The translations under genes were made by a program, and so were the position numbers. Below are positions 1 through 64,000 of a stretch of 64,000 nucleotides of DNA, one piece after another. Source of the DNA: Flavobacterium aquiphilum (GTDB lineage Bacteria > Bacteroidota > Bacteroidia > Flavobacteriales > Flavobacteriaceae); NCBI RefSeq assembly GCF_027111335.1, contig NZ_CP114288.1, positions 1,550,001 to 1,614,000 of the forward strand, read 5' to 3'. The notes beneath the pieces were generated by a model. It was not told the DNA's origin, made no database searches, and was given only the letters and a program-made list of their open reading frames with translations. How positions within the stretch are numbered: the first letter of the stretch is position 1; the number at the start of each line of letters is the position of its first letter.

Positions 1-48
1 TAAGTACCAAGAATTATCCACTATAGAAGGTATAGTTTCCTTATAATT

Positions 49-756
49 ATGATCGAAAAATATAAAAAAGAAAATGCGAATGATGTAGTTTTCAATTTGG
101 AATACAATTCCGAAAGAAAACCCTTAATCATTCCTGAGTATGGTCGTCATTTGCAAAAATTGATCGAGCAGGCTACCCTTATTGAAGATGATGCAGAACG
201 CAACAAAGCGGCAAAATACATCATTCAGGTGATGGGAAGCTTGAACCCGCACCTGCGTGACGTGCCTGATTTTCAGCATAAACTTTGGGACCAACTTTTC
301 ATTATGTCCGATTTTAAGTTAGTGGCCGATTCGCCTTATCCTATTCCGTCAAGAGAAGTGTTGCAACTGAAACCGGATGTTTTGAAATACCCTCAAAACT
401 ATCCAAAATACAGATATTACGGTAACAACATCAAGTACATGATTGACGTTGCCAATAAATGGGAAGAAGGAGAAATGAAAAGTGCATTGGTGAAAGTAAT
501 TGCCAATCACATGAAAAAATCCTATTTGAGTTGGAATAAGGACACGGTAAAAGACGATGTGATTTTTGAGCATCTTTATGAATTGTCAGATGGGAAACTT
601 AATTTACTGCAAAGTTCAGAGGAGTTGTTAAATACTACCGATTTGCTAAGAACCAATAAAAGAATTTCCAATAAAACAGGACCTTCAGGGCAACCAAAAA
701 TTCAAAGCAACAAGAATAAAACGGGAAAATTAAAACCGTTTCAAAAGAACAAATAA
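49..756 (+). CDS. DUF4290 domain-containing protein
   Basis: A 235-residue soluble protein with no signal peptide or membrane segment. It is recognised as the DUF4290 family, which is largely confined to Bacteroidota and has no established function. The body (about residues 15-190) is predicted mostly helical. The tail from about residue 195 is Lys/Asn/Gln-rich and low-complexity, probably disordered and possibly nucleic-acid binding (inference). It lies directly upstream of murA in the same direction, separated by a 124-nt palindromic repeat. The ATG at 49 is the only plausible start. Family assignment is from recall of the N-terminal region (YNSERKPLIIPEYGRH) and is fairly secure. Confidence 0.8.
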   Translation: MIEKYKKENANDVVFNLEYNSERKPLIIPEYGRHLQKLIEQATLIEDDAERNKAAKYIIQVMGSLNPHLRDVPDFQHKLWDQLFIMSDFKLVADSPYPIPSREVLQLKPDVLKYPQNYPKYRYYGNNIKYMIDVANKWEEGEMKSALVKVIANHMKKSYLSWNKDTVKDDVIFEHLYELSDGKLNLLQSSEELLNTTDLLRTNKRISNKTGPSGQPKIQSNKNKTGKLKPFQKNK

Positions 757-880
757 ATAGATACTAAGATACTGAGATTCTAAGTTTCTGAGATATTGAT
801 TAAAAAACATATAAATCTTAGAAACTTAGAATTTTGTTGTCTTAGAAACTTTAAAAATAAAACATAGATAAAAAAAACAC
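757..880. repeat. Intergenic near-palindrome of AGATTCTAAG-type words
   Basis: The first half (about 764-800) repeats words such as AGATACTAAG and GATTCTAAGTT. The second half (about 812-853) carries their reverse complements (CTTAGAAACTTAGAA, CTTAGAAACTTT). The whole would fold into a long imperfect hairpin. A close relative built from the same words lies at 55718-55826 upstream of the photolyase gene. Confidence 0.6.
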
Positions 881-2197
881 ATGGAAGTTTTCAAAATAGA
901 AGGAGGCGTTCGTCTAAAAGGAGAGGTAATACCTCAAGGGGCAAAAAACGAAGCATTGCAAATTTTGTGTGCTGTACTTTTAACGCCGGAAAAAGTAACA
1001 ATCAACAATATCCCGGATATTATCGATATCAATAAATTGATAAAACTTTTGGGGAATTTGGGAGTTAAAATTGAAAAATTAGGAGCGGGTTCTTATACTT
1101 TTCAATCAGATGAGGTAAATGTTGGGTATCTAGAAACTGAAGCTTTCAAGAAAGAGGGAGGCTCGCTTCGTGGTTCTATCATGATTGTTGGGCCACTTTT
1201 GGCACGTTATGGAAAAGGATATATCCCAAAACCAGGTGGAGACAAAATTGGTCGTAGAAGATTGGATACCCATTTTGAAGGATTCATTAATTTAGGAGCT
1301 AAATTTAGATACAACAGAGAAGACCATTTTTATGGAGTAGAAGCTCCAGATGGACTTGTCGGTGCTAATATGTTATTGGACGAAGCTTCTGTTACAGGAA
1401 CTGCAAATATTGTGATGTCGGCAGTTTTAGCCAAAGGAATAACAACAATTTACAATGCTGCCTGTGAGCCTTATTTGCAACAACTTTGCAAAATGCTAAA
1501 TTCTATGGGGGCTAAAATCACCGGAGTAGGATCAAATTTATTGACTATTGAAGGTGTTGAAAAATTGGGCGGTTGTACCCACAGAATTTTACCGGATATG
1601 ATTGAAATTGGCTCTTGGATTGGTCTTGCGGCTATGACAAGAAGCGAAATCACAATCAAAGATGTAAGTTGGGAGAATCTAGGTTTGATTCCAAATGTAT
1701 TCAGAAAACTCGGAATTACTTTGGAAAAACGTGGAGATGATATTTATATCCCGGAACACAAAGATGGTTACGAAGTAAAAACAGATATTGATGGTTCAAT
1801 CCTTACTATTGCCGATGCACCTTGGCCAGGATTCACCCCTGATTTATTAAGTATCGTATTAGTCGTTGCCACACAAGCCAAAGGTGATGTCTTGATTCAC
1901 CAAAAAATGTTCGAAAGCCGTTTGTTCTTCGTTGATAAACTTATCGATATGGGAGCAAAAATTATGTTGTGTGATCCGCACAGGGCTGTAGTTATTGGTC
2001 ATGATTTTAAATCGGTATTGAAAGCGACAACAATGTCATCTCCTGATATTCGTGCAGGAATCTCATTATTGATTGCGGCATTGTCTGCCAAAGGAACCAG
2101 CACAATCCAAAATATTGAGCAAATTGATAGAGGATATGAGCGAATCGACGAACGTTTAAGAGCGATTGGAGCCAAAATAGTTCGAGAAAAACAATAA
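881..2197 (+). CDS. murA: UDP-N-acetylglucosamine 1-carboxyvinyltransferase (MurA)
   Basis: Cytoplasmic enzyme transferring enolpyruvate from PEP to UDP-GlcNAc, the first committed step of peptidoglycan synthesis. The 438 residues form the two inverted EPSP-synthase-like domains expected of MurA. Lys22-Asn23 in the N-terminal GAKNEAL motif and the loop KPGGDKIGRRRLDTH (about residues 117-131) are clear. In that loop the residue matching E. coli Cys115 is Asp121. Asp-type MurA enzymes are active but are not alkylated by fosfomycin, so intrinsic fosfomycin insensitivity of this target is expected (family knowledge, untested here). A hairpin terminator follows. Assignment is very secure. Confidence 0.97.
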   Translation: MEVFKIEGGVRLKGEVIPQGAKNEALQILCAVLLTPEKVTINNIPDIIDINKLIKLLGNLGVKIEKLGAGSYTFQSDEVNVGYLETEAFKKEGGSLRGSIMIVGPLLARYGKGYIPKPGGDKIGRRRLDTHFEGFINLGAKFRYNREDHFYGVEAPDGLVGANMLLDEASVTGTANIVMSAVLAKGITTIYNAACEPYLQQLCKMLNSMGAKITGVGSNLLTIEGVEKLGGCTHRILPDMIEIGSWIGLAAMTRSEITIKDVSWENLGLIPNVFRKLGITLEKRGDDIYIPEHKDGYEVKTDIDGSILTIADAPWPGFTPDLLSIVLVVATQAKGDVLIHQKMFESRLFFVDKLIDMGAKIMLCDPHRAVVIGHDFKSVLKATTMSSPDIRAGISLLIAALSAKGTSTIQNIEQIDRGYERIDERLRAIGAKIVREKQ

Positions 2198-2216
2198 ATC
2201 ACTAGAATAATAATTT

Positions 2217-2276
2217 TAAAAATCGCTTAAAGAAATTATTTTCAAGAGAAATTAAATTTGTTTAAGCGATTTTTTA
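2217..2276 (+). terminator. Terminator-like hairpin after murA
   Basis: AAAATCGCTTAAA near 2218 is complementary to TTTAAGCGATTTTTT near 2260-2275, with a roughly 30-nt AT-rich loop and a T-run. The loop is long, so efficiency is uncertain. Confidence 0.5.
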
Positions 2277-2295
2277 ATGCAAAAAAAGGAGAAAA

Positions 2296-3162
2296 ATGTC
2301 TAATGAAGAAAAAGCTGTAAAGGCAACCTATTTCAGTATAATTGGGAATACTTCTTTGGCTCTTATAAAAGGTGCGGCCGGCTTTTTTGGAAATTCCTAT
2401 GCTCTGATTGCTGATGCCATTGAATCAACAACCGATATTTTTGCTTCATTTTTGGTTTTGTTTGGTATAAAATATTCCAACAGGCCCGCTGATGAAAATC
2501 ATCCTTATGGACATGGAAGAGCCGAACCATTAATTACTTTTTTGGTGGTTGGTTTTTTAATTACCTCTGCTACAATTATTGGTTATGAGAGTATTGTAAA
2601 TATCCAAACGTCGCATGATTTGCCAAAATCTTGGACACTGTATGTGCTTGGCGCTATTATTCTTTGGAAAGAATATTCGTTTAGATTGGTGATGAGAAGA
2701 AGTAAGGAAACCAACAGTTCTTCGCTGAAAGCTGATGCTTGGCATCACAGAAGCGATGCTCTGACTTCGGTTGCTGCGTTTATTGGAATCTCAATTGCGT
2801 TATTTTTTGGAAAAGGATATGAAGCGGCCGATGATTGGGCAGCTTTATTTGCCGCTTTGTTTATAATTTATAACAGTTACCTGATTTTTAGACCGGCGCT
2901 TGGCGAAATTATGGACGAGCATTTGTATGATGATTTAGTTGAGGAAATCAGGGAGGTTTCGCATGAAGTGAATGGTATTATCGATACCGAAAAATGTTTT
3001 ATCAGAAAAGCGGGAATGAAATATCATGTTGACCTTCATGCCAGAGTAAAAGGATCAATTACAGTAAAGGAAGGACATGATTTGGCCCATTTGCTAAAAG
3101 ATACACTTCGGGAGAAAATACCGGAATTGGGACATGTTCTTATTCATATTGAGCCGGATTAG
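2296..3162 (+). CDS. Cation diffusion facilitator family transporter
   Basis: Inner-membrane divalent metal/proton antiporter of the CDF family (Zn, Fe, Mn or Co export; substrate not resolved). The 288 residues give about six transmembrane helices in residues 10-205, then a cytoplasmic ferredoxin-like domain (about 210-288). Metal-site residues visible are Glu43/Asp47 (ALIADAIESTTD) in helix 2 and His150/Asp154 (WHHRSD) in helix 5, plus the usual DENHPYGHGR loop after helix 2. An acidic Glu where YiiP has Asp could influence metal preference (inference). The gene converges on the DUF5686 gene across a shared terminator. Confidence 0.93.
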   Translation: MSNEEKAVKATYFSIIGNTSLALIKGAAGFFGNSYALIADAIESTTDIFASFLVLFGIKYSNRPADENHPYGHGRAEPLITFLVVGFLITSATIIGYESIVNIQTSHDLPKSWTLYVLGAIILWKEYSFRLVMRRSKETNSSSLKADAWHHRSDALTSVAAFIGISIALFFGKGYEAADDWAALFAALFIIYNSYLIFRPALGEIMDEHLYDDLVEEIREVSHEVNGIIDTEKCFIRKAGMKYHVDLHARVKGSITVKEGHDLAHLLKDTLREKIPELGHVLIHIEPD

Positions 3163-3202
3163 AAAAAAATGCCACGAGTTTTTAAACCCGTGGCATTTTT
3201 TT
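3163..3202. terminator. Bidirectional terminator between convergent genes
   Basis: AAAAAATGCCACGAG, a short loop, then CCCGTGGCATTTTTTTT. The stem is flanked by an A-run and a T-run, so it can serve both the CDF gene and the DUF5686 gene. Confidence 0.85.
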
Positions 3203-5667
3203 TAATTCAGGAATTTTAATCCAAGAACCACACCGTCTTTTTGAAATCCGTTTTGATAGGAACGGACATAATCGACTCGAAGCATTTTGAATTTCCCAAA
3301 ACCTAGGTTGTCCAAACCAACACTATATTCAGAATAGGGGTTTCGATGAGGTATGGAAAGCAGATGATATCCTAAAACCAGGTTTGATTTTAAGAGATTC
3401 AACAGCGGAATTTTATTCATCACATAACCTTTGTCATTATGTTCCGTATGCAATTCAAAATAGCTATCGTTGGTGCTGCTAGTGTAGTAAGGCATTAAAT
3501 TGAATACGTTCAGGTAGCTTTCGGAGAATCCGATGTAGGTTTGGTTACCGTTGAAATGTTTGTAGTCCACAAATGAAATTTGCTCTCCATTAAAGAATTT
3601 GCCTCCTTTAGCACTTAGTGATAAAACGCCTTTGTTTCCTAATGTTGGATTGTATTCGATTTTGGCTTTCAAATGATCATATTCATATTTTTTTTCGCTT
3701 CCTGCAAAACCTTTTTCATAACCTAATGTAAGTGTAGGATAGTTGTCGTTTGGAAAATTGTACTTTCCGTCAGGGCGAGAGAGGTAATATTGGTCGAAAT
3801 TAATTTTCGCATCTATATTGGCTTTTACCAAATTGTATTTTTCGAATGCAGGAGTCGTGTAATCATGTGGTGCCAAAGGATTATTGGAAGTATAGTCTTT
3901 TTGTTTTGGAAAAAAAGTCTGATCTGTAGTGTTTGCTAATGGTTTGTTTTCCAGATAATCGACTTTGGCTTTCATGAAAACTCCGTTGGTGACTTCTCTT
4001 TGGTATAAAAAAGAAGCAAAATTCTTTTCGTAAATCTTCATTAAATTTTCTTCGAAAAATAAAGTTGCAACAGAGTTTAATAACTCTTTTATCGGCTTTT
4101 GTTCATTAAATTGGGCAACTTCGCTTCCTCCCGAAATTTGAATTTCGCTTTTATTTATATTGTTGAATTTATGAATGAAGCTTCCAGTAGATCTGAATTT
4201 ATTTTCGGAGAAACCATAATCAAAATCAACTCCAAAGTTGGTGTATTTCCCTTTTTCTCGGTCGTTTTTTGTGTATGAAAAGCCAGTTCCAATATTCCAA
4301 CCTTGAACCGTATTAAAATTTATTTCTTTTAAAAAACCATCATATTTGGCAGACCATTTTCCAAAGGAATTTTTATAAGTATAGCCGGTAATGATTTCGG
4401 GAACACGGAATTTATTGCTCTTTTTGTCGATAGAATCAAGATAAACTTGAGATTTCTTTTTGGTTTGCAAAATATCTTTCTTGGTATAATCAGTACTTTC
4501 TTCGATGGTTAAAGGGATTGGACGAATTGCATTCCAATATTCATCCCCTTTTTTGTTGGCATTTTCTTCAAATGTCAGGAGTTCTTTTGTAAACGTTTTT
4601 TTTGTGAATTGAGGTTCAAATTCAAAATTAGAAAATACATAGGTAAATTTCCCTGAAACATTGATGCCCAGCATTCCAAATGTAAAATCAATTGTTTGAG
4701 TGGTTTTTACCCAGATTTTTGAATCTGAATTATAACTGAAGTTTTGTTTTAAAGTCAGCAGTTTTAATGCAGGATTTTGCATCTGTTCCCCCTTAATATT
4801 GACATCAACAGCATAAATTGCCCAACTGTCATCAACAATATAAATGTAGCCTTCCATTACGGGATCAGAATCTCTTTTGGGGGTTACTTTTATTTTGTTG
4901 ATTTGCTGATTGTTTTCATTGTAAAAAGAACCTTCCAATTTGTATTTGTAATAACTGAAAGCGTTGTCGGCAATAGGGGAAACCACATTTACATTAAAAT
5001 CTAAATAATTGTCATAAAAATCAAAATTGGCCGAGGCCGCATTGTTAAAACTGAATCCGTTATCATTGCCGCTTACTTTGGAGGCAATAATGGTTTCCTT
5101 CATTTTGTCAGGTTTCTGAAAGGCGATTTTAGAAACGGTTTCTGACAAATAGAGTATTCCGCTGCGTGTGGAATCTAGAACCTCGTCGAACATATCCAAT
5201 TTTTGTCCTAGAATTTTTTTGGGAGCGTCTTTGATTCGGAAAATACCGCGAGAATAGAAATCGGCTTTGTATTTTGCCGTTTTTTCTATGTTTGCTTTTT
5301 TATTTGCAATGGCTTTTTTTATGATTTGATTTGCAGGATTGTCTTTGGGATTGATAACAACTTCATTTAAGGTAAAACTTTCCTCTATTAATTTTACATC
5401 CAAATTATAAGGAAAAGAGGCAATGTCTAACGTTAGTTTTTGAGTTTTAAACCCTAGAAACTGAAAAATAATGGTGTGTTTTCCCTGCTTTTTAGTGCTT
5501 AGTTCATAAAATCCCTGATCGTTGGATGTGGTTCCGTTATAGATGTTGTCTTCGTAGATGGTGACGGAAGGCAAAGGATTTCCTTTTTCGTCAGTTATTT
5601 TGCCTTTAATTTGGGCAAAACTAAAAAGTCCAGAAATTAAAAAAAGAAGCAAAAAAGCGTTTTTCAT
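3202..5667 (-). CDS. Outer-membrane DUF5686 / carboxypeptidase-regulatory-like protein
   Basis: An 821-residue exported protein with a signal peptide (residues 1-18, cleavage after SFA-Q). Next comes a carboxypeptidase-D regulatory-like beta-sandwich (about 20-105, KGKITDEKGNPLPSVTIY), as at the N-terminus of many SusC-type receptors. A large DUF5686 region follows, rich in alternating aromatic/polar strands and ending in an aromatic-containing terminal strand (VVLGLKFLN), typical of an outer-membrane barrel. No TonB plug domain is seen, so it is not a classical receptor. Function is unknown; a role in envelope assembly or transport is inference only. Confidence 0.85.
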   Translation of the reverse strand: MKNAFLLLFLISGLFSFAQIKGKITDEKGNPLPSVTIYEDNIYNGTTSNDQGFYELSTKKQGKHTIIFQFLGFKTQKLTLDIASFPYNLDVKLIEESFTLNEVVINPKDNPANQIIKKAIANKKANIEKTAKYKADFYSRGIFRIKDAPKKILGQKLDMFDEVLDSTRSGILYLSETVSKIAFQKPDKMKETIIASKVSGNDNGFSFNNAASANFDFYDNYLDFNVNVVSPIADNAFSYYKYKLEGSFYNENNQQINKIKVTPKRDSDPVMEGYIYIVDDSWAIYAVDVNIKGEQMQNPALKLLTLKQNFSYNSDSKIWVKTTQTIDFTFGMLGINVSGKFTYVFSNFEFEPQFTKKTFTKELLTFEENANKKGDEYWNAIRPIPLTIEESTDYTKKDILQTKKKSQVYLDSIDKKSNKFRVPEIITGYTYKNSFGKWSAKYDGFLKEINFNTVQGWNIGTGFSYTKNDREKGKYTNFGVDFDYGFSENKFRSTGSFIHKFNNINKSEIQISGGSEVAQFNEQKPIKELLNSVATLFFEENLMKIYEKNFASFLYQREVTNGVFMKAKVDYLENKPLANTTDQTFFPKQKDYTSNNPLAPHDYTTPAFEKYNLVKANIDAKINFDQYYLSRPDGKYNFPNDNYPTLTLGYEKGFAGSEKKYEYDHLKAKIEYNPTLGNKGVLSLSAKGGKFFNGEQISFVDYKHFNGNQTYIGFSESYLNVFNLMPYYTSSTNDSYFELHTEHNDKGYVMNKIPLLNLLKSNLVLGYHLLSIPHRNPYSEYSVGLDNLGFGKFKMLRVDYVRSYQNGFQKDGVVLGLKFLN

Positions 5668-5755
5668 AAAATGTGTTTTTTGATGTTGGACGCTTTTTTG
5701 TAAGTAATGTTACGTAAATACGAAAGTGGTTTTGTTAATTTTTGTATAAAAAATA

Positions 5756-6169
5756 TCACAAAAAAGACTGAATGGCCAAATCATAACTTTTTAAACCAAA
5801 ACCTAAAATTACTCCTTTGGCATTTCCGGAAATATAGGACTGATGCCTGAAACTTTCGCGACCGTAAGTATTTGAAATATGAACTTCTATTACAGGAGTA
5901 GTTACTGCTTTGACAGCGTCACCAATCCCTACGGAAGTATGAGTATAAGCACCTGCATTAAGAATAATGCCATCATAAGTAAAACCACATTCTTGAATTT
6001 TGTCTATCAATTCGCCTTCAATATTGCTTTGGTAGTAAGTAAACTCTATTTGAGGGAACTTGTTTTTTAAAATCTCAAAATAGTCTTCAAAAGTCTGACT
6101 TCCATAAATTTCAGGTTCTCTTTTTCCTAAAAGATTCAAATTAGGTCCGTTGATAATGCAGATTTTCAT
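5756..6169 (-). CDS. aroQ: 3-dehydroquinate dehydratase, type II
   Basis: Catalyses dehydration of 3-dehydroquinate to 3-dehydroshikimate in the shikimate pathway; cytosolic homododecamer in the family. The 137-residue length is normal. The N-terminal signature IINGPNLNLLGKREPEIYG carries the catalytic loop Arg and Tyr. The substrate-binding block is HISNTYGRESFRHQSYIS, and NAGAYTHTS is also typical. The gene stands alone, reading away from the OMP gene across a long AT-rich region. Assignment is secure. Confidence 0.97.
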   Translation of the reverse strand: MKICIINGPNLNLLGKREPEIYGSQTFEDYFEILKNKFPQIEFTYYQSNIEGELIDKIQECGFTYDGIILNAGAYTHTSVGIGDAVKAVTTPVIEVHISNTYGRESFRHQSYISGNAKGVILGFGLKSYDLAIQSFL

Positions 6170-6583
6170 AAATGGTTTGTATTTTATTAAAGTTGGGTTG
6201 GTTCAATTTTACATTTCACCAAAAGATTTCAGAATGTCTGTAAAAATAAAAAAACCGTTTTATATAATTAGATCAGTTTTTATAAAAGTATGTGATATTA
6301 TTTTCTGAACCTAAAACAAGTAGTCAATTTTACAGTTAAATTTTAGGGAAGAGTAATTTTTTTACTCAATTTGAAATTTTAGTATTTAAATCAATTACAG
6401 TTAATTAATGTTTTTCAAATGAATTTGACCAAAATTGATGATTGTCTTTCTCTTATTGTTTTTTGTGAGCATCTTTTATTTTAAATTATTGGTAATTAGT
6501 GTTTTGATAGTTTTAAGTACTTTTTTTAACATATTTTAACAGTTATTTTATATTAAGATTTGGTTGTTTGACGTTAAAAGATA
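6170..6583. other. Long AT-rich intergenic region, no gene seen
   Basis: Divergent space between aroQ and the OMP gene. No ORF with coding character, tRNA or clear stable RNA was found. It is unusually T/A-rich with scattered short inverted words. Its 3' edge holds the OMP promoter. A long 5' regulatory region or a small RNA cannot be excluded by eye. Confidence 0.5.
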
Positions 6584-6591
6584 TAGTTTTG
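6564..6591 (+). promoter_or_regulatory. Bacteroidota-type promoter of the OMP gene
   Basis: TTG at 6564-6566, a 17-nt spacer, and TAGTTTTG at 6584-6591 match the TTG/TAnnTTTG consensus. It leaves a leader of about 26 nt before the ATG at 6624. Confidence 0.6.
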
Positions 6592-6623
6592 TCTTACGAA
6601 ATAACCAATTAATTTAAAAAAAA

Positions 6624-7133
6624 ATGAAAAAGATTATTTTATCAATGGTTGCTGTTTTAGCATTTGGTTTTGCAAATGCACAAGAACAAACAAAAAAAGG
6701 AAAATGGTTAGTTGAAGCTAACACAAACTTTGGAACTCCAATGGCCGGTAACACAAGTTTTCAATTATCATCTGAAGATGGAGAAACTAATTGGAACTTA
6801 GGGGCTGAGGCTGGTTACTTTGTTATTGATAATTTAGCTGTTAAGGCAGGTTTGGGTTACGGAGATTTTGGTACTAATGTTTTCTCTTATAAAGTAGGAG
6901 CAAAATATTATTTGTTAAATAAATTTCCTTTGGAGGCTTCTTTTACTGGAGCAAGCTTAGAAAATGCTAATGAAAATCCATCTTATTTTGGATTGCAAGG
7001 TGGATATGCATGGTTTATTGGGCCAAATATATCTCTTGAGCCTGGTCTTCGTTATAATATTACTTTAAATGATAATTATGGAAGTGGAAAAGATATTTTC
7101 CAATTGAACATTGGATTTGCATTACATTTCTAA
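6624..7133 (+). CDS. Small outer-membrane beta-barrel protein
   Basis: 169 residues: a signal peptide (1-19, FGFANA-QEQ), then about eight amphipathic strands ending in a C-terminal phenylalanine (LNIGFALHF), the classic barrel-insertion signal. It resembles the OmpA-like/OmpW-like 'outer membrane beta-barrel protein' group of flavobacteria, but no peptidoglycan-binding domain is present. The strong promoter upstream and tidy terminator downstream suggest a well-expressed monocistronic gene. The precise role is not known. Confidence 0.85.
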   Translation: MKKIILSMVAVLAFGFANAQEQTKKGKWLVEANTNFGTPMAGNTSFQLSSEDGETNWNLGAEAGYFVIDNLAVKAGLGYGDFGTNVFSYKVGAKYYLLNKFPLEASFTGASLENANENPSYFGLQGGYAWFIGPNISLEPGLRYNITLNDNYGSGKDIFQLNIGFALHF

Positions 7134-7153
7134 TCAAAAGAAAAACAATATTT

Positions 7154-7185
7154 AAAACCTTCCTTAATCCGGAAGGTTTTTTTAT
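7154..7185 (+). terminator. Terminator of the OMP gene
   Basis: AAAACCTTCC, loop TTAATCC, GGAAGGTTTTTTT: a perfect 10-bp stem followed by a T-run. Confidence 0.9.
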
Positions 7186-7212
7186 GCTTAAAAAATATGT
7201 TACTTTGGCTTT

Positions 7213-8109
7213 ATGAATTGGGAATCGTATTTAAAGAGTTATCAGTCTTACTTGAAGATTGAAAGAGGGTTATCAAAAAATACTATTGATAATTATTCTT
7301 TTGATATTGAGCGCTTATGTTTGTTTTTAAACCAAAATTCGATTCAGGTTTCACCAATAAACATCAAAGAAGAAACATTGCAACAATTTATTTATGCCGT
7401 TTCCAAAGAAGTAAATCCACGTTCACAGGCCAGGATAATTTCGGGACTGAAAAGCTTTTTTTCGTATTTGATTTTCGAAGATTTTAGAACTGACAATCCT
7501 TTGGAATTGATAGAATCTCCCAAAACAGGTCGTAAACTACCCGACACTCTTGCAGTTGAAGAAATCGATGCTATTATATCGGCAATTGATTTGAGTTCGA
7601 ATGAAGGCGAACGCAATCGGGCTTTGCTGGAAACTTTATACGGTTGTGGGCTTCGGGTTTCTGAACTGGTCGCCTTAAAAATATCCGACTTATTTTTTGA
7701 AGAAGGATTTATTAAAATTACCGGAAAAGGGAATAAACAGCGCTTTGTTCCGGTTGGCGATTTGACCCAAAAATATATAACCATTTATAGAAATAATATC
7801 CGTAATCATCTTAATATTCAAAAAGGGTTTGAGGATACTTTGTTTTTAAACAGAAGAGGCAGGCAGTTAACCCGTGCGATGATTTTTACGATAATTAAGG
7901 ATTTGACAGTGAAAATCAATTTGAATAAAAAAATTAGTCCGCATACTTTCAGGCATTCTTTCGCTACTCATCTGTTGGAAAATGGTGCCGATTTACGATC
8001 GATTCAGTTGATGCTTGGTCATGAATCCATTACGACTACGGAGATTTATGTTCATTTGGATAGAAAGTTTCTTACCGAAGTGATGAATGCCTATCACCCA
8101 AGGAAATAA
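7213..8109 (+). CDS. xerD: Tyrosine recombinase, XerD-like
   Basis: Site-specific tyrosine recombinase expected to resolve chromosome dimers at dif with a XerC-type partner. It has 298 residues: an N-terminal SAM-like core-binding domain (about 1-90, WESYLKSYQSYLKIERGLS) and a catalytic domain (about 110-295). The catalytic set is complete: Arg148 (CGLRVSEL), Lys173 (GKGNKQR), His244 and Arg247 (SPHTFRHSFATHLLENGAD), His270 (LMLGHESI), Tyr279 (TTTEIYVH). The normal length and absence of phage neighbours argue for the housekeeping Xer rather than an integrase. XerC versus XerD cannot be decided from sequence alone. Confidence 0.9.
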   Translation: MNWESYLKSYQSYLKIERGLSKNTIDNYSFDIERLCLFLNQNSIQVSPINIKEETLQQFIYAVSKEVNPRSQARIISGLKSFFSYLIFEDFRTDNPLELIESPKTGRKLPDTLAVEEIDAIISAIDLSSNEGERNRALLETLYGCGLRVSELVALKISDLFFEEGFIKITGKGNKQRFVPVGDLTQKYITIYRNNIRNHLNIQKGFEDTLFLNRRGRQLTRAMIFTIIKDLTVKINLNKKISPHTFRHSFATHLLENGADLRSIQLMLGHESITTTEIYVHLDRKFLTEVMNAYHPRK

Positions 8110-8193
8110 TTTTAGATGAAATTCAGTATTTTGTGTTAATATCTGTTTGTAATTCAATATTTTTGCCATTACATTAAAAAAACATTATAAATA

Positions 8194-9696
8194 ATGATTT
8201 TTACAGCCAATAAAAACCCAGAGGATTTAAATAAATTATACGAAAGTTTAATTAAACAGCTTCCGAATATTATTTTTCAAATTCGGGTGAATTCCCAAAA
8301 ACAAATTGCTGTCGATTTCTTAAGTAAACCAATTGAGTTTTTAAATGAATTTTCGATAAATGAGTTTTTGGAAGATTCATATAAACTATCGAATTATAAA
8401 ATTTATGAGCCAGATTTAAAGGGTTTCTTAGATTCATATGAAAAGGCAATTACGAGCAATGAGAAATGGGAAATCGACTTTAGATTATTATTGCCTGAAA
8501 GTGGTTATAAATGGATTCGAATTGATGCAACACCCAAAAAGAATGATAACAATGAGGTTGTTTTTTATGGGTTGATTTCGGATGTAACGGTTGTAAAAGA
8601 ACAGGAAATACGATTAAAAGTAGCTGACGAAAGATATCACTTTGCTGTACAGGCTTCTGATAGGGGAGTTTGGGATTGGGATTTGATAACTGATAAAGTA
8701 TATTATTCTTCTGAGTCAATGAAAATACTGGAACTCACAGAATCAGATTTGGTTGCCGCGCCAGAAGAATGGGATGAAAGAGTACATCCAGATGACAGGG
8801 AAGAGTATTACGGTAACATAAATCTACATTTTGACAATAAAATTCCTTTTTATGAAACTTGCCACCGGGTTTTATGTAACGGCAAGTATAAATGGATTCT
8901 GGACAGGGGTAAAGTAATTGAAAGAGATTCAGATGGAAAACCGTTGCGAATCGTTGGTACTCACACCGATATTTCGGCACAAAAAGAAAGGGAGATTGAG
9001 CTGGCTAAAATGCTTGAAATCGTTAATATTCAAAATAATAAATTATTGAATTTTGCGCACATTGTTTCCCATAATTTGAGAACTCATAGCGGAAACATAA
9101 AGTCATTGTTGGATTTGAACAAAGAAGCGCTTTTGTCAGATGTTGATACTTTGAGTAATATTCAGATCGTTTCGGATGAATTGTTCTCAACCATAGAAAA
9201 CTTAAATGATTTGGTTAGCATATATGCCGAGAAGGAAAGTAATATGCAATCATTAAAAGTTAATAGTTTTATTGATAAAGTCCTGGATGTTTTGAACGAC
9301 TCAATTAAACAAAATGGAATTCAGGTCATGAATTATGTTTCAACCCAAGTAGAGGTGTTTTGTGTGCCGGCCTATTTGGAAAGTATCATGTTGAATCTCG
9401 TTACTAATGCAATTAAGTACTCGGATCCTAAAAAAGAACCAAAAATCATTTTTACGACTGAAGCCAATGATGATTTCGTTGTCTTAAATGTAAAAGACAA
9501 CGGGTTAGGAATTGATCTGGAAAAACATAGGGATTCTATTTTTGGATTGTACAAAACATTTCATAGAAACAACGATGCAAGGGGAGTTGGCTTATACCTG
9601 ACCAAAAACCAAATTGAAAATATGGGTGGTAAAATTGAAGTTGAAAGCACTCTTAACTTCGGAACTACTTTCAAAATCTACTTCAAAAAAGGATAA
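8194..9696 (+). CDS. Cytosolic PAS-domain sensor histidine kinase
   Basis: A 500-residue sensor kinase without transmembrane helices, so it senses an internal signal. There are two PAS domains: about 15-140, and a PAS_3 fold about 145-268 (GVWDWDL...HPDDREEYY...IVGTHTDIS). A dimerisation/phosphoacceptor helix follows with His293 in HIVSHNLRTHSGN. The ATP-binding domain (about 385-498) has N-box NLVTNAIKYSDPKKEP, G1 DNGLGIDLEKH and G2 GVGLYLTKNQIENMGG. No response regulator is adjacent, so it is an orphan kinase. The ligand is unknown; no haem or flavin motif is obvious. Confidence 0.92.
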   Translation: MIFTANKNPEDLNKLYESLIKQLPNIIFQIRVNSQKQIAVDFLSKPIEFLNEFSINEFLEDSYKLSNYKIYEPDLKGFLDSYEKAITSNEKWEIDFRLLLPESGYKWIRIDATPKKNDNNEVVFYGLISDVTVVKEQEIRLKVADERYHFAVQASDRGVWDWDLITDKVYYSSESMKILELTESDLVAAPEEWDERVHPDDREEYYGNINLHFDNKIPFYETCHRVLCNGKYKWILDRGKVIERDSDGKPLRIVGTHTDISAQKEREIELAKMLEIVNIQNNKLLNFAHIVSHNLRTHSGNIKSLLDLNKEALLSDVDTLSNIQIVSDELFSTIENLNDLVSIYAEKESNMQSLKVNSFIDKVLDVLNDSIKQNGIQVMNYVSTQVEVFCVPAYLESIMLNLVTNAIKYSDPKKEPKIIFTTEANDDFVVLNVKDNGLGIDLEKHRDSIFGLYKTFHRNNDARGVGLYLTKNQIENMGGKIEVESTLNFGTTFKIYFKKG

Positions 9697-9716
9697 TAGC
9701 TTATCGAAAATAATAA

Positions 9717-9801
9717 GGAGCGAATGATAAGGCTTTGTCGGCAGGCATGGGTTCCTGCTGTCGCCTTTATCTCTGCGAGGATATCGGCTTCATCAGGGCT
9801 A
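9717..9801 (-). repeat. Five-copy intergenic element, copy A
   Basis: Read on the minus strand it begins TAGCCCTGATGAAGCC, contains GACAGCAGGAAC and ends near ATTCGCTCC. It shares borders and internal blocks with copies at 16764, 22285, 41486 and 46256. It lies between the histidine kinase and rny. Confidence 0.65.
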
Positions 9802-9835
9802 AAGAGCCGTCAAAGTTCATTTTTGGATAAATAAT

Positions 9836-9878
9836 AAATTCCAAATCCCAATCTGTAAATTGGAATTTGGAATTTATA
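9836..9878 (-). terminator. Palindrome downstream of rny, possible terminator
   Basis: AAATTCCAAATCCCAAT is nearly complementary to ATTGGAATTTGGAATTT after a short loop. Position 20 nt past the rny stop fits a terminator, but no strong T-run follows. Confidence 0.5.
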
Positions 9879-9897
9879 TTTTGAACCCTTTCGGTTT

Positions 9898-11460
9898 TTA
9901 TTTTGCTATGTTTACGGCTCTTGTTTCTCTGATTACAGTGACTTTCACTTGACCTGGATAAGTCATTTCAGTTTGTATTTTTTGAGAAATTTCAAATGAT
10001 AAATTTGCGGCATTCTCATCAGATACTTTTTCGCTTTCTACAATTACACGAAGTTCTCTACCAGCTTGGATTGCATAAGCATTTTTCACACCGCTAAATC
10101 CGTAAGCAACATCTTCAAGATCTTTCAGACGTTGGATGTAAGAATCCAAAACTTGTCTTCTCGCACCTGGTCTTGCTCCCGAAATAGCATCACAAACTTG
10201 GATGATTGGTGAAAGTAATGATTTCATTTCTATTTCGTCGTGGTGAGCTCCAATCGCGTTACAAACTTCTTCTTTCTCACCGTATTTTTCGGCCCATTGC
10301 ATACCTAATAATGCGTGTGGTAAATCACTTTCTGCATCCGGTACTTTACCAATATCGTGAAGTAATCCAGCTCTTTTGGCAAGTTTTACGTTCAATCCTA
10401 ATTCAGCAGCCATGATTCCGCAAAGTTTAGAAACCTCACGGGAGTGTTGCAATAAATTTTGTCCGTAAGAAGAACGGTATTTCATTCTACCAACTACTTT
10501 GATCAATTCTGGGTGTAAACCGTGAATTCCTAGATCGATTACAGTACGTTTACCTACTTCAATGATTTCGTCATCAATTTGTTTAGTTGTTTTGGCAACA
10601 ACTTCTTCAATACGTGCAGGGTGGATACGTCCGTCTGTAACTAGCTTATGTAGAGCCAAACGAGCAATTTCTCTTCTCACTGGGTCAAAACAAGAAAGTA
10701 TGATAGCCTCTGGAGTGTCGTCAACGATAATCTCAACTCCGGTTGCTGCTTCAAGTGCACGGATGTTTCTACCTTCACGTCCAATGATTCTACCTTTCAC
10801 GTCATCCGATTCGATGTTGAAAACTGAAACGCAGTTTTCTACTGCTTCTTCAGTACCAACTCTTTGAATCGTGTTGATGATGATTTTTTTGGCTTCTTGT
10901 TGTGCTGTTAACTTAGCCTCCTCGATAGTCTCCTGAATGTGAGACATGGCTTTGCTCTTCGCTTCATTTTTAAGGCCTTCAACAAGCTGTTCTTTGGCTT
11001 CTTCTGCTGATAATCCGGAGATAACTTCTAGTTGTTGTAATTGACTTTTGTGAAGTCTTTCAACCTCTTGTTGTTTTTTATCTAAATTTTCGATTTTTGA
11101 ATTGTATTCAGCGGTCTTAGCTTCAAAATCATCATTAACTTTTTTTGCTTTTGATAATTCGTTTGAAACTTGAGATTCTTTATCGCGCACTCTTTTTTCT
11201 ACTTCAGCGACTTTTTTGTCTCTGGCTAGAATTACTTGTTCGTGCTCTGCTTTTAATTCAATGAATTTTTCTTTTGCCTGAAGAATTTTATCTTTTTTAA
11301 TATTTTCGGCCTCAAGAGTAGCATCTTTTAGGATAGAAGCGGCTTCCTTTTTTGCGCCTTTGATCATATTAGAGATGTTGCTTTTTTCGATGATTTTGGC
11401 AATACCAAATCCAATTGCAATACCTATAACTGCTGAAATAATTATTGTTATGATTTCCAT
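9898..11460 (-). CDS. rny: Ribonuclease Y
   Basis: Membrane-anchored endoribonuclease that starts mRNA decay. The 520 residues show a single N-terminal transmembrane helix (about 3-22) and a long charged coiled coil (about 30-190). A KH RNA-binding domain follows (about 205-270, [21 protein letters not shown]). The HD phosphohydrolase domain (about 330-430) has metal ligands in HSREVSKL and [11 protein letters not shown]. Length is that of the family. It is the last gene of a zapA-6S RNA-rny arrangement on this strand. Confidence 0.97.
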
Positions 11461-11482
11461 GTTTGTTAAAAAATTAATATAT

Positions 11483-11646
11483 AAAAAAAGCCTACATTAG
11501 AAGTTGTATAAACTCGTATAGACAAGTTTTGAGCTAACTCACTGTTCAAGTTTCCTCGCCGAAGCGTGGCATGCTATAGTAGTGACGATTTGCTCATTCT
11601 AAATTGTTAGTGTTGAGTTTACCAATATGAACTAATGTAGGCAGTA
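11483..11646 (-). ncRNA. ssrS: 6S RNA (flavobacterial type)
   Basis: On the minus strand the gap between zapA and rny starts GCCTACATTAG (11642-11632) and ends with its exact complement CTAATGTAGGC (11500-11490), followed at once by TTTTTTTATAT. This is a 153-nt RNA closed by an 11-bp terminal stem with a terminator-like tail. The interior is a long AT-rich interrupted helix with a GC-richer apical part (GCCACGCTTCGGCGAGG). A closing stem, large central bubble and location next to zapA are hallmarks of 6S RNA, which mimics an open promoter and sequesters RNA polymerase; a flavobacterial form (6S-Flavo) has been described. Covariance-model confirmation was not possible here. Confidence 0.8.
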
Positions 11647-11675
11647 TCTTAGTCTATGTAAAGAACGTTCGTTTT

Positions 11676-11969
11676 CTATTTTTCGAGATAGTCGTCCAAA
11701 AGCAAATTGATTTTGTTTAATCTGTCAATGGTTTCTTCACCATTTATAATGTTATCAATCTGTTTTTGTTCTACTTGAGAAGCAAATTGTAAAGCACACA
11801 TTGCCAATACATCTTGCTTGTCTCTCACGGCATAATTTTCTTCAAATTGCTTTATCATCGCATCAATTTTTCTGGAAGCACTCCTAAGTCCTTCTTCCTG
11901 AGCAAAATCTACCGTTAATGGGTAAACCCTGTCAGCAATTGATATTTTAATTTTAAGCTTTTCGTCCAT
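11676..11969 (-). CDS. zapA: Cell division protein ZapA
   Basis: A 97-residue FtsZ-ring-associated protein that bundles FtsZ filaments. The N-terminal beta-rich domain (MDEKLKIKISIADRVYPLTV, about 1-25) and the C-terminal helix that forms the tetrameric coiled coil (about 60-97) are typical. Seven bases upstream ends a second coiled-coil gene, so the pair is probably co-transcribed. The 6S RNA follows immediately downstream. Confidence 0.93.
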   Translation of the reverse strand: MDEKLKIKISIADRVYPLTVDFAQEEGLRSASRKIDAMIKQFEENYAVRDKQDVLAMCALQFASQVEQKQIDNIINGEETIDRLNKINLLLDDYLEK

Positions 11970-11976
11970 TTTTTTA

Positions 11977-12267
11977 TTAATCTGATAGCTGGGCTATGCA
12001 GTAATCAATTTCACGAATTATTGAATTTATTTTAAGCTTTGTATCTCTCTTATTGTCGTCGCTGCCTAATAATGTATTGGCTATTTTGAGCGTTTCCAGT
12101 TGTGTTTTTAACGTTTCAATCTCTTTGGATTGGTTTTGTATCAACAGTGCAGCATTTTTTAACTCTATCTGTAATTCTTGATTGTTTTGCTCTAAACTTT
12201 TTATTTTTAAAAAAAGTTTTCCAATCTTATTTTCTAGAGTATCAATTATTTCTGCAATCACACTCAT
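11977..12267 (-). CDS. Small coiled-coil protein upstream of zapA
   Basis: A 96-residue protein consisting almost entirely of heptad-type coiled coil (about 5-70, e.g. IKSLEQNNQELQIELKNAAL) with a short C-terminal helix. It has no signal peptide. Its place directly upstream of zapA, 7 nt apart, is conserved in flavobacteria as far as I recall. The likely role is a cell-division accessory analogous to ZapB, but this is inference from context and shape, since coiled coils give little homology signal. Confidence 0.75.
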   Translation of the reverse strand: MSVIAEIIDTLENKIGKLFLKIKSLEQNNQELQIELKNAALLIQNQSKEIETLKTQLETLKIANTLLGSDDNKRDTKLKINSIIREIDYCIAQLSD

Positions 12268-12536
12268 TATAATTCCTATTCATTACTTAATCTTACAAAG
12301 TTAGTATTCCTTTTTATTAATGCAATATTTTATCGATTTTTTTACGTTAAATTAATTAACTATTTGTAGATCAAATGATTAAATTTTGTATTTGTTTTAC
12401 CTTGTGAGGATAGCTTCCTTTTTTTATCTTAGCGAAAATGTATTCTATGAAATGAGCATGTATAGAAATTGATTCTTAGAACTGATCAAGATATGCGAAT
12501 TACAAATGATCGTTGAAAATAAATATATACTTACCT

Positions 12537-14234
12537 ATGAAATTTTCCCTTTTATCTATCCTTTTTACCAGTTTTCTTTTTGCTCAAACAAATTACCCGA
12601 AGAATTATTTTCGTCCTCCATTAGATATACCTTTACAATTGTCAGGGAATTTTGGTGAATTGAGACCCAATCATTTTCACGCGGGTTTTGATATGAAAAC
12701 ACTTCAAAAAGAAGGCCTGGAAGTACATGCTGTTGCTGACGGTTATGTATCCAGAATTAAGATTTCTACTTTTGGAAATGGAAAAACTATTTATATCGAT
12801 CACCCAAACGGATTTACTTCAGTGTATGGCCATTTGCAAAGAGCTACGGATTCGATTGAGAGTTTTATAAAGAAAACGCATTATAAAGAACAGTCTTTTG
12901 AAATTGAAATGTATTTCAAGCCCAATGAAATGCCAGTTAAAAAAGGACAATTAATTGCACTTTCTGGAAATACGGGTGCTTCTGAGGGGCCACATCTTCA
13001 TTTTGAATTTAGGGATACTAAAACCGAGAAAATTATTAACCCGATGTTCTTTGGTTTTGACGCCTTGATGAAGGACACGAAGAAACCGATTGTTACCAAC
13101 TTGTATGCTTATCCGTTGGATTCCAAAACAACCGTAAATCATTCGCAGCGTCCTATACCGATTAATTTATCGCTGCAAAAGGACGGAACTTATATGGCTG
13201 ATAAAGTTGTTGCCAACGGTAAAATTGGTTTTGGAGTCATAGCTTATGATTACGATGATGTTTCTTTTAATCGAAATGGAGTTTTTGATGTGAATTTGAC
13301 CTGCAACGGAAAATCGATTTTTGGTTACCAATTCAATACGTATGCATTTGATGAAATGCGATATGTAAATGCTTTAATCGATTATGCAAAATATAAAAAG
13401 ACAGGACAAAGGATTCAAAAATTGTTTATGGATCCGCCATATAATTTAAGCATTATTAAGGCTGATGAATCAAATGGCGTTTTGGTACCCCAGCCCAACC
13501 TGACTTCGGTTTGTGGTTTACAGGTTTCCGATTATTATGGAAACAAAACGATAATTTCTATTCCGGTCGAATATGATATGTTGACTCCAATAATCGAAAA
13601 AGAATCGGCTGTCGCTAATTACGTTGTGAAAGCTTCAAAAGATTGCTTTTTTGAAAAAAATAAGTGTTCAGTATTTTTTCCGGCAGGGACATTTTACAAC
13701 GATTTTAATTTGAATTTTGATGTAAAGGATGATGTTATGACAGTTCACGAAGATATTGTACCAGCGCACACCAACTTTACAATTACAATGGCGAGTGATG
13801 CTTTTCCTGCTAATAAAAAAGACAAAGTTTTCATTGGGAGAATAGAAGGCAACAGAGTAAGTTATAATTCGACTCGTGAAAAAAACAATGTTTATGAAAC
13901 CAGAGTGAAATTATTGGGACGTTATAAGTTAGCGATTGACACAATAGCGCCAACAATAAAAATTGCAAAACCTATTGAAGGGAAAAGATTGGATAATCAG
14001 AAATTACTTCAGGTAAGCATTTCGGATAATATGTCGGGGATTAAATCGTATAATGGTTATCTAAACGGGAAATGGATTTTGATGGAGTATGATAACAAAA
14101 CAGGGGTTTTGACACATGACTTTAGTGACGGAATTGTTGCTGAGGGAGAGAATCAATTAAAACTTGTTGTTGTTGATAATGTAGGGAATTCTTCTACCTT
14201 TGAAACTCGTTTTTTAAGAAATCAAAAACAGTAA
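12537..14234 (+). CDS. Secreted M23-family peptidase (LytM-like)
   Basis: 565 residues from the ATG at 12537, chosen because it starts directly at the signal peptide MKFSLLSILFTSFLFAQ; an in-frame TTG at 12513 would place eight extra residues before it. The N-terminal half holds a zinc metallopeptidase domain with HFHAGFDMKT (H-x3-D) and GPHLHFEFRD (HxH), so the metal site looks complete. The C-terminal half (about 190-565) is beta-rich with an Ig-like segment near 470-560. It probably cleaves peptidoglycan cross-links or controls such an enzyme in the periplasm. Twelve bases separate it from the TonB receptor gene. Confidence 0.92.
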   Translation: MKFSLLSILFTSFLFAQTNYPKNYFRPPLDIPLQLSGNFGELRPNHFHAGFDMKTLQKEGLEVHAVADGYVSRIKISTFGNGKTIYIDHPNGFTSVYGHLQRATDSIESFIKKTHYKEQSFEIEMYFKPNEMPVKKGQLIALSGNTGASEGPHLHFEFRDTKTEKIINPMFFGFDALMKDTKKPIVTNLYAYPLDSKTTVNHSQRPIPINLSLQKDGTYMADKVVANGKIGFGVIAYDYDDVSFNRNGVFDVNLTCNGKSIFGYQFNTYAFDEMRYVNALIDYAKYKKTGQRIQKLFMDPPYNLSIIKADESNGVLVPQPNLTSVCGLQVSDYYGNKTIISIPVEYDMLTPIIEKESAVANYVVKASKDCFFEKNKCSVFFPAGTFYNDFNLNFDVKDDVMTVHEDIVPAHTNFTITMASDAFPANKKDKVFIGRIEGNRVSYNSTREKNNVYETRVKLLGRYKLAIDTIAPTIKIAKPIEGKRLDNQKLLQVSISDNMSGIKSYNGYLNGKWILMEYDNKTGVLTHDFSDGIVAEGENQLKLVVVDNVGNSSTFETRFLRNQKQ

Positions 14235-14246
14235 AAGTAAAATCAA

Positions 14247-16712
14247 TTGAATATTTCTAAATCCCTTTGCCTTTTTATTTTTTTATGGATGGGAATGTAT
14301 TCATTTGCTCAAACGGCTTTTGTAAAAGGGATCGTTTTGAACGAAAAAAACCTTCCGGTTGAAGGCGTGAATGTATCGTGCTCCGATTCTAAAACTCAAA
14401 CTAATGGAAAGGGGTTTTATCAAATTGCTGTCCCTTCGAATCAAAATGTAATCGTTGAATTTACACATGTCTCTTTAAAAAAAGTTAGTTTAAAACTTTT
14501 ATTATCCTCAAATGAAGTTTATGAGTTCAACATGAATATGAACGCTTATGAGGAGCAGATGGGAGAGGTTGTAATCAATAGCAATAATAAAAAAACGGTT
14601 CAGGGTATTATTACTTTTGAAGCCAAGGACATTCGTTTTATTCCTGGAGCCAATGCCGGTATCGAAAATGTTTTGAAAACATTGCCGGGAGTCAATTCGA
14701 ATAATGAATTGAGTACACAATATTCTGTTCGTGGCGGTAATTATGACGAGAATTTGGTTTACGTGAATGAGGTCGAAGTTTATCGTCCATTTTTGATTCG
14801 GTCTGGACAACAGGAAGGATTAAGTTTTACGAATACTGATTTGGTTCAGAATATAGAATTCTCGGCGGGAGGTTTTCAGGCGAAATATGGAGACAAAATG
14901 TCTTCGGTTTTGGACATTACTTATAGAAACCCAACACAATTTGGTGCCAATCTTGAAATAAGCTTTCTTGGCGGAAGCCTTTCTGTCGATGCAGTTTCAA
15001 AAGATAAAAAATGGTCGGCGATTACGGGAATAAGGTATCGAAATAACAGCCTACTTGTGAATAGTCAGGAAACGCAAACCAATTATACTCCAACTTTTGC
15101 CGATTTGCAAACTAATATCAATTATCAGGCTTCATCCAAATGGCAATGGAGTTTTCTAGGAAATATTTCTCAAAATAAGTATTTGTATCAACCATTGACA
15201 CGTCAAACCAATTTTGGTACAGCCGATGCTCCAATGGCTCTTGCTGTTTATTACAATGGTATAGAAAAAGATAAATACAGTACTTATTTTGGTGCATTAA
15301 AAACGACCTATGAGGTGGATGATACTTTTACACTGAAAATTATTGGCTCCGTATTTCATACCATCGAGCAGGAATATTTTGATATTTATGCGCAATACCG
15401 TTTGGGTGAAGTTGATACAAATATCGGTTCGGATACTTATGGTGATATAACTTATTCAAGAGGCGTGGGTTCGCAGCTCAATCACGCTCGAAATGATTTG
15501 GATGCTTTAATTGCCAATTTGGAAGTGAAGGGTTTGAAAAACTGGAAGCAAAATCAAATCGAATGGGGAGTAAAATACACCAGAGAAAATATCCGTGATC
15601 GAATTTCGGAATGGGAAGTTATTGACTCGGCTGGATTTTCTATACGACCGCCAATTGTATTGCCCAAAAATGATGAGCCTTATCAGCCTTATGAAGGTCT
15701 GTTGATTCCTTACCAATATGTAAAAGTCAAAAACTTCACCAACATTAACCGATTTTCGGCTTATGCGCAATGGGGACGAAAAGATAACTGGGGAAGAAAT
15801 GAAATTTGGTATAATTTGGGTGCCCGAATGCAGAGTTGGGAAGTGACGGGAGATAATTTAGAAAGCAATTTGCAAACTGTTTTTAGTCCGAGGGGGCAAT
15901 TTGCCATCAAACCCGATTGGAAAAAAGATATGCTTTTTAGGTTTACTGTTGGGGTTTATAGTCAACCTCCTTTTTATAGGGAGTTGCGCGATTATAACGG
16001 CGTGGTACAGCCTGATGTTAAAGCTCAAAAATCTTTAAATTTTGTTTTGGGAAATGATTATAGTTTCAAAATGTGGCAACGACCTTTTAAATTGGTTACC
16101 GAAGCTTATTATAAAAAGATGACAGATGTGAATCCTTATACGATTGATAATGTAAGGATTCGTTATGCAGCAGACAATAATGCGGTTGCCTATGCGCAAG
16201 GATTGGATTTGCGCTTGAATGGTGAATTTGTTCCGGGAACGGATTCGTGGGTTAGTTTCGGTTATATGAAAACTGAAGAGAATATCGATAATAGAGGATA
16301 TATTTCTAGACCAACTGACCAACGCTTGAAATTTGGACTTTTATTTCAAGACTATATGCCAAAGATTCCGAGTTTGAAATTGTATTTGAATTTGGTTTAC
16401 AATACTGGATTACCGGGTGGTTCACCTGCTTATGCTGATCCTTATTTGTACCAAAACCGATTGAAGGATTATCGTCGTGCAGATGTAGGGTTTTCAAAAG
16501 TTTTTATCGATCAGAAAACGGGAATGTCAAAGAAGAAGTTTTTCAAGAACTTTAAAGAATTGTCTTTAGGATTTGAGATTTTCAATCTTTTTGATAATCA
16601 GAATGCTATAACGAATACTTGGGTTCGGGATGTTTATACGAAAACGGAATATGCAATTCCAAATTATATGACCACACGAGTTTTTAACTTGAAGTTGAAT
16701 GTGAGGTTGTAG
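14247..16712 (+). CDS. TonB-dependent receptor with carboxypeptidase-like N-terminus
   Basis: An 821-residue outer-membrane active transporter. A TTG start at 14247 is chosen because it yields a complete signal peptide (1-22, ending SFA-Q). A carboxypeptidase-regulatory-like domain (about 24-105, VKGIVLNEKNLPVEGVNVSC) precedes a TonB plug (about 125-235, with YSVRGGNYDENLVYVNEVEV) and a 22-strand-type barrel ending in VFNLKLNVRL. No SusD partner is adjacent, so the substrate is unlikely to be a typical SusCD glycan. Linkage to the M23 peptidase is the only functional clue. Confidence 0.92.
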   Translation: MNISKSLCLFIFLWMGMYSFAQTAFVKGIVLNEKNLPVEGVNVSCSDSKTQTNGKGFYQIAVPSNQNVIVEFTHVSLKKVSLKLLLSSNEVYEFNMNMNAYEEQMGEVVINSNNKKTVQGIITFEAKDIRFIPGANAGIENVLKTLPGVNSNNELSTQYSVRGGNYDENLVYVNEVEVYRPFLIRSGQQEGLSFTNTDLVQNIEFSAGGFQAKYGDKMSSVLDITYRNPTQFGANLEISFLGGSLSVDAVSKDKKWSAITGIRYRNNSLLVNSQETQTNYTPTFADLQTNINYQASSKWQWSFLGNISQNKYLYQPLTRQTNFGTADAPMALAVYYNGIEKDKYSTYFGALKTTYEVDDTFTLKIIGSVFHTIEQEYFDIYAQYRLGEVDTNIGSDTYGDITYSRGVGSQLNHARNDLDALIANLEVKGLKNWKQNQIEWGVKYTRENIRDRISEWEVIDSAGFSIRPPIVLPKNDEPYQPYEGLLIPYQYVKVKNFTNINRFSAYAQWGRKDNWGRNEIWYNLGARMQSWEVTGDNLESNLQTVFSPRGQFAIKPDWKKDMLFRFTVGVYSQPPFYRELRDYNGVVQPDVKAQKSLNFVLGNDYSFKMWQRPFKLVTEAYYKKMTDVNPYTIDNVRIRYAADNNAVAYAQGLDLRLNGEFVPGTDSWVSFGYMKTEENIDNRGYISRPTDQRLKFGLLFQDYMPKIPSLKLYLNLVYNTGLPGGSPAYADPYLYQNRLKDYRRADVGFSKVFIDQKTGMSKKKFFKNFKELSLGFEIFNLFDNQNAITNTWVRDVYTKTEYAIPNYMTTRVFNLKLNVRL

Positions 16713-16763
16713 TCTTTGAAGATTGTTTTTGGAGTAACTGTAAAAAGCAAAAATGCTGGTTTT

Positions 16764-16895
16764 TAGCCCCGATTACTTCGTCAGTTCGCTTTGCTCGTGT
16801 GAAGCGACATCCTTTTCCTTTTTTCTTTAAAAAGGAAAAGATATAGCGGATAGCGGGAACAATGCTTGCTGAAAAGGCTTAATGTTTCTGCTCCC
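16764..16895 (+). repeat. Five-copy intergenic element, copy B
   Basis: Begins TAGCCCCGATTACTTCG. It has a central hairpin (CCTTTTCCTTTTT / AAAAAGGAAAAG) and then GCGGATAGCGGGAAC, and ends TTTCTGCTCCC. This is one of the more complete copies of the family. Confidence 0.7.
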
Positions 16896-17011
16896 AAAAA
16901 TAAATATTCGACTTTTTTTGATGAATGAGAGGGAGAATAAAATCTGTTGTATAGTTTCTTCCGATTTTTAAAAATGATTACATTTGAGATTATTTTAAAT
17001 AGTAAAATATT

Positions 17012-17734
17012 ATGAGAGGATCACATTTCGCCTATATTGGGATTTCACTTTTGCTTTTGGCAAGTTGTAAAGAGGAGGTTGAAAAACCGAAAGTGATTTA
17101 TGGAGCGTCCAAAGGAGTAAGGGAGGCCGCCAAAGTGGATACCACTCAGATAGAAATTGCCGATTTGCCGATACAACTGGAAGGAACGAATTATTTGATA
17201 CATCCGGTGGGGGATTTGAATGTGTTTGAAAAAGGTTCGAAAAACAGATATGGATCTTCGAGCGTGAATGATGCGAGTTTTACGATATCGAACGCTTCGG
17301 AGAATGAAATTACGGGTTATTTACAGAATCTTAAATTTCAAAGAATTGGTTCCGATTCGATAAAAGCCTTGACAGATAAGACTGTTTTGATTCAGACTGC
17401 AACTTACCTGAAAGATGTTTCTGCTAAAATAAAGAGACAAATTATGGTGTATTCAATGATGGATATTGACACCAATAAAGATGGAAAATTGGATGTGAGC
17501 GATATTACGACCTTGTATTTGAGTGATATTAGCGGAGAGAATTTTACTAAAGTTTCACCCGATTTTCAGGAACTGATAGATTGGAATTTAATCGAATCGC
17601 AAAAGCGACTGTATTTTAGAACGGTTGAAGATACCAGCAAGAATGGAAAATTTGATAGTAAAGATGTGGTGCATTACTATTATATTGACTTAACAAGTAA
17701 AGATTGGAAAGCGGAGAGTTATAATCCGATCTAG
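17012..17734 (+). CDS. Lipoprotein with Ca-binding-like loops, unknown function
   Basis: 240 residues with a lipoprotein signal (lipobox LLLLASC, Cys about 19) and no family I recognise. Two acidic loops resemble dockerin/EF-hand calcium loops: DIDTNKDGKLDVSDITTLYL (about 151-170) and EDTSKNGKFDSKDVVHYYY (about 207-225). Both have the D-x-[ND]-x-[DN]-G-x-[LF]-D pattern and a trailing Asp. Both sit in similar contexts (K..D..LYL/YYI), suggesting an internal duplication. It may be an envelope protein stabilised by Ca2+. It stands alone in its strand block. Confidence 0.75.
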   Translation: MRGSHFAYIGISLLLLASCKEEVEKPKVIYGASKGVREAAKVDTTQIEIADLPIQLEGTNYLIHPVGDLNVFEKGSKNRYGSSSVNDASFTISNASENEITGYLQNLKFQRIGSDSIKALTDKTVLIQTATYLKDVSAKIKRQIMVYSMMDIDTNKDGKLDVSDITTLYLSDISGENFTKVSPDFQELIDWNLIESQKRLYFRTVEDTSKNGKFDSKDVVHYYYIDLTSKDWKAESYNPI

Positions 17735-17754
17735 AAATCACAAAATATATTTTT

Positions 17755-17820
17755 TACCATTAAGATATTAAGGAAGTTAAGTATGCGTAATGCTTAATGA
17801 AACTTAATATCTTAATGGTA
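17755..17820. terminator. Perfect 18-bp inverted repeat between convergent genes
   Basis: TACCATTAAGATATTAAG (17755-17772) and its exact reverse complement (17803-17820), followed by a T-run, with A/T-rich flanks on both sides. It probably acts as a bidirectional terminator for the lipoprotein and DUF2971 genes, and its loop again contains TTAAG words. Confidence 0.75.
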
Positions 17821-17866
17821 ATTTTTTTTTAAATTTTTGATAGGTGTAATTTCTAGCTCAAAAATC

Positions 17867-18568
17867 CTAAATCAAAATATCGCTCTCCAAATCAGATTTT
17901 TCAATTTGGAAATCAAATCCTAGTTGTTTTACCAACTGAATCACCAAATTTTTATACCAATTCTCGGATTTGGGATGAATGTAGATTTTTTCAATTAATT
18001 GATTGATGTCTACATTGATTTTCAAACCGTCGTTTAATTTGATGTTGTCTTCGGCCACGTCAGTGATGATGCGCACTTCACGCTCGTACTGAAAACTTTT
18101 TCGTTTGAACAAAAAAGGGAAAAACATGTCGTCAAACGGAATGTATTCTTTTTTGTAATCGATATAATTGACTTCGCCAATGTATTGCTTGTGATTGTTT
18201 TCTGGGTGCAGCGCATCCTGAAGTCTTTTTACTGTGGACTGTATGGCTAATCCTTCGCTGTTTTGGGTGAAAATTTGCCACATGGCAAACGATTCATATT
18301 CATTGATGTGCCAACTACTTATGGCTACTTTTTCCCGATGTGTTTTGTAGTAATTCAAAAAATCAGGATTGTCAATGGAGAGTTTTTTGATTTCCTCAAA
18401 CGTAGGTTCGCTAAAAGTACCTTCGTATTGATCCTCAAATTTATCCGACCGTGACATAAATAGTTTTCGGGAAAGCAATAAATCCAAAAACTTTGACAAA
18501 TCCAGGTATTTCCACACAATGGTATCTGAATCTTCCGGAAGTTTTATGTTGGGATTGTTGAGGTACAT
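17867..18568 (-). CDS. DUF2971 domain-containing protein
   Basis: A 233-residue cytosolic protein matching the DUF2971 family: N-terminal WKYLDLSKFLDLLLSRKLFMSRSDKFEDQYEG, central SSWHINEYESFAMWQIFTQ, and later KRKSFQYEREVRIIT. DUF2971 proteins are widespread in bacteria, often in variable genome regions, and have no established biochemical role. No catalytic motif can be named with confidence. It is flanked by two strong inverted repeats, so it is an isolated transcription unit. Confidence 0.82.
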   Translation of the reverse strand: MYLNNPNIKLPEDSDTIVWKYLDLSKFLDLLLSRKLFMSRSDKFEDQYEGTFSEPTFEEIKKLSIDNPDFLNYYKTHREKVAISSWHINEYESFAMWQIFTQNSEGLAIQSTVKRLQDALHPENNHKQYIGEVNYIDYKKEYIPFDDMFFPFLFKRKSFQYEREVRIITDVAEDNIKLNDGLKINVDINQLIEKIYIHPKSENWYKNLVIQLVKQLGFDFQIEKSDLESDILI

Positions 18569-18597
18569 GCTTTGTTTTTAGAAGGTTTGTAAAGTTT

Positions 18598-18653
18598 AGA
18601 AGGGTTATAAAATTTAGTTTATATGCTAAACTTCTAAACTTTATAACCCTTCT
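18598..18653. terminator. Inverted repeat between DUF2971 and ABC transporter genes
   Basis: AGAAGGGTTATAAAATTTAG (18598-18617) pairs with CTAAACTTTATAACCCTTCT (18634-18653), 19 of 20 bases complementary. It sits just downstream of the minus-strand ABC transporter gene, so it probably terminates that operon. Confidence 0.6.
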
Positions 18654-18675
18654 GTGCTTTTATGTCAAAATTAAT

Positions 18676-20523
18676 CTATTCGAGAGACTGCATATTTACC
18701 AATTTGTTGTAAGTGCCATTCATGGCAATAAGTTCTTCGTGTTTTCCTTGTTCTACGATTTTTCCCTTTTTCATTACAACTATCAAATCAGCTTTTTGAA
18801 TGGTCGAAAGACGGTGAGCAATTACAATTGAAGTTCGGTTTTGCATCATGTTTTCCAAGGCAACTTGAACGAATTTTTCGCTTTCGGTATCCAAAGCAGA
18901 TGTTGCTTCGTCCAAAATCATAATAGGAGGATTTTTCAAAACAGCTCGGGCAATCGAAAGACGTTGTTTTTGCCCACCGGAAAGTTTGTTTCCTGCGTCA
19001 CCAATATTGGAATAAATTCCGTTTGGTAAATCTTTGACAAATTCGTAGGCATTGGCAACTTTTAACGCTTCGATAATTTCTTCATCAGTAGCATCTGGTT
19101 TTCCAATAAGGATATTGTTTTTTATGGTATCGTTGAAAAGGATCGAATCCTGAGTCACCAAGCCAAGCAAATCACGTAAAGAAGTCAAAGTCATGTCTTT
19201 GATGTCGATACCGTCAATTTTTATATTCCCTTCCTGAACATCATAAAAACGGGTCAATAAGTTGGTAATGGTACTTTTTCCGCTACCCGACTGACCAACA
19301 AGAGCCACAGTTTTGCCTTTAGGGACTTCTAAAGAAAAATGATGCAAAACATTTTCATCTTCATACTTGAAATTGATGTTCTCAAGAGTAATGATATTGT
19401 CAAACGATTTTTTAACTATAGCGTCTGGTTTGTCGGTAATGGTGTTTTCAACTTCCAAAACTTCAAATACACGTTTTGCCGCAGCCATACCGCTTTTTAC
19501 AGAATAGGTAGCTTTTGAAATTGCTTTGGCAGGAGTTAAAATATTATAGGCCAATCCCATGTATGCAAGGAATTTGGCTCCGTCCAATAAAGGTTGTCCA
19601 TTTGTCAATTTTTCAACCAGTACCATATTTCCGCCATACCAAAGTAAAACGGCAATAACAACTATCCCCATGAATTCACTCATTGGTGAAGCAAGATTGT
19701 TTTTTTTGCCAATGCTGTTAGACAGATGTAATAGTCTCATGACAGAATCATTGAATTTGTTTTTGAAGCTATTCTCGGCATTGTAGCTTTTTACCACTTT
19801 CATTCCTGAAAGCGATTCTTCAACAATCGAAATTAGATGACCACCTTCGGATTGAATTCGTTCTGATTTTGATTTGAGTGATTTCCCGACTATTGAAATT
19901 AAATACCCGGAAACAGGTATGAAAACGAAGACGAAAAGCGTTAGTTTGACACTGATAACAAACATGGCAACGATGGTAAACACTATTGTCATTGGTTCTT
20001 TTACAATTAATTCTAAAATTGCAAAGAAGGAGTTTTGAACTTCGCCAACATCGCCCAGCATACGGGCCATGATGTCACCTTTTCTTTTTTCGGAATAATA
20101 GGAAACAGGAAGTTCAATAATCTTATTATACATTGTATTTCTCAAATCTTTTAAAACTCCATTTTTTAGGAGTGTTAAATGATTTGAAGCTAAATAGTTG
20201 AAAATATTTTTTAGCAAGAAAGTTGATATTACTATCGAAACGACTAAAACTAAAGCATATTGAGGACCGCTTTCTTCGGATAATTGAGAAATGTAAAAAT
20301 ATAAATAATCTTTGCCATATTTTGTTATGTCAAAAATGCCTTTGTAAACAGGCTCTGAAGTTACTTTTTCTGCTTTATCGAATAGCACTTGCATCATAGG
20401 AATTAATGATATAAATGATAGCGTGCTGAAAAGCGCATATAAAACATTATAAAACACATTTAAAGTTACGTGTGATTTGTAAGGCTTTATATAGGGAAAT
20501 ATTTTTCTTAAATTTTCGTCCAT
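18676..20523 (-). CDS. MsbA-like ABC exporter (fused permease and ATPase)
   Basis: A 615-residue half-transporter of the type IV ABC exporter fold. A six-helix transmembrane domain occupies about 20-340 and the nucleotide-binding domain about 370-610. Walker A is LVGQSGSGKST, the signature is KLSGGQKQRLSIARA, Walker B is PIMILDEATSALD, and the switch His lies in VIAHRLSTI. It probably flips a lipid or exports a hydrophobic compound; the closest named example is MsbA (lipid A), but substrate cannot be read from sequence. The start codon overlaps the stop of the sugar mutase gene by one base, implying translational coupling. Confidence 0.9.
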   Translation of the reverse strand: MDENLRKIFPYIKPYKSHVTLNVFYNVLYALFSTLSFISLIPMMQVLFDKAEKVTSEPVYKGIFDITKYGKDYLYFYISQLSEESGPQYALVLVVSIVISTFLLKNIFNYLASNHLTLLKNGVLKDLRNTMYNKIIELPVSYYSEKRKGDIMARMLGDVGEVQNSFFAILELIVKEPMTIVFTIVAMFVISVKLTLFVFVFIPVSGYLISIVGKSLKSKSERIQSEGGHLISIVEESLSGMKVVKSYNAENSFKNKFNDSVMRLLHLSNSIGKKNNLASPMSEFMGIVVIAVLLWYGGNMVLVEKLTNGQPLLDGAKFLAYMGLAYNILTPAKAISKATYSVKSGMAAAKRVFEVLEVENTITDKPDAIVKKSFDNIITLENINFKYEDENVLHHFSLEVPKGKTVALVGQSGSGKSTITNLLTRFYDVQEGNIKIDGIDIKDMTLTSLRDLLGLVTQDSILFNDTIKNNILIGKPDATDEEIIEALKVANAYEFVKDLPNGIYSNIGDAGNKLSGGQKQRLSIARAVLKNPPIMILDEATSALDTESEKFVQVALENMMQNRTSIVIAHRLSTIQKADLIVVMKKGKIVEQGKHEELIAMNGTYNKLVNMQSLE

Positions 20524-22250
20524 TAGTTCAACTGCATTGCAGTAATTATATTTTTAATTTTTTCGTTCAAAGTTTCTTCCACTTTGGTAAAATTGGCAAC
20601 GCTGTCTAATTCGGTTTTTACGCTGATGTAAAATTTAATTTTTGGCTCAGTTCCACTTGGTCTGGCGCAAATTTTAGAACCATCTTCAGTATAATAAATC
20701 AACACATCAGATTTTGGTATATCCATTGTTTCTTCTTCGCCGGTAAACAAGTTTTTGGCTATTGATGATTTATAATCTTCTACCATTACGACTCTTTGTC
20801 CGTTGATTTCTTTCAAAGGATTTTCGCGTAGCGAAACCATCATTTGATTGATTTCGGCCAATCCTTCTTTTCCTTTTTTGGTAAGGGAAACCAAATGTTC
20901 TTTGTAGAAACCAAAGTCTACGTAATATTGTAATAAGGTGTTGTAAACCGAAGTTCCTTTGGCTTTAGCTTGAGCCGCAACTTCGCAAATCAATAAAGTG
21001 GCTGCAACCGCATCTTTATCACGAACCGCATCACCAACCATGAAACCAAAGCTTTCTTCTCCACCACCAATAAATTCCAGTTCAGGGAAATCTTTGATCA
21101 TTTTGGCAATCCATTTGAAGCCGGTCAATCCTACTTTACATTCCACGCCATAAGCAGTTGCCAATTCCATGATCATTGGTGTAGAAACAATCGTAGAGCC
21201 CACAAATTGTTTTCCATTTATTTTTCCGGCTTTTTTCCATTGTTCCAATAAGAAAGCCGTCATCAAAATCATGGTTTGATTTCCGTTCAACAAAATCATT
21301 TTGCCTTCGTTGTTTCTAACAGCAACTCCCAAACGGTCACAGTCAGGGTCGGTACCCACAACGATATCGGCATTTAGTTTGTCAGCCAAAGCAAGTGCCA
21401 TTGTCAAAGCTTCCGGTTCTTCTGGGTTTGGTGATTTCACTGTTGGGAAATTTCCGTCCGGTTTAGCTTGCTCCGGAACGATGTTCACGTTTTTATAACC
21501 CGCTTTTTCCAAAGTCGCAGGAACAGACATGATCGAAGTTCCGTGTAAAGAAGTAAATACAATATTCAAGTTGTCTTTGGCTTCTTGTGGAGTATTGAAA
21601 CTAGCATTTTCAACCGATGATTTTACAAAAGCCTCATCGATTTCGGTATCAATATATTGTATCAATTTTTCATCAGCAGCAAAATTGATTTCGTTATAAT
21701 TCAGTTTTTCGATGGCTTGGATAATTTCTCCGTCCTGCGGAGGAACAATTTGCCCGCCATCTTGCCAATACACTTTGTAACCATTGTATTCCGGCGGATT
21801 GTGTGAAGCCGTTAGTACAATACCGCATTGGCATCCTAAATATTTAAGTGCAAAAGACAATTCTGGAGTAGGTCTCAAGTCCGAAAATAAATATACCTGA
21901 ATGCCATTGGCAGAGAAAACATCGGCAACCACTTTGGCCAAAGTTTGACTGTTATGACGGCAATCGTAAGCAATAACAACTTTCAAAGCCTCTCCCGGAA
22001 ACACAGATTGCATATAATTGGAAAGTCCTTGAGTGTTCTTTCCAAGCGTATATTTGTTGATGCGGTTGTTCCCAACTCCCATTACACCTCGCATACCGCC
22101 CGTTCCGAATTCTAAATTTTTATAAAAGCTATCTTCTAATTCTTTTGGTGAAGTGGTCATTAATTCTTTAACCGCTACTTGTGTTTCGTTGTCGAATGTT
22201 GGTGTCAACCATTCGTTTAAAGCATCTAAAATGTTTTGAGGAATGTGCAT
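20523..22250 (-). CDS. Phospho-sugar mutase (phosphoglucomutase/phosphomannomutase family)
   Basis: A 575-residue enzyme of the alpha-D-phosphohexomutase superfamily, interconverting hexose 1- and 6-phosphates. The active-site phosphoserine loop is TASHNPPEYNGYKVYW (about 144-159), the metal loop is GTDPDCDRLG, the sugar-binding loop is GGGEESFGFM, and the phosphate loop is CARPSGTEPKIKFY. Length and layout match the PGM2-like bacterial group. It is first in a two-gene unit with the ABC exporter, hinting at envelope glycan supply. Glucose versus mannose specificity is unresolved. Confidence 0.92.
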   Translation of the reverse strand: MHIPQNILDALNEWLTPTFDNETQVAVKELMTTSPKELEDSFYKNLEFGTGGMRGVMGVGNNRINKYTLGKNTQGLSNYMQSVFPGEALKVVIAYDCRHNSQTLAKVVADVFSANGIQVYLFSDLRPTPELSFALKYLGCQCGIVLTASHNPPEYNGYKVYWQDGGQIVPPQDGEIIQAIEKLNYNEINFAADEKLIQYIDTEIDEAFVKSSVENASFNTPQEAKDNLNIVFTSLHGTSIMSVPATLEKAGYKNVNIVPEQAKPDGNFPTVKSPNPEEPEALTMALALADKLNADIVVGTDPDCDRLGVAVRNNEGKMILLNGNQTMILMTAFLLEQWKKAGKINGKQFVGSTIVSTPMIMELATAYGVECKVGLTGFKWIAKMIKDFPELEFIGGGEESFGFMVGDAVRDKDAVAATLLICEVAAQAKAKGTSVYNTLLQYYVDFGFYKEHLVSLTKKGKEGLAEINQMMVSLRENPLKEINGQRVVMVEDYKSSIAKNLFTGEEETMDIPKSDVLIYYTEDGSKICARPSGTEPKIKFYISVKTELDSVANFTKVEETLNEKIKNIITAMQLN

Positions 22251-22284
22251 TTTATTTTTAGTTTAAATTATTAGTCATTTTTAT

Positions 22285-22429
22285 TAGGAGCTTCGTCCTG
22301 CTATTCGTTACAACCTTTTTTTCTTAAATCTTTTTTCCCAAGAACTGTCAGGAGCTTCCGTTGGTCGCTCTGCCCGTTCAGGAAAAAATAGATTTATTCA
22401 AAAAAGGGTTTCCACTTCTATCAGGGCTA
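22285..22429 (-). repeat. Five-copy intergenic element, copy C
   Basis: On the minus strand it starts TAGCCCTGATAGAAGTGG, has an extended internal hairpin region, then GTTGTAACGAATAGCAGGA, and ends near AGCTCCT. It is the longest and most diverged copy, inside a 328-nt gene-free gap. The remainder of that gap (to 22578) contains a GC-rich stretch (CTTTCCTTCGGAGAGGGG) of the kind repeated in flavobacterial intergenic DNA. Confidence 0.6.
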
Positions 22430-22578
22430 ATATGCCAAAGCGACAAGCTCAGTTTTTGTAATTAATTTATTTTTAAATTTTTTGAGGTCACAATTTGCAA
22501 CTTCAAAAAATAATTTCAAGCGCTATTTTGTCACGTCCTTGCTTCCCTTTCCTTCGGAGAGGGGTCGGGGGTGAGGAA

Positions 22579-23535
22579 TTAAAAATTCACTTCGCTGGCA
22601 ACCTTGTAACGTTCCTCGTTGTGCTTGGTTCTCAAAATAATTTCTCCAAGAAATCCTGCTAAGAACAATTGTGTTCCCAAAACCATTGTTGTCAAGGAAA
22701 TATAAAACCAGGGATTGTTGGTTACCAAGCTATAATGCATTCCCATATACATATGGTATAATTTCGAGGCTCCAATGTATCCCGCTGATAAAAATCCAAG
22801 AATAAACATTAAGGAACCTATTGCGCCAAATAAATGCATTGGTCTTTTTCCAAATCGGGAAAGGAACCAAATCGTAATCAAATCAAGGAAACCATTGATG
22901 AAGCGCTCCATCCCAAATTTGGTTTCACCATATTTTCTGGCTTGGTGCTGAACCACTTTTTCACCAATTCTTCCAAAACCGGCATTTTTGGCCAAAACCG
23001 GGATGTATCGGTGCATTTCCCCAGATACTTCAATGTTTTTTACGACAACATTTTTGTAGGCTTTCAATCCGCAGTTGAAATCGTTCAGTTCAACACCAGA
23101 TGTTTTTCTGGCAGCCCAATTAAATAGTTTTGAAGGAAGATTTTTGGCTACAACAGAGTCGTAACGTTTCTTTTTCCAACCCGAAACCAAATCGTATTTT
23201 TCTTTGGTAATCATTTCAAACAATTCCGGAATTTCGTCAGGGCTGTCTTGTAAATCGGCATCCATGGTGATAATGACATCTCCTTTTGCCTTTGCAAAAC
23301 CAGCATGCAAAGCCTGTGATTTTCCAAAATTCTTCATAAACCGAACTCCCTTTACGTTTGGATTTTCGGAGGCAAATCCAGAAATGATGTTCCAGGATTC
23401 ATCAGTACTTCCGTCATCCAAGAAAATGATTTCATAACTATAATTGTTAGATTTCATTACCGAAATAATCCAAGTGTACAATTCTTGCAGTGATTCCTCT
23501 TCGTTTAGAAGCGGTATGAGTATTGATAAATTCAT
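22579..23535 (-). CDS. Family 2 glycosyltransferase (polyprenyl-phosphate glycosyltransferase type)
   Basis: 318 residues. The N-terminal GT-A domain (about 1-225) has the nucleotide-binding DDGSTDESW and the metal-binding MDADLQDSPDE. Two C-terminal transmembrane helices (about 235-258 and 272-300) anchor it in the inner membrane. This layout fits the DPM1/GtrB/ArnC-like group that loads a sugar onto undecaprenyl phosphate. The DUF4199 gene upstream overlaps it by one base, so the two are translationally coupled. The transferred sugar is unknown. Confidence 0.9.
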   Translation of the reverse strand: MNLSILIPLLNEEESLQELYTWIISVMKSNNYSYEIIFLDDGSTDESWNIISGFASENPNVKGVRFMKNFGKSQALHAGFAKAKGDVIITMDADLQDSPDEIPELFEMITKEKYDLVSGWKKKRYDSVVAKNLPSKLFNWAARKTSGVELNDFNCGLKAYKNVVVKNIEVSGEMHRYIPVLAKNAGFGRIGEKVVQHQARKYGETKFGMERFINGFLDLITIWFLSRFGKRPMHLFGAIGSLMFILGFLSAGYIGASKLYHMYMGMHYSLVTNNPWFYISLTTMVLGTQLFLAGFLGEIILRTKHNEERYKVASEVNF

Positions 23536-24074
23536 TATTTGTATGCTTGCTGTGTAGTGTTGCTTTTAAAGAACGCGGCCATTAATAAACCAAAAATAGA
23601 ATTGAAAACAATATTGTAAACTGAACCTTTTAATAATTCAATTACTGAATAAGGGTTGTTTTCGTTTAATTTTTTCATGGCTTCATTGATGGCAGAGGTT
23701 GGGGTTCCAAATTTCTTCATCATTTCTACAGTGTATTTTGCCGTTAATTCTTTTAAAGTGTCTTTGAGAGATGGATCAATAAAATTGAACAGAATAATAT
23801 TGAATAAAGTTGAAATTGCTATGCCAATAACTGCTGCAATAAAATAAGTGGTAAAAGCATCTTTGTAAGGAAAAACCCCTTTCAAGTCTTTTTTTGTTTT
23901 TACCAATAAAACAATAGAAATGATAATATAGATCCCAATAATGGATGCTCCAAGCCAACCTGAAATAAAAAGATTGATGTTTACAGCATATATTGTTGCT
24001 GTTATTAGTGCTGAAACAATTCCGATTAGTACCCCGAAACTTATTCCGTTTCTTTTTACAATTTCATTTACCAT
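23535..24074 (-). CDS. DUF4199 domain-containing membrane protein
   Basis: A 179-residue integral membrane protein with about four transmembrane helices (roughly 12-32, 38-58, 75-98, 145-168). The cytoplasmic or periplasmic loop between the third and fourth is amphipathic. It belongs to DUF4199, a Bacteroidota family of unknown function that commonly lies directly upstream of a GT2 gene, as here. A helper for the membrane glycosyltransferase is plausible but unproven. Confidence 0.85.
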   Translation of the reverse strand: MVNEIVKRNGISFGVLIGIVSALITATIYAVNINLFISGWLGASIIGIYIIISIVLLVKTKKDLKGVFPYKDAFTTYFIAAVIGIAISTLFNIILFNFIDPSLKDTLKELTAKYTVEMMKKFGTPTSAINEAMKKLNENNPYSVIELLKGSVYNIVFNSIFGLLMAAFFKSNTTQQAYK

Positions 24075-24174
24075 TAGTAATAGATTTTAAATAATCCACA
24101 AATATAGTAATTCCCAAAATATGGGAGTGTAAAAAATGATTTTTACGATGATATAAAAAAACTAATGCAAAGGT

Positions 24175-24203
24175 TTGTATATTAAAAAATAAGTGTAAAT
24201 TTG
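24175..24203 (+). promoter_or_regulatory. Promoter of rpmE2
   Basis: TTG at 24175-24177, an 18-nt spacer and TAAATTTG at 24196-24203: a consensus Bacteroidota promoter. It leaves a leader of about 100 nt before the ATG, with a small hairpin (CTTTTC / GAAAAG near 24258-24273), which could host autoregulation by L31 (inference). Confidence 0.75.
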
Positions 24204-24313
24204 CAAACTCAAAATAATAAAGTAAAAACAAAAAGTTATAGTGGGTCTATACCTTTTCTGTAAGAAGAAAAGCTTCAAGGCAAATTATAATTAACAAATA
24301 AAAAAGATTCAAG

Positions 24314-24565
24314 ATGAAAAAAGGTGTACACCCAGAAAATTACAGATTAGTTGCTTTTAAAGACATGTCAAATGACGAAGTTTTTATCACTAAATCTACT
24401 GCTGAGACTAGAGAAACTATTATTCACGAAGGTGTTGAATATCCAGTTGTAAAAATGGAGATTTCTAGAACTTCTCACCCTTTTTACACAGGTAAATCTA
24501 AACTTATCGATACTGCTGGACGTATTGATAAATTCAAAACTAAATACGCTAAACACGTTAAATAA
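24314..24565 (+). CDS. rpmE2: 50S ribosomal protein L31, type B (zinc-independent)
   Basis: An 83-residue ribosomal protein bridging the subunits. It begins [15 protein letters not shown] and carries the type-B extension. There is no cysteine anywhere, so it is the zinc-free (C-minus) form that in many bacteria replaces the zinc-binding paralogue during zinc limitation. No Zur-like site was recognised, and it may be the only L31 here. A clean promoter and terminator frame it as a single-gene unit. Confidence 0.96.
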
Positions 24566-24588
24566 TTTTAGTGTGTTCAAACACATAA

Positions 24589-24618
24589 AAAGCCTCGCAT
24601 TTTGCGGGGCTTTTTTTA
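24589..24618 (+). terminator. Terminator of rpmE2
   Basis: AAAGCCTCGC, loop ATTT, TGCGGGGCTTTTTTT: a strong GC stem with a T-run. Confidence 0.9.
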
Positions 24619-24684
24619 TGGGAAATTACTAAAATATTTTAGCTGTGTGTAGTCTCTTACTTCCTTAAACATTAAAATTAGTTG

Positions 24685-24692
24685 TAACTTTG
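24685..24692 (+). promoter_or_regulatory. -7 box upstream of the GlmU-like gene
   Basis: TAACTTTG at 24685-24692 fits TAnnTTTG, 45 nt before the ATG. No clear TTG element is seen 17-23 nt upstream, so this is a partial promoter call. Confidence 0.45.
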
Positions 24693-24736
24693 CGGCCGAT
24701 AACCAAATCAGATTTAAACGATTTATAATTTAATTT

Positions 24737-25912
24737 ATGAACTACATACTTTTTGACGGCCCCGCTCGAAATGCTTTGTTGCCATTTACTTTTACCCGTC
24801 CAGTAGCTGATGTTCTTGTAGGAATTATGACGATTCGCCAGAAATGGGAAGCGCATTTAGGTTCTACCACAACAACAGTTACAGAGGAGTATTTGTCGGA
24901 GAAATTTCCAATGGTTGAATTGGAAGAAAATGTAATGATTAACGCTTCCTATCTGCCCAATTCAGTTTTGGTGGAAATGATTACTAATTTAGGGCCTGAT
25001 CAGGCTATTTTTAGAGGAGAAGATGTTATCGCTTTTTATACAAAAGGCGAACAGGAATCAGTAGATTTTGATACTTACGAGATTCTGGAATACAATGATG
25101 ATTGCATTACGATAGAGCGTACTTGGGATATTTTTTCTAAGAATGATGAAGCAATCCGTGAAGATTTTGAGTTTTTGACTGAGAATAAAAAGTCACAGCC
25201 AATACCTCAAAGTGTAAATGTAATTGCTCCAGAGAATATTTTTATTGAAGAAGGGGCAAAATTAGAATTTGTTACTTTGAATGCGTCAACAGGTCCAATA
25301 TATATAGGTAAAGATTCTGAAATAATGGAAGGTGCTGTTATACGTGGACCATTTGCTTTAGGTAACAATGCACAGGTGAAAATGGGATCCAAAATTTATG
25401 GTGCAACTACCGTTGGTCCTCATTCCCGAATAGGAGGTGAGGTTAAGAATGCGGTTATTTTTGCTAATTCCAATAAGGGACATGAAGGATACCTTGGTGA
25501 TTCTGTTTTAGGGGAATGGTGTAACATTGGCGCTGATAGTAATAACTCGAACCTAAAAAACAATTACGAAGAAGTGAAATTGTGGAGTTACGAAACCGAG
25601 AGTTTTGTCAAAACAGGTCTTCAGTTTTGCGGATTGATGATGGGAGATCACAGTAAATGCGGAATCAATACTATGTTCAATACCGGAACTGTAGTAGGGG
25701 TGAGTGCTAATATTTTTGGAAGTGGTTTTCCTCGTAATTTTGTGCCGAGTTTTTCTTGGGGTGGTGCAACCGGATTTACGACTTATGTGACCAAAAAAGC
25801 TTTTGAAACGGCAAGATTGGTTATGGGGCGCAGAGGTGTTGAATTTGATGAAAAAGAAGCTGCTATTTTACAGCATGTTTTTGATGAATCTAAAAAATGG
25901 AGAAATGACTAA
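24737..25912 (+). CDS. GlmU-family sugar nucleotidyltransferase-like protein
   Basis: 391 residues: an N-terminal region resembling a degenerate nucleotidyltransferase (LFDGPARNALLPFTFTRPVADVLVGIMTI) and a C-terminal left-handed beta-helix (about 160-345) with hexapeptide repeats such as IYIGKDSEIMEGAVIRG. The canonical GxGxRM-P nucleotide loop of GlmU is absent. It belongs to the Bacteroidota 'putative sugar nucleotidyltransferase' group rather than true GlmU. A role in activating or acylating an envelope sugar is likely; the exact reaction is unknown. Confidence 0.85.
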   Translation: MNYILFDGPARNALLPFTFTRPVADVLVGIMTIRQKWEAHLGSTTTTVTEEYLSEKFPMVELEENVMINASYLPNSVLVEMITNLGPDQAIFRGEDVIAFYTKGEQESVDFDTYEILEYNDDCITIERTWDIFSKNDEAIREDFEFLTENKKSQPIPQSVNVIAPENIFIEEGAKLEFVTLNASTGPIYIGKDSEIMEGAVIRGPFALGNNAQVKMGSKIYGATTVGPHSRIGGEVKNAVIFANSNKGHEGYLGDSVLGEWCNIGADSNNSNLKNNYEEVKLWSYETESFVKTGLQFCGLMMGDHSKCGINTMFNTGTVVGVSANIFGSGFPRNFVPSFSWGGATGFTTYVTKKAFETARLVMGRRGVEFDEKEAAILQHVFDESKKWRND

Positions 25913-25950
25913 TTTAATTCAATGAATTAGTCAATTTGATAATTAGATAA

Positions 25951-25990
25951 TGCTCCGCGAAGTTAAATGCTTTGCGGAGTTTTTTTTGTT
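25951..25990 (+). terminator. Terminator of the GlmU-like gene
   Basis: CTCCGCGAAG, loop TTAAATG, CTTTGCGGAG, then TTTTTTTTT. The stem is nested inside a larger near-palindromic intergenic repeat (25925-26056) built from CAATTTGATAATTAG-type words. Confidence 0.85.
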
Positions 25991-26034
25991 TTAAGCATAA
26001 AATGGGTCAATTATCAAATTGACACATTTTCTAA

Positions 26035-26064
26035 TTGCCTAATTATCTAATTAATCTATCTTTG
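26035..26064 (+). promoter_or_regulatory. Promoter of the ABC-F gene
   Basis: TTG (26035-26037), a 19-nt spacer and TATCTTTG (26057-26064). The TTG element lies within the right arm of the intergenic repeat, so the repeat contributes to the promoter. Confidence 0.7.
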
Positions 26065-26129
26065 CACCTTCAAAAAAAATACCTGTTGAGATTTTAAAAA
26101 TCAAAGCAGTCTAAAATCTAAAAGTCTAA

Positions 26130-27764
26130 ATGATTACAATTAACGATATTTCGGTTCAATTTGGTGGTACAACTCTTTTTAGTGATGTTTCTTTTGCTAT
26201 AAATGAAAATGATAAGATTGCCCTTATGGGGAAAAATGGTGCTGGTAAATCAACACTTTTGAAGATTATTGCGGGTGAAAGTAAGCCTTCTACGGGTGGT
26301 GTTTCTGTTCCGAAAGAAGCGGTTGTTGCTTATTTGCCTCAGCATTTGTTGACCAAAGACAATGCTACGGTGATGGAAGAGGCTTCGAAAGCTTTTAGCG
26401 AAATTTTTAGCATGAAAGCCGAAATTGATGATATAAATGAGCAATTGACTGTTCGTACCGATTACGAAAGTGATGCTTATATGAAATTAATCGAAAGAGT
26501 TTCGGACTTAAGCGAGAAATTTTATGCTATCGAAGAGGTGAATTATGAGGCTGAAGTTGAGAAAATATTGATGGGACTTGGATTTGTTCGTGAAGATTTT
26601 ACGCGTCAAACATCTGAGTTTTCAGGAGGTTGGAGAATGCGAATTGAATTGGCTAAAATTCTTTTACGTAAACCCGATTTGATTTTGCTGGATGAGCCTA
26701 CAAACCACATGGATATTGAAAGTATTCAGTGGTTGGAAGATTTCTTGATTAATTCAGCTAAAGCGGTTGTGGTAATTTCGCACGACAGGGCTTTTGTTGA
26801 TAATATTACGAATCGTACGATTGAAGTAACGATGGGGCGTATTTATGATTACAAAGCTAAATACTCTCATTATTTGGAATTGAGAAAAGACCGTCGTATT
26901 CACCAGCAAAAAGCGTATGACGAGCAACAAAAAATGATTGCTGATAATCGTGCTTTTATTGAGCGTTTTAGAGGGACTTTTTCAAAAACAGATGCTGTTC
27001 AGTCACGTGTTAGAATGCTTGAAAAATTAGAAATAGTTCAAGTAGATGAGGTGGATACTTCTGCTTTGCGATTAAAATTTCCTCCGTCAGCGCGTTCAGG
27101 GCAATATCCTGTTATTGTGAAAGAAATGTCGAAATCCTATGGAGATCATGTGGTTTTTAAAGATGCCAATATTGTGATTGAAAGAGGGCAGAAGGTTGCT
27201 TTTGTCGGGAAAAATGGAGAAGGAAAATCAACAATGATCAAAGCTATTATGAAGGAAATTGGCGTTGATAGTGGTTCTGTCGAAATTGGACACAATTCTC
27301 AAATTGGTTATTTTGCGCAGAATCAGGCTTCATTGTTGGATGAGAATGCTACTATTTTTGAAACTATCGATGCAATTGCAGTAGGTGATATTAGAACTCA
27401 AATTAAAAATATTTTGGGAGCTTTCATGTTTCAGGGAGATGATATTACTAAGAAAGTTAAAGTGCTTTCCGGTGGAGAGAAAACACGTTTGGCTATGATT
27501 AAATTATTGCTTGAGCCTGTGAATTTACTTATTCTGGATGAGCCTTCAAATCATTTGGATATGAAAACCAAAGATATCATTAAGGATGCTTTGCGTGATT
27601 TTGACGGAACTTTAATTTTGGTTTCTCACGATCGTGATTTTCTTGACGGGCTGGCAACAAAAGTTTTTGAATTTGGAAACAAACGTGTTGTTGAGCATTT
27701 TGAAGATATTACCGGTTTCTTGGCTCACAAGAAAATGGATAGCATGAAAGAAATTGAAAAATAA
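26130..27764 (+). CDS. ABC-F family ATPase (ribosome-associated, YbiT/EttA-like)
   Basis: A 544-residue soluble twin-ATPase without membrane segments. The first NBD has Walker A MGKNGAGKST and signature EFSGGWRMRIELAKILL. The interdomain linker (about 235-320) is basic and helical. The second NBD has VGKNGEGKST, VLSGGEKTRLAMIKLLL and LLILDEPSNHLD. ABC-F proteins bind the ribosomal E site and tune translation or relieve stalling; the short linker favours a housekeeping YbiT/EttA-like member over an antibiotic-resistance type (inference). It has its own promoter and terminator. Confidence 0.93.
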   Translation: MITINDISVQFGGTTLFSDVSFAINENDKIALMGKNGAGKSTLLKIIAGESKPSTGGVSVPKEAVVAYLPQHLLTKDNATVMEEASKAFSEIFSMKAEIDDINEQLTVRTDYESDAYMKLIERVSDLSEKFYAIEEVNYEAEVEKILMGLGFVREDFTRQTSEFSGGWRMRIELAKILLRKPDLILLDEPTNHMDIESIQWLEDFLINSAKAVVVISHDRAFVDNITNRTIEVTMGRIYDYKAKYSHYLELRKDRRIHQQKAYDEQQKMIADNRAFIERFRGTFSKTDAVQSRVRMLEKLEIVQVDEVDTSALRLKFPPSARSGQYPVIVKEMSKSYGDHVVFKDANIVIERGQKVAFVGKNGEGKSTMIKAIMKEIGVDSGSVEIGHNSQIGYFAQNQASLLDENATIFETIDAIAVGDIRTQIKNILGAFMFQGDDITKKVKVLSGGEKTRLAMIKLLLEPVNLLILDEPSNHLDMKTKDIIKDALRDFDGTLILVSHDRDFLDGLATKVFEFGNKRVVEHFEDITGFLAHKKMDSMKEIEK

Positions 27765-27780
27765 TTTTCAATTCTAAGAA

Positions 27781-27816
27781 AAAAGGCAGAAGAAATAAAA
27801 CTTCTGCCTTTTTTTA
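27781..27816. terminator. Bidirectional terminator
   Basis: AAAAGGCAGAAG, loop AAATAAAA, CTTCTGCCTTTTTTT, between the convergent ABC-F and GNAT genes. Confidence 0.9.
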
Positions 27817-27821
27817 TGGTT

Positions 27822-28124
27822 TTAAATTCGTATTCCTGCCGGAAGTAATTCTTTGTAGATTGGATTCTTTTTAAAGAAAACAACAATTTTTGGATGAATG
27901 GGAACTACTCTTGCTTTCTTCTCAATAGCGATTTCCATAATGTTTTTTAGGAAATTGGTAATAAACTCTTCGTCATTGTAATCCTTGGGAACGTTGATCT
28001 TGGTTAGGAATAATTTTTTTTCCTGAATCGAATATTCAACAGAAATTATTCCGGATTCTACTTTTGTTTCGAATTGTTGTGCAAAAGTATTGTCTTTAAT
28101 TTCTAATTTTATAGTGGCTTCCAT
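27822..28124 (-). CDS. Small GNAT-like N-acetyltransferase
   Basis: A 100-residue protein of the compact YjdJ-type GNAT family. Visible are an N-terminal strand pair (KLEIKDNTFAQQFE), a central strand (LTKINVPKDYNDEE), an alpha helix (EFITNFLKNIMEIAIEKKARVVPIHP) and a terminal segment (VVFFKKNPIYKELL). These domains are minimal acetyl-CoA-binding folds; substrate unknown. It reads alone on the minus strand. Assignment rests on overall pattern and length, so a moderate confidence is given. Confidence 0.75.
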   Translation of the reverse strand: MEATIKLEIKDNTFAQQFETKVESGIISVEYSIQEKKLFLTKINVPKDYNDEEFITNFLKNIMEIAIEKKARVVPIHPKIVVFFKKNPIYKELLPAGIRI

Positions 28125-28360
28125 TTTGGTTTTATTGATTGAAATGAAGACTTTTTTAAATAATATGCAAAGATAATCATTTGGTAATCAGTTATGATTG
28201 TTTTTTGTGTTTTATTGCAAAGCAAAGTTTTGTAAAAAATGAATTTACTACTGTATTTTGTTTTGATATTTGTTTGAAATAGGTCTCAAAATGGGAATAA
28301 AAATATTTAATTTTAAGAGCGATTTGACGAATATGTGTATTGAATAATACAAAGTTAGTT

Positions 28361-29032
28361 ATGGACAAGATTCCTGTTTATTTTATGCCGGGTTTGGCGG
28401 CAAGTTCCGCGATTTTTGAAAGAATAAGGCTTCCTGAATCCGAATTTGAAATGTTTTTTTTGGAGTGGGAAATTCCAAAGGAAAAGGAGTCTTTGTCGAA
28501 TTACGCCAAGCGGATGGTGGGAAAGATTAAACATGAAAATCCGGTTTTGATAGGAGTTTCTTTTGGAGGTATTTTGGTTCAGGAAATGAAACGTTTTATT
28601 CCTACCCGCAAAGTTATAATTATATCCAGTGTAAAGAGTAATTTGGAATTTCCTAAAAGAATACAGATTGCCAAAAAGACGAAGGCCTATAAGTTAATTC
28701 CGGTAAGTTTTGCTCAAAATATTGAAAGTTTTGCCCGATTTTCTTTTGGAAAAAAGGTGAATGAAAGGCTGAAATTGTACGAAAAATTCCTTTCGGTGCG
28801 AAACGAGCATTATTTAGATTGGGCTATTGAGCAGGTTGTTTTGTGGGATAGAAATGTGGTTGATCACGAAGTGGTACATTTACACGGAGATGTCGATGAT
28901 ATTTTTCCAATTAAAAATATAGAGGATTGTATAGTTGTAAAAGGAGGTAGTCATATAATGATTTTAACAAAATACAAATGGTTGAATTTGAATTTGCCTA
29001 AAATTATTTTGGGCCAAAAGTATGAAGTGTAA
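28361..29032 (+). CDS. Alpha/beta hydrolase
   Basis: 223 residues starting at the ATG at 28361; an in-frame TTG 21 nt earlier would add seven residues and is less likely. The nucleophile elbow is GVSFGG with Ser in LIGVSFGGILVQEM. An oxyanion segment FMPGLAASS lies near the N-terminus. The late His-Gly-Asp segment VVHLHGDVDDIFPI and a C-terminal GGSHIMI supply plausible Asp and His. There is no signal peptide, so it is cytosolic. Substrate is unknown; esterase or lipase-like activity is family inference. Confidence 0.85.
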   Translation: MDKIPVYFMPGLAASSAIFERIRLPESEFEMFFLEWEIPKEKESLSNYAKRMVGKIKHENPVLIGVSFGGILVQEMKRFIPTRKVIIISSVKSNLEFPKRIQIAKKTKAYKLIPVSFAQNIESFARFSFGKKVNERLKLYEKFLSVRNEHYLDWAIEQVVLWDRNVVDHEVVHLHGDVDDIFPIKNIEDCIVVKGGSHIMILTKYKWLNLNLPKIILGQKYEV

Positions 29033-29055
29033 GAATTGGGATTAAAATATATTAT

Positions 29056-29086
29056 AGAGTCATATTATGTGTGGCTCTTTTTTTAT
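29056..29086. terminator. Hairpin between convergent genes
   Basis: AGAGTCA pairs with TGGCTCT (one G-T wobble) around a short AT loop, followed by TTTTTTT. Confidence 0.65.
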
Positions 29087-29754
29087 TAAAGTGTTTTTAC
29101 CAAATTTTCATTGATATCTTTGCTGAAGTAATTGTAACTGTTGGTTATGGCTTCTTTGATAGGGGCCTTTATTTTTGTTTTGTAGTTAAAATGTTTGATA
29201 GCTATGACATTTTTATCTTCGTCAAGAAAGATTGAGGTAGGGAAGCCTAAAGTGTGCTTGATGGTAGCTACAATATGAGAATCTTTCGAATAGTATTCGT
29301 TCGCATAACATACTTTAATGTGCTCGTTAAATTTGTTGGCGATATTTTTTATGTCCTTTTTTTTGTCCCAAAAAACTACAATAAATTGCAGGTCGTCGCG
29401 ATGCTCTTTGGCTAATATATTTAAAGCGGGGATCTCTCCTTTGGGAATTACACACCAAGAAGCGTATGTTATAATAAAAACAGATTTTTGGATTCGGTTT
29501 ATTTTTACGTTTTTGTCTTTATAGACTTTTAAGTTGAAATCGTCAAACTTTGTCCCTATTAGCTTGTTTTTTACCAAAGAATCAAAAAGAATCTTTCCTT
29601 CTTCAATCTCTCTTTTTTCGTAAGCTTTGTTGCTTGCTTTTTTATAGGGATTAATGTTCTCTTTTATGGCATCAGATAGGTATGTGATCTTGTCTTGGCT
29701 ATAGGAAGTAGTCAAGGACAGAAACAAGATTAATGTGTATAAGAAACTGCGCAT
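29086..29754 (-). CDS. Exported thioredoxin-fold (TlpA/redoxin-like) protein lacking the second Cys
   Basis: 222 residues with a signal peptide (1-19, TTSYS-Q). A thioredoxin-like fold follows from about residue 65 to 205 (GTKFDDFNLKVYKDKNVKIN, IITYASW, TIKHTLGFPTSIFLDED with the cis-Pro). The active-site segment reads ASWCVIPKGEIPAL: Cys101 is present, but the position of the second cysteine of a CxPC motif (104) is Pro. A dithiol exchange reaction is therefore unlikely; it may be a one-Cys peroxidase-like, scaffold or glutathione-dependent variant. No partner gene is adjacent. Confidence 0.82.
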   Translation of the reverse strand: MRSFLYTLILFLSLTTSYSQDKITYLSDAIKENINPYKKASNKAYEKREIEEGKILFDSLVKNKLIGTKFDDFNLKVYKDKNVKINRIQKSVFIITYASWCVIPKGEIPALNILAKEHRDDLQFIVVFWDKKKDIKNIANKFNEHIKVCYANEYYSKDSHIVATIKHTLGFPTSIFLDEDKNVIAIKHFNYKTKIKAPIKEAITNSYNYFSKDINENLVKTL

Positions 29755-29861
29755 AAATCACTTAGGGGGCTGAAATGATGTGCTAATGTACTCCTTTGTT
29801 CTGAATAATACAAAAATGACGTTGAATAGTAAATTAATCCGATGTAATGCATTAACATGAA

Positions 29862-29892
29862 AAAACCATCCGTGTTTTAGGATGGTTTTTGG
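29862..29892 (-). terminator. Terminator downstream of the TPR gene
   Basis: AAAACCATCC, loop GTGTTTTA, GGATGGTTTT: a stem flanked by A- and T-runs. On the minus strand it follows the TPR gene. Confidence 0.8.
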
Positions 29893-29922
29893 AATATGAT
29901 AGAATAAAGAATTAATCAGGGA

Positions 29923-30438
29923 TTATATTTTCTTCATTTGTTCTTTCATCATGGCGATTTGATCTTTAAGCATGTTTTGCTTATCTAATTTCTTTGCTTC
30001 GTTTAATAAAGCGGTTGCTTCTAGTTTTCTTCTGCGGGACATAGCGACACCGGCTAGGTTTAATTTGGCTACAGCCAAATCCATGTCCATGGATAATCCA
30101 AGTTCGATAGCTTTTTTGAAATGTTTTTCGGCTTGGTTGATGTTTGTTTGCGAAAGCATGATTCCATGTAGGTAGTTAAAATATCCTTGTTGTTTTCTAA
30201 CCAAAGCGGTTTCTGGATTTTTGATGTATGCCAGCCATTTTTTGGCTCCTGCAAAATCTTGTTTTCTTAATTTTAAAAAGGCAAGTAGAATAAATTCGTT
30301 TTTGAAATAAAGAAAAATTGGGATTGCAGACAATAATATAAGGAAAATTCCGTTTCCTACAGAGTCATCGACAATCTCGTAAACGCCAGCAACTACAAGA
30401 AGTCCGGCTAGAATAAGTTTTATAATTTTATTAAACAT
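29923..30438 (-). CDS. Membrane-anchored TPR-like protein
   Basis: 171 residues: two N-terminal transmembrane helices (about 5-22 and 27-46), then a cytoplasmic helical region (about 50-165) that fits two to three tetratricopeptide repeats (e.g. GYFNYLHGIMLSQTNINQAEKHFKKAIELG). Such proteins mediate protein contacts at the membrane; the partner is unknown. It reads divergently from rpmH. Confidence 0.78.
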   Translation of the reverse strand: MFNKIIKLILAGLLVVAGVYEIVDDSVGNGIFLILLSAIPIFLYFKNEFILLAFLKLRKQDFAGAKKWLAYIKNPETALVRKQQGYFNYLHGIMLSQTNINQAEKHFKKAIELGLSMDMDLAVAKLNLAGVAMSRRRKLEATALLNEAKKLDKQNMLKDQIAMMKEQMKKI

Positions 30439-30502
30439 AATTGATGTATATTTGTGGCTGCAAAGATAGTAAAAGGATTTAAAAATATTTTTTAAAAACT
30501 AC

Positions 30503-30532
30503 TTGCCAGAAAAAAAAGTCTTTGTATATTTG
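30503..30532 (+). promoter_or_regulatory. Promoter of rpmH
   Basis: TTG at 30503-30505, a 19-nt spacer and TATATTTG at 30525-30532: an essentially ideal Bacteroidota promoter, as expected for a ribosomal gene. The leader is about 65 nt. Confidence 0.85.
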
Positions 30533-30603
30533 CACTCGGTTTTGAAATAAGCAAAACCTAAAAAGAAAAAGATACTATAATTAAGATTTAAATATACAAA
30601 GCA

Positions 30604-30765
30604 ATGAGCAAAAGAACGTTTCAACCATCGAAAAGAAAAAGAAGAAATAAACACGGATTTATGGATAGAATGGCTTCTGCTAATGGAAGAAAAGTTCTAG
30701 CGCGTAGAAGAGCTAAAGGAAGACATAAATTGACTGTTTCTAGCGAAACTAGACACAAAAAATAA
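30604..30765 (+). CDS. rpmH: 50S ribosomal protein L34
   Basis: A 53-residue, very basic ribosomal protein read directly from the bases: it starts [19 protein letters not shown], continues through [18 protein letters not shown] and ends ETRHKK-stop. This is the full-length L34 pattern. It has its own strong promoter and a downstream hairpin. rnpA and dnaA, the classical neighbours elsewhere, are not adjacent in this window. Confidence 0.97.
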
Positions 30766-30783
30766 TGTTTGTATAAACATCTA

Positions 30784-30818
30784 TAAGGCGTTACTTTTTT
30801 TAGTATCGCCTTTTTTTA
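30784..30818 (+). terminator. Terminator of rpmH
   Basis: AAGGCGTTACT and AGTATCGCCTT form an imperfect stem closed by a T-rich loop and followed by TTTTTTT. Confidence 0.7.
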
Positions 30819-30919
30819 TACCCAAGCGGTACTGCTTTATTAAGTTTGAAATTTGTGTTTTTCTAACAAATGTCATGCTTTAAGTGATAAAATCAAAAAC
30901 AACTACAATACATAATAAA

Positions 30920-33775
30920 ATGCCAAAAGACACATCAATTAAATCAGTTTTAATAATAGGTTCAGGTCCGATAGTAATTGGTCAAGCTTGTGAATTTGAT
31001 TATGCAGGTTCACAATCAGCACGTTCTATTCGCGAAGAAGGAATTGAAGTAATCTTAATCAATTCCAATCCTGCAACGATTATGACCGACCCATCTATGG
31101 CGGACCATGTTTATTTAAAGCCATTAACGACAAAGTCTATTGTTGAAATCCTTAAAGAACATCCACAGATTGATGCAGTACTTCCAACAATGGGAGGACA
31201 AACGGCTTTGAACCTGTGTTTGGAAGCTGAAGAAAAAGGGATTTGGCAAGATTTTGGAGTAAGATTGATCGGGGTAGATGTTAATGCTATCAATATTACC
31301 GAGGACAGAGAGCAATTCAAACAGCTTTTGGAAAGAATTAACGTTCCTACCGCTCCAGCAAAAACAGCTACATCTTATTTACAAGGAAAAGAGATTGCAC
31401 AGGAATTTGGTTTCCCATTGGTTATCCGTCCTTCGTTTACTTTGGGAGGAACCGGGGCAGCTGTTGTTTACAAAAAAGAAGATTTTGATGAGCTTTTGAC
31501 AAGAGGTTTGGAAGCATCTCCAATTCACGAAGTTTTGATTGACAAAGCTTTAATGGGTTGGAAGGAATATGAATTAGAATTATTGAGAGATAAAAATGAC
31601 AACGTAGTTATTATTTGTTCTATTGAAAATATGGATCCAATGGGAATCCACACTGGGGATTCGATCACGGTTGCACCGGCAATGACTTTGTCTGATACAA
31701 CTTTCCAAAAATTGCGTGACTATGCAATATTGATGATGCGTAGTATCGGAAACTTTGCTGGAGGATGTAACGTACAGTTTGCTGTTTCTCCAGACGAAAA
31801 AGAAGATATCGTGGCTATCGAAATCAACCCTCGTGTGTCTCGTTCATCAGCTTTGGCATCAAAAGCAACTGGATATCCAATTGCGAAAATTGCTTCTAAG
31901 CTTGCTCTTGGATACAATCTTGATGAATTGTTAAACCAAATCACAAAATCAACTTCGGCTCTTTTTGAACCTACTTTGGATTATGTGATTGTGAAAATAC
32001 CGCGTTGGAACTTTGATAAATTCGAAGGTGCTGACAGAACTTTGGGACTTCAAATGAAATCGGTAGGTGAGGTAATGGGAATTGGGCGTTCGTTCCAGGA
32101 AGCACTTCACAAAGCGACTCAATCCCTTGAAATTAAAAGAAACGGAATTGGTGCTGACGGAAAAGGATATAAAAATTATGAGCAAATTATCGAGAAACTG
32201 ACTTATGCGAGTTGGGATCGTGTTTTCGTGATTTATGATGCAATTGCAATGGGAATTCCATTGAGCCGCATCCACGAAATCACAAAAATCGATATGTGGT
32301 TCTTGAAACAATACGAAGAGCTTTATATTTTGGAAAAAGAAATTTCCGGATACAAGGTAGATACTTTGCCACGTGAATTATTGCTTGAAGCAAAACAAAA
32401 AGGTTTTGCCGACAGACAGATTGCTCACATGATGAGTTGTGTGGAAAGTGATGTTCACAATTTGCGTATGTCAATGAACATCAATCGTGTGTTTAAATTG
32501 GTTGATACTTGTGCAGCCGAATTTAAAGCGCAAACCCCTTATTATTACTCTACTTTCGAAGCTGAAATTGAAAAAGCAAACGGAGAGCGTTATGTTGATA
32601 ACGAAAGTATCGTAACTGATAGAAAGAAAATAATTGTTCTTGGTTCAGGACCAAACAGAATTGGACAAGGAATCGAGTTTGATTACTCTTGTGTACACGG
32701 AGTTCTTGCTTCAAAAGAATGTGGTTATGAAACGATCATGATCAACTGTAACCCTGAGACGGTTTCGACTGACTTTGATACAGCTGATAAATTATACTTC
32801 GAGCCAGTATTCTGGGAGCATATTTATGACATCATCAAACACGAAAAACCAGAAGGTGTAATCGTTCAATTAGGAGGTCAGACTGCATTGAAATTGGCTG
32901 AAAAATTATCGAAATATGGTGTAAAAATCATCGGAACGAGTTTTGATGCCTTGGATTTAGCCGAGGACAGAGGACGTTTCTCTGATTTATTGACAGAGTT
33001 ACATATTCCTTTCCCTAAATTCGGAATTGCAGAAACGGCTGATGAGGCTTCTAAACTAGCAGATTCTTTGGACTTCCCATTATTGATTCGTCCTTCTTAT
33101 GTATTAGGGGGTCAAGGGATGAAAATCGTAATCAACAAACAAGAGTTAGAAGAGCACGTAATCGACTTGTTGAAAACGATTCCAGGAAATAAATTATTGC
33201 TAGATCACTATTTGGACGGAGCTATCGAAGCAGAAGCTGATGCGATTTGTGATGCTGACGGTAATGTTTATATCATCGGAATTATGGAGCATATCGAGCC
33301 TTGTGGAGTTCACTCTGGGGATAGTAATGCTACATTGCCTCCTTTTAACTTAGGAGAATTCGTGATGCAACAAATAAAAGACCATACGCATAAAATTGCC
33401 AGAGCTTTAAAAACTGTAGGTTTAATCAATATCCAGTTTGCGATAAAAGACGATATTGTTTACATCATTGAGGCGAATCCTAGAGCTTCAAGAACGGTTC
33501 CGTTTATTGCAAAAGCTTATGGTGAACCTTATGTGAACTATGCTACCAAAGTAATGTTAGGGCACAGCAAAGTAACCGACTTCGATTTCAATCCACAATT
33601 GAAAGGATTTGCGATCAAACAACCGGTTTTCTCTTTCAGCAAATTCCCGAATGTAAACAAAGCATTAGGACCAGAGATGAAATCTACAGGAGAAAGCATC
33701 TTGTTTATCGATGACTTGAAAGACGATCAATTCTACGAATTGTACTCTAGAAGAAAAATGTATTTGAGCAAATAA
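30920..33775 (+). CDS. carB: Carbamoyl-phosphate synthase large subunit, lacking the allosteric domain
   Basis: 951 residues from the ATG at 30920 (MPKDTSIKSVLIIGSG); an upstream in-frame GTG is unlikely. It makes carbamoyl phosphate from bicarbonate, ammonia and two ATP for pyrimidine and arginine synthesis. Both ATP-grasp halves are complete: the first with IGSGPIVIGQACEFDYAG, the second from about residue 560 with VLGSGPNRIGQGIEFDYSC. The protein stops soon after PEMKSTGE, where E. coli CarB continues into the roughly 130-residue MGS-like regulatory domain. UMP/ornithine control by that domain should therefore be absent. carA is not in the window. A strong hairpin follows. Confidence 0.95.
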   Translation: MPKDTSIKSVLIIGSGPIVIGQACEFDYAGSQSARSIREEGIEVILINSNPATIMTDPSMADHVYLKPLTTKSIVEILKEHPQIDAVLPTMGGQTALNLCLEAEEKGIWQDFGVRLIGVDVNAINITEDREQFKQLLERINVPTAPAKTATSYLQGKEIAQEFGFPLVIRPSFTLGGTGAAVVYKKEDFDELLTRGLEASPIHEVLIDKALMGWKEYELELLRDKNDNVVIICSIENMDPMGIHTGDSITVAPAMTLSDTTFQKLRDYAILMMRSIGNFAGGCNVQFAVSPDEKEDIVAIEINPRVSRSSALASKATGYPIAKIASKLALGYNLDELLNQITKSTSALFEPTLDYVIVKIPRWNFDKFEGADRTLGLQMKSVGEVMGIGRSFQEALHKATQSLEIKRNGIGADGKGYKNYEQIIEKLTYASWDRVFVIYDAIAMGIPLSRIHEITKIDMWFLKQYEELYILEKEISGYKVDTLPRELLLEAKQKGFADRQIAHMMSCVESDVHNLRMSMNINRVFKLVDTCAAEFKAQTPYYYSTFEAEIEKANGERYVDNESIVTDRKKIIVLGSGPNRIGQGIEFDYSCVHGVLASKECGYETIMINCNPETVSTDFDTADKLYFEPVFWEHIYDIIKHEKPEGVIVQLGGQTALKLAEKLSKYGVKIIGTSFDALDLAEDRGRFSDLLTELHIPFPKFGIAETADEASKLADSLDFPLLIRPSYVLGGQGMKIVINKQELEEHVIDLLKTIPGNKLLLDHYLDGAIEAEADAICDADGNVYIIGIMEHIEPCGVHSGDSNATLPPFNLGEFVMQQIKDHTHKIARALKTVGLINIQFAIKDDIVYIIEANPRASRTVPFIAKAYGEPYVNYATKVMLGHSKVTDFDFNPQLKGFAIKQPVFSFSKFPNVNKALGPEMKSTGESILFIDDLKDDQFYELYSRRKMYLSK

Positions 33776-33794
33776 TCTCAAATCTATAAATATG

Positions 33795-33823
33795 AAAAAG
33801 CCCCAGTTTTGGGGCTTTTTTTG
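33795..33823 (+). terminator. Terminator of carB
   Basis: AAAAAGCCCCA, loop GTTT, TGGGGCTTTTTTT, facing the convergent minus-strand operon. Confidence 0.9.
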
Positions 33824-33840
33824 TGTTGCTCATTTGATTT

Positions 33841-34242
33841 TTATTCATCTTGTTTAATAAATGACATATTATCTCTTGTGTTTTTTTGAACAGAAATGGC
33901 ACCAAACAAAGCCAATAAAAAAGCAAAAGCATAAAATCCTTTTTCGCTTGGCAGAATTGTTGCGTTCCAAAGACCAATAGTTAAAAGGACGATTGATGCA
34001 AGAGTCCCGAACCAGCAGATTCCATAATAAATATCAGTAACTGGAATATTTTCAAGTCTGTCTCTAACGCTTTTCTGTAATGATACAACTGCGAAAAGGC
34101 CAAACAATAAGACAGTAAAATAATAACCTTTTTCGTTTAATAGCATTTCAGCTCTTGCTAGTCCAACAATAAATCCAATTGTCCCTGCTCCAAGAGCTAC
34201 CCATGATGCGGCAATAAATGCGTTTGATGTTTTTTGAATCAT
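33841..34242 (-). CDS. YiaA/YiaB-like two-helix membrane protein
   Basis: 133 residues starting at the ATG at 34242 (MIQKTSNAFIAASWVALGAG); an earlier in-frame start would lie inside the neighbouring gene. It has four transmembrane helices as two repeats: each has a helix pair followed by ...SLQKSVRD and ...ISVQKNTRD, the yiaA/B two-helix domain duplicated. Function is unknown in the family. It begins 14 nt after the DUF2459 gene and is probably co-transcribed. Confidence 0.85.
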   Translation of the reverse strand: MIQKTSNAFIAASWVALGAGTIGFIVGLARAEMLLNEKGYYFTVLLFGLFAVVSLQKSVRDRLENIPVTDIYYGICWFGTLASIVLLTIGLWNATILPSEKGFYAFAFLLALFGAISVQKNTRDNMSFIKQDE

Positions 34243-34256
34243 AATTTTATATTTGG

Positions 34257-34928
34257 TTAGTATTTTGAAAAAATTCCGGTATCTGTGATTGTCCAAAAAC
34301 AACATTTCTGACCACTTGCTTTAAGTCCTTTGTTCGCCCAAGAATTACAGGTTTGAAATATGCTATAGCTTCCGTTTGCTTCATAAAAAGCATCTGAGTT
34401 GCTGTAATTTGCATTTGTTTTAATGTTTATAAAATTTCCATCTGCATCTTTCTGAAAACTATTTGTAATATAAGTTATCAGTCGATTATACTGTTCTTTG
34501 CTAATCATCATTGATTTGCAATCGCTTCCTAATTTCATTTGTTTGTAATAGGTTGCGTGGATTGCAGTTGTGCTTAATCCGGTTGCCGCCTTGAATGCAA
34601 CTGAAGTTTTTAGGTCGGCCCAAGTGGGTGTTTCCAAATAGAATCCTTTGTCTCCCCAGCCAAGGGCAATATAATGATAAGTAGAATCTGCTGTCTTAGT
34701 ATTTTGGAACTGGATCTTTTGGCTCCAATCGATTTGTCTGTTTTTTGTAGGCATCACAATGTCGGTGTGGACGCCGTTTGTAAGGATAAAGATTTTAATC
34801 TCAGGTTTTGTATCATCTTCCTTGTCAATTGTGATTTTAGAAAGAGTGTAAGCCGATAGTGCATAGATGAAGATGAAACCTAAAAAAAAGAAGACTGCTT
34901 TTAAGAGAATTTTGAGTGCTTTTTTCAA
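34257..34928 (-). CDS. TIGR02117/DUF2459 family protein
   Basis: A 223-residue protein with one N-terminal transmembrane helix or signal anchor (about 8-30) and an exported domain. Recognised blocks of the DUF2459 family are TNGVHTDIVMP, YHYIALGWGDKGFYLETPTWADLK, TAIHATYY and TCNSWANKGLKASG. The invariant-looking His and Cys residues suggest a hydrolase-like fold, but activity is unproven. In some bacteria the family occurs near polyhydroxyalkanoate or stress genes; nothing of that kind is adjacent here. Confidence 0.85.
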   Translation of the reverse strand: MKKALKILLKAVFFFLGFIFIYALSAYTLSKITIDKEDDTKPEIKIFILTNGVHTDIVMPTKNRQIDWSQKIQFQNTKTADSTYHYIALGWGDKGFYLETPTWADLKTSVAFKAATGLSTTAIHATYYKQMKLGSDCKSMMISKEQYNRLITYITNSFQKDADGNFINIKTNANYSNSDAFYEANGSYSIFQTCNSWANKGLKASGQKCCFWTITDTGIFSKY

Positions 34929-35135
34929 TGTGAATTAGTTAATGTTTGAGCCAAATTTAATTAAAAAAGTTTCTAGTTAATATAATAATCGACAAAATAT
35001 TAAATATAGTACTGTTAAAATTATAGAAGAATAATGAAATACATCACATTTTAGTTTGTGAAGATTTATTTTGATAAATCGAGCTTTATTGAAAGGAGTT
35101 TAAAAAGAATAAGATTCAAATTTTTTTAATTATCC

Positions 35136-35576
35136 TTAATTTTCGCGCATAAAATCAAACGCTCCTTTTCGCAGATGTATTCCGTATTCAAGATAGGCTT
35201 TCATGCAGGCAAGGAAATTGGCCCAACCTTCGGTGTTTCCAATCGCCCATTTCAGGTTTTCTTCATTGAACTCTTTTCCGTCTTCGGTTACTTTTACAAC
35301 AGTACTTTTGTCGGGTTGAGCTTCCAGTGCTATTGTTACTATGGTTGCCAGGTCCCAGACAAATGAAACGGAACTGTTGATTTTGGTTGTGATGTTTTTT
35401 ATGGGGAATCGTTGATCGAATTCGGGGAATTTCCAGGTTAGTTCTTTTCCGGTTTCCATTTTTCCTGTACTTTCGGATATGAAATAGTTGGTCATTTTTT
35501 CTGGATTTACAATGCCTTCAAAGACTTTTTTGATTGGCTTTTGAATTTGTATGGATGCTTTGGCGACTAATTTCAT
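35136..35576 (-). CDS. SRPBCC (AHSA1-like) domain protein
   Basis: A 146-residue single-domain START/Bet v1-like protein: KASIQIQKPIKKVFEGIVNPEKMTNYF at the N-terminus, a beta sheet in the middle, and the long C-terminal helix after NTEGWANFLACMKAYLEYG. This AHSA1-type pattern binds hydrophobic ligands or chaperone clients. It has no signal peptide. It is monocistronic, and the role is not predictable from context. Confidence 0.88.
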   Translation of the reverse strand: MKLVAKASIQIQKPIKKVFEGIVNPEKMTNYFISESTGKMETGKELTWKFPEFDQRFPIKNITTKINSSVSFVWDLATIVTIALEAQPDKSTVVKVTEDGKEFNEENLKWAIGNTEGWANFLACMKAYLEYGIHLRKGAFDFMREN

Positions 35577-35704
35577 GGTTTTGTTTGTTTTAAACCAACT
35601 AATTTAGAAAAAAAAAGCAATTGTTTTGATTTTGGTTTTGATGTTTTGAACAAATGAATTTTGATGCGAAAGTGGTTTTGGTATTAAAATTTATTATGAA
35701 GATT

Positions 35705-37186
35705 TTAATTTTTAATCACTTTGAATGTGTTTTTTGTATTTCCGTAAACAACAACTACAGTGTAAATTCCGTTGGCCAAATGATTGCCGACTTTTATGTT
35801 TTGATTGGTTTGAAAATTGTTGCCGGAAAAACAAATTTGCCCTTTCATATCAATTATTTTAATTTGGAGAGGCTCAGTAAAAGCACTTTTAATTTGAATA
35901 GTAGCTTCATTTGTGAATGGATTGGGATAAAAAACATCTGGATTACTAATTGAAGTTTTGTCTTCAATTCCGAGATTGCTTTCATCGGCTGCATCTATAT
36001 AGTTAAAATTAAATTTCGATTTATAATGGATCTTGATGTAATTTTCTCCCTGTGGCAAGGTGATTCCGGAAACCACTTTATCAGTATAAGTTTGTAATCC
36101 TCCTGTTGCTTCAAAAGTTTCATCGGTTTTTATAATAGCACCATTTACACTGATATCGAATTTACCCTGAACTAAGGAAGCCACTCGGAAAGTCATTCTG
36201 TATGAACCGTTCTTTTCCACATTTATCATGTATTCGCCCCAGTCACCAGGATCTGTAAAGCACACATTTTGACCTGTATTTCCATCGTTAGTGTTTTGTA
36301 AACCTGTTCCTCTTCGACGGTAATGTTGGTTGGCTACGATTCTTCCCGGGACATTCATTTTCTTTGAAGCATAGGGAACGTTAAGATAGGCAGTTCCAAT
36401 GGGTCTGATTTCGCCACTATTGGCACCAAGTAATTGTCCTTCCAGCATATCGGTCCAATCTGAAGGAACTCTTCAGGTGAACCAGGAATAACGGTAAATG
36501 TCCGGATCATTTTCAAAAGAGGTTACAATATCTTTCATGAAATTGGTTTTATCTGTGGCAGATTGTACAACTCTGTTTGCAAATTCGGTTACCCAAATTG
36601 GGATGTTGTATTTTTTTAATCCATCCGTAACTCCAATAACTGAAGCGGCTGAAGAATCATAAGTATGAAAAGCAATATAATCTACTTTGCAGGTTGGGCA
36701 AAGACGGAAGAATTCATCATGCCAGGCGATGGGACTTTGGTAACCGCCGTAATTAGAAGGCCCATTGTAGGCTGGGGAGGCGCTCACAATTTCTAGACCT
36801 TTTGCAGCAGCGATTTTTTCGATATTCGGCCAGGCATTTACGGCTTCTTGAGGAGTTAATCTTGAACCATCATTAAAGTTAGGCTCGTTGAACGCCAGTA
36901 AATATTTGGCTCCGGGTTTTATGGTGGCAATAAATGCATCCGGATTGTTTATTTTTCCCCAAGCCATTGGAACAAATTCAACACCCAAAGTTTCGTAGTT
37001 GGTATTTACAGCAGCCTCGGGTTCTGGTGACCAATTGTACCACCAAGAAATTCCGGGTTTTAAAATATTCAAATCAGAAACAGAATGGTTTCCATAAGCA
37101 ACGCCTCTTTTGGGACTAACTTGTGCATGTATAAGTGCATAAAAACAAAAGTTAATTAATAAAGTGAGGAGTAGTTTTTTAGACAT
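35705..37186 (-). pseudogene. Secreted GH128-like glucanase with T9SS tail, split by an in-frame TGA
   Basis: One reading frame of 494 codons interrupted at codon 238 by TGA (36473-36475). The upstream part has a signal peptide (1-21) and a glycosyl-hydrolase catalytic-core domain of GH128/Asl1 type, with Glu101 (LLAFNEPNFND) and Glu201 (PIWVTEFAN) as the expected catalytic pair. After the stop the same frame continues RVPSDWTDMLEGQ. It then has a CBM6-like module (about 270-400) and a type A T9SS C-terminal sorting domain (about 420-493). Context WFT-stop-RVPSDW suggests GGA (Gly) mutated to TGA. The catalytic part might still be made but would be unsecreted by T9SS and shortened. Confidence 0.85.
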
Positions 37187-37403
37187 AAAGTGGTTTTTAT
37201 TTGGTTTAAAAAATGAATTTCAAATGTAGCCCAATAACATTTTAGTTCACATTTGAAAAATTCCATCAAAAACACATCAAAGTTCATAGAGCTTCATTTT
37301 AATGTTTAAAAAAAGTTTTGTTCTGATCTAATTTTTGTTAATTAATTGAATAAATCAATGACTTTAAAAGTGTTTCCATACCTTAAAACTGAAAACATTT
37401 CTT

Positions 37404-37411
37404 TACTTTTG
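37404..37411 (+). promoter_or_regulatory. -7 box upstream of pyrD
   Basis: TACTTTTG matches TAnnTTTG 20 nt before the pyrD ATG. The TTG element is not obvious. Confidence 0.5.
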
Positions 37412-37431
37412 CGGCAATCAATATTTGAACT

Positions 37432-38451
37432 ATGTACAAGATTTTAATACGTCCCATATTTTTTTGTTTTGACCCTGAAAAAGTGCACCATTTTACTTTT
37501 TCTTTTATTAAATTAGTTTCAAAAATACCAGGAGTTTCTTCACTTTTTAAATTTCTATATCAAGTAAATGACAAAAGATTGGAAACTGAAGTTTTTGGTC
37601 TAAAGTTCAAAAACCCGGTGGGATTGGCAGCAGGATTGGATAAAGATGCTATTTTGTACAAAGAATTATCAAGTTTAGGTTTCGGTTTTATAGAGATTGG
37701 GACACTTACCCCAAAAGCTCAGCCCGGAAATGATAAAAAACGTTTATTCCGATTAATAGAAGATTCGGGAATCATCAACAGAATGGGGTTTAATAACGGA
37801 GGAGTTCTGGAGGCTGTTGAGCGATTAAAGAAAAATAACGGAGTTCTTATTGGAGGAAACATTGGGAAAAATAAAGTGACTCCAAACGAAGATGCAACCT
37901 TAGATTATGAGATTTGTTTTGATGCTTTATTTGACTATGTGGATTATTTTGTGGTGAATGTGAGTTCGCCAAATACGCCAAATCTTAGAGCGTTACAAGA
38001 AAAAGAACCGCTTACTCAATTGCTTCAAACTTTACAAAATAAGAATTTGGCAAAGCCAAAGCAAAAGCCAATTTTACTTAAAATAGCTCCAGATTTGACC
38101 GATGAACAGTTGCTTGATATTATTGATATCGTAAAAGTGACTAAGATAGCTGGGGTAATCGCAACCAATACTACAATTTCCCGCAGCGGATTACGTTCTG
38201 GTAATCAAACAGAAACGGGAGGATTATCCGGTAAACCATTGACATCACGATCTACTGAAGTGATTCGTTTTTTATCTGAAAAAAGCAATAAAGCATTCCC
38301 AATTATTGGAGTGGGAGGAATTCATTCTGCAAAGGATGCTTTGGAGAAATTAGATGCAGGAGCTAGTTTAATTCAATTGTATACTGGTTTTATTTATGAA
38401 GGACCAGCATTGATAAAAGAAATAAACAAAGCAATTTTGTTAAGAAAATAG
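37432..38451 (+). CDS. pyrD: Dihydroorotate dehydrogenase (quinone), class 2
   Basis: A 339-residue flavoenzyme oxidising dihydroorotate to orotate in pyrimidine synthesis and passing electrons to quinone. The N-terminal amphipathic extension (about 1-45, [20 protein letters not shown]) marks the membrane-associated class 2. The FMN barrel follows with [10 protein letters not shown], the catalytic Ser in [29 protein letters not shown] and [14 protein letters not shown]. All expected residues are visible. Confidence 0.97.
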
Positions 38452-38508
38452 TAGGATAACAATTTTTCTTTCTGTGTAACCCAAAACCTTTTTATATATT
38501 TGGTGGTT

Positions 38509-39372
38509 ATGAAGGCAATAAAAATTATCGAATGTCCACGTGATGCGATGCAAGGCATAAAGGCCTTTATTCCTACCGAAAGAAAGGTAAGTTATATACA
38601 ATCTTTGTTACGTGTAGGCTTTGATACCATCGATTTTGGGAGTTTTGTCTCGGCGAAAGCCATACCTCAAATGCAAGATACTGCCGAAGTTTTGGAACAG
38701 CTCGATTTGTCCAAAACCAAGAGTAAATTATTGGCCATCATAGCCAATGTTCAGGGAGCTACTCAGGCATCTCAACATGCTGCTATTCAATATTTGGGTT
38801 TTCCCTTTTCAATTTCTGAGAATTTTCAAATGCGAAATACGCATAAGACTATCGCGGAATCTTTAGTCACATTAGACGAAATTCTAAATCTTGCCAGTAA
38901 GACCAATAAAGAAACCGTTGCATATCTTTCGATGGGTTTTGGAAATCCGTATGGAGATCCATGGAATGTTGAAATTGTAGCACAATGGACTGAAAAATTA
39001 GCCTCAATGGGAGTGAAGATTTTATCGCTTTCTGATACTATTGGAAGTTCTACTCCCGAAGTGATAGAATATTTATTTTCTAATCTGATTCCTCAATATC
39101 CACAAATAGAATTCGGTGCCCATCTTCACACGACTCCAGACAAATGGCTAGAGAAAATCGATGCAGCCTATAAAGGAGGTTGCAGGCGTTTTGATGGGGC
39201 CATTCAGGGATTTGGAGGTTGTCCCATGGCTACTGATAAATTGACAGGCAATATGCCTACAGAAAAATTGCTGTCTTATTTTACAGTTCAAAAAGAAAAG
39301 ACCAATTGCAGTCCAATGAGTTTTGAAAGCGCTTATAACGAAGCTTCCAAACTATTTGGTGAATTTCATTGA
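38509..39372 (+). CDS. Hydroxymethylglutaryl-CoA lyase
   Basis: 287 residues from the ATG at 38509 (MKAIKIIECPRDAMQG). A TIM-barrel acyl-CoA lyase that cleaves HMG-CoA to acetoacetate and acetyl-CoA at the end of leucine degradation. The N-terminal CPRDAMQG holds the Arg-Asp pair, FGSFVSAKAIPQM is typical, HLHTTPD carries the metal His pair, and FGGCPMATDKLTGNMPTE contains the catalytic loop Cys. It is 57 nt after pyrD and could be co-transcribed with it. Related DRE-TIM aldolases are an alternative but less likely. Confidence 0.9.
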   Translation: MKAIKIIECPRDAMQGIKAFIPTERKVSYIQSLLRVGFDTIDFGSFVSAKAIPQMQDTAEVLEQLDLSKTKSKLLAIIANVQGATQASQHAAIQYLGFPFSISENFQMRNTHKTIAESLVTLDEILNLASKTNKETVAYLSMGFGNPYGDPWNVEIVAQWTEKLASMGVKILSLSDTIGSSTPEVIEYLFSNLIPQYPQIEFGAHLHTTPDKWLEKIDAAYKGGCRRFDGAIQGFGGCPMATDKLTGNMPTEKLLSYFTVQKEKTNCSPMSFESAYNEASKLFGEFH

Positions 39373-39494
39373 TTTTTTAGCTTTATTCCTTAAATTAAAT
39401 AGGTTGAGACTAAGTAATTAAGAATTTTTATAGTTATTTTTAAAATCTTTTTAAGACCGTTTTAAAAAAAGTAATAAAACAATAGAGCAATAGC

Positions 39495-40046
39495 ATGAAA
39501 TATAGATTTTGCAATAGGATTATTCTGTTAACTCTGCTGGTTTTGAGTTCTTTTTCGTGTAGCAGCGATTTAGATTACAATCAGGTTAATGATTTTAATA
39601 TTCAGCCCGTTTTTACTACCAATTTGGCATATTTAGAGGCGAAAGCACCTGATTTTGTTGAGAATAATGTGGAGCAACCGATTTTCGGCTATTTGACTAA
39701 TACAGAATTTTTAAACAATACTTTTGTAGATCAAGATTTGGTTAAAGCTGAAATGTACTTCAGAATAAAAAATACCATCAATAGAGCTTATCGTTTCAAT
39801 GTTACTTTTCTAAATGCTGCAGGTACTCCTATTTATACCATAGCAATGAATGTTCCGGCTTATAGTGGAACTGAAACCCTAACAGAAAAAACAGAAACAT
39901 TTGCAGCTGCTAATATTGCTATTTTAAAGAATACAACCAAGCTAGCCTTTACTATTGTTATGCTTCCAGGGCCTCCATTAACGGAATCCAGCCCAGGTAG
40001 GATAGAGTTGAGTTCTAGTGTAACTGCTTATTTTGACGTGAAATGA
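39495..40046 (+). CDS. Lipoprotein paired with a DUF5723 outer-membrane protein
   Basis: A 183-residue lipoprotein (lipobox LSSFSC, Cys about 22). The mature part is all-beta (about 80-180, AEMYFRIKNTINRAYRFNVTFL and later strands) with an Ig-like feel. I recognise no named family. Its stop overlaps the next start as ATGA (40043-40046), so the two products are translationally coupled. They may form an outer-membrane complex (inference). Confidence 0.8.
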   Translation: MKYRFCNRIILLTLLVLSSFSCSSDLDYNQVNDFNIQPVFTTNLAYLEAKAPDFVENNVEQPIFGYLTNTEFLNNTFVDQDLVKAEMYFRIKNTINRAYRFNVTFLNAAGTPIYTIAMNVPAYSGTETLTEKTETFAAANIAILKNTTKLAFTIVMLPGPPLTESSPGRIELSSSVTAYFDVK

Positions 40047-41449
40047 GAAAAATAGTAACCCTTTTATGTTTGTTAGTTTCTTTTTATTGTTTTTCCCAAA
40101 ATAAAGAAGTTTTATACAATTTCACACCAACACCACAAACCTTATTGACTAATCCGGGAGCCGATGTAAAATACAAATGGTTTTTTGGAGTACCATTGCT
40201 GTCTGGGATATCGGCTAATGCAGGATCAACAGGTTTTGATGCTTATAGTTTGTTTGCTAAAAATAATGTGGATTTTACAACCAAAGTAAAAAATGTGGTT
40301 GCTGCAACCAGCAAAAACGATTATGTTACTGCCAATGAACAATTGGAAATATTTACAGGAGGAGTAAGAATAGGAGGAGAGGATGATCCGTCGTATATTT
40401 CTTTTGGGATGTACCAAGAATTTGATTCCTTTATTTACATGCCAAAAGACCCAGCTATTTTGGCTTTGTATGGAAACAAAGATTATATAGGTAAGAACTT
40501 TAATTTGGGCGATTTGAATGCAAAAGCTGAGGTATTGTCTGTTTTTCATGTTGGTTTTAATAAGCAGCTGAATGAAAAATTGATAGTTGGTGGGCGCGCA
40601 AAAATTTACTCCAGTATATTTAATGCGACATCAACCCATAATTCTGGATATTTTTATACAACACAAGATTCTAATTTAATTTATAATCAGGTTATCCATT
40701 CCGATTTGCAACTTAACACTTCTGGTGCTGCCAAATATTTGGACGAAAACTATAATGGTGATCTGGGAACCGATTTGGTAAATGATATTCCTAAAAAGGC
40801 TTTTCTTGGTGGAAATTTAGGATTGGGAATGGATTTGGGACTTACATATTATCCTCAAAAAAATATTCAGTTAACGGCAAGTTTGGTTGATATTGGATTC
40901 ATTAACCATACAAAAGATGTTGTGGGATATACATTCAAAGGAGATTATGCCTTCAAAGGGGTGCTTACTAATTTTAACGAAGATGGTACTGTTGATGATG
41001 CTTATCAAGATTTTAAGGATGCAATTCCTTTTGATACCATTTACAAAAAATACAAGACACAACGTCCTCTGAAATTTTATTCTTCTTTCCAATATTCATT
41101 TGAAGAAGATAGGGGGGATGGCGAATGTAATTGTGAAGGTAATGACGAGTCCATGTATCGAAGTGCAGTTGGAGCACAGTTTTTTGCAATGTCAACTCCA
41201 CGAACTCCTATGTTGGCCTTGACCGCTTATTATAGAAGAAGAATTCTTAAGGGATTGCAAATGAAAGCGACTTATACTATCGATTCCTATTCCTTTTCCA
41301 ATGTAGGTTTGGGCTTGACAACCAAGATAGGTATGTTTAATTTTTATGCAATGGCAGATAATCTTTTGTCTTATAAGGATGTCTCCAAGGCAAATGCACT
41401 CACATTTCAACTCGGATTCAATATAATCGCAGGAGGAAGCAGTAAGTAG
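40043..41449 (+). CDS. DUF5723 family outer-membrane protein
   Basis: 468 residues: a signal peptide (1-18, FYCFS-Q), then a barrel-like protein with many alternating aromatic strands. The start of the mature part (NPGADVKYKWFFGVPLLSGISANAGSTGFDAYSLF) is characteristic of DUF5723. The segment EEDRGDGECNCEGNDES (about 353-369) is an acidic, Cys-containing loop. The C-terminus ALTFQLGFNIIAGGSSK is the terminal strand region. Family function is unknown; the PorV/FadL-like appearance suggests an outer-membrane channel. Confidence 0.85.
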   Translation: MRKIVTLLCLLVSFYCFSQNKEVLYNFTPTPQTLLTNPGADVKYKWFFGVPLLSGISANAGSTGFDAYSLFAKNNVDFTTKVKNVVAATSKNDYVTANEQLEIFTGGVRIGGEDDPSYISFGMYQEFDSFIYMPKDPAILALYGNKDYIGKNFNLGDLNAKAEVLSVFHVGFNKQLNEKLIVGGRAKIYSSIFNATSTHNSGYFYTTQDSNLIYNQVIHSDLQLNTSGAAKYLDENYNGDLGTDLVNDIPKKAFLGGNLGLGMDLGLTYYPQKNIQLTASLVDIGFINHTKDVVGYTFKGDYAFKGVLTNFNEDGTVDDAYQDFKDAIPFDTIYKKYKTQRPLKFYSSFQYSFEEDRGDGECNCEGNDESMYRSAVGAQFFAMSTPRTPMLALTAYYRRRILKGLQMKATYTIDSYSFSNVGLGLTTKIGMFNFYAMADNLLSYKDVSKANALTFQLGFNIIAGGSSK

Positions 41450-41485
41450 ATTAGGGGGGGTAAACTTGAATTTGTTTGTCTTTTT

Positions 41486-41604
41486 GGAGCAGAATGATTA
41501 GGCATTTTAATAAACATCGTTCCCGCTGTACGCTGCAATCTTGTGAACCGTCTCGTCCCAAAAGACGAGACGGTTCACAAGGATTTTCACTTCCATCGGG
41601 GCTA
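41486..41604 (-). repeat. Five-copy intergenic element, copy D
   Basis: On the minus strand: TAGCCCCGATGGAAGTGAAAATCC, with the first 20 bases closely matching copy E. A strong hairpin follows (GTGAACCGTCTCGTC / GACGAGACGGTTCAC), then GCAGCGTACAGCGGGAACG, ending ATTCTGCTCC. It fills most of the 370-nt gap before guaB. The hairpin is a near-perfect 16-bp stem. Confidence 0.75.
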
Positions 41605-41785
41605 AAAGGAAGCATTTTTGCGTTTTTGGGATTTTTTGGAATAACAAAAAATCAATAATCTACCCATATAAAAAACACATTTGGTCTTAAATAGCATTAA
41701 TGTCTTATTGGGTTGAAAAAGCTCAGACTTCTTTTATTAATAAAAAAAAGAGAGATAAGAGTTTTTTTAGCTCGTCAAGATTGTG

Positions 41786-41793
41786 TATATTTG
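41786..41793 (+). promoter_or_regulatory. -7 box of guaB
   Basis: TATATTTG at 41786-41793, 26 nt before the ATG at 41820, a strong match to TAnnTTTG. The upstream TTG is weak. The rest of 41605-41785 shows nothing further. Confidence 0.65.
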
Positions 41794-41819
41794 CACGCAA
41801 TTCAACTAGAAATTGCAAC

Positions 41820-43292
41820 ATGAAAGCACACAACTCCAAGATTGTCGGCGAAGGTTTAACCTACGATGATGTACTGTTAGTTCCCAACTACTCGAATGTT
41901 CTTCCGCGTGAAGTGAGTATAAAATCAAAATTTTCAAGAAATATTACACTGAATGTTCCTATTGTATCTGCAGCTATGGATACAGTAACCGAAAGTTCTA
42001 TGGCTATTGCTATGGCACAAGAAGGAGGAATTGGTGTTTTGCATAAAAACATGACGATCGAACAACAGGCTGCCAAAGTGCGTAAAGTAAAACGTGCTGA
42101 GTCTGGTATGATTATCGATCCTGTCACTTTATTGATGAATTCTACAGTCAATGATGCCAAAAGTGCCATGAGAGAATATGGTATTGGCGGTATTCCGGTT
42201 GTTGATGAAAATAAAATTCTAAGAGGTATCGTTACCAACAGAGATTTGCGTTTTGAAAAAAACGGAACACGTCCTATTACCGAGGTTATGACCAGCGAAA
42301 ATTTGGTAACAGTTGCCGAAGGAACTTCATTGGAAGAAGCTGAAGTAGTATTACAAGGTCATAAAATTGAAAAATTACCTGTTATAAATGATAAAAATGA
42401 GTTGGTTGGTTTAATCACTTTTAGGGATATTACCAAATTGGCTCAAAAACCAAATGCCAACAAAGATAAATTTGGGCGTTTGAGAGTAGCAGCCGCTTTG
42501 GGTGTTACTGCTGATGCTGTTGAAAGAGCAACAGCTTTGGTAAACGCAGGAGTTGATGCCGTAATTATCGATACAGCTCACGGACATACAAAAGGTGTGG
42601 TTGACGTATTGAAAGCGGTGAAAGCCAAATTTCCGGAATTGGATGTAATTGTTGGTAATATTGCCACTCCGGAAGCAGCACAATATTTAGTTGAAAGCGG
42701 TGCTGATGGTGTAAAAGTAGGAATCGGACCTGGTTCTATCTGTACTACAAGAATCGTTGCAGGTGTTGGTTTTCCTCAATTTTCAGCGGTACTTGAAGTG
42801 GCTGCTGCCATAAAAGGAACAGGAGTTCCTGTAATTGCCGATGGTGGAATTCGTTACACAGGAGATATTCCTAAAGCAATTGCTGCTGGTGCTGATTGTG
42901 TCATGTTAGGTTCATTATTGGCAGGAACAGCAGAGTCTCCAGGAGAAACTATCATTTTTGAAGGAAGAAAATTCAAATCCTACAGAGGAATGGGTTCTGT
43001 TGAGGCGATGCAGGAAGGTTCAAAAGACCGTTATTTCCAAGACGTTGAAGATGACGTGAAAAAACTTGTTCCGGAAGGAATCGTAGGACGTGTGCCTTAT
43101 AAAGGAGAGTTGAACGAAAGTATGCAACAATTCATAGGAGGTCTTCGTGCCGGTATGGGTTATTGCGGTTCCAAAGATATTGCTACATTACAGGATACTG
43201 GACGTTTCGTTCGTATCACCGCAAGCGGTATCAACGAAAGTCACCCTCATAATGTGACCATCACAAAAGAAGCTCCGAATTATTCGAGATAA
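41820..43292 (+). CDS. guaB: Inosine-5'-monophosphate dehydrogenase
   Basis: 490 residues from the ATG at 41820 ([20 protein letters not shown]); upstream in-frame codons overlap the promoter and are not used. Oxidises IMP to XMP with NAD, the committed step to GMP. The TIM barrel is split by two CBS domains (about 95-205; [25 protein letters not shown] and [27 protein letters not shown]). The catalytic loop is [15 protein letters not shown] with the nucleophilic Cys, followed by [12 protein letters not shown] and the mobile flap RGMGSVEAM. Length is canonical. Confidence 0.97.
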
Positions 43293-43515
43293 GATAGCCA
43301 AAAGGCAAATAGCAAAAGGCAAAAAGCAAAAGGTGGAAGGCTCATTCAGAAGTAAGCTGACTTCTGACGTAATCCATAAAAAAGATGATCGATTTTGATA
43401 TTCATTATCGGTCATTTTTGTTTTATGAAGTTTTTCAAGGATTATTTTGTAAAAAAAATGCGTTTTTGTTTCCAACAAGACACAAGTATCCCATGGAATT
43501 AATCTTTCGTTTTTT

Positions 43516-44886
43516 TCAAGCTGTTAAACTTTTAAATCGAGAGTTGTAAATTCTTCTTCCAATTTCAAGAGCATTAGCTGTATGTATTCCGAAAAAAATC
43601 CAGAGTATCTCGCTCTTTTGAGTTTTGGCTTTAATTTTTCTCAGGTTGTAATGTTCTTTTTCTTTTCCAAAACTTCCTTCTAAGCGTGTGGCACGTTCTT
43701 TTTTGATTCCTTTGGCTAAAATTTTACGCTGCTCTTCGTTTTTACCTGCTTTTCCTTTTCGAACAAAATCGGTTTGGATAGCATTTGAAGTGGTAAATGT
43801 CCTGTTTTTGTTGGTGGCATAAATAGCATCGGCTCCCAGCATTCTTACTTTGGTTTTAGTGAGGTTTTGGGCGCAAAAGACGGTGCTTTGTAAACGTGTT
43901 CCTTCGTTGAATGCACGATATTGGATGTGTTCAATAAAATTGATTCCGTCTATTTGGATTTTATTGACTTTGGCTCCAAATTCTACTTGTTTGACTTCTT
44001 TGCCACGCACTATGGGGCGAATGTAACTTTTACTAATGCTTACAATTCTATCGGGAACACTTTTTCCTGTTTTGAATATTTGTGCCTGTTGGCTGTAAAC
44101 TTTTGCAATAGTGGCACGTTGTCGTTTGTATTTTTCGGTAACTTTAAAGTTGTTTTGGTTCTCTATTTTACTGAGTTCTCCATTGAGTTTGTATAATAAT
44201 TTCAGAAGTCCCCGAGTTACTTTAGTGCGGTATTTTGATGGCTTTTTTCTCTTTTTAGAATATTCATTATAGCGTCTACACCAGTCTAAATACTTGGTTC
44301 TGGGTAATTTGATTTTTAAAATCCGACATAAAGATTCCATTTGTTTATAGTTCCACTCCACACATTCCCAAAGCAATTTTTGATTGGTTGGAAAACGTAC
44401 TTCGCTTTCATAACAAGTGGCATCAGTAAAGATTTTGTCCAAATCTTTCATATACCCAATCCAATTCTTAGAAAGTATTTCTTGTGATTTTCTTATGTTT
44501 AAACCCTTGGAAAGTTCCATTCTAATTTGACTCACAATTTTAAAGTTGGTTAGTGGTCTGTCGATGGGAATCAAAATATCACAAAAAAACTGCATAAAAA
44601 TATTGCCATTCAAAAGCTCGATGAGTTTCCTGTCGGAGCAACCGTAGTAATTCTTGAGCATCATCAGGGCAATCTTACCCTTGGGGCTAAAATAACAATG
44701 AGTCCCTTTTTGAGAATCTTTCAGCCTGAAAGTTTGGCCAAGCTCTAAAAAAAAAGGCATCGAAAGGTAAATTTTACCCAAATCTGTTTTTAGAAATTGG
44801 GCGTAGAAACCATCAAAATCGGTATTGATGGAAAAAATTGGAATTTCGTATTGAAATTCGCTTAAACGTACTATTTTTGGCATCAC
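43516..44886 (-). mobile_element. Insertion-sequence transposase (IS5/IS1182-type DDE)
   Basis: A 456-residue transposase. The N-terminal part (about 30-110, DLGKIYLSMPFFLELGQTF, IALMMLKNYYGCSDRKLIELL) is the DUF772-like DNA-binding region of IS5/IS1182 elements. The DDE catalytic parts are TDATCYESEVRFP (first Asp), VRMLGADAIYATNKNRTF (second Asp) and RLEGSFGKEKEHYNLRKI (Glu). The reading frame is complete, so it may be active. I could not find convincing terminal inverted repeats or target duplications; the element should lie within about 43300-45000. A hairpin (AACCCCG / CGGGGTT, 44901-44939) sits just upstream of the start. Confidence 0.85.
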
Positions 44887-44900
44887 ACTTTAAAAGAAAA

Positions 44901-44939
44901 CCCCGTTTTTGACTCGTTTTGAGCAATTTCGGGGTTTGT
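44901..44939. other. Hairpin upstream of the transposase
   Basis: AAAACCCCG and CGGGGTTT enclose a 22-nt loop. Such a structure 15 nt outside the transposase start may be part of the IS end, where it could block read-through transcription, or an unrelated terminator. Confidence 0.5.
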
Positions 44940-45167
44940 TTCTTCTAATATAACAACTATTTTATTGAAAAACAATAGTTTAAGACATTATGAATGTGCC
45001 GTGGAAGATTTAGTTCTTGCGCCTTTTTTGTTTGGATGTGATTTTTTTAGGTGATTAGCTGATGGCGAGTATATATCAAATCCGCGATCGTTCTTGAGGA
45101 AAATTTAGGTATATCCGAGCCATCTAGTCTGCGCACGCAACGAAATCTTTGCTATTGTATGCAGTTT

Positions 45168-46070
45168 TTATGATTTTTTTCGTTTTTTCCAAAATAGAAA
45201 TCTATCAATTAGATTATTGTCATTTTTATTTGTTTCGCGTGATATATTCCGATTAAGTTTTTTACTTAGAGCGTCAATTTCATTTTTATGCATTTCAATT
45301 CTTATAGAGTTTTGAAACTTATTATTATAGTTTATCAATGAATCAAGTAGAAAATCGTCTAACTTTAATTCTTTTCCAATTCCAATATTTGTTAAGTTTT
45401 GATATTCTGTCCACTCATTTTTTTTAAGTAGCCAATCTGATAATAGTTGTTTTAAATATTCGTATTCTTTTGCTTGAAATGCAAAATCAACTTCATCCTT
45501 TATTGGGAATTCATAGACAGCAAAATATTGGTGCTTATAGTTTTTCCATTCATTGATTTCTTCTTGAGTATAAATTGGAGTGGAGTTGTCTACAGTTACT
45601 AATTGAATAAGTTTTTCTTTGTTAGGATTGTCACAAAGTCTAAGGTATTCTAGTACCTTATCTACACCAAAAGACAATAGATATTCAGTATCAAATCCTA
45701 TTGAAGAATCAAAATCAGTTTCTTTAGAATTCCAAAACTGCCAAATATCATCAATGTTATTAAACTTTGTTAATAAATAAGCTGCTAGATATAATACGTC
45801 AACTTCGTAATTCTCTATGCTTTTTTTTGATTGTCTTAATTCTTTCTCTGCAATAAAAATATAGTTGACAATATTGTAATCAGAAGTTTTTATATCATTG
45901 AAGATAGCGATTAAAACTTTGTTTCTTGCTATTTGATTGTAATTATTGTCTTTAGCTGATTCAATTGATAAATTATCTAGAAGATTTGGATTTTCTCTAA
46001 GTTCTTTAAGCTGATTTTGATAAATTTCTTGTAGATTCAATTTGTATGAGGGTTTTCTAAAATTGCACAT
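45168..46070 (-). CDS. Orphan hypothetical protein
   Basis: 300 residues, no signal peptide or membrane helix, largely alpha-helical and rich in Asn, Lys, Glu and aromatic residues. The interior (about 85-235) might form irregular helical repeats (YLAAYLLTKFNNIDDIWQFW, DEVDFAFQAKEYEYLKQLLSDWLLK). The tail (about 270-300) is basic and ends FLFWKKRKKS. I recognise no family. Strong AT bias, the neighbouring IS element and its isolation suggest an acquired gene. Confidence 0.6.
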   Translation of the reverse strand: MCNFRKPSYKLNLQEIYQNQLKELRENPNLLDNLSIESAKDNNYNQIARNKVLIAIFNDIKTSDYNIVNYIFIAEKELRQSKKSIENYEVDVLYLAAYLLTKFNNIDDIWQFWNSKETDFDSSIGFDTEYLLSFGVDKVLEYLRLCDNPNKEKLIQLVTVDNSTPIYTQEEINEWKNYKHQYFAVYEFPIKDEVDFAFQAKEYEYLKQLLSDWLLKKNEWTEYQNLTNIGIGKELKLDDFLLDSLINYNNKFQNSIRIEMHKNEIDALSKKLNRNISRETNKNDNNLIDRFLFWKKRKKS

Positions 46071-46255
46071 AACTACTTCTTAGTCCTTAGAAAATCAGAC
46101 ATATCTACTCAAAATAAGGTCGCTTTGTCTGATAGGTATTAGGATTTATTTGTTTTCAAATGTATAAAAAACGGATTACAAATTGTTAGTGTTTTTCGCT
46201 TTGCAATACATTTTTTTTTTTAAAATAATTTCTAAGAATAACAAAACTTTGTCGC

Positions 46256-46360
46256 TAGCCCGATTGAAACGAAAATCCTTTTGTCTCGTTCTCAAACGAG
46301 ACAAAAGATTGTAATGGCAAGCGGGAGAGAAGCTGTTATGAAATACTATTGTTCTGCTCC
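46256..46360 (+). repeat. Five-copy intergenic element, copy E
   Basis: TAGCCCGATTGAAACGAAAATCC, then the hairpin TTTTGTCTCGTTC / AACGAGACAAAA, GCAAGCGGGAGAG, ending GTTCTGCTCC. It shares the GTCTCGT / ACGAGAC stem core with copy D. It occupies the 343-nt gap between the orphan gene and the antiporter gene; nothing else is seen there apart from an A/T-rich stretch at 46071-46250. Confidence 0.75.
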
Positions 46361-46413
46361 TAAAAAAACACACCAGTCTTTCGACCAGTGCTTTATCTGT
46401 TTTATTTTTAAAA

Positions 46414-48654
46414 TTAATCATGTGCCAAATCCGCCAGCAGTTTTTTGTCGCCAACAATCCATAAAATATCATCTTTTTCTAAAATGACATTGGATTCCGG
46501 ATTCAGTGCTCGTTTTCCTCTTTTTTCGATTCCCACAATTAGTCCTTGTGTTTTCTCGCGTAGTTTGGACTCTTTTATGCTTTTTCCAATAAAAGTGTGG
46601 TTTTTCAATTCGATTTGGCGTAAAACAATATCGGGTTCAACAACTTCAGGGGAAACGTCCATTTCGTGTTGATCCAAATATTTTTTAAACGCCTGTACTT
46701 GGGCATCAGTCCCAATGACGCAAATTTCGTCTCCCGGAAAAATACGTTCGTTGGCATCCGGAATGTGAATCGTGATGTCGCCTCGTTTTATCGAAACAAG
46801 ATTAATTCCTAGTTTTTCCCTGACTTGAAGGTTTTTCAGTGCTTCCCCGGCTATATTGGATTCGGCTGCGATGTCAAATACCGCCATGTGGCCGTCCCAG
46901 GGTGTTAAATCGCTTCGGCTTCTTTTGGCTCTTGCAATTTCCCGATCGTTTAAATTGGTGAGGAAATGATTTTCAATTTTGTGGTATTGGATGTGCAGTT
47001 TTTTTTGGAAGGCCAAATAAATTACAATGGCAATTATTAACGTGATTAATGCAATTTTTGGAGAGAAGAAAGTGTTTAGCAATAGCCCGATAAAGAAAAT
47101 GGACAGTACTATTCGGATGAAAAATAACATCGTCAATGGTCCTCGGGATTTGCGGTCGAGCATTAATTGTCCCACTTCTTGGACAGCAACCCTTCTGAAA
47201 GCCAGTGCCCACAAAAAAGGAGAAACTATCGCCAAAGTTATCAAAGCGCCTATAGGTTTTCCTAAATGATAATCTTCGACTATTGGCAAAATAAAACGGG
47301 AGGACAGCAAGATGACGGCAAGAATGATGACGACCAGTACAATCACCTGAATTAAAAAGGCATTGATAACCGTTTGCCACAAACTTACCGTTTTTATCGC
47401 TTGGGTACTAGCTGAGTAACGTTCGATTCTCTTAGTCCATTTACGTGGTAAATTATGCGCCAAATATTCGGAAATTGGGAGCGAATATTTAATCATGAAA
47501 GGTGTTGTAAATACTGTCACTGCCGAAACGGCAACAACTATCGGATACAAAAAGGAATTGGTAGCTTTTAGTGTTACGCCCAAAGTCGCTATGATAAAGG
47601 AAAATTCACCAATTTGTGATAAACTCATTCCGGTTCGGATAGAATCTTTCAAAGGTTGTCCCGATAATATGGCTCCAAATGTTGAACTTACGGATTGGCC
47701 AATGATGGTAACAAAAGACAGAATAACTACCGGAATAGCGTGTTCGTACAAGGCTTCCGGATTAATCAACATTCCGACAGATACAAAAAATACGGCGCCA
47801 AATAAGTCTTTCACCGGTTTTACCAAATGTTCAATATGTTCCGCCTCTGTAGTTTCGGCAATGATAGATCCCATGATAAAAGCGCCAAGAGCGGGCGAAA
47901 AACCAACTTTGGCTGCAAAAATAACCATGACCAAACACAGTGCGAGCGAAATAATAAGCAGCATTTCATCGGTGAGTAAGTGTTTGGTTTTTTTGAGTAC
48001 GGTTGGGATGATAAAGATTCCGCCCAAAAACCAAATCACAAGAAAAAAGACCAGTTTTAAGACAGACATCAAAAGATCACCACCGGAAAACTGACTACTT
48101 ACTGCAACCGTTGATAGTAAAACCATCATCAAAATAGCCAATATATCCTGAACGATTAAAGAACCAATAACGATTCCGGCAAATTTTTGGGTTTTAACAC
48201 CCAATTCATCAAATGATTTTAAAATAATTGTTGTCGAAGATATGGAGAGAATTACCCCGAGAAAGATGCTGTCCATCTTTGGCCAATCTAACCATTGTCC
48301 AACAAAATAACCCAAAATACACATACTTACTATCTGTGTTCCTGCTGTAATCGAAGCTGTTCCGCCAACTTTCATCAATTTTTTGAAACTGAATTCCAGT
48401 CCGAGGCTAAACAATAAAAAGATAACACCAATCTCAGCCCAAACTTCAACGCTTTTGATTTCTTTTATAGTAGGGAAAAAATCAAAATGGTTACCCGCCA
48501 TAAAACCGGCAATTAAATAACCCAATACTAGAGGTTGTTTTAGTTTTCTAAATAGCAGGACAGCGACAGTCGCCGTTATTAGGATAAGACCTAAATCGCT
48601 GATTAGAGGGTTTAAATGGCTTGTAGTTTCAGGTACATCGGTTAATAGACTCAT
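46414..48654 (-). CDS. KefB-like CPA2 cation:proton antiporter with two TrkA-C domains
   Basis: A 746-residue inner-membrane protein. The Na+/H+ exchanger-type domain (about 20-395, twelve or so helices, LGYLIAGFMAGN, LLFSLGLEFSFKKL, GFSPALGAFIMGSIIAET) is followed by a second membrane block (about 425-555). Two RCK_C/TrkA-C ligand-binding domains come next (about 590-660 and 675-745). The NAD-binding TrkA-N domain of KefB/KefC is missing. The likely role is K+ or Na+ export coupled to H+ entry, gated by a ligand of the TrkA-C domains (c-di-AMP is one known ligand in other bacteria; not shown here). Confidence 0.9.
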   Translation of the reverse strand: MSLLTDVPETTSHLNPLISDLGLILITATVAVLLFRKLKQPLVLGYLIAGFMAGNHFDFFPTIKEIKSVEVWAEIGVIFLLFSLGLEFSFKKLMKVGGTASITAGTQIVSMCILGYFVGQWLDWPKMDSIFLGVILSISSTTIILKSFDELGVKTQKFAGIVIGSLIVQDILAILMMVLLSTVAVSSQFSGGDLLMSVLKLVFFLVIWFLGGIFIIPTVLKKTKHLLTDEMLLIISLALCLVMVIFAAKVGFSPALGAFIMGSIIAETTEAEHIEHLVKPVKDLFGAVFFVSVGMLINPEALYEHAIPVVILSFVTIIGQSVSSTFGAILSGQPLKDSIRTGMSLSQIGEFSFIIATLGVTLKATNSFLYPIVVAVSAVTVFTTPFMIKYSLPISEYLAHNLPRKWTKRIERYSASTQAIKTVSLWQTVINAFLIQVIVLVVIILAVILLSSRFILPIVEDYHLGKPIGALITLAIVSPFLWALAFRRVAVQEVGQLMLDRKSRGPLTMLFFIRIVLSIFFIGLLLNTFFSPKIALITLIIAIVIYLAFQKKLHIQYHKIENHFLTNLNDREIARAKRSRSDLTPWDGHMAVFDIAAESNIAGEALKNLQVREKLGINLVSIKRGDITIHIPDANERIFPGDEICVIGTDAQVQAFKKYLDQHEMDVSPEVVEPDIVLRQIELKNHTFIGKSIKESKLREKTQGLIVGIEKRGKRALNPESNVILEKDDILWIVGDKKLLADLAHD

Positions 48655-48734
48655 ATAGTATTTTGTAGGTAAAAATCGTTGATGGCTAATTTACGAAAAA
48701 AGAATTTTTTTTAAAGCTTCAAGGCTGTTGCTTA

Positions 48735-48890
48735 TGAAAAAATTAACCGCAAAGTTCGCAAAGCTTTGCGTGTCCTCCTCGTAATGCCTTAAATTTGTTC
48801 TCGCAGAGGCGCAAAGGCACAAAGAAATACGTTCTAATCTTTGCGTCTTCGCGTCTTTGCGAGATTTTTTAAATGCCTGCGGTTAAATTT
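48735..48890. repeat. Intergenic near-palindrome of GCAAAG/CTTTGCG words
   Basis: The left side (AACCGCAAAGTTCGCAAAG) and right side (CTTTGCGAGATTTTTTAAA and GCGGTTAAATTTT) are near reverse complements, with further AGGCGCAAAGGCACAAAG / CTTTGCGTCTTCGCGTC pairs inside. Short words of 6-8 nt are repeated. It fills most of the 315-nt gap between purB and the antiporter. Confidence 0.65.
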
Positions 48891-48911
48891 TCATTATTGA
48901 TGTTGCAACAA

Positions 48912-48938
48912 AAAAAGCTACCCGAAAAGGATAGCTTC
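48912..48938 (-). terminator. Terminator of purB
   Basis: On the minus strand: AAGCTATCC, loop TTTTC, GGGTAGCTTTTTTT, 30 nt past the purB stop. Confidence 0.75.
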
Positions 48939-48969
48939 TAGTATTCGTTATTGGCTTTTTGCCTTCTGA

Positions 48970-50316
48970 TTAAATTCCTATGAAATTACTAGGTGTGATT
49001 TGCATCAATTCGGTTTTAATTTCAGGTGACACGTCTAAGGTTTCTATGAAAGCATGAATAGAATTTTTGGTAATGGCTTCATTAGTTCTTGTCAATCCTT
49101 TTAAAGCTTCGTATGGATTTGGATAAGCTTCACGTCTTAAAATCGTTTGAATCGCCTCGGCAACAACAGCCCAGTTGTTTTCCAAATCTTCGTGGAATTT
49201 TGATTCGTTCAACAATAATTTGTTCAATCCTTTCAAAGTGGCTTCAAAAGCGATTAAAGTGTGTCCCATTGGAACTCCAATGTTTCTCAAAACGGTACTG
49301 TCGGTCAAATCGCGTTGCAATCTTGAAACCGGTAATTTAGCCGATAAATGTTCGAAAATAGCATTGGCAATTCCCAAGTTTCCTTCGGAGTTTTCAAAAT
49401 CAATTGGGTTTACTTTGTGTGGCATCGCCGATGATCCAATTTCGCCCGCTTTGATTTTTTGTTTGAAATATTCCATCGAAACATACGTCCAAATGTCACG
49501 ATCCAAATCGATGATAATAGTGTTGATTCTTTTTAAAGCATCAAAGAAAGCTGCGAAGTGATCGTAATGCTCAATTTGTGTTGTTGGGAAAGAATGGTGT
49601 AGTCCTAAGTTTTGCTCAACAAATTTATTTCCGAATTGCTTCCAGTCAATTTGTGGATAGGCAACGTGGTGCGCATTGTAGTTTCCGGTAGCCCCGCCAA
49701 ATTTGGCTGCAAAAGGAGTATTAAACAATAAACGCATTTGCTCTTCCAAACGCTCCACAAAAACGGCAATTTCTTTACCTAAACGAGTAGGTGATGCTGG
49801 TTGTCCGTGTGTACGGGCAAGCATCGGGATAGCTGCCCATTCTTGTGACAATTCTTTTAATTTGGATACTACAGAAATCAATGATGGCATATAAACTTTC
49901 TCAAAAGCGTCTTTTGTAGAAAGCGGAATTGCCGTATTGTTGATGTCTTGTGAAGTCAATCCGAAGTGGATAAACTCTTTATATTCGGATAAGCCTAATT
50001 TTTCAAAAACATTTTTAATGAAATATTCAACGGCTTTTACGTCGTGGTTGGTAACTTTTTCGGTTTCTTTTATCCAAAGAGCATCTTCGGTAGAAAAGTT
50101 TCTATAAATGTCACGTAAACTTTCGAACAACGAAGAGTCAACGTTTTTTAGTTGAGGCAAAGGCACTTCGCATAAAGCAATGAAATACTCAATTTCAATT
50201 AATACGCGATATTTGATTAGGGCTTCTTCAGAGAAAAAAGGAGCCAATGATGCTGTCTTACTTCTATAACGACCGTCGATTGGCGATATAGCATTCAATT
50301 CGTTCAGGTTAGTCAT
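48970..50316 (-). CDS. purB: Adenylosuccinate lyase
   Basis: 448 residues from the ATG at 50316 (MTNLNELNAISPIDGRYRSK); an in-frame ATG 27 nt earlier is less likely. Acts twice in purine synthesis, cleaving SAICAR and adenylosuccinate with release of fumarate. It has the fumarase/aspartase fold with blocks GLTSQDINNTAIP, RTHGQPASPTRLGKE, and the superfamily signature GSSAMPHKVNPIDFENSEG containing the catalytic Ser loop. It is a short E. coli-type PurB. It reads divergently from the CarH-like gene. Confidence 0.96.
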   Translation of the reverse strand: MTNLNELNAISPIDGRYRSKTASLAPFFSEEALIKYRVLIEIEYFIALCEVPLPQLKNVDSSLFESLRDIYRNFSTEDALWIKETEKVTNHDVKAVEYFIKNVFEKLGLSEYKEFIHFGLTSQDINNTAIPLSTKDAFEKVYMPSLISVVSKLKELSQEWAAIPMLARTHGQPASPTRLGKEIAVFVERLEEQMRLLFNTPFAAKFGGATGNYNAHHVAYPQIDWKQFGNKFVEQNLGLHHSFPTTQIEHYDHFAAFFDALKRINTIIIDLDRDIWTYVSMEYFKQKIKAGEIGSSAMPHKVNPIDFENSEGNLGIANAIFEHLSAKLPVSRLQRDLTDSTVLRNIGVPMGHTLIAFEATLKGLNKLLLNESKFHEDLENNWAVVAEAIQTILRREAYPNPYEALKGLTRTNEAITKNSIHAFIETLDVSPEIKTELMQITPSNFIGI

Positions 50317-50460
50317 TTTTTGTTGTTTTTTCGAAAGGTGCAAATATATAGAGAATTTAGGGATTAAGGGGTATGATTTTTAAGGTTTGATGAAGAAATT
50401 AGTGATAAAAAACTCGTTTGTTCGATGTAATTGAAAGATTTAGAAATTAACGGGTTGTTT

Positions 50461-50495
50461 TTGTTATAACTATCTCCTAATTAAAGTTATATTTG
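50461..50495 (+). promoter_or_regulatory. Promoter of the CarH-like gene
   Basis: TATATTTG at 50488-50495 is a strong -7 box. TTG at 50461-50463 gives a 24-nt spacer, slightly long. The predicted transcription start lies about 50501, leaving a very short leader before the ATG at 50508. Confidence 0.65.
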
Positions 50496-50504
50496 TTTAA
50501 CAAA
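50492..50504. promoter_or_regulatory. Candidate CarH operator 1
   Basis: TTTGTTTAACAAA is a 13-bp palindrome (6-bp arms, one central base). It begins at the first T of the TTTG in the -7 box and covers the start site. The same palindrome, in reverse-complement form, occurs at 51438-51450 before crtI in the same register. Repressor binding here would block RNA polymerase. Confidence 0.65.
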
Positions 50505-50507
50505 AAA

Positions 50508-51413
50508 ATGGTATCGATGAACAATGTAAAAAATGTTTTCAGTATTAAAGATCTTGAAAATCTTTCAGGGATAAAAGCACACACCATTCGAATTTGGGAA
50601 AAACGATATAATGTTTTACAGCCAATGCGTACAGACACCAATATACGTTTGTATTCCTTGTCAAGTCTCCAAAAACTATTGAATATTGCCCTGTTGCTCG
50701 ATTATGGGTATAAAATTTCCAAAATTTCAACTTTCGCCGATGAAAAAATAACGGAATTGATTCGGGAAGTTGTCTTGAATAAGAATGCCAAAAATCATGC
50801 TGTCAATGCGTTTAAAATGGCTATGATGAATTTTGACCAGAAACTTTTTTTCAATACCTATGATTGGTTATCTGAAGAAAAGTCCTTTAGGGAAATTTTT
50901 CGTCAAGTGTTCATTCCGTTGATGGAAGATATTGGCCTATTGTGGCAGACAGATACGATTACTCCGGCGCATGAGCATTTCATCAGCTGTTTGATATTGA
51001 AGAAAATATTGGTTAATATCGAGAAAGTGGAAGCTGATATGTCTATAAATGACAGCAGAGTTTATGTTTTGTCGCTTCCTCTTAATGAGATACATGAGTT
51101 AGGTTTAATGTATCTGCATTACGAAATAGTTTCTAAAGGATTTAGGGTGATTTATTTGGGACAAAGTATGCCTTTTGGATATTTAAAAGACTTGAAAAAG
51201 CATTACAGCTCAATTGTTTACCTGTCTTATTTTACTATACAACCTGAACGTGATAGTGTTAATGATTATGTGAATTCCATGGCTTCGGAACTCTTGGGTG
51301 ACGGCTCTCAAATATGGTTGATAGGGGAGTTGGTAAAACATATTGACCTGAATTTAATTCCTGAAGGTGTTAAAGTTTTTGGTTCCATACCAGATTTAAT
51401 AGAAAAGATTTGA
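50508..51413 (+). CDS. MerR-family regulator with B12-binding domain (CarH/LitR-like photoreceptor)
   Basis: 301 residues from ATG 50508 (ATG 50517 is also possible). The N-terminal MerR winged helix is about 9-80 (FSIKDLENLSGIKAHTIRIWEKRYNVLQP). A helical B12-binding cap follows (about 95-170), then a Rossmann-like cobalamin domain (about 183-300). Both signatures of the adenosylcobalamin-dependent photoreceptors are present: Trp146-x9-Glu156-His157 and Glu194-x-His196-x2-Gly199. In that family a dark B12-bound tetramer represses carotenoid genes, and light breaks the Co-C bond and releases DNA. It lies 39 nt upstream of crtI. Light and B12 response are inferred, not shown. Confidence 0.88.
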   Translation: MVSMNNVKNVFSIKDLENLSGIKAHTIRIWEKRYNVLQPMRTDTNIRLYSLSSLQKLLNIALLLDYGYKISKISTFADEKITELIREVVLNKNAKNHAVNAFKMAMMNFDQKLFFNTYDWLSEEKSFREIFRQVFIPLMEDIGLLWQTDTITPAHEHFISCLILKKILVNIEKVEADMSINDSRVYVLSLPLNEIHELGLMYLHYEIVSKGFRVIYLGQSMPFGYLKDLKKHYSSIVYLSYFTIQPERDSVNDYVNSMASELLGDGSQIWLIGELVKHIDLNLIPEGVKVFGSIPDLIEKI

Positions 51414-51441
51414 TTTTTTGTTTAATGTTTTTGTACATTTG
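51410..51441 (+). promoter_or_regulatory. Promoter of crtI
   Basis: TTG at 51410-51412, a 21-nt spacer and TACATTTG at 51434-51441. The TTG overlaps the end of the CarH-like gene. The leader to the ATG at 51453 is only a few bases, so the crtI mRNA is close to leaderless. Confidence 0.7.
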
Positions 51442-51450
51442 TTAAACAAA
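51438..51450. promoter_or_regulatory. Candidate CarH operator 2
   Basis: TTTGTTAAACAAA, the reverse complement of operator 1, extended to a 15-bp palindrome ATTTGTTAAACAAAT. It starts at the first T of the TTTG of the -7 box and ends 2 nt before the crtI start codon. Confidence 0.65.
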
Positions 51451-51452
51451 TT

Positions 51453-52913
51453 ATGAAAACAATAGCAATAATAGGTTCAGGGTTTTCGGCAATGGCCGCT
51501 TCGTGCTATTTAGCAAAAAGCGGTTATGAGGTAACGATTTATGAAAAAAATCCATCCATAGGAGGGAGAGCTCGTCAATTGAAAGTTGAAGGGTTTACAT
51601 TTGACATGGGGCCCAGTTGGTACTGGATGCCCGATGTTTTTGAGCGCTTTTTTGCTGATTTTGGTAAAAAAACAACCGATTATTACCAACTTATAAAGCT
51701 TTCTCCGGCATACCGGGTCTATTATGGAATAGAAGATTTTATTGCAATCGCAGATGATTTGCCCCAAATAGTTGCCGATTTCGAGGCTATCGAAAAAGGA
51801 AGCGGTCAAGTATTGAAAGAATTTATTTGTGAAGCCAAAAATAATTATGATATCGCCATAAAAGAGTTGGTTTATCGCCCAGGTGTTTCTCCTCTGGAAT
51901 TAGTAACGGTTGAAACCGCCAAGAAAATAGGTCAGTTTTTTAGTAACATCAGCAAAGACATTAGAAAGAAATTCAAAAACGAACGACTCATTCATATCTT
52001 GGAGTTTCCGGTTTTGTTTCTCGGTGCAAAACCATCTGATACTCCTTCTTTTTACAGTTTCATGAATTATGCCGATTTTGGTTTGGGCACTTGGCATCCA
52101 AAAACAGGGATGTTCGATGTCGTTCGGGCAATGGAGAACCTAGCTAGAGAGTTGGGCGTAGTTTTTGTAACCAATGCCAATGTTGAGAAAATTAATGTCG
52201 AAAATAAAATAGCCCGATCATTGGTTGTCAATGGAAGAACAATTCCATCTGATGTAATTTTGAGCGGTGCCGATTATCATCATACCGAAACCCTATTGGA
52301 TATTCAACATCGTGCCTATTCTGAAAAGTATTGGGATAGCCGTGTTTTTGCCCCATCTTCCTTATTGTTCTATGTGGGATTCAACAAAAAAATAAGAAAT
52401 ATTTCACATCATGCTTTGTTTTTTGATGTCGATTTCGAACAGCATGCCAAGGATATCTATGATGAACCAAGGTGGCCTAGGGAACCTTTGTTTTATGCCA
52501 ATTTTCCATCATTGACAGATAAAACGGCAGCTCCCGAAGGTATGGAATCAGGTTTTTTCCTTGTTCCCCTTGCTCCGGGAATTGAAGATACCGAAACCTT
52601 GCGAGAAGAATATTTCAATAAAGTAATAGACCGCTTTGAAATTTTGACCCAACAAAAGGTTAGGGATAACATTATAGTCAAACAATCATTTTGCAAAAAC
52701 GACTTTGTTTCTGAATATAATTCATACAAAGGAAATGCTTACGGTTTGGCAAATACACTTATGCAGACCGCTTTTTTGAGACCAAAACTCAAAAGTGCAA
52801 AAGTCAAGAATCTATACTTTACGGGGCAATTAACCGTTCCGGGTCCCGGCGTTCCCCTAATTTCGGGGAAATTGGTGTCAGAATTAATAAATAAACAACT
52901 TTTAAATCAATAG
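51453..52913 (+). CDS. crtI: Phytoene desaturase
   Basis: A 486-residue FAD-dependent carotenoid desaturase that converts phytoene to lycopene. The N-terminal dinucleotide fold is textbook: IGSGFSAMAASCYLAKSG followed by VTIYEKNPSIGGRARQ. The substrate region contains FDMGPSWYWMPDVFE. The C-terminal carotenoid-dehydrogenase signature is NLYFTGQLTVPGPGVPLISGKL. It starts 3 nt after the candidate operator and is followed by crtB after 2 nt. The number of desaturation steps cannot be read from sequence, but a zeaxanthin-type pathway implies four. Confidence 0.95.
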   Translation: MKTIAIIGSGFSAMAASCYLAKSGYEVTIYEKNPSIGGRARQLKVEGFTFDMGPSWYWMPDVFERFFADFGKKTTDYYQLIKLSPAYRVYYGIEDFIAIADDLPQIVADFEAIEKGSGQVLKEFICEAKNNYDIAIKELVYRPGVSPLELVTVETAKKIGQFFSNISKDIRKKFKNERLIHILEFPVLFLGAKPSDTPSFYSFMNYADFGLGTWHPKTGMFDVVRAMENLARELGVVFVTNANVEKINVENKIARSLVVNGRTIPSDVILSGADYHHTETLLDIQHRAYSEKYWDSRVFAPSSLLFYVGFNKKIRNISHHALFFDVDFEQHAKDIYDEPRWPREPLFYANFPSLTDKTAAPEGMESGFFLVPLAPGIEDTETLREEYFNKVIDRFEILTQQKVRDNIIVKQSFCKNDFVSEYNSYKGNAYGLANTLMQTAFLRPKLKSAKVKNLYFTGQLTVPGPGVPLISGKLVSELINKQLLNQ

Positions 52914-52915
52914 CT

Positions 52916-53755
52916 ATGAAGAAATTATTTGATGAAGTATCCTTCAAGTGTAGTAAGTTGGTGACCAAGAATTACAGTACTTCGTTTTCTATGGCGGTTT
53001 ATATGCTCGCACCTAGTATTCGAGAAGCCATTTACAGCATTTACGGATTTGTGCGTTTTGCGGACGAAATTGTGGATTCTTTTCACGGTTATGACAAAGA
53101 AAATTTGCTGATTGATTTCGAAAACGAATATTACAAAGCAATGAAATCAGGCATCAGTTTGAATCCGATTTTGAATTCTTTTCAACAAACGGTAAAGGAG
53201 TACAATATAACTGATGATTTGATTCAATCTTTTCTAAAAAGCATGAAACTTGATTTAATCAAATTGGATTATAATAGCAAAGAAGAATATAACGAGTACA
53301 TTTATGGCTCTGCTGATGTAGTAGGATTAATGTGTCTCAAAGTTTTTGTCAAAGGAGATGAAGCTAGATACAATCAGTTGAAAGACCAAGCTATGAAGTT
53401 GGGTTCTGCTTTCCAAAAAGTGAATTTTCTTCGTGATTTAAAAGAAGACAATTTAGTCTTAAATCGAAATTATTTTCCGGGACTCGATTTAAAGTCTTTT
53501 GATGAAAAGTCAAAAAAAGCAATAATCGCTGAAATAGAGGAAGATTTTAGAGTTGCCTATCAAGGAATCAAAAAATTACCGTTGGAAGCAAAATTTGGCG
53601 TTTACACGGCTTATGTTTATTACAAAAAACTGCTCAAAAAATTGGCACATACGCCTTGTAACGAAATAGGAAATACTAGAATAAGGGTTTCCAATTATTC
53701 AAAAGCAGGATTATTGGCGCAGTCTTTTGTATCTTACAAGTTGAAATTAGTGTAA
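52916..53755 (+). CDS. crtB: Phytoene synthase
   Basis: 279 residues; condenses two geranylgeranyl diphosphates to phytoene. The trans-isoprenyl-diphosphate synthase fold is clear, with both Asp-rich motifs: RFADEIVDSF (DEIVD, about residues 44-48) and VNFLRDLKEDNLVLNRNYFP (DLKED). Conserved GSADVVGLMCLKVF is also present. It is tightly spaced after crtI, so the two form an operon. No crtE (GGPP synthase) gene is in the window, so precursor supply must be encoded elsewhere. Confidence 0.95.
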   Translation: MKKLFDEVSFKCSKLVTKNYSTSFSMAVYMLAPSIREAIYSIYGFVRFADEIVDSFHGYDKENLLIDFENEYYKAMKSGISLNPILNSFQQTVKEYNITDDLIQSFLKSMKLDLIKLDYNSKEEYNEYIYGSADVVGLMCLKVFVKGDEARYNQLKDQAMKLGSAFQKVNFLRDLKEDNLVLNRNYFPGLDLKSFDEKSKKAIIAEIEEDFRVAYQGIKKLPLEAKFGVYTAYVYYKKLLKKLAHTPCNEIGNTRIRVSNYSKAGLLAQSFVSYKLKLV

Positions 53756-53756
53756 A

Positions 53757-53930
53757 AGTGAGCGATTAGTGAATAGTTGTTAATGATTAGATTGTTAGTG
53801 TTATAAAACAAAATGATTAAATGTACTAAAGCTATTTGTGCCGTTTTCTATTAATTTTTAAATGATTTTATAATTTAAAATTGATTTAAACTAATTACTA
53901 AAAGCTATTCACTATTCACTAGACAAATTT
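53757..53930. repeat. Intergenic near-palindrome before crtZ
   Basis: The left side repeats GATTAGTGAATAGT and TTAATGATTAGATTG; the right side has CTATTCACTATTCACTAG, its approximate reverse complement. It is the same architecture as other word-repeat palindromes of the window but with different words. Confidence 0.55.
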
Positions 53931-53947
53931 AATTCAATGAAAAAAAT

Positions 53948-54388
53948 ATGGTTTCCTTTTTGATTTTTTTAGGTGTTTTTTTAAGTATGGAATGTGTTAC
54001 TTGGCTTACGCACAAATATGTTATGCATGGATTCATGTGGTATTTTCATTCGGATCATCATCAGCCGAAATACGCACACACTTTTGAAAGAAACGATATT
54101 TTCTTTGTGATTTTTGCCGTACCTAGCATTGTCCTCTTTTATTTTGGCGTACAGCAAGGGGTGAATTATTTATTTTTCATTGCGCTAGGCATTACTACTT
54201 ATGGTTTTTGTTATTTCATAGTTCATGATGTATTGATTCATCAGCGTTTCAAATGGTTCAAAAATACCAAAAACAAGTATTTGGTTGGTTTGCGTAAGGC
54301 GCACAAAGTTCATCATAAACATTTGGGGAAACAGGATGGGGAATGTTTTGGGATGTTGTTTGTTCCTTTTAAATATTATAAAATGTAA
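53948..54388 (+). CDS. crtZ: Beta-carotene hydroxylase
   Basis: A 146-residue di-iron membrane hydroxylase that converts beta-carotene to zeaxanthin. All four His clusters are visible: HKYVMH (about 22-27), HSDHH (about 34-38), HDVLIH (about 98-103) and HKVHHKH (about 118-124). They lie between four membrane segments. The start is ATG at 53948; an ATG 11 nt upstream in another frame encodes only eight residues. It is separated from crtB by a repeat and may have its own promoter. Confidence 0.93.
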   Translation: MVSFLIFLGVFLSMECVTWLTHKYVMHGFMWYFHSDHHQPKYAHTFERNDIFFVIFAVPSIVLFYFGVQQGVNYLFFIALGITTYGFCYFIVHDVLIHQRFKWFKNTKNKYLVGLRKAHKVHHKHLGKQDGECFGMLFVPFKYYKM

Positions 54389-54414
54389 TATGTTGTAATA
54401 TCTGTTTCAATAAA

Positions 54415-54565
54415 AATGAACCACATAGACACATAGATTTAATAACAAATCATTAAAGAATGAATAGAAATAGGACTATTTTTCACATAGATTCACTATA
54501 TGAAAAGTAAAATGTCTATCAAACTCTTTTAAACACTATGAATTCTATGTTTCTATGTGTTTAAA
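54415..54565. repeat. Intergenic near-palindrome before the lycopene cyclase gene
   Basis: AACCACATAGACACATAG on the left and CTATGTTTCTATGTGTTT on the right are approximate reverse complements, with inner pairs TCACATAGATTCACTAT and AATTCTATG. Words of 6-8 nt recur within each arm. Confidence 0.65.
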
Positions 54566-54584
54566 AATAATTGCACTCACAAAT

Positions 54585-55274
54585 ATGTCGTTATATTTTT
54601 TTTTGAATATTGGTTCGTTCCTAATTCCGTTTCTGTATAGTTTCGAAAAAAGAATGAAATACAGTAAGCGGTGGAAAGTAATTTTTCCATCTTTGGTTAT
54701 TACCGCCTTTTTTTTTATTGTTTGGGATATTATTTTTACCCAAATAGGAGTTTGGAGTTTTAATCCAAGATATCATTCAGGGATAGAATTTTTTGGTTTG
54801 CCAATAGAGGAATGGCTTTTTTTTATTTGCATTCCGTATGCGAGTTTGTTTATTCATTTTTCTTTCCAATATTTCTTTCCCAATGTGGCTTTGAGTGACA
54901 GCACTGTAAAATGGGTTTATTGTATTTTGATGGTTATAATCATTCCTATAGTTGTATTTAATTATGACAGATGGTACACTTTTGTGAATTTCAGTTTGTT
55001 TATTTTGGTTTTAACCGTGGCCGTTTTTAAGTTTTCGGAGGTTTTGAAAACGTATTTCATTACTTTTTTAATCATTTTAATTCCGTTTTTACTCGTAAAC
55101 GGAATTCTCACCGGCAGTTTTATAGAGGAGCCGGTCGTTTATTATAATGACAATGAAAATTTAGGTATTCGATTGGGGACAATACCGATTGAAGACACGG
55201 GTTATGCTTTTACAATGTTGTTGATGAGTTTGATTTTGATGAAAATAATTGAGAAGAAAAATGAAAGTATATAA
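54585..55274 (+). CDS. Lycopene beta-cyclase, fused CrtYc-CrtYd type
   Basis: 229 residues from ATG 54585 (MSLYFFLNIGSFLIPFLYSF); an ATG at 54555 lies inside the palindromic repeat and is not favoured. About six transmembrane helices are arranged as two homologous halves, each with a PxE(E/D) motif: FFGLPIEEWLFFICIPYAS (first half) and GTIPIEDTGYAFTMLLM (second half). This is the actinobacterial/archaeal/bacteroidote heterodimer-type cyclase in fused form. It makes beta-carotene from lycopene and fits between crtB and crtZ biochemically. It overlaps the SRPBCC gene by 14 nt. Confidence 0.9.
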   Translation: MSLYFFLNIGSFLIPFLYSFEKRMKYSKRWKVIFPSLVITAFFFIVWDIIFTQIGVWSFNPRYHSGIEFFGLPIEEWLFFICIPYASLFIHFSFQYFFPNVALSDSTVKWVYCILMVIIIPIVVFNYDRWYTFVNFSLFILVLTVAVFKFSEVLKTYFITFLIILIPFLLVNGILTGSFIEEPVVYYNDNENLGIRLGTIPIEDTGYAFTMLLMSLILMKIIEKKNESI

Positions 55275-55716
55275 AAAAGTAAGTGTTCAACACATCAATG
55301 CGACTCTAGATGAATGTTGGGATTTTTTCTCCCGTCCAGAAAATTTGCAAAAAATAACTCCTAAAACCATGGGATTCGAAATCACTGATTTTGACAACCA
55401 ATCGATGTATGCGGGGCAAATTATCCAGTACAAAATTTCACCCCTTTTAGGATTAAAGTTAAATTGGGTCACCGAGATTACCAAAGTAGAGGAGAACGCT
55501 TATTTCATAGATGAGCAGCGTTTCGGACCCTATAGTTTTTGGCACCATAAACATTTTTTTGAAGAAACCTCGAACGGAGTCAAAATGACCGATGTGGTGC
55601 ATTACGCATTGCCTTTGGGTTTTTTAGGACGAATTATAAATGCTTTAGTCGTCGAGAATAAGCTGAAAGAGATTTTTGATTACCGTTTTGCAAAAGTCGA
55701 TCAACTTTTTAATTAA
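55261..55716 (+). CDS. SRPBCC (cyclase/dehydrase-like) ligand-binding protein
   Basis: A 151-residue Bet v1/START-like domain starting at ATG 55261 (MKVYKKVSVQHINATLDECWDFFSRP), overlapping the cyclase gene by 14 nt. The helix-grip fold pattern is clear: PENLQKITPKTMGFEI, GQIIQYKISPLLGLKLNWVTEI, FGPYSFWHHKHFFEE and a C-terminal helix ending IFDYRFAKVDQLF. The fold holds hydrophobic ligands. Tight coupling to carotenoid genes and photolyase suggests it binds a carotenoid or photoproduct, but this is inference. Confidence 0.85.
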   Translation: MKVYKKVSVQHINATLDECWDFFSRPENLQKITPKTMGFEITDFDNQSMYAGQIIQYKISPLLGLKLNWVTEITKVEENAYFIDEQRFGPYSFWHHKHFFEETSNGVKMTDVVHYALPLGFLGRIINALVVENKLKEIFDYRFAKVDQLFN

Positions 55717-55717
55717 A

Positions 55718-55826
55718 AAGATTCTAAGTTGTTAAGATTCTAAGCGACTAAGATTTATGCGGACAATTTTGAAAGTCAATATTAACAAAACTTAGATTCT
55801 TAGAAACTCAGAATCTAAGCAACTTA
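55718..55826. repeat. Intergenic near-palindrome before the photolyase gene
   Basis: GATTCTAAGTTGTTAAGATTC on the left and CTTAGATTCTTAGAAACTC plus AGAATCTAAGCAACTT on the right. It is made from the same AGATTCTAAG words as the element at 757-880, so these two are copies of one family. Confidence 0.65.
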
Positions 55827-55835
55827 TAAAGAGAA

Positions 55836-57131
55836 ATGTCAAAACAAAAAGTATCGATATTTTGGTTCCGACGTGATTTGCGTCTCGAGGATAATGTGGC
55901 TTTGTATCACGCGCTACAATCCAAATATCCCGTAATTCCTTTGTTTATTTTTGATACCGATATTTTGGACAGTTTGCCCAAAAACGATGCCCGTGTTGGT
56001 TTTATATACGAATCACTTCAAAAAATAAATGCAAAGCTCAAGGCCATTGAGAGTTCAATTTTAATCAAAAAAGGAACAACAACCGAAGTTTGGAAGTCTC
56101 TTTTTCAGGAATATGCTGTTTCGGAGGTTTTTTTCAATAAAGATTATGAACCGTATGCCATCAAAAGGGATTTGGAAATAGCTGCATTGGCAAAAACCAA
56201 TCATGCCCAATGTTTTTCTTTTAAAGATCAGGTTATTTTTGAAGAAAAGGAAATCATCAAAGCTGATGGAACGCCTTACACTATTTATACGCCTTACAAA
56301 AATAAGTGGTTGGAAAAATACAAATCCTTGGCACCGCTTCAAGAGTATATTACTTTAAATTACTTATTCAATTTTTACAGAAGTAATTTTGATTTTCCCA
56401 CTTTAGAACAAATAGGTTTCGAAGAAAATAACATAAAAGTAATTCCTTATAAGCTCACAGAGATTGCAAATTACCATGAAACCCGTGATTTTCCTGCTAT
56501 AGACAGCACTTCATACCTTTCACCTCATTTGCGTTTTGGGACAGTGAGTATTCGGAAATTGGTTAATTGGGCGGCTCAGGAAAATGCTGTTTTTTTGAGT
56601 GAATTGATTTGGCGTGAATTCTTTATGCAAATTTTGTTTTGCTTTCCGAAAGTGGTCAATCATAATTTCAAATCGGCTTATGACGGAATTCAATGGCGAA
56701 ATAATGAAGAAGATTTTAAGCGTTGGTGTACAGGGAACACAGGTTATCCTATGGTCGATGCGGGGATGAGGCAACTCAATGAAACGGGTTATATGCACAA
56801 CAGGGTACGCATGGTGGTAGCAAGTTTTTTGTGCAAACATTTGCTTATCAATTGGCAATGGGGTGAAGCCTATTTTGCCGAAAAACTGTTGGATTATGAT
56901 TTGTCGGCCAATGTCGGAAATTGGCAATGGGCGGCAGGAACGGGCTGTGATGCGGCACCTTATTTCAGGGTTTTTAATCCCGATATCCAACTCAAAAAGT
57001 TTGATGAAAAAGGAATTTATATCCGCAAATGGATTCCCGAATTTGATCTGGGTTACTGCGAACCGATGGTTGATCACGCTTTTGCACGGGATAGGGCAAT
57101 TGCTACTTATAAGGCGGGGGGTTTAAACTGA
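55836..57131 (+). CDS. phrB: Deoxyribodipyrimidine photo-lyase / cryptochrome family
   Basis: 431 residues. Repairs UV-made cyclobutane pyrimidine dimers with blue light. The N-terminal antenna-binding alpha/beta domain (about 1-130) begins IFWFRRDLRLEDNVALYHAL. The FAD-binding helical domain (about 215-430) has ELIWREFF, FKRWCTGNTGYPMVDAGMRQL, the TGYMHNRVRMVVASFL DNA/flavin segment and LDYDLSANVGNWQWAAGTGCDA with the Trp-rich electron-transfer region. It fits a class I photolyase, but a DASH/cryptochrome-like variant is possible. It is the last gene of the carotenoid block. Confidence 0.93.
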   Translation: MSKQKVSIFWFRRDLRLEDNVALYHALQSKYPVIPLFIFDTDILDSLPKNDARVGFIYESLQKINAKLKAIESSILIKKGTTTEVWKSLFQEYAVSEVFFNKDYEPYAIKRDLEIAALAKTNHAQCFSFKDQVIFEEKEIIKADGTPYTIYTPYKNKWLEKYKSLAPLQEYITLNYLFNFYRSNFDFPTLEQIGFEENNIKVIPYKLTEIANYHETRDFPAIDSTSYLSPHLRFGTVSIRKLVNWAAQENAVFLSELIWREFFMQILFCFPKVVNHNFKSAYDGIQWRNNEEDFKRWCTGNTGYPMVDAGMRQLNETGYMHNRVRMVVASFLCKHLLINWQWGEAYFAEKLLDYDLSANVGNWQWAAGTGCDAAPYFRVFNPDIQLKKFDEKGIYIRKWIPEFDLGYCEPMVDHAFARDRAIATYKAGGLN

Positions 57132-57187
57132 GTTTAAATTATATATTTATTTAGCTGGAGTACTGAAAAAGGCGGAAGACTTTTATT

Positions 57188-57250
57188 GTGGGTACGAGTG
57201 TGACACTTGCACTAGCCCTGTGTTGCCTAATGCTCTTACTATCGGGGGAG
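57188..57250 (+). repeat. REP-like palindrome, copy 1
   Basis: GTGGGTACGAGTGTGACACTTGCACTAGCC... (57188 on) is about 85 percent identical by eye to the segment at 57628-57690. The core CGAGTGTGACACTTG is a palindrome. Copies in direct orientation flank the 21-bp tandem repeat array. Confidence 0.6.
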
Positions 57251-57252
57251 TT

Positions 57253-57462
57253 CCTATGATTTTGATAGGAGCTCCTATAGTTTTGGTAGGATCTCCTATG
57301 ATTTTGGTAGGTGTTCCTATAGTTTTGGTAGGCGTTCCTATAGTTTTGGTAGGTGTTCCTATGATTTTGATAGGCGTTCCTATAGTTTTGGTAGGATCTC
57401 CTATGATTTTGGTAGGCGTTCCTATGATTTTGATAGGAGCTCCTATAGTTTTGGTAGGAGCT
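57253..57462 (+). repeat. Ten 21-bp tandem repeats (minisatellite)
   Basis: Ten head-to-tail units of exactly 21 bp in two main versions: CCTATGATTTTGATAGG + AGCT/CGTT and CCTATAGTTTTGGTAGG + ATCT/TGTT-type tails. Each unit contains a small CCTAT...ATAGG dyad. Because 21 is a multiple of three, the plus strand can be read as a heptapeptide repeat P-(M/I)-(I/V)-L-(I/V)-G-(A/S/V), giving an 85-codon open frame from 57220. No start or ribosome site supports it as a gene. Unit differences are mainly at the same few positions, suggesting slippage and conversion. Confidence 0.9.
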
Positions 57463-57571
57463 CAGGTTACAAAATAAGCACCGCCTTTTTCTTTACCCAA
57501 GCGATAGCGAACAGGCGAAGCAAATTTATATTTTCTGCTCATTTGTCTTTTTGTTAAATATAATTATTCAT

Positions 57572-57613
57572 AAAACAAAAACTACAACTTTTTAGGGTTG
57601 TAGTTTTTGTTTT
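57572..57613. terminator. Strong bidirectional terminator-like hairpin
   Basis: AAAACAAAAACTACAAC, loop TTTTTAGG, GTTGTAGTTTTTGTTTT: a 17-bp perfect stem with A/T flanks. Confidence 0.75.
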
Positions 57614-57627
57614 GCCTGCTTATGATT

Positions 57628-57690
57628 GTGGGTACGAGTGTGACACTCGCACTAGCCTTGTTGTTGCCTAGTGCTCGGACTAGCGGGGGT
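57628..57690 (+). repeat. REP-like palindrome, copy 2
   Basis: GTGGGTACGAGTGTGACACTCGCACTAGCC..., with CGAGTGTGACACTCG as a near-perfect palindrome. Directly repeated relative to 57188. The stretch 57691-57810 holds ACAACGTCAGTTGT and otherwise no recognised gene. Confidence 0.65.
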
Positions 57691-57811
57691 CTTTGTAAAA
57701 TAGCACACAACGTCAGTTGTCTAATGACCTCCGTTTTTAATTTTTATATTCGGTCCCCTGTCTTTGAAAAATCTCAAATAAGCAATTCTCAGAAGCTTGA
57801 TATAGGTTTTT

Positions 57812-57951
57812 AGACAGTTTGACGTTCCGGCGCTTGGCGAGGCTGCGAGCTTCGGAACCGATTATTTTCTGTTAAAGATAAAATTTCTTACAAAATGTAA
57901 ACGTAATTTACTACAAAATTCGCAATCTTGCCAAACGCCTGTTAACTGTCT
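57812..57951. other. Long imperfect palindrome overlapping the HEPN gene stop
   Basis: Arms: ACAGTT (57814-57819) with AACTGT (57944-57949), and GGCGCTTGGC (57829-57838) with GCCAAACGCC (57930-57939). The run GAGGCTGCGAG can pair by G-U wobble with the region upstream of the second arm. The structure is about 140 nt with a large central region, and its right arm touches the HEPN stop codon. The shape resembles an integron attC site, but the R'' and R' consensus boxes are not convincing. Confidence 0.4.
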
Positions 57952-59174
57952 GTTTCTTTAGTTTTGTTTTCTTCATCTGATTGAGGTTCATCAATTATAA
58001 TTCCGTCAATTTGATTCTTAAAAACACCTTTTCCAATTAATTGCTGAATAGCTATAGAAACTAATTTATTTGATATTCCAAGTTCAGATGCTACCTTTTT
58101 ATGAACTCCAGTTTCCCAAGGTTGTGGAGGTAGTTTTTCTTTAATTGTTAAAATGATTTTTTCATCAAGAAACCTTGGCTCAGATATTGTCTCAGGCTTA
58201 GGAACTCTATATTTATGAAACTCTGCTTTTATTTGTTTGTGAATCACTCCCTTTTTTATAATTCTAATAAATGCATTTATTTGTCTTTCTGTTCCAGATA
58301 TTTGTATTTCAAACTTATTTGTCTCAATTTGTCTTTTTGTGTCTAAGATGTTGCTAAACATTGAAAATTCGTCACCTCCCCAAAACTCAAAATTTGGCTC
58401 AAAATATTTTATTTCATCTTTAAGTATTTCAATTGTAATTTTATTTTTAGCCTCAACAATTTTCTCTTTTATTTTATCAGATTTTAACCCGTTTTTTAAC
58501 TTATATTTTACTTGTGTAAAAACAAGTTCAGAGAAATCTTTAAAATCTTTAACACAATCTATTAGGTAAGTTTCGTCAATTGATATAGTTTGACTTTTTG
58601 TTTTGTATTTTACTCTATATTGTTGATCAGTTCTACCTAAACGATGAACCAGAATATGTCTTCTTTCATGATATTCTTCCATTTTACTTTTACCTGGAGC
58701 AAAACTTGATAAATCAATATCAAAATGTTTTTTGTAATATTTGATTATGTCATTAAAGCCTCCACTTGTAAGCTTTCTACATTCTTTATTTATTATTTTA
58801 TTAAAAATGTCAGCAGGAGAATGAATTGATAATAATTCTGCTTGTGTAAATTGAATCATTATATCTTGTTTTTTGAAAGGCTCTTTTGTGTCAATGAAGA
58901 TGTCTCGAATTAAATCAACTAAAAATACCTCCAAAGCAGAAACAATCCTTACATAAACAGTTTCTGAAAGGTTTTTACGATTTTCAATTTTTGCCCTCTT
59001 TTTATGTTTGTAGAAAGTTGGTTGTTTTACATTTAATCCTAATTCAATAAATTCACTTTTGTTTTTTCGCCATTTCCATAAAAGTTCATCTGTTTGTTCG
59101 TAAGCATAAATAGTAGCTTTATAAAAAGCTAAAAGCCTATTAATTTCATGCGTAAATTGTATATATGCTTTCAT
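57942..59174 (-). CDS. HEPN-domain protein with C-terminal winged helix (candidate RNase)
   Basis: 410 residues, no signal or membrane helix. The N-terminal part (about 1-200) is helical. Helix ETVYVRIVSALEVFLVDLIRDIF (about 71-93) and YHERRHILVHRLG, with Arg172-x4-His177, match the R-x4-6-H catalytic motif of HEPN ribonuclease domains. The C-terminal part (about 345-390; PWETGVHKKVASELGISNKLVSIAIQQLIGKGVF) is a winged helix. The middle has a positively charged beta/alpha region. HEPN proteins act in toxin-antitoxin and phage-defence systems; no partner is seen next door. AT-rich and isolated, with repeats on one side: likely acquired. Confidence 0.7.
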   Translation of the reverse strand: MKAYIQFTHEINRLLAFYKATIYAYEQTDELLWKWRKNKSEFIELGLNVKQPTFYKHKKRAKIENRKNLSETVYVRIVSALEVFLVDLIRDIFIDTKEPFKKQDIMIQFTQAELLSIHSPADIFNKIINKECRKLTSGGFNDIIKYYKKHFDIDLSSFAPGKSKMEEYHERRHILVHRLGRTDQQYRVKYKTKSQTISIDETYLIDCVKDFKDFSELVFTQVKYKLKNGLKSDKIKEKIVEAKNKITIEILKDEIKYFEPNFEFWGGDEFSMFSNILDTKRQIETNKFEIQISGTERQINAFIRIIKKGVIHKQIKAEFHKYRVPKPETISEPRFLDEKIILTIKEKLPPQPWETGVHKKVASELGISNKLVSIAIQQLIGKGVFKNQIDGIIIDEPQSDEENKTKETDS

Positions 59175-59447
59175 GTTTTTAGATTCAGTTGTGAAATAGC
59201 AGCTAACTCATTTATACTAGCCATAAAATGGCGCATATACACCCAAATAGGTTTGATTGGCGCAATTCGCTGGTGTATTATATTTTTGTGAAAATAATAA
59301 AAATAGTTTTACAAATCAGCAAATGGACTTTTAATTTGTTGCTAATTTTTCGTACGAACGACAGATGGGTTTTAGGAGTTTTATTGCTGTTGTGTATGCG
59401 TGGCACGCCCAAATTAATTTAGAAAGGATTTGTTTATTTGAACGAAA

Positions 59448-60866
59448 TTATGAAATTAGCCTATGGAGCATTCCTTTAAAAATAAATCCGTGAAAAGGTA
59501 AAACGGAATACCAATACAATTTTCCCCAAATTCCGTCGGGTCTAAAAGTAGCCGATTGGTACAGGGTATTGTTGATGATTTTGAATTCCAGCCAAGCTTC
59601 GCCGGGTAGTTTCATTTCGGCATAGAGAATGAGTTTGCCTTCTTTTTTGTTGGCATACAAAACCCGCCAAAAATCTAATGCATCACCCGCGTGAATGTCG
59701 TGTTTGTTGGTGCGCCCTCTTCTCGAACCTACGCCTCCAAAAAGTTTGTCGATAAATCCACGCAATTCCCAAAGCCAATCGCCGTAATACCAACCGGTTT
59801 CACCGCCAATCGACCAAATTTGGTTAATGGTAAATTCGCGGTTTTGGATTTCCATTTTTCTTCGGTCGATAAAGCAGTCTTTCTTGGGGACTTTGAGATA
59901 ATCGCTTACGTTGCCTACAAATTGACCGCTAATCATGGAATCTTTCCAACTCGAAGCGATATCATCATTGTCTATTTTGACTAAAGCTTTGGATAAAGCC
60001 AATTCATAAGACATGGGGGTGATATTCAAAATTGAATTGATGCTGTTGTCTCGGCAAATGACTTCGACTTTCATGCTGCTTACCAATGCAGAAGCTAATT
60101 TATAAGAGGTTGAGGTTACAAAGTACAGCCAATATGAGGATAATTTGGGTGTCATTACGGGGATAGTGTAAATATACCTTTTGAGGTGAATTGCTTTGGC
60201 AAAACCTAGAAGCATTTCTTTGTAAGTGAGGATATCGGGGCCACCGATATCGAAACTTTGGTTGTATGTTGATGGATTTAAAAGTGATTTTGTCAAAAAA
60301 TCCAAAACGTCGCCAATAGCTATGGGCTGGCATTTGGTATTGAGCCATTTTGGTGTAATCATTACAGGTAATTTTTGAACTAAATCCCGAATGATTTCAA
60401 AAGAGGCACTACCGGAACCTACTATGATTCCTGCTCTCAATGTAGTCGTGGCAAAAATTCCTGTGTTCAAAACATCTTCTACGGCTTTTCGTGAGGATAG
60501 GTGTTTGGAAAGTGATTGGTCATTGACAATTCCGCTTAAATAAATGATTTGTTTGGCATCTGTCAGATTGATTCTATCAACAAAATTTTTAGCCGAAATA
60601 TGTTCCAATTCATCATAATTGTTAGCCGAACCCGACATGGAATGGATTAAATAATAAGCGGTGTCGATGTCTTTGGGGATCTTTTCCAAAGTTTCTTTTT
60701 TTAAGAAATCAACTTCAATAATTTGTATGTTTTTTTCAAATTCTTTTGGACAAAAAAAACGCTGTTTGTCCCGAACACAACAAATAACATGATGACCTTG
60801 TTCTACCAAAATAGGTAAAAGCCGTTTGCCTACGTATCCTGTTGTGCCTGTTAAAAGAATTTGCAT
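59448..60866 (-). CDS. SDR-type NAD(P)-binding protein with DUF2867 domain
   Basis: 472 residues. The N-terminal extended-SDR/NmrA-like Rossmann domain (about 1-215) starts ILLTGTTGYVGKRLLPILVEQGHHVICCVRD. A DUF2867 domain forms the C-terminal half (about 320-470; SIGGETGWYYGDWLWELRGFIDKL, RPDGIWGKLYWYSVLPFH). Such fusions are annotated as oxidoreductases, but substrate is not known. It is the last gene of the minus-strand operon, 4 nt after the SDR gene. Confidence 0.85.
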   Translation of the reverse strand: MQILLTGTTGYVGKRLLPILVEQGHHVICCVRDKQRFFCPKEFEKNIQIIEVDFLKKETLEKIPKDIDTAYYLIHSMSGSANNYDELEHISAKNFVDRINLTDAKQIIYLSGIVNDQSLSKHLSSRKAVEDVLNTGIFATTTLRAGIIVGSGSASFEIIRDLVQKLPVMITPKWLNTKCQPIAIGDVLDFLTKSLLNPSTYNQSFDIGGPDILTYKEMLLGFAKAIHLKRYIYTIPVMTPKLSSYWLYFVTSTSYKLASALVSSMKVEVICRDNSINSILNITPMSYELALSKALVKIDNDDIASSWKDSMISGQFVGNVSDYLKVPKKDCFIDRRKMEIQNREFTINQIWSIGGETGWYYGDWLWELRGFIDKLFGGVGSRRGRTNKHDIHAGDALDFWRVLYANKKEGKLILYAEMKLPGEAWLEFKIINNTLYQSATFRPDGIWGKLYWYSVLPFHGFIFKGMLHRLIS

Positions 60867-60870
60867 CTCA

Positions 60871-61554
60871 TTACAATTTAAAACTTACGATTCCATAATC
60901 CATTTCAAAAATTTGTCCCGAAATGGATTTGGCATTTTCGGAGATTAAGTAATTGGCCATTTCGGCAACTTCATTGGGTTTTAGGTAATTTTTCATCGGA
61001 TGGCGTTCCATCATGTTTTCTTTCATGCGGTCGTTCCTAAGAATATTTGCAGAAAGCGAAGTTTCGGTGATGGTTGGAGCAATGGCATTCACTCGAACCA
61101 CCGAAGCCAATTCGGCACCTAGGGATTTTACCAGACCTTCAATTCCTGCTTTTGCGGTAGCGATACTGGCGTGAAAAGGCATTCCCAGTTTGGCCGCAAC
61201 GGTGCTGAATAATACAATGGACGGATTATTTCCTTTTTTAAGGGCGGGTAAATATTTCTGAATCGCTTTTACAGCGCCAATGACGTTGATTTCAAAATCA
61301 TTTCTAAAATCGTCAAGATTCAAACTCAAAATAGGTTTTAATGTAATCGAACCGGGGCAATAGATAAGGACATCCACGGGCTCAATTTCGGGTAAGTCAT
61401 CTTCAAGAACCGAAATGGGATAATGAATTAAATTGGGATGTGTGACATCAGGAGCCGACCTGCTGATGTTATACACTTTGTTGTTTTCCAATTGTTGCAA
61501 TAGGATAGCACTTCCAATTCCTTTACTTCCGCCTATGATTACTATATTTTGCAT
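60871..61554 (-). CDS. Short-chain dehydrogenase-like protein without the catalytic Tyr
   Basis: 227 residues. The cofactor loop IIGGSKGIGSAILLQQLEN and NAG-like CPGSITLKPIL region show the SDR fold. The Ser (about 117, VLFSTVAAK) and Lys (135) are in place. The YxxxK motif reads SIATAK: Ile131 replaces the Tyr. A normal SDR redox reaction is unlikely unless another residue substitutes. The C-terminal part (ISENAKSISGQIFEMDYGIVSF) is typical of the family. It is the third gene of the TetR operon. Confidence 0.85.
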   Translation of the reverse strand: MQNIVIIGGSKGIGSAILLQQLENNKVYNISRSAPDVTHPNLIHYPISVLEDDLPEIEPVDVLIYCPGSITLKPILSLNLDDFRNDFEINVIGAVKAIQKYLPALKKGNNPSIVLFSTVAAKLGMPFHASIATAKAGIEGLVKSLGAELASVVRVNAIAPTITETSLSANILRNDRMKENMMERHPMKNYLKPNEVAEMANYLISENAKSISGQIFEMDYGIVSFKL

Positions 61555-61569
61555 TTTTTTTCAAATGAA

Positions 61570-62877
61570 TTATTCGTATTTTTTATACTGATTCACTACG
61601 ATATTGGCCTTTAAATCAAATAATAGATTATACAGTCCAAAAAAGGTTCTGTTCATATAGATAAAATGTTTGGAACCACGGTTACCGTTCATTTTTTTTA
61701 AGTTGGTGTCTTTTGAAAATCGTTCTCCCAACTGCGCAATATTTTCAAAAAATTCAGCATCCGAAAAATCAAATGTTTCTCCTTGAAACGGTTGAGTAAA
61801 AAGGGACAATAAATCATAAAACATCTGGGTGAAATAAAGAATCTCTTCTTGAGAATCATCTGCTCTTAGAATTTCCAGTTGAAAGAGTTTATCATTAAAT
61901 AATTGTGGATTGTTGAGTATTTTTGGATCAACTAATTCAAAATACGGAATGTAAAAATCATTCGGTATTTTCTTCATGCAGCCAAAATCCAAAGCGACCA
62001 ATTGATTGCTGTCATTAACCAAAAAATTACCTGGATGCGGATCGGCATGTACTTTTCTCAAAATATGAATTTGATACATATAAAAATCCCATAACGCTTG
62101 TCCGAGTTGGTTGCCCAATTCTTGATTTTCGTTTTTGGCGGTAAATTCAGAAAGATGAATTCCTGTCATCCAGTCCATCGTAATAATTTTTTCGGACGAG
62201 AACTCGGGGTAGTATTCGGGAAAAAGCAAATGTTCAATTTTTTTGCAAGCTGCAACGATTTCTTGACTTTGTTGAAGTTCCAGTAAATAATTGGTTTCTT
62301 CAATCAGTTTATCTTCGACTTCTTTAAAATACTTATCAGAGTCTTTGCCTTGCAGATTAAACATTCGGATCGCAATGGGTTTTACAAGGGCCAAATCTGA
62401 TGAAATACTATTGGCAACACCTGGATATTGAATTTTTACGGCCAGTTTTTTACCGTTTTTTACAGCAATATGCACTTGACCAATACTGGCTGCATTGACC
62501 GAATTGGGATTGAACTCATCAAAAATTTCATTAGGGGTTTTTCCCAAGTTGGTTTTAAAGGTTTTCAAAACTAATGGAGCCGAAAGCGGCGGTACCGAAA
62601 ACTGAGACAAGGAAAATTTCTCAACATAAGCCTGTGGCAGGAAACTTTTGTCCATACTCAGCATTTGAGCGACTTTGAGTGCACTTCCTTTTAAACTCTT
62701 CAAACCATCGTAAATGTCTTCGGCATTATTTTCGTTGAGTTTGTCCCGACTCAAATCAGAATTGACTATTTTTTCCCCATAATATTTCAAATAATTTACG
62801 CCGACTTTAGCACCAGTTTGCACTAGTTTTGATGCTCTTTCAATTTTGGAAGTTGGAATGTAATCTATCGTTTTCAT
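61570..62877 (-). CDS. ABC1/UbiB-type atypical protein kinase
   Basis: 435 residues of the ABC1/ADCK/UbiB family. The A-rich-loop equivalent AASIGQVHIAVKNGKKLAVKIQYPG has the conserved Lys. The catalytic loop HADPHPGNFLVND and metal motif ALDFGCMKKIP are present. The N-terminal KxGQ motif typical of the family reads LKVAQMLS (Lys68-Ala70-Gln71), so Gly is Ala. The members regulate quinone or lipid metabolism, often under oxidative stress. Its start codon overlaps the stop of the TetR gene. Confidence 0.88.
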   Translation of the reverse strand: MKTIDYIPTSKIERASKLVQTGAKVGVNYLKYYGEKIVNSDLSRDKLNENNAEDIYDGLKSLKGSALKVAQMLSMDKSFLPQAYVEKFSLSQFSVPPLSAPLVLKTFKTNLGKTPNEIFDEFNPNSVNAASIGQVHIAVKNGKKLAVKIQYPGVANSISSDLALVKPIAIRMFNLQGKDSDKYFKEVEDKLIEETNYLLELQQSQEIVAACKKIEHLLFPEYYPEFSSEKIITMDWMTGIHLSEFTAKNENQELGNQLGQALWDFYMYQIHILRKVHADPHPGNFLVNDSNQLVALDFGCMKKIPNDFYIPYFELVDPKILNNPQLFNDKLFQLEILRADDSQEEILYFTQMFYDLLSLFTQPFQGETFDFSDAEFFENIAQLGERFSKDTNLKKMNGNRGSKHFIYMNRTFFGLYNLLFDLKANIVVNQYKKYE

Positions 62878-63536
62878 TATTTGCTGTTTATTTTTTCTTT
62901 GAAAATAAATTTTCCAAAATCAATTAGACTGTCAATGGGTGTAATGTCAATTAGTTCGAAAGAAACTTTAACCGATTTTTCAATGTAGATATCCGTTTTT
63001 TCAAAGGAAGGAGAAGAATCTTCCATCCAAAATTTTAAGGTTAACAGAAATTGAATCCAAAACGATTCTGTTAATACTTTTTCTTGGTATTGCTGTAGTT
63101 TTTCAATCTTAATGCGGAAATCATCTGTAATTATTTCGGAAATATAGTCTTTGAATTTATTTCTTAACTCGGATAAAAGCATTAGGTTTTCCAGTTGATT
63201 TTGATGTTGTTTCAAAGTCATGACTACGTAACTTCTATTGGCGGTAATTAATTCGAAGAAAGTGAAGTAAAAGCTCAAAAGTTTGGTTTTCATATCGTAA
63301 CTTTCGTAATTATCATCTTTTTGTAATAGCTCGATTGTTTTATCAAAAAAAACATTGAATATTTCTTTTTCGATACTTTCGAGTGTGCCAAAAAAGGTAT
63401 AGAATTCGGCTTCTGTAAAGCCATTTACTTTTGAAAAATGAAATACAGACTTTGGTTTTTCATCGTGTTCTAATGTATAGTTCATATACATTGACAGAAT
63501 AAGGTCTTTGGATAAATTTATTTTTTTAGTTGCCAT
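62877..63536 (-). CDS. TetR-like transcriptional regulator
   Basis: 219 residues. The N-terminal DNA-binding three-helix region (about 5-58; SVFHFSKVNGFTEAEFYTFFGTLESIEKEIF) has the TetR shape, with YTFFGTLESIEKEIF matching the usual YxxFxxKExL. The remainder is helical, typical of the ligand-binding domain. It is first in the operon (overlapping the ABC1 start by one base) and faces a divergent epimerase gene across a 30-bp dyad, so it probably controls both. Sequence similarity is weak, so assignment is moderately certain. Confidence 0.75.
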   Translation of the reverse strand: MATKKINLSKDLILSMYMNYTLEHDEKPKSVFHFSKVNGFTEAEFYTFFGTLESIEKEIFNVFFDKTIELLQKDDNYESYDMKTKLLSFYFTFFELITANRSYVVMTLKQHQNQLENLMLLSELRNKFKDYISEIITDDFRIKIEKLQQYQEKVLTESFWIQFLLTLKFWMEDSSPSFEKTDIYIEKSVKVSFELIDITPIDSLIDFGKFIFKEKINSK

Positions 63537-63570
63537 GTTTTCAAGTTTTATTGGTTCATAAAGGTAATAA

Positions 63571-63600
63571 TGTTTAACTTATTATTAATAATGCTAAACA
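63571..63600. promoter_or_regulatory. Dyad between divergent TetR and TIGR01777 genes
   Basis: TGTTTAACTTATTATTAATAATGCTAAACA, reported here as outer arms TGTTTA (63571-63576) and TAAACA (63595-63600) around an AT-rich core with the palindrome ATTATTAATAAT. It lies 34 nt from the TetR start, and the -7 box TATATTTG (63612-63619) of the epimerase follows. TetR-type operators are of this size, so autoregulation is plausible. Confidence 0.55.
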
Positions 63601-63611
63601 AAACATTAACT

Positions 63612-63619
63612 TATATTTG
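63612..63619 (+). promoter_or_regulatory. -7 box of the TIGR01777 gene
   Basis: TATATTTG fits TAnnTTTG, 36 nt before the ATG at 63656. No TTG element is visible at the usual distance; the dyad occupies that space, so an activator or repressor effect is possible. Confidence 0.55.
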
Positions 63620-63655
63620 TATAGCTATAATTGATTGCCCCTAATTTTTAAAGTA

Positions 63656-64000
63656 ATGAAAAAGAATGTTTTAATAACAGGTGGAACTGGTTTTGTAGGA
63701 AAGTATTTAACAGCAGAATTATTAAAGAAAGGGTATTCCGTTTCGATACTAACAAGAAATAGCAGGCCAGATACGGATGGGGTCTCCTATTATATTTGGG
63801 ACGTTTCACGTCAGCAAATGGAGGAAGCGGCTATACTCAACACTGACTATATTATTCATTTGGCAGGAGAAAATATTGCCGATAAAAAATGGACATCCAA
63901 ACGAAAAGAGGAAATCAGGGACAGCAGGATTGATTCTGCGAAATTGATTTACTCCGTTTTGAAAAAGAATAATAAACAGGTTGAGGCTTTTGTTTCGGCG
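63656..64000 (+). CDS. TIGR01777-family NAD-dependent epimerase (partial, 3' end outside the window)
   Basis: 115 residues visible from ATG 63656. The Rossmann start MKKNVLITGGTGFVGKYLTAELLKKGY and IIHLAGENIADKKWTSKRKEEIRDSRI match the TIGR01777 / YfcH-like group of extended SDRs. The substrate is unknown; the family recurs in light- and stress-induced gene sets. The reading frame is open to the last base of the window. Confidence 0.9.
   Translation, partial: MKKNVLITGGTGFVGKYLTAELLKKGYSVSILTRNSRPDTDGVSYYIWDVSRQQMEEAAILNTDYIIHLAGENIADKKWTSKRKEEIRDSRIDSAKLIYSVLKKNNKQVEAFVSA

Follow-up and report, generated by a model that had tools for sequence, protein, structure and literature searches.

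In the 64,000 nt window (the whole stretch of Flavobacterium aquiphilum DNA that was analysed), the gene preceding crtI is highly likely to encode a B12-dependent, light-sensing repressor of the CarH/LitR type that would bind an inverted repeat (dyad) at its own promoter and at that of crtI, repressing both in the dark. The conserved unit is TTTGTTTA-N18-T(A/G)AACAA, and the core common to the two promoters, TGTNNA-N18-TNNACA, lies at 50494-50523 and 51419-51448. We take the dyad to be a new operator variant for a known type of light switch. The protein family, the dyad with its position and conservation, and its co-occurrence with carH are read from sequence comparison, and the features involved are collected in Table 1.

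Table 1. Candidate regulatory sites and genes in the window.
Feature	Position	Strand	Remarks
carH -7 promoter box, TATATTTG	50488..50495	+	fixed offset to dyad, 79/79 N18 loci
carH candidate operator, TTTGTTTA-N18-TGAACAAT	50492..50525	+	N18 dyad upstream of carH, 79/81 loci
13-bp palindrome at carH	50492..50504	.	left half-site plus poorly conserved right side
CarH-type regulator	50508..51413	+	MerR DNA-binding domain, B12-binding helical domain, cobalamin-binding fold
crtI candidate operator, TTTGTTTA-N18-TAAACAAA	51417..51450	+	N18 dyad downstream of carH, 56/81 loci
crtI -7 promoter box, TACATTTG, within dyad	51434..51441	+	fixed offset, 55/56 dyad loci
13-bp palindrome at crtI	51438..51450	.	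-7 box TTTG plus right half-site
crtI, phytoene desaturase	51453..52913	+	NF058655, above its cut-off
crtB-like, phytoene/squalene synthase family	52916..53755	+	PF00494 above cut-off
Putative carotene hydroxylase (crtZ)	53948..54388	+	probable
Lycopene cyclase	54555..55274	+	
SRPBCC-type protein	55261..55716	+	Polyketide_cyc match just under Pfam cut-off
DNA photolyase	55836..57131	+	Pfam domains above cut-off
ABC1 atypical kinase	61570..62877	-	downstream of TetR_C_23 gene
TetR_C_23 protein	62877..63536	-	reads away from third dyad
Third dyad copy	63569..63602	.	core TGTTTA-N18-TAAACA at 63571-63600
TIGR01777 oxidoreductase	63656..64000	+	runs off window; whole gene taken from genome (L337)

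Both MerR_1 and B12-binding_2 score above their cut-offs in the predicted regulator, which starts at 50508 or 50517, and Thermus CarH/LitR is its best PDB match by sequence and by fold, the C-terminal cobalamin-binding fold included. The B12 motifs of CarH/LitR proteins are Wx9EH and ExHxxG. Searched as W.{9}EH and [ED].H..G, both were found in all 81 loci of a Flavobacterium set (the window plus the best 80 of 278 from one scan of species genomes), and they align to TtCarH. Rows of the VIA-align comparison cover mainly residues 92-301 and hardly test the DNA-binding domain. The NCBIfam equivalog model for CarH, NF052513, gave 70.2 bits against a cut-off of 400, so the protein is filed here as CarH-type and not as an NF052513 equivalog. 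The genome also has a cobalamin adenosyltransferase and encodes a second protein with a B12-binding_2 domain. Comparison supports the initial annotation of a CarH-like regulator, namely a CarH-type MerR plus B12-binding protein.

Within the carotenoid cluster, the crtB-like gene reached the cut-off of no NCBIfam model, and family scans of 53948..54388 gave no match above cut-off; we take the latter to be a carotene hydroxylase gene (crtZ), and the product of 55261..55716 is presumably of the SRPBCC type. An ORF at 57220-57477 consists of a short repeated motif (GVPIVLVGVPMILIG...) and probably represents repeat DNA of low complexity, not a gene. Beyond the photolyase, the other strand encodes a long protein of the SDR type that carries a DUF2867 tail (59448-60866); no dyad of spacer 17-19 precedes its gene.

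The initial annotation had proposed as operator a 13-bp palindrome, TTTGTTTAACAAA at carH and its reverse complement TTTGTTAAACAAA at crtI, each copy starting at the TTTG of a TAnnTTTG box, and all of these elements are present where it placed them. The two exact copies in the window compare with 0.06 expected, none of 100 shuffles reached two, and no further exact copy exists across the whole genome (5,054,800 bases; total of two). When one mismatch is allowed there is no genome-wide enrichment (82 matches per strand, compared with 110 when the pattern is reversed), so the palindrome is notable through its position and not its frequency. Although two exact copies in register at two promoters would suit an operator formed by the palindrome TTTGTTWAACAAA itself, that explanation is extremely unlikely given its lack of enrichment across the genome and its behaviour in relatives: of the 81 loci, 3 have an exact copy at carH, 21 have one at crtI, and two (the window and L019) have both. 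Exact copies at the two promoters together are almost confined to the F. aquiphilum genome. At carH, the right side of the palindrome varies (AATAAA, ATTAAA, ATCAAA and AACTTT among others), whereas TTTGTTTA and a partner half-site 18 bp away hold. Among relatives, the carH copy is conserved mainly in its left half, and the crtI copy in its right half and the TTTG of the -7 box. Judged by these alignments, the palindrome is one half-site together with whatever stands opposite it. What relatives conserve is the longer inverted repeat, and the operator is not short, as had been supposed, since a partner half-site lies 18 bp off at both promoters and the unit spans 34 bp. The site is real and conserved and very probably regulatory, with boundaries wrongly drawn at first.

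A search of the window for the strict dyad gives five strand-wise matches (0.07 expected), which fall at three sites. At carH, the right half-site is TGAACA within ATGAACAAT, at the start of the gene, and the right half of the operator overlaps the ATG at 50517 (Met-Asn-Asn); at crtI, the left half-site is the distal element. Relaxed dyads at 38748 and 55942 were taken as chance matches; the second of these, the nearest relaxed match (spacers 17-19) to the photolyase, falls inside the photolyase gene. The suggestion that photolyase would share the operator was not supported, no such site being found in front of the photolyase gene in this window. Across the F. aquiphilum genome as a whole, allowing one mismatch in the dyad pattern gives 23 forward matches compared with 20 for the control, which is no excess, so that weak sites there cannot be called. 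Relaxed 12-bp matches occur elsewhere in the genome, one of them before a thiolase-like gene.

To the Flavobacterium loci were added an order set of 89 loci, which includes Flavobacterium loci and thus overlaps the first set, and a phylum set of 40 more distant loci; the species compared are related and their loci are not independent. Inverted, direct and everted TnnACA pairs were counted per locus at every spacer from 4 to 44, with N18 and N19 tallied separately, so a single locus can hold both. Recurrence in other flavobacteria, which the initial annotation had predicted, was confirmed for the longer dyad: an inverted N18 pair lies upstream of carH in 79 of the 81 Flavobacterium loci (the next inverted spacer occurs in 8); the two exceptions are L019, where the spacer is N19, and L095, which differs by a single letter. 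Downstream of carH the N18 dyad is found in 56 of 81. Counts in the order set, which is inflated by nine loci (L171-L179) chosen for carrying a pair of related sites, are 60/89 for N18 and 21/89 for N19 upstream, and 46/89 and 14/89 downstream, with 8/89 having no N18 or N19 site on either side. The phylum set gave 6/40 (N18) and 3/40 (N19) upstream, and 10/40 and 5/40 downstream, with other inverted spacers in at most 3. At crtI, the only other large inverted peak downstream (k=5, 32/81 loci) is ascribed to the TGTATA of the -7 box. The remaining non-dyad peaks among the 81 loci (carH side: direct k=26 in 35, minus-strand k=25 in 29, everted k=33 in 19 and k=12 in 13; crtI side: minus-strand k=7 in 30 and k=15 in 22, plus-strand k=14 in 13) are read as pairings of a half-site with either the -7 box or the distal element.

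Anchored profiles fix the letters of the -7 box by construction, and only letters outside the anchor are informative. Beyond the anchor, TTTGTTTA at carH has T in 73/81 and A in 80/81 loci, and the rest of the palindrome varies. At crtI, it is TAAACAA, following the -7 box, that is conserved; a further element, TTTGTTTAA, lies at a fixed distance upstream, this distal element having G in 62 of 62 anchored loci. These 62 (of 81) comprise 56 with the full N18 dyad and 6 without it. In 18 loci the crtI site is missing, and there crtI begins 2 to 43 bp after carH and can be read from the carH promoter; no crtI was found in the one other locus. The right half-site at carH falls in codons of the conserved N-terminus, and its conservation could be partly protein-driven. 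The carH half-site keeps its place whether there is an ATG at +23 (57/79) or only at +20 (22/79), which speaks against the start codon as its sole cause.

Two observations concern individual groups of loci. In L171-L177, one group of Flavobacterium genomes, the carH promoter has a crtI-type layout, with a distal TGTTTA or TGTTCA, the -7 box and a proximal TTTGTTAAACAA, mostly at N19 spacing. L053 and L087, from MAGs labelled Ignavibacterium and Sphingobacterium thalpophilum, have a Flavobacterium-type carH, and since the promoter stretch of L053 is identical to that of L050 these bins are probably contaminated.

Relative to the dyad, the -7 box sits at -6 in the carH promoters and at +15 in the crtI promoters, and this fixed placement of TAnnTTTG at the dyad loci of both genes is consistent with Bacteroidota sigma-A promoters. 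As a control, TTTGTTTA was present at 8 of 61 TAnnTTTG sites near other ORFs; all eight turned out to be the distal element of crtI, lying 21 bp before its anchor, and the remainder is 0/53. Comparison among relatives favours the proposal that carH and crtI have a common operator-like site overlapping the -7 box. In F. psychrophilum the -7 box is placed at -12 to -5 (PMC9723704); by that numbering the predicted operators would extend from about -8 to +26 at carH and from about -29 to +5 at crtI. Provided that the -7 box is correctly assigned, the leader of the crtI mRNA (51434-51453) would measure some 7 nt here and some 4 nt in most relatives; the ATG of crtI is at +31 of the dyad in 51/56 loci, a nearly leaderless and conserved arrangement.

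The third copy of the dyad lies between the TetR_C_23/ABC1 gene pair and the TIGR01777 oxidoreductase gene, which agrees with the initial guess that TIGR01777 genes would carry the site. Across 101 genomes of the genus, exact TTGTTTA-N18-TRAACAA matched 365 times in the forward orientation, and its reversed control 60 times. From the matches listed, leaving out those taken for carH and crtI, 59 sites were fetched (one listed site, G040:C27:19751, is outside this sample), and 44 of them are at most 300 bp upstream of a recurring gene family, i.e., one seen at no fewer than two of the 59 sites in single-linkage BLAST clusters, with families named by hmmscan of one representative per cluster. Six others are inside long ORFs and nine are neither in an ORF nor before a recurring family. 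Behind the 59 listed sites are a fasciclin-type cluster (11), TIGR03643 genes (7), TetR_C_23 (5), SDR (5), TIGR01777 (2), TspO with diphosphomevalonate decarboxylase (2), GTP cyclohydrolase I (folE, 2) and a periplasmic binding protein (2), and at four loci genes for a bacteriorhodopsin-like protein and a Blh beta-carotene dioxygenase diverge over the dyad. The F. aquiphilum genome itself has a fasciclin gene with an exact dyad at 4311017. At the 53 sites outside long ORFs, an unselected A stands beside the half-site in 88 of 106 half-sites, and the flanks are T-rich. As far as matching sites tell, the dyad is found again in relatives beside rhodopsin, blh, TIGR03643, TIGR01777, fasciclin, tspO and folE genes, and the regulon of the CarH-type switch appears to reach their rhodopsin genes. 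Between divergent rhodopsin and blh genes, the dyad occurs twice in L301 (G013:C6) and in L346/L347 (G100:C117), at distances of 43 and 45 bp, which would fit a separate operator for each promoter. In L287 and L332, a dyad precedes the gene of a Peripla_BP_2 substrate-binding lipoprotein.

The distribution of sites follows that of carH. The 88 carH-positive Flavobacterium genomes have a mean of 4.01 exact forward sites, against 0.92 in 13 genomes without a full carH match (11 with none and 2 with a weak partial one; control 0.6; one-sided Mann-Whitney p 7e-7), a gap of which part, up to two sites per genome, is accounted for by the loss of carH itself. Five of the 88 have at most one exact forward site. 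Among the carH-lacking genomes, sites at regulon-type genes were seen only in G003 and G100, both 89% complete, where a contig may be missing; in the others the sites are inside ORFs, at other genes, or absent. Outside the genus, 16 carH-positive genomes gave 53 forward matches (control 4), and 12 carH-negative genomes, 11 of them from other families and differing also in base composition and ancestry, gave one forward and two reverse matches.

At unchanged spacing, the identity of the two free letters in the half-site tends to track the CarH recognition helix, as seen in six distant loci: proteins with the helix KAHT[IL]R mostly go with TGTTTA, those with NAHTLRK (2 loci) with TGTCTA and those with NKxLxRT (4 loci) with TGTATA. 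Single TGTCTA or TGTATA halves are found with the common helix too (L156, L158, L172, L214, L217 and L218). This covariation, though seen in few loci, points at CarH itself as the binder. Another regulator, such as the TetR_C_23 protein by the third copy, could instead bind the dyad, with carH as one of its targets, and the sites before TetR_C_23-type genes counted above would fit. Such a binder is very unlikely, since the sites fall away in carH-negative genomes, the half-site letters vary with the helix of CarH, and the half-site equals the TnnACA of known CarH operators (PMC9304148).

Known CarH operators, in Thermus thermophilus, Bacillus megaterium and Myxococcales, are described as three to five tandem 11-bp direct or pseudo-repeats, nnnnTnnACAn (PMC9304148). 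The present system resembles these in its MerR plus B12-binding architecture, the Wx9EH/ExHxxG motifs, fold, TnnACA half-site and adjoining crt genes, but has two facing TnnACA elements with N18 (in some cases N19) between them, and a promoter of the Bacteroidota -7 box type. From one half-site to the other, the TnnA cores are exactly 22 bp apart, two 11-bp steps (half-site centres, 24 bp), and a weak TnnA lies midway in the same step. Recurrence of TnnA at 11-bp steps, with a weak middle one, would also be expected of a canonical operator of three or four tandem direct repeats, nnnnTnnACAn, most of them degenerate, and the crtI promoter in the window does have one TGTACA/TAAACA pair 11 bp apart, as do 6/81 loci. 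We regard this as very unlikely: TnnACA pairs in 11-bp tandem (k=5 direct) are near background in the 81 loci (4 and 8 upstream, 6 and 0 downstream) and near only 1 of the 53 sites outside long ORFs, and the left half-site is TGTTTA even where it is not part of the -7 box, as in the crtI distal element with its invariant G.

The nearest known geometry to the inverted N18 pair is that of the Pseudomonas class II LitR proteins PplR1/PmlR2, described as a repressor of light-induced genes at T(G/A)TACA-N12-TGTA(C/T)A, with PmlR2 answering to a LOV protein (PMC9758184). The spaced pair of elements is shared, but the class II sites have N12 and a self-palindromic TGTACA, and here there are N18, an asymmetric TGTTTA/TAAACA and intact B12 motifs. 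Inverted TGTNNA-N12-TNNACA is present upstream in 1 of the 81 loci, against 79 for N18. In terms of sequence, the N18 dyad matches the half-site of known CarH and the spaced layout of class II LitR. For CarA of Myxococcus xanthus, palindromes were likewise once proposed as the operator, but the protein is B12-independent and has been suggested to read direct and not inverted repeats (PMC9304148). Among flavobacteria, earlier work notes a MerR gene at the carotenoid cluster (PMC11855829, PMC4732338), and in Chryseobacterium light-induced carotenoids have been tentatively linked to a CarA/LitR-like gene (PMC7064467). In the open-licence literature no description of the operator was found, in line with the initial suspicion that it had not been described.

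We infer binding and repression by CarH, its contacts and its response to light and B12 as follows. CarH would bind the two inverted TnnACA half-sites, TTTGTTTA-N18-TRAACAA, at the carH and crtI promoters. In the dark, an oligomer loaded with adenosylcobalamin would sit on both half-sites, covering the -7 box and start region at both promoters and keeping RNA polymerase off; in the light, the cobalt-carbon bond would break, the oligomer fall apart, and carH and the crt genes be transcribed. Dark binding by the AdoCbl oligomer and release by light are carried over by analogy from known CarH; in TtCarH, repeats 1 and 3 are occupied by a single head-to-tail dimer (PMC9304148). Because the half-site cores are 22 bp apart, twice the 11-bp pitch, and a TtCarH dimer occupies repeats 1 and 3, we conjecture that a CarH-type assembly may keep the 11-bp pitch with one outer DNA-binding domain reversed.

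Flavobacteria are common in sunlit waters, many of them probably must take up vitamin B12, and the light induction of their carotenoids and rhodopsin is poorly known. A defined operator makes this testable at base resolution, allows a light regulon to be read from genomes alone, and provides a link to vitamin B12; if the Peripla_BP_2 lipoprotein carried cobalamin, the regulon would tie to B12 uptake. With it, a CarH-type repressor would be assigned to an operator whose geometry departs from the tandem repeats that underlie current structural models. More broadly, we consider it moderately probable that CarH serves as the master light switch in much of the Bacteroidota, governing a regulon through the dyad TTTTGTTTAA-N16(17)-TTAAACAAAA, that it controls carotenoids, rhodopsin with its retinal-making enzyme, and precursor and pterin genes, that it can assemble on inverted sites at its 11-bp pitch, and that B12 supply would thereby gate rhodopsin phototrophy.
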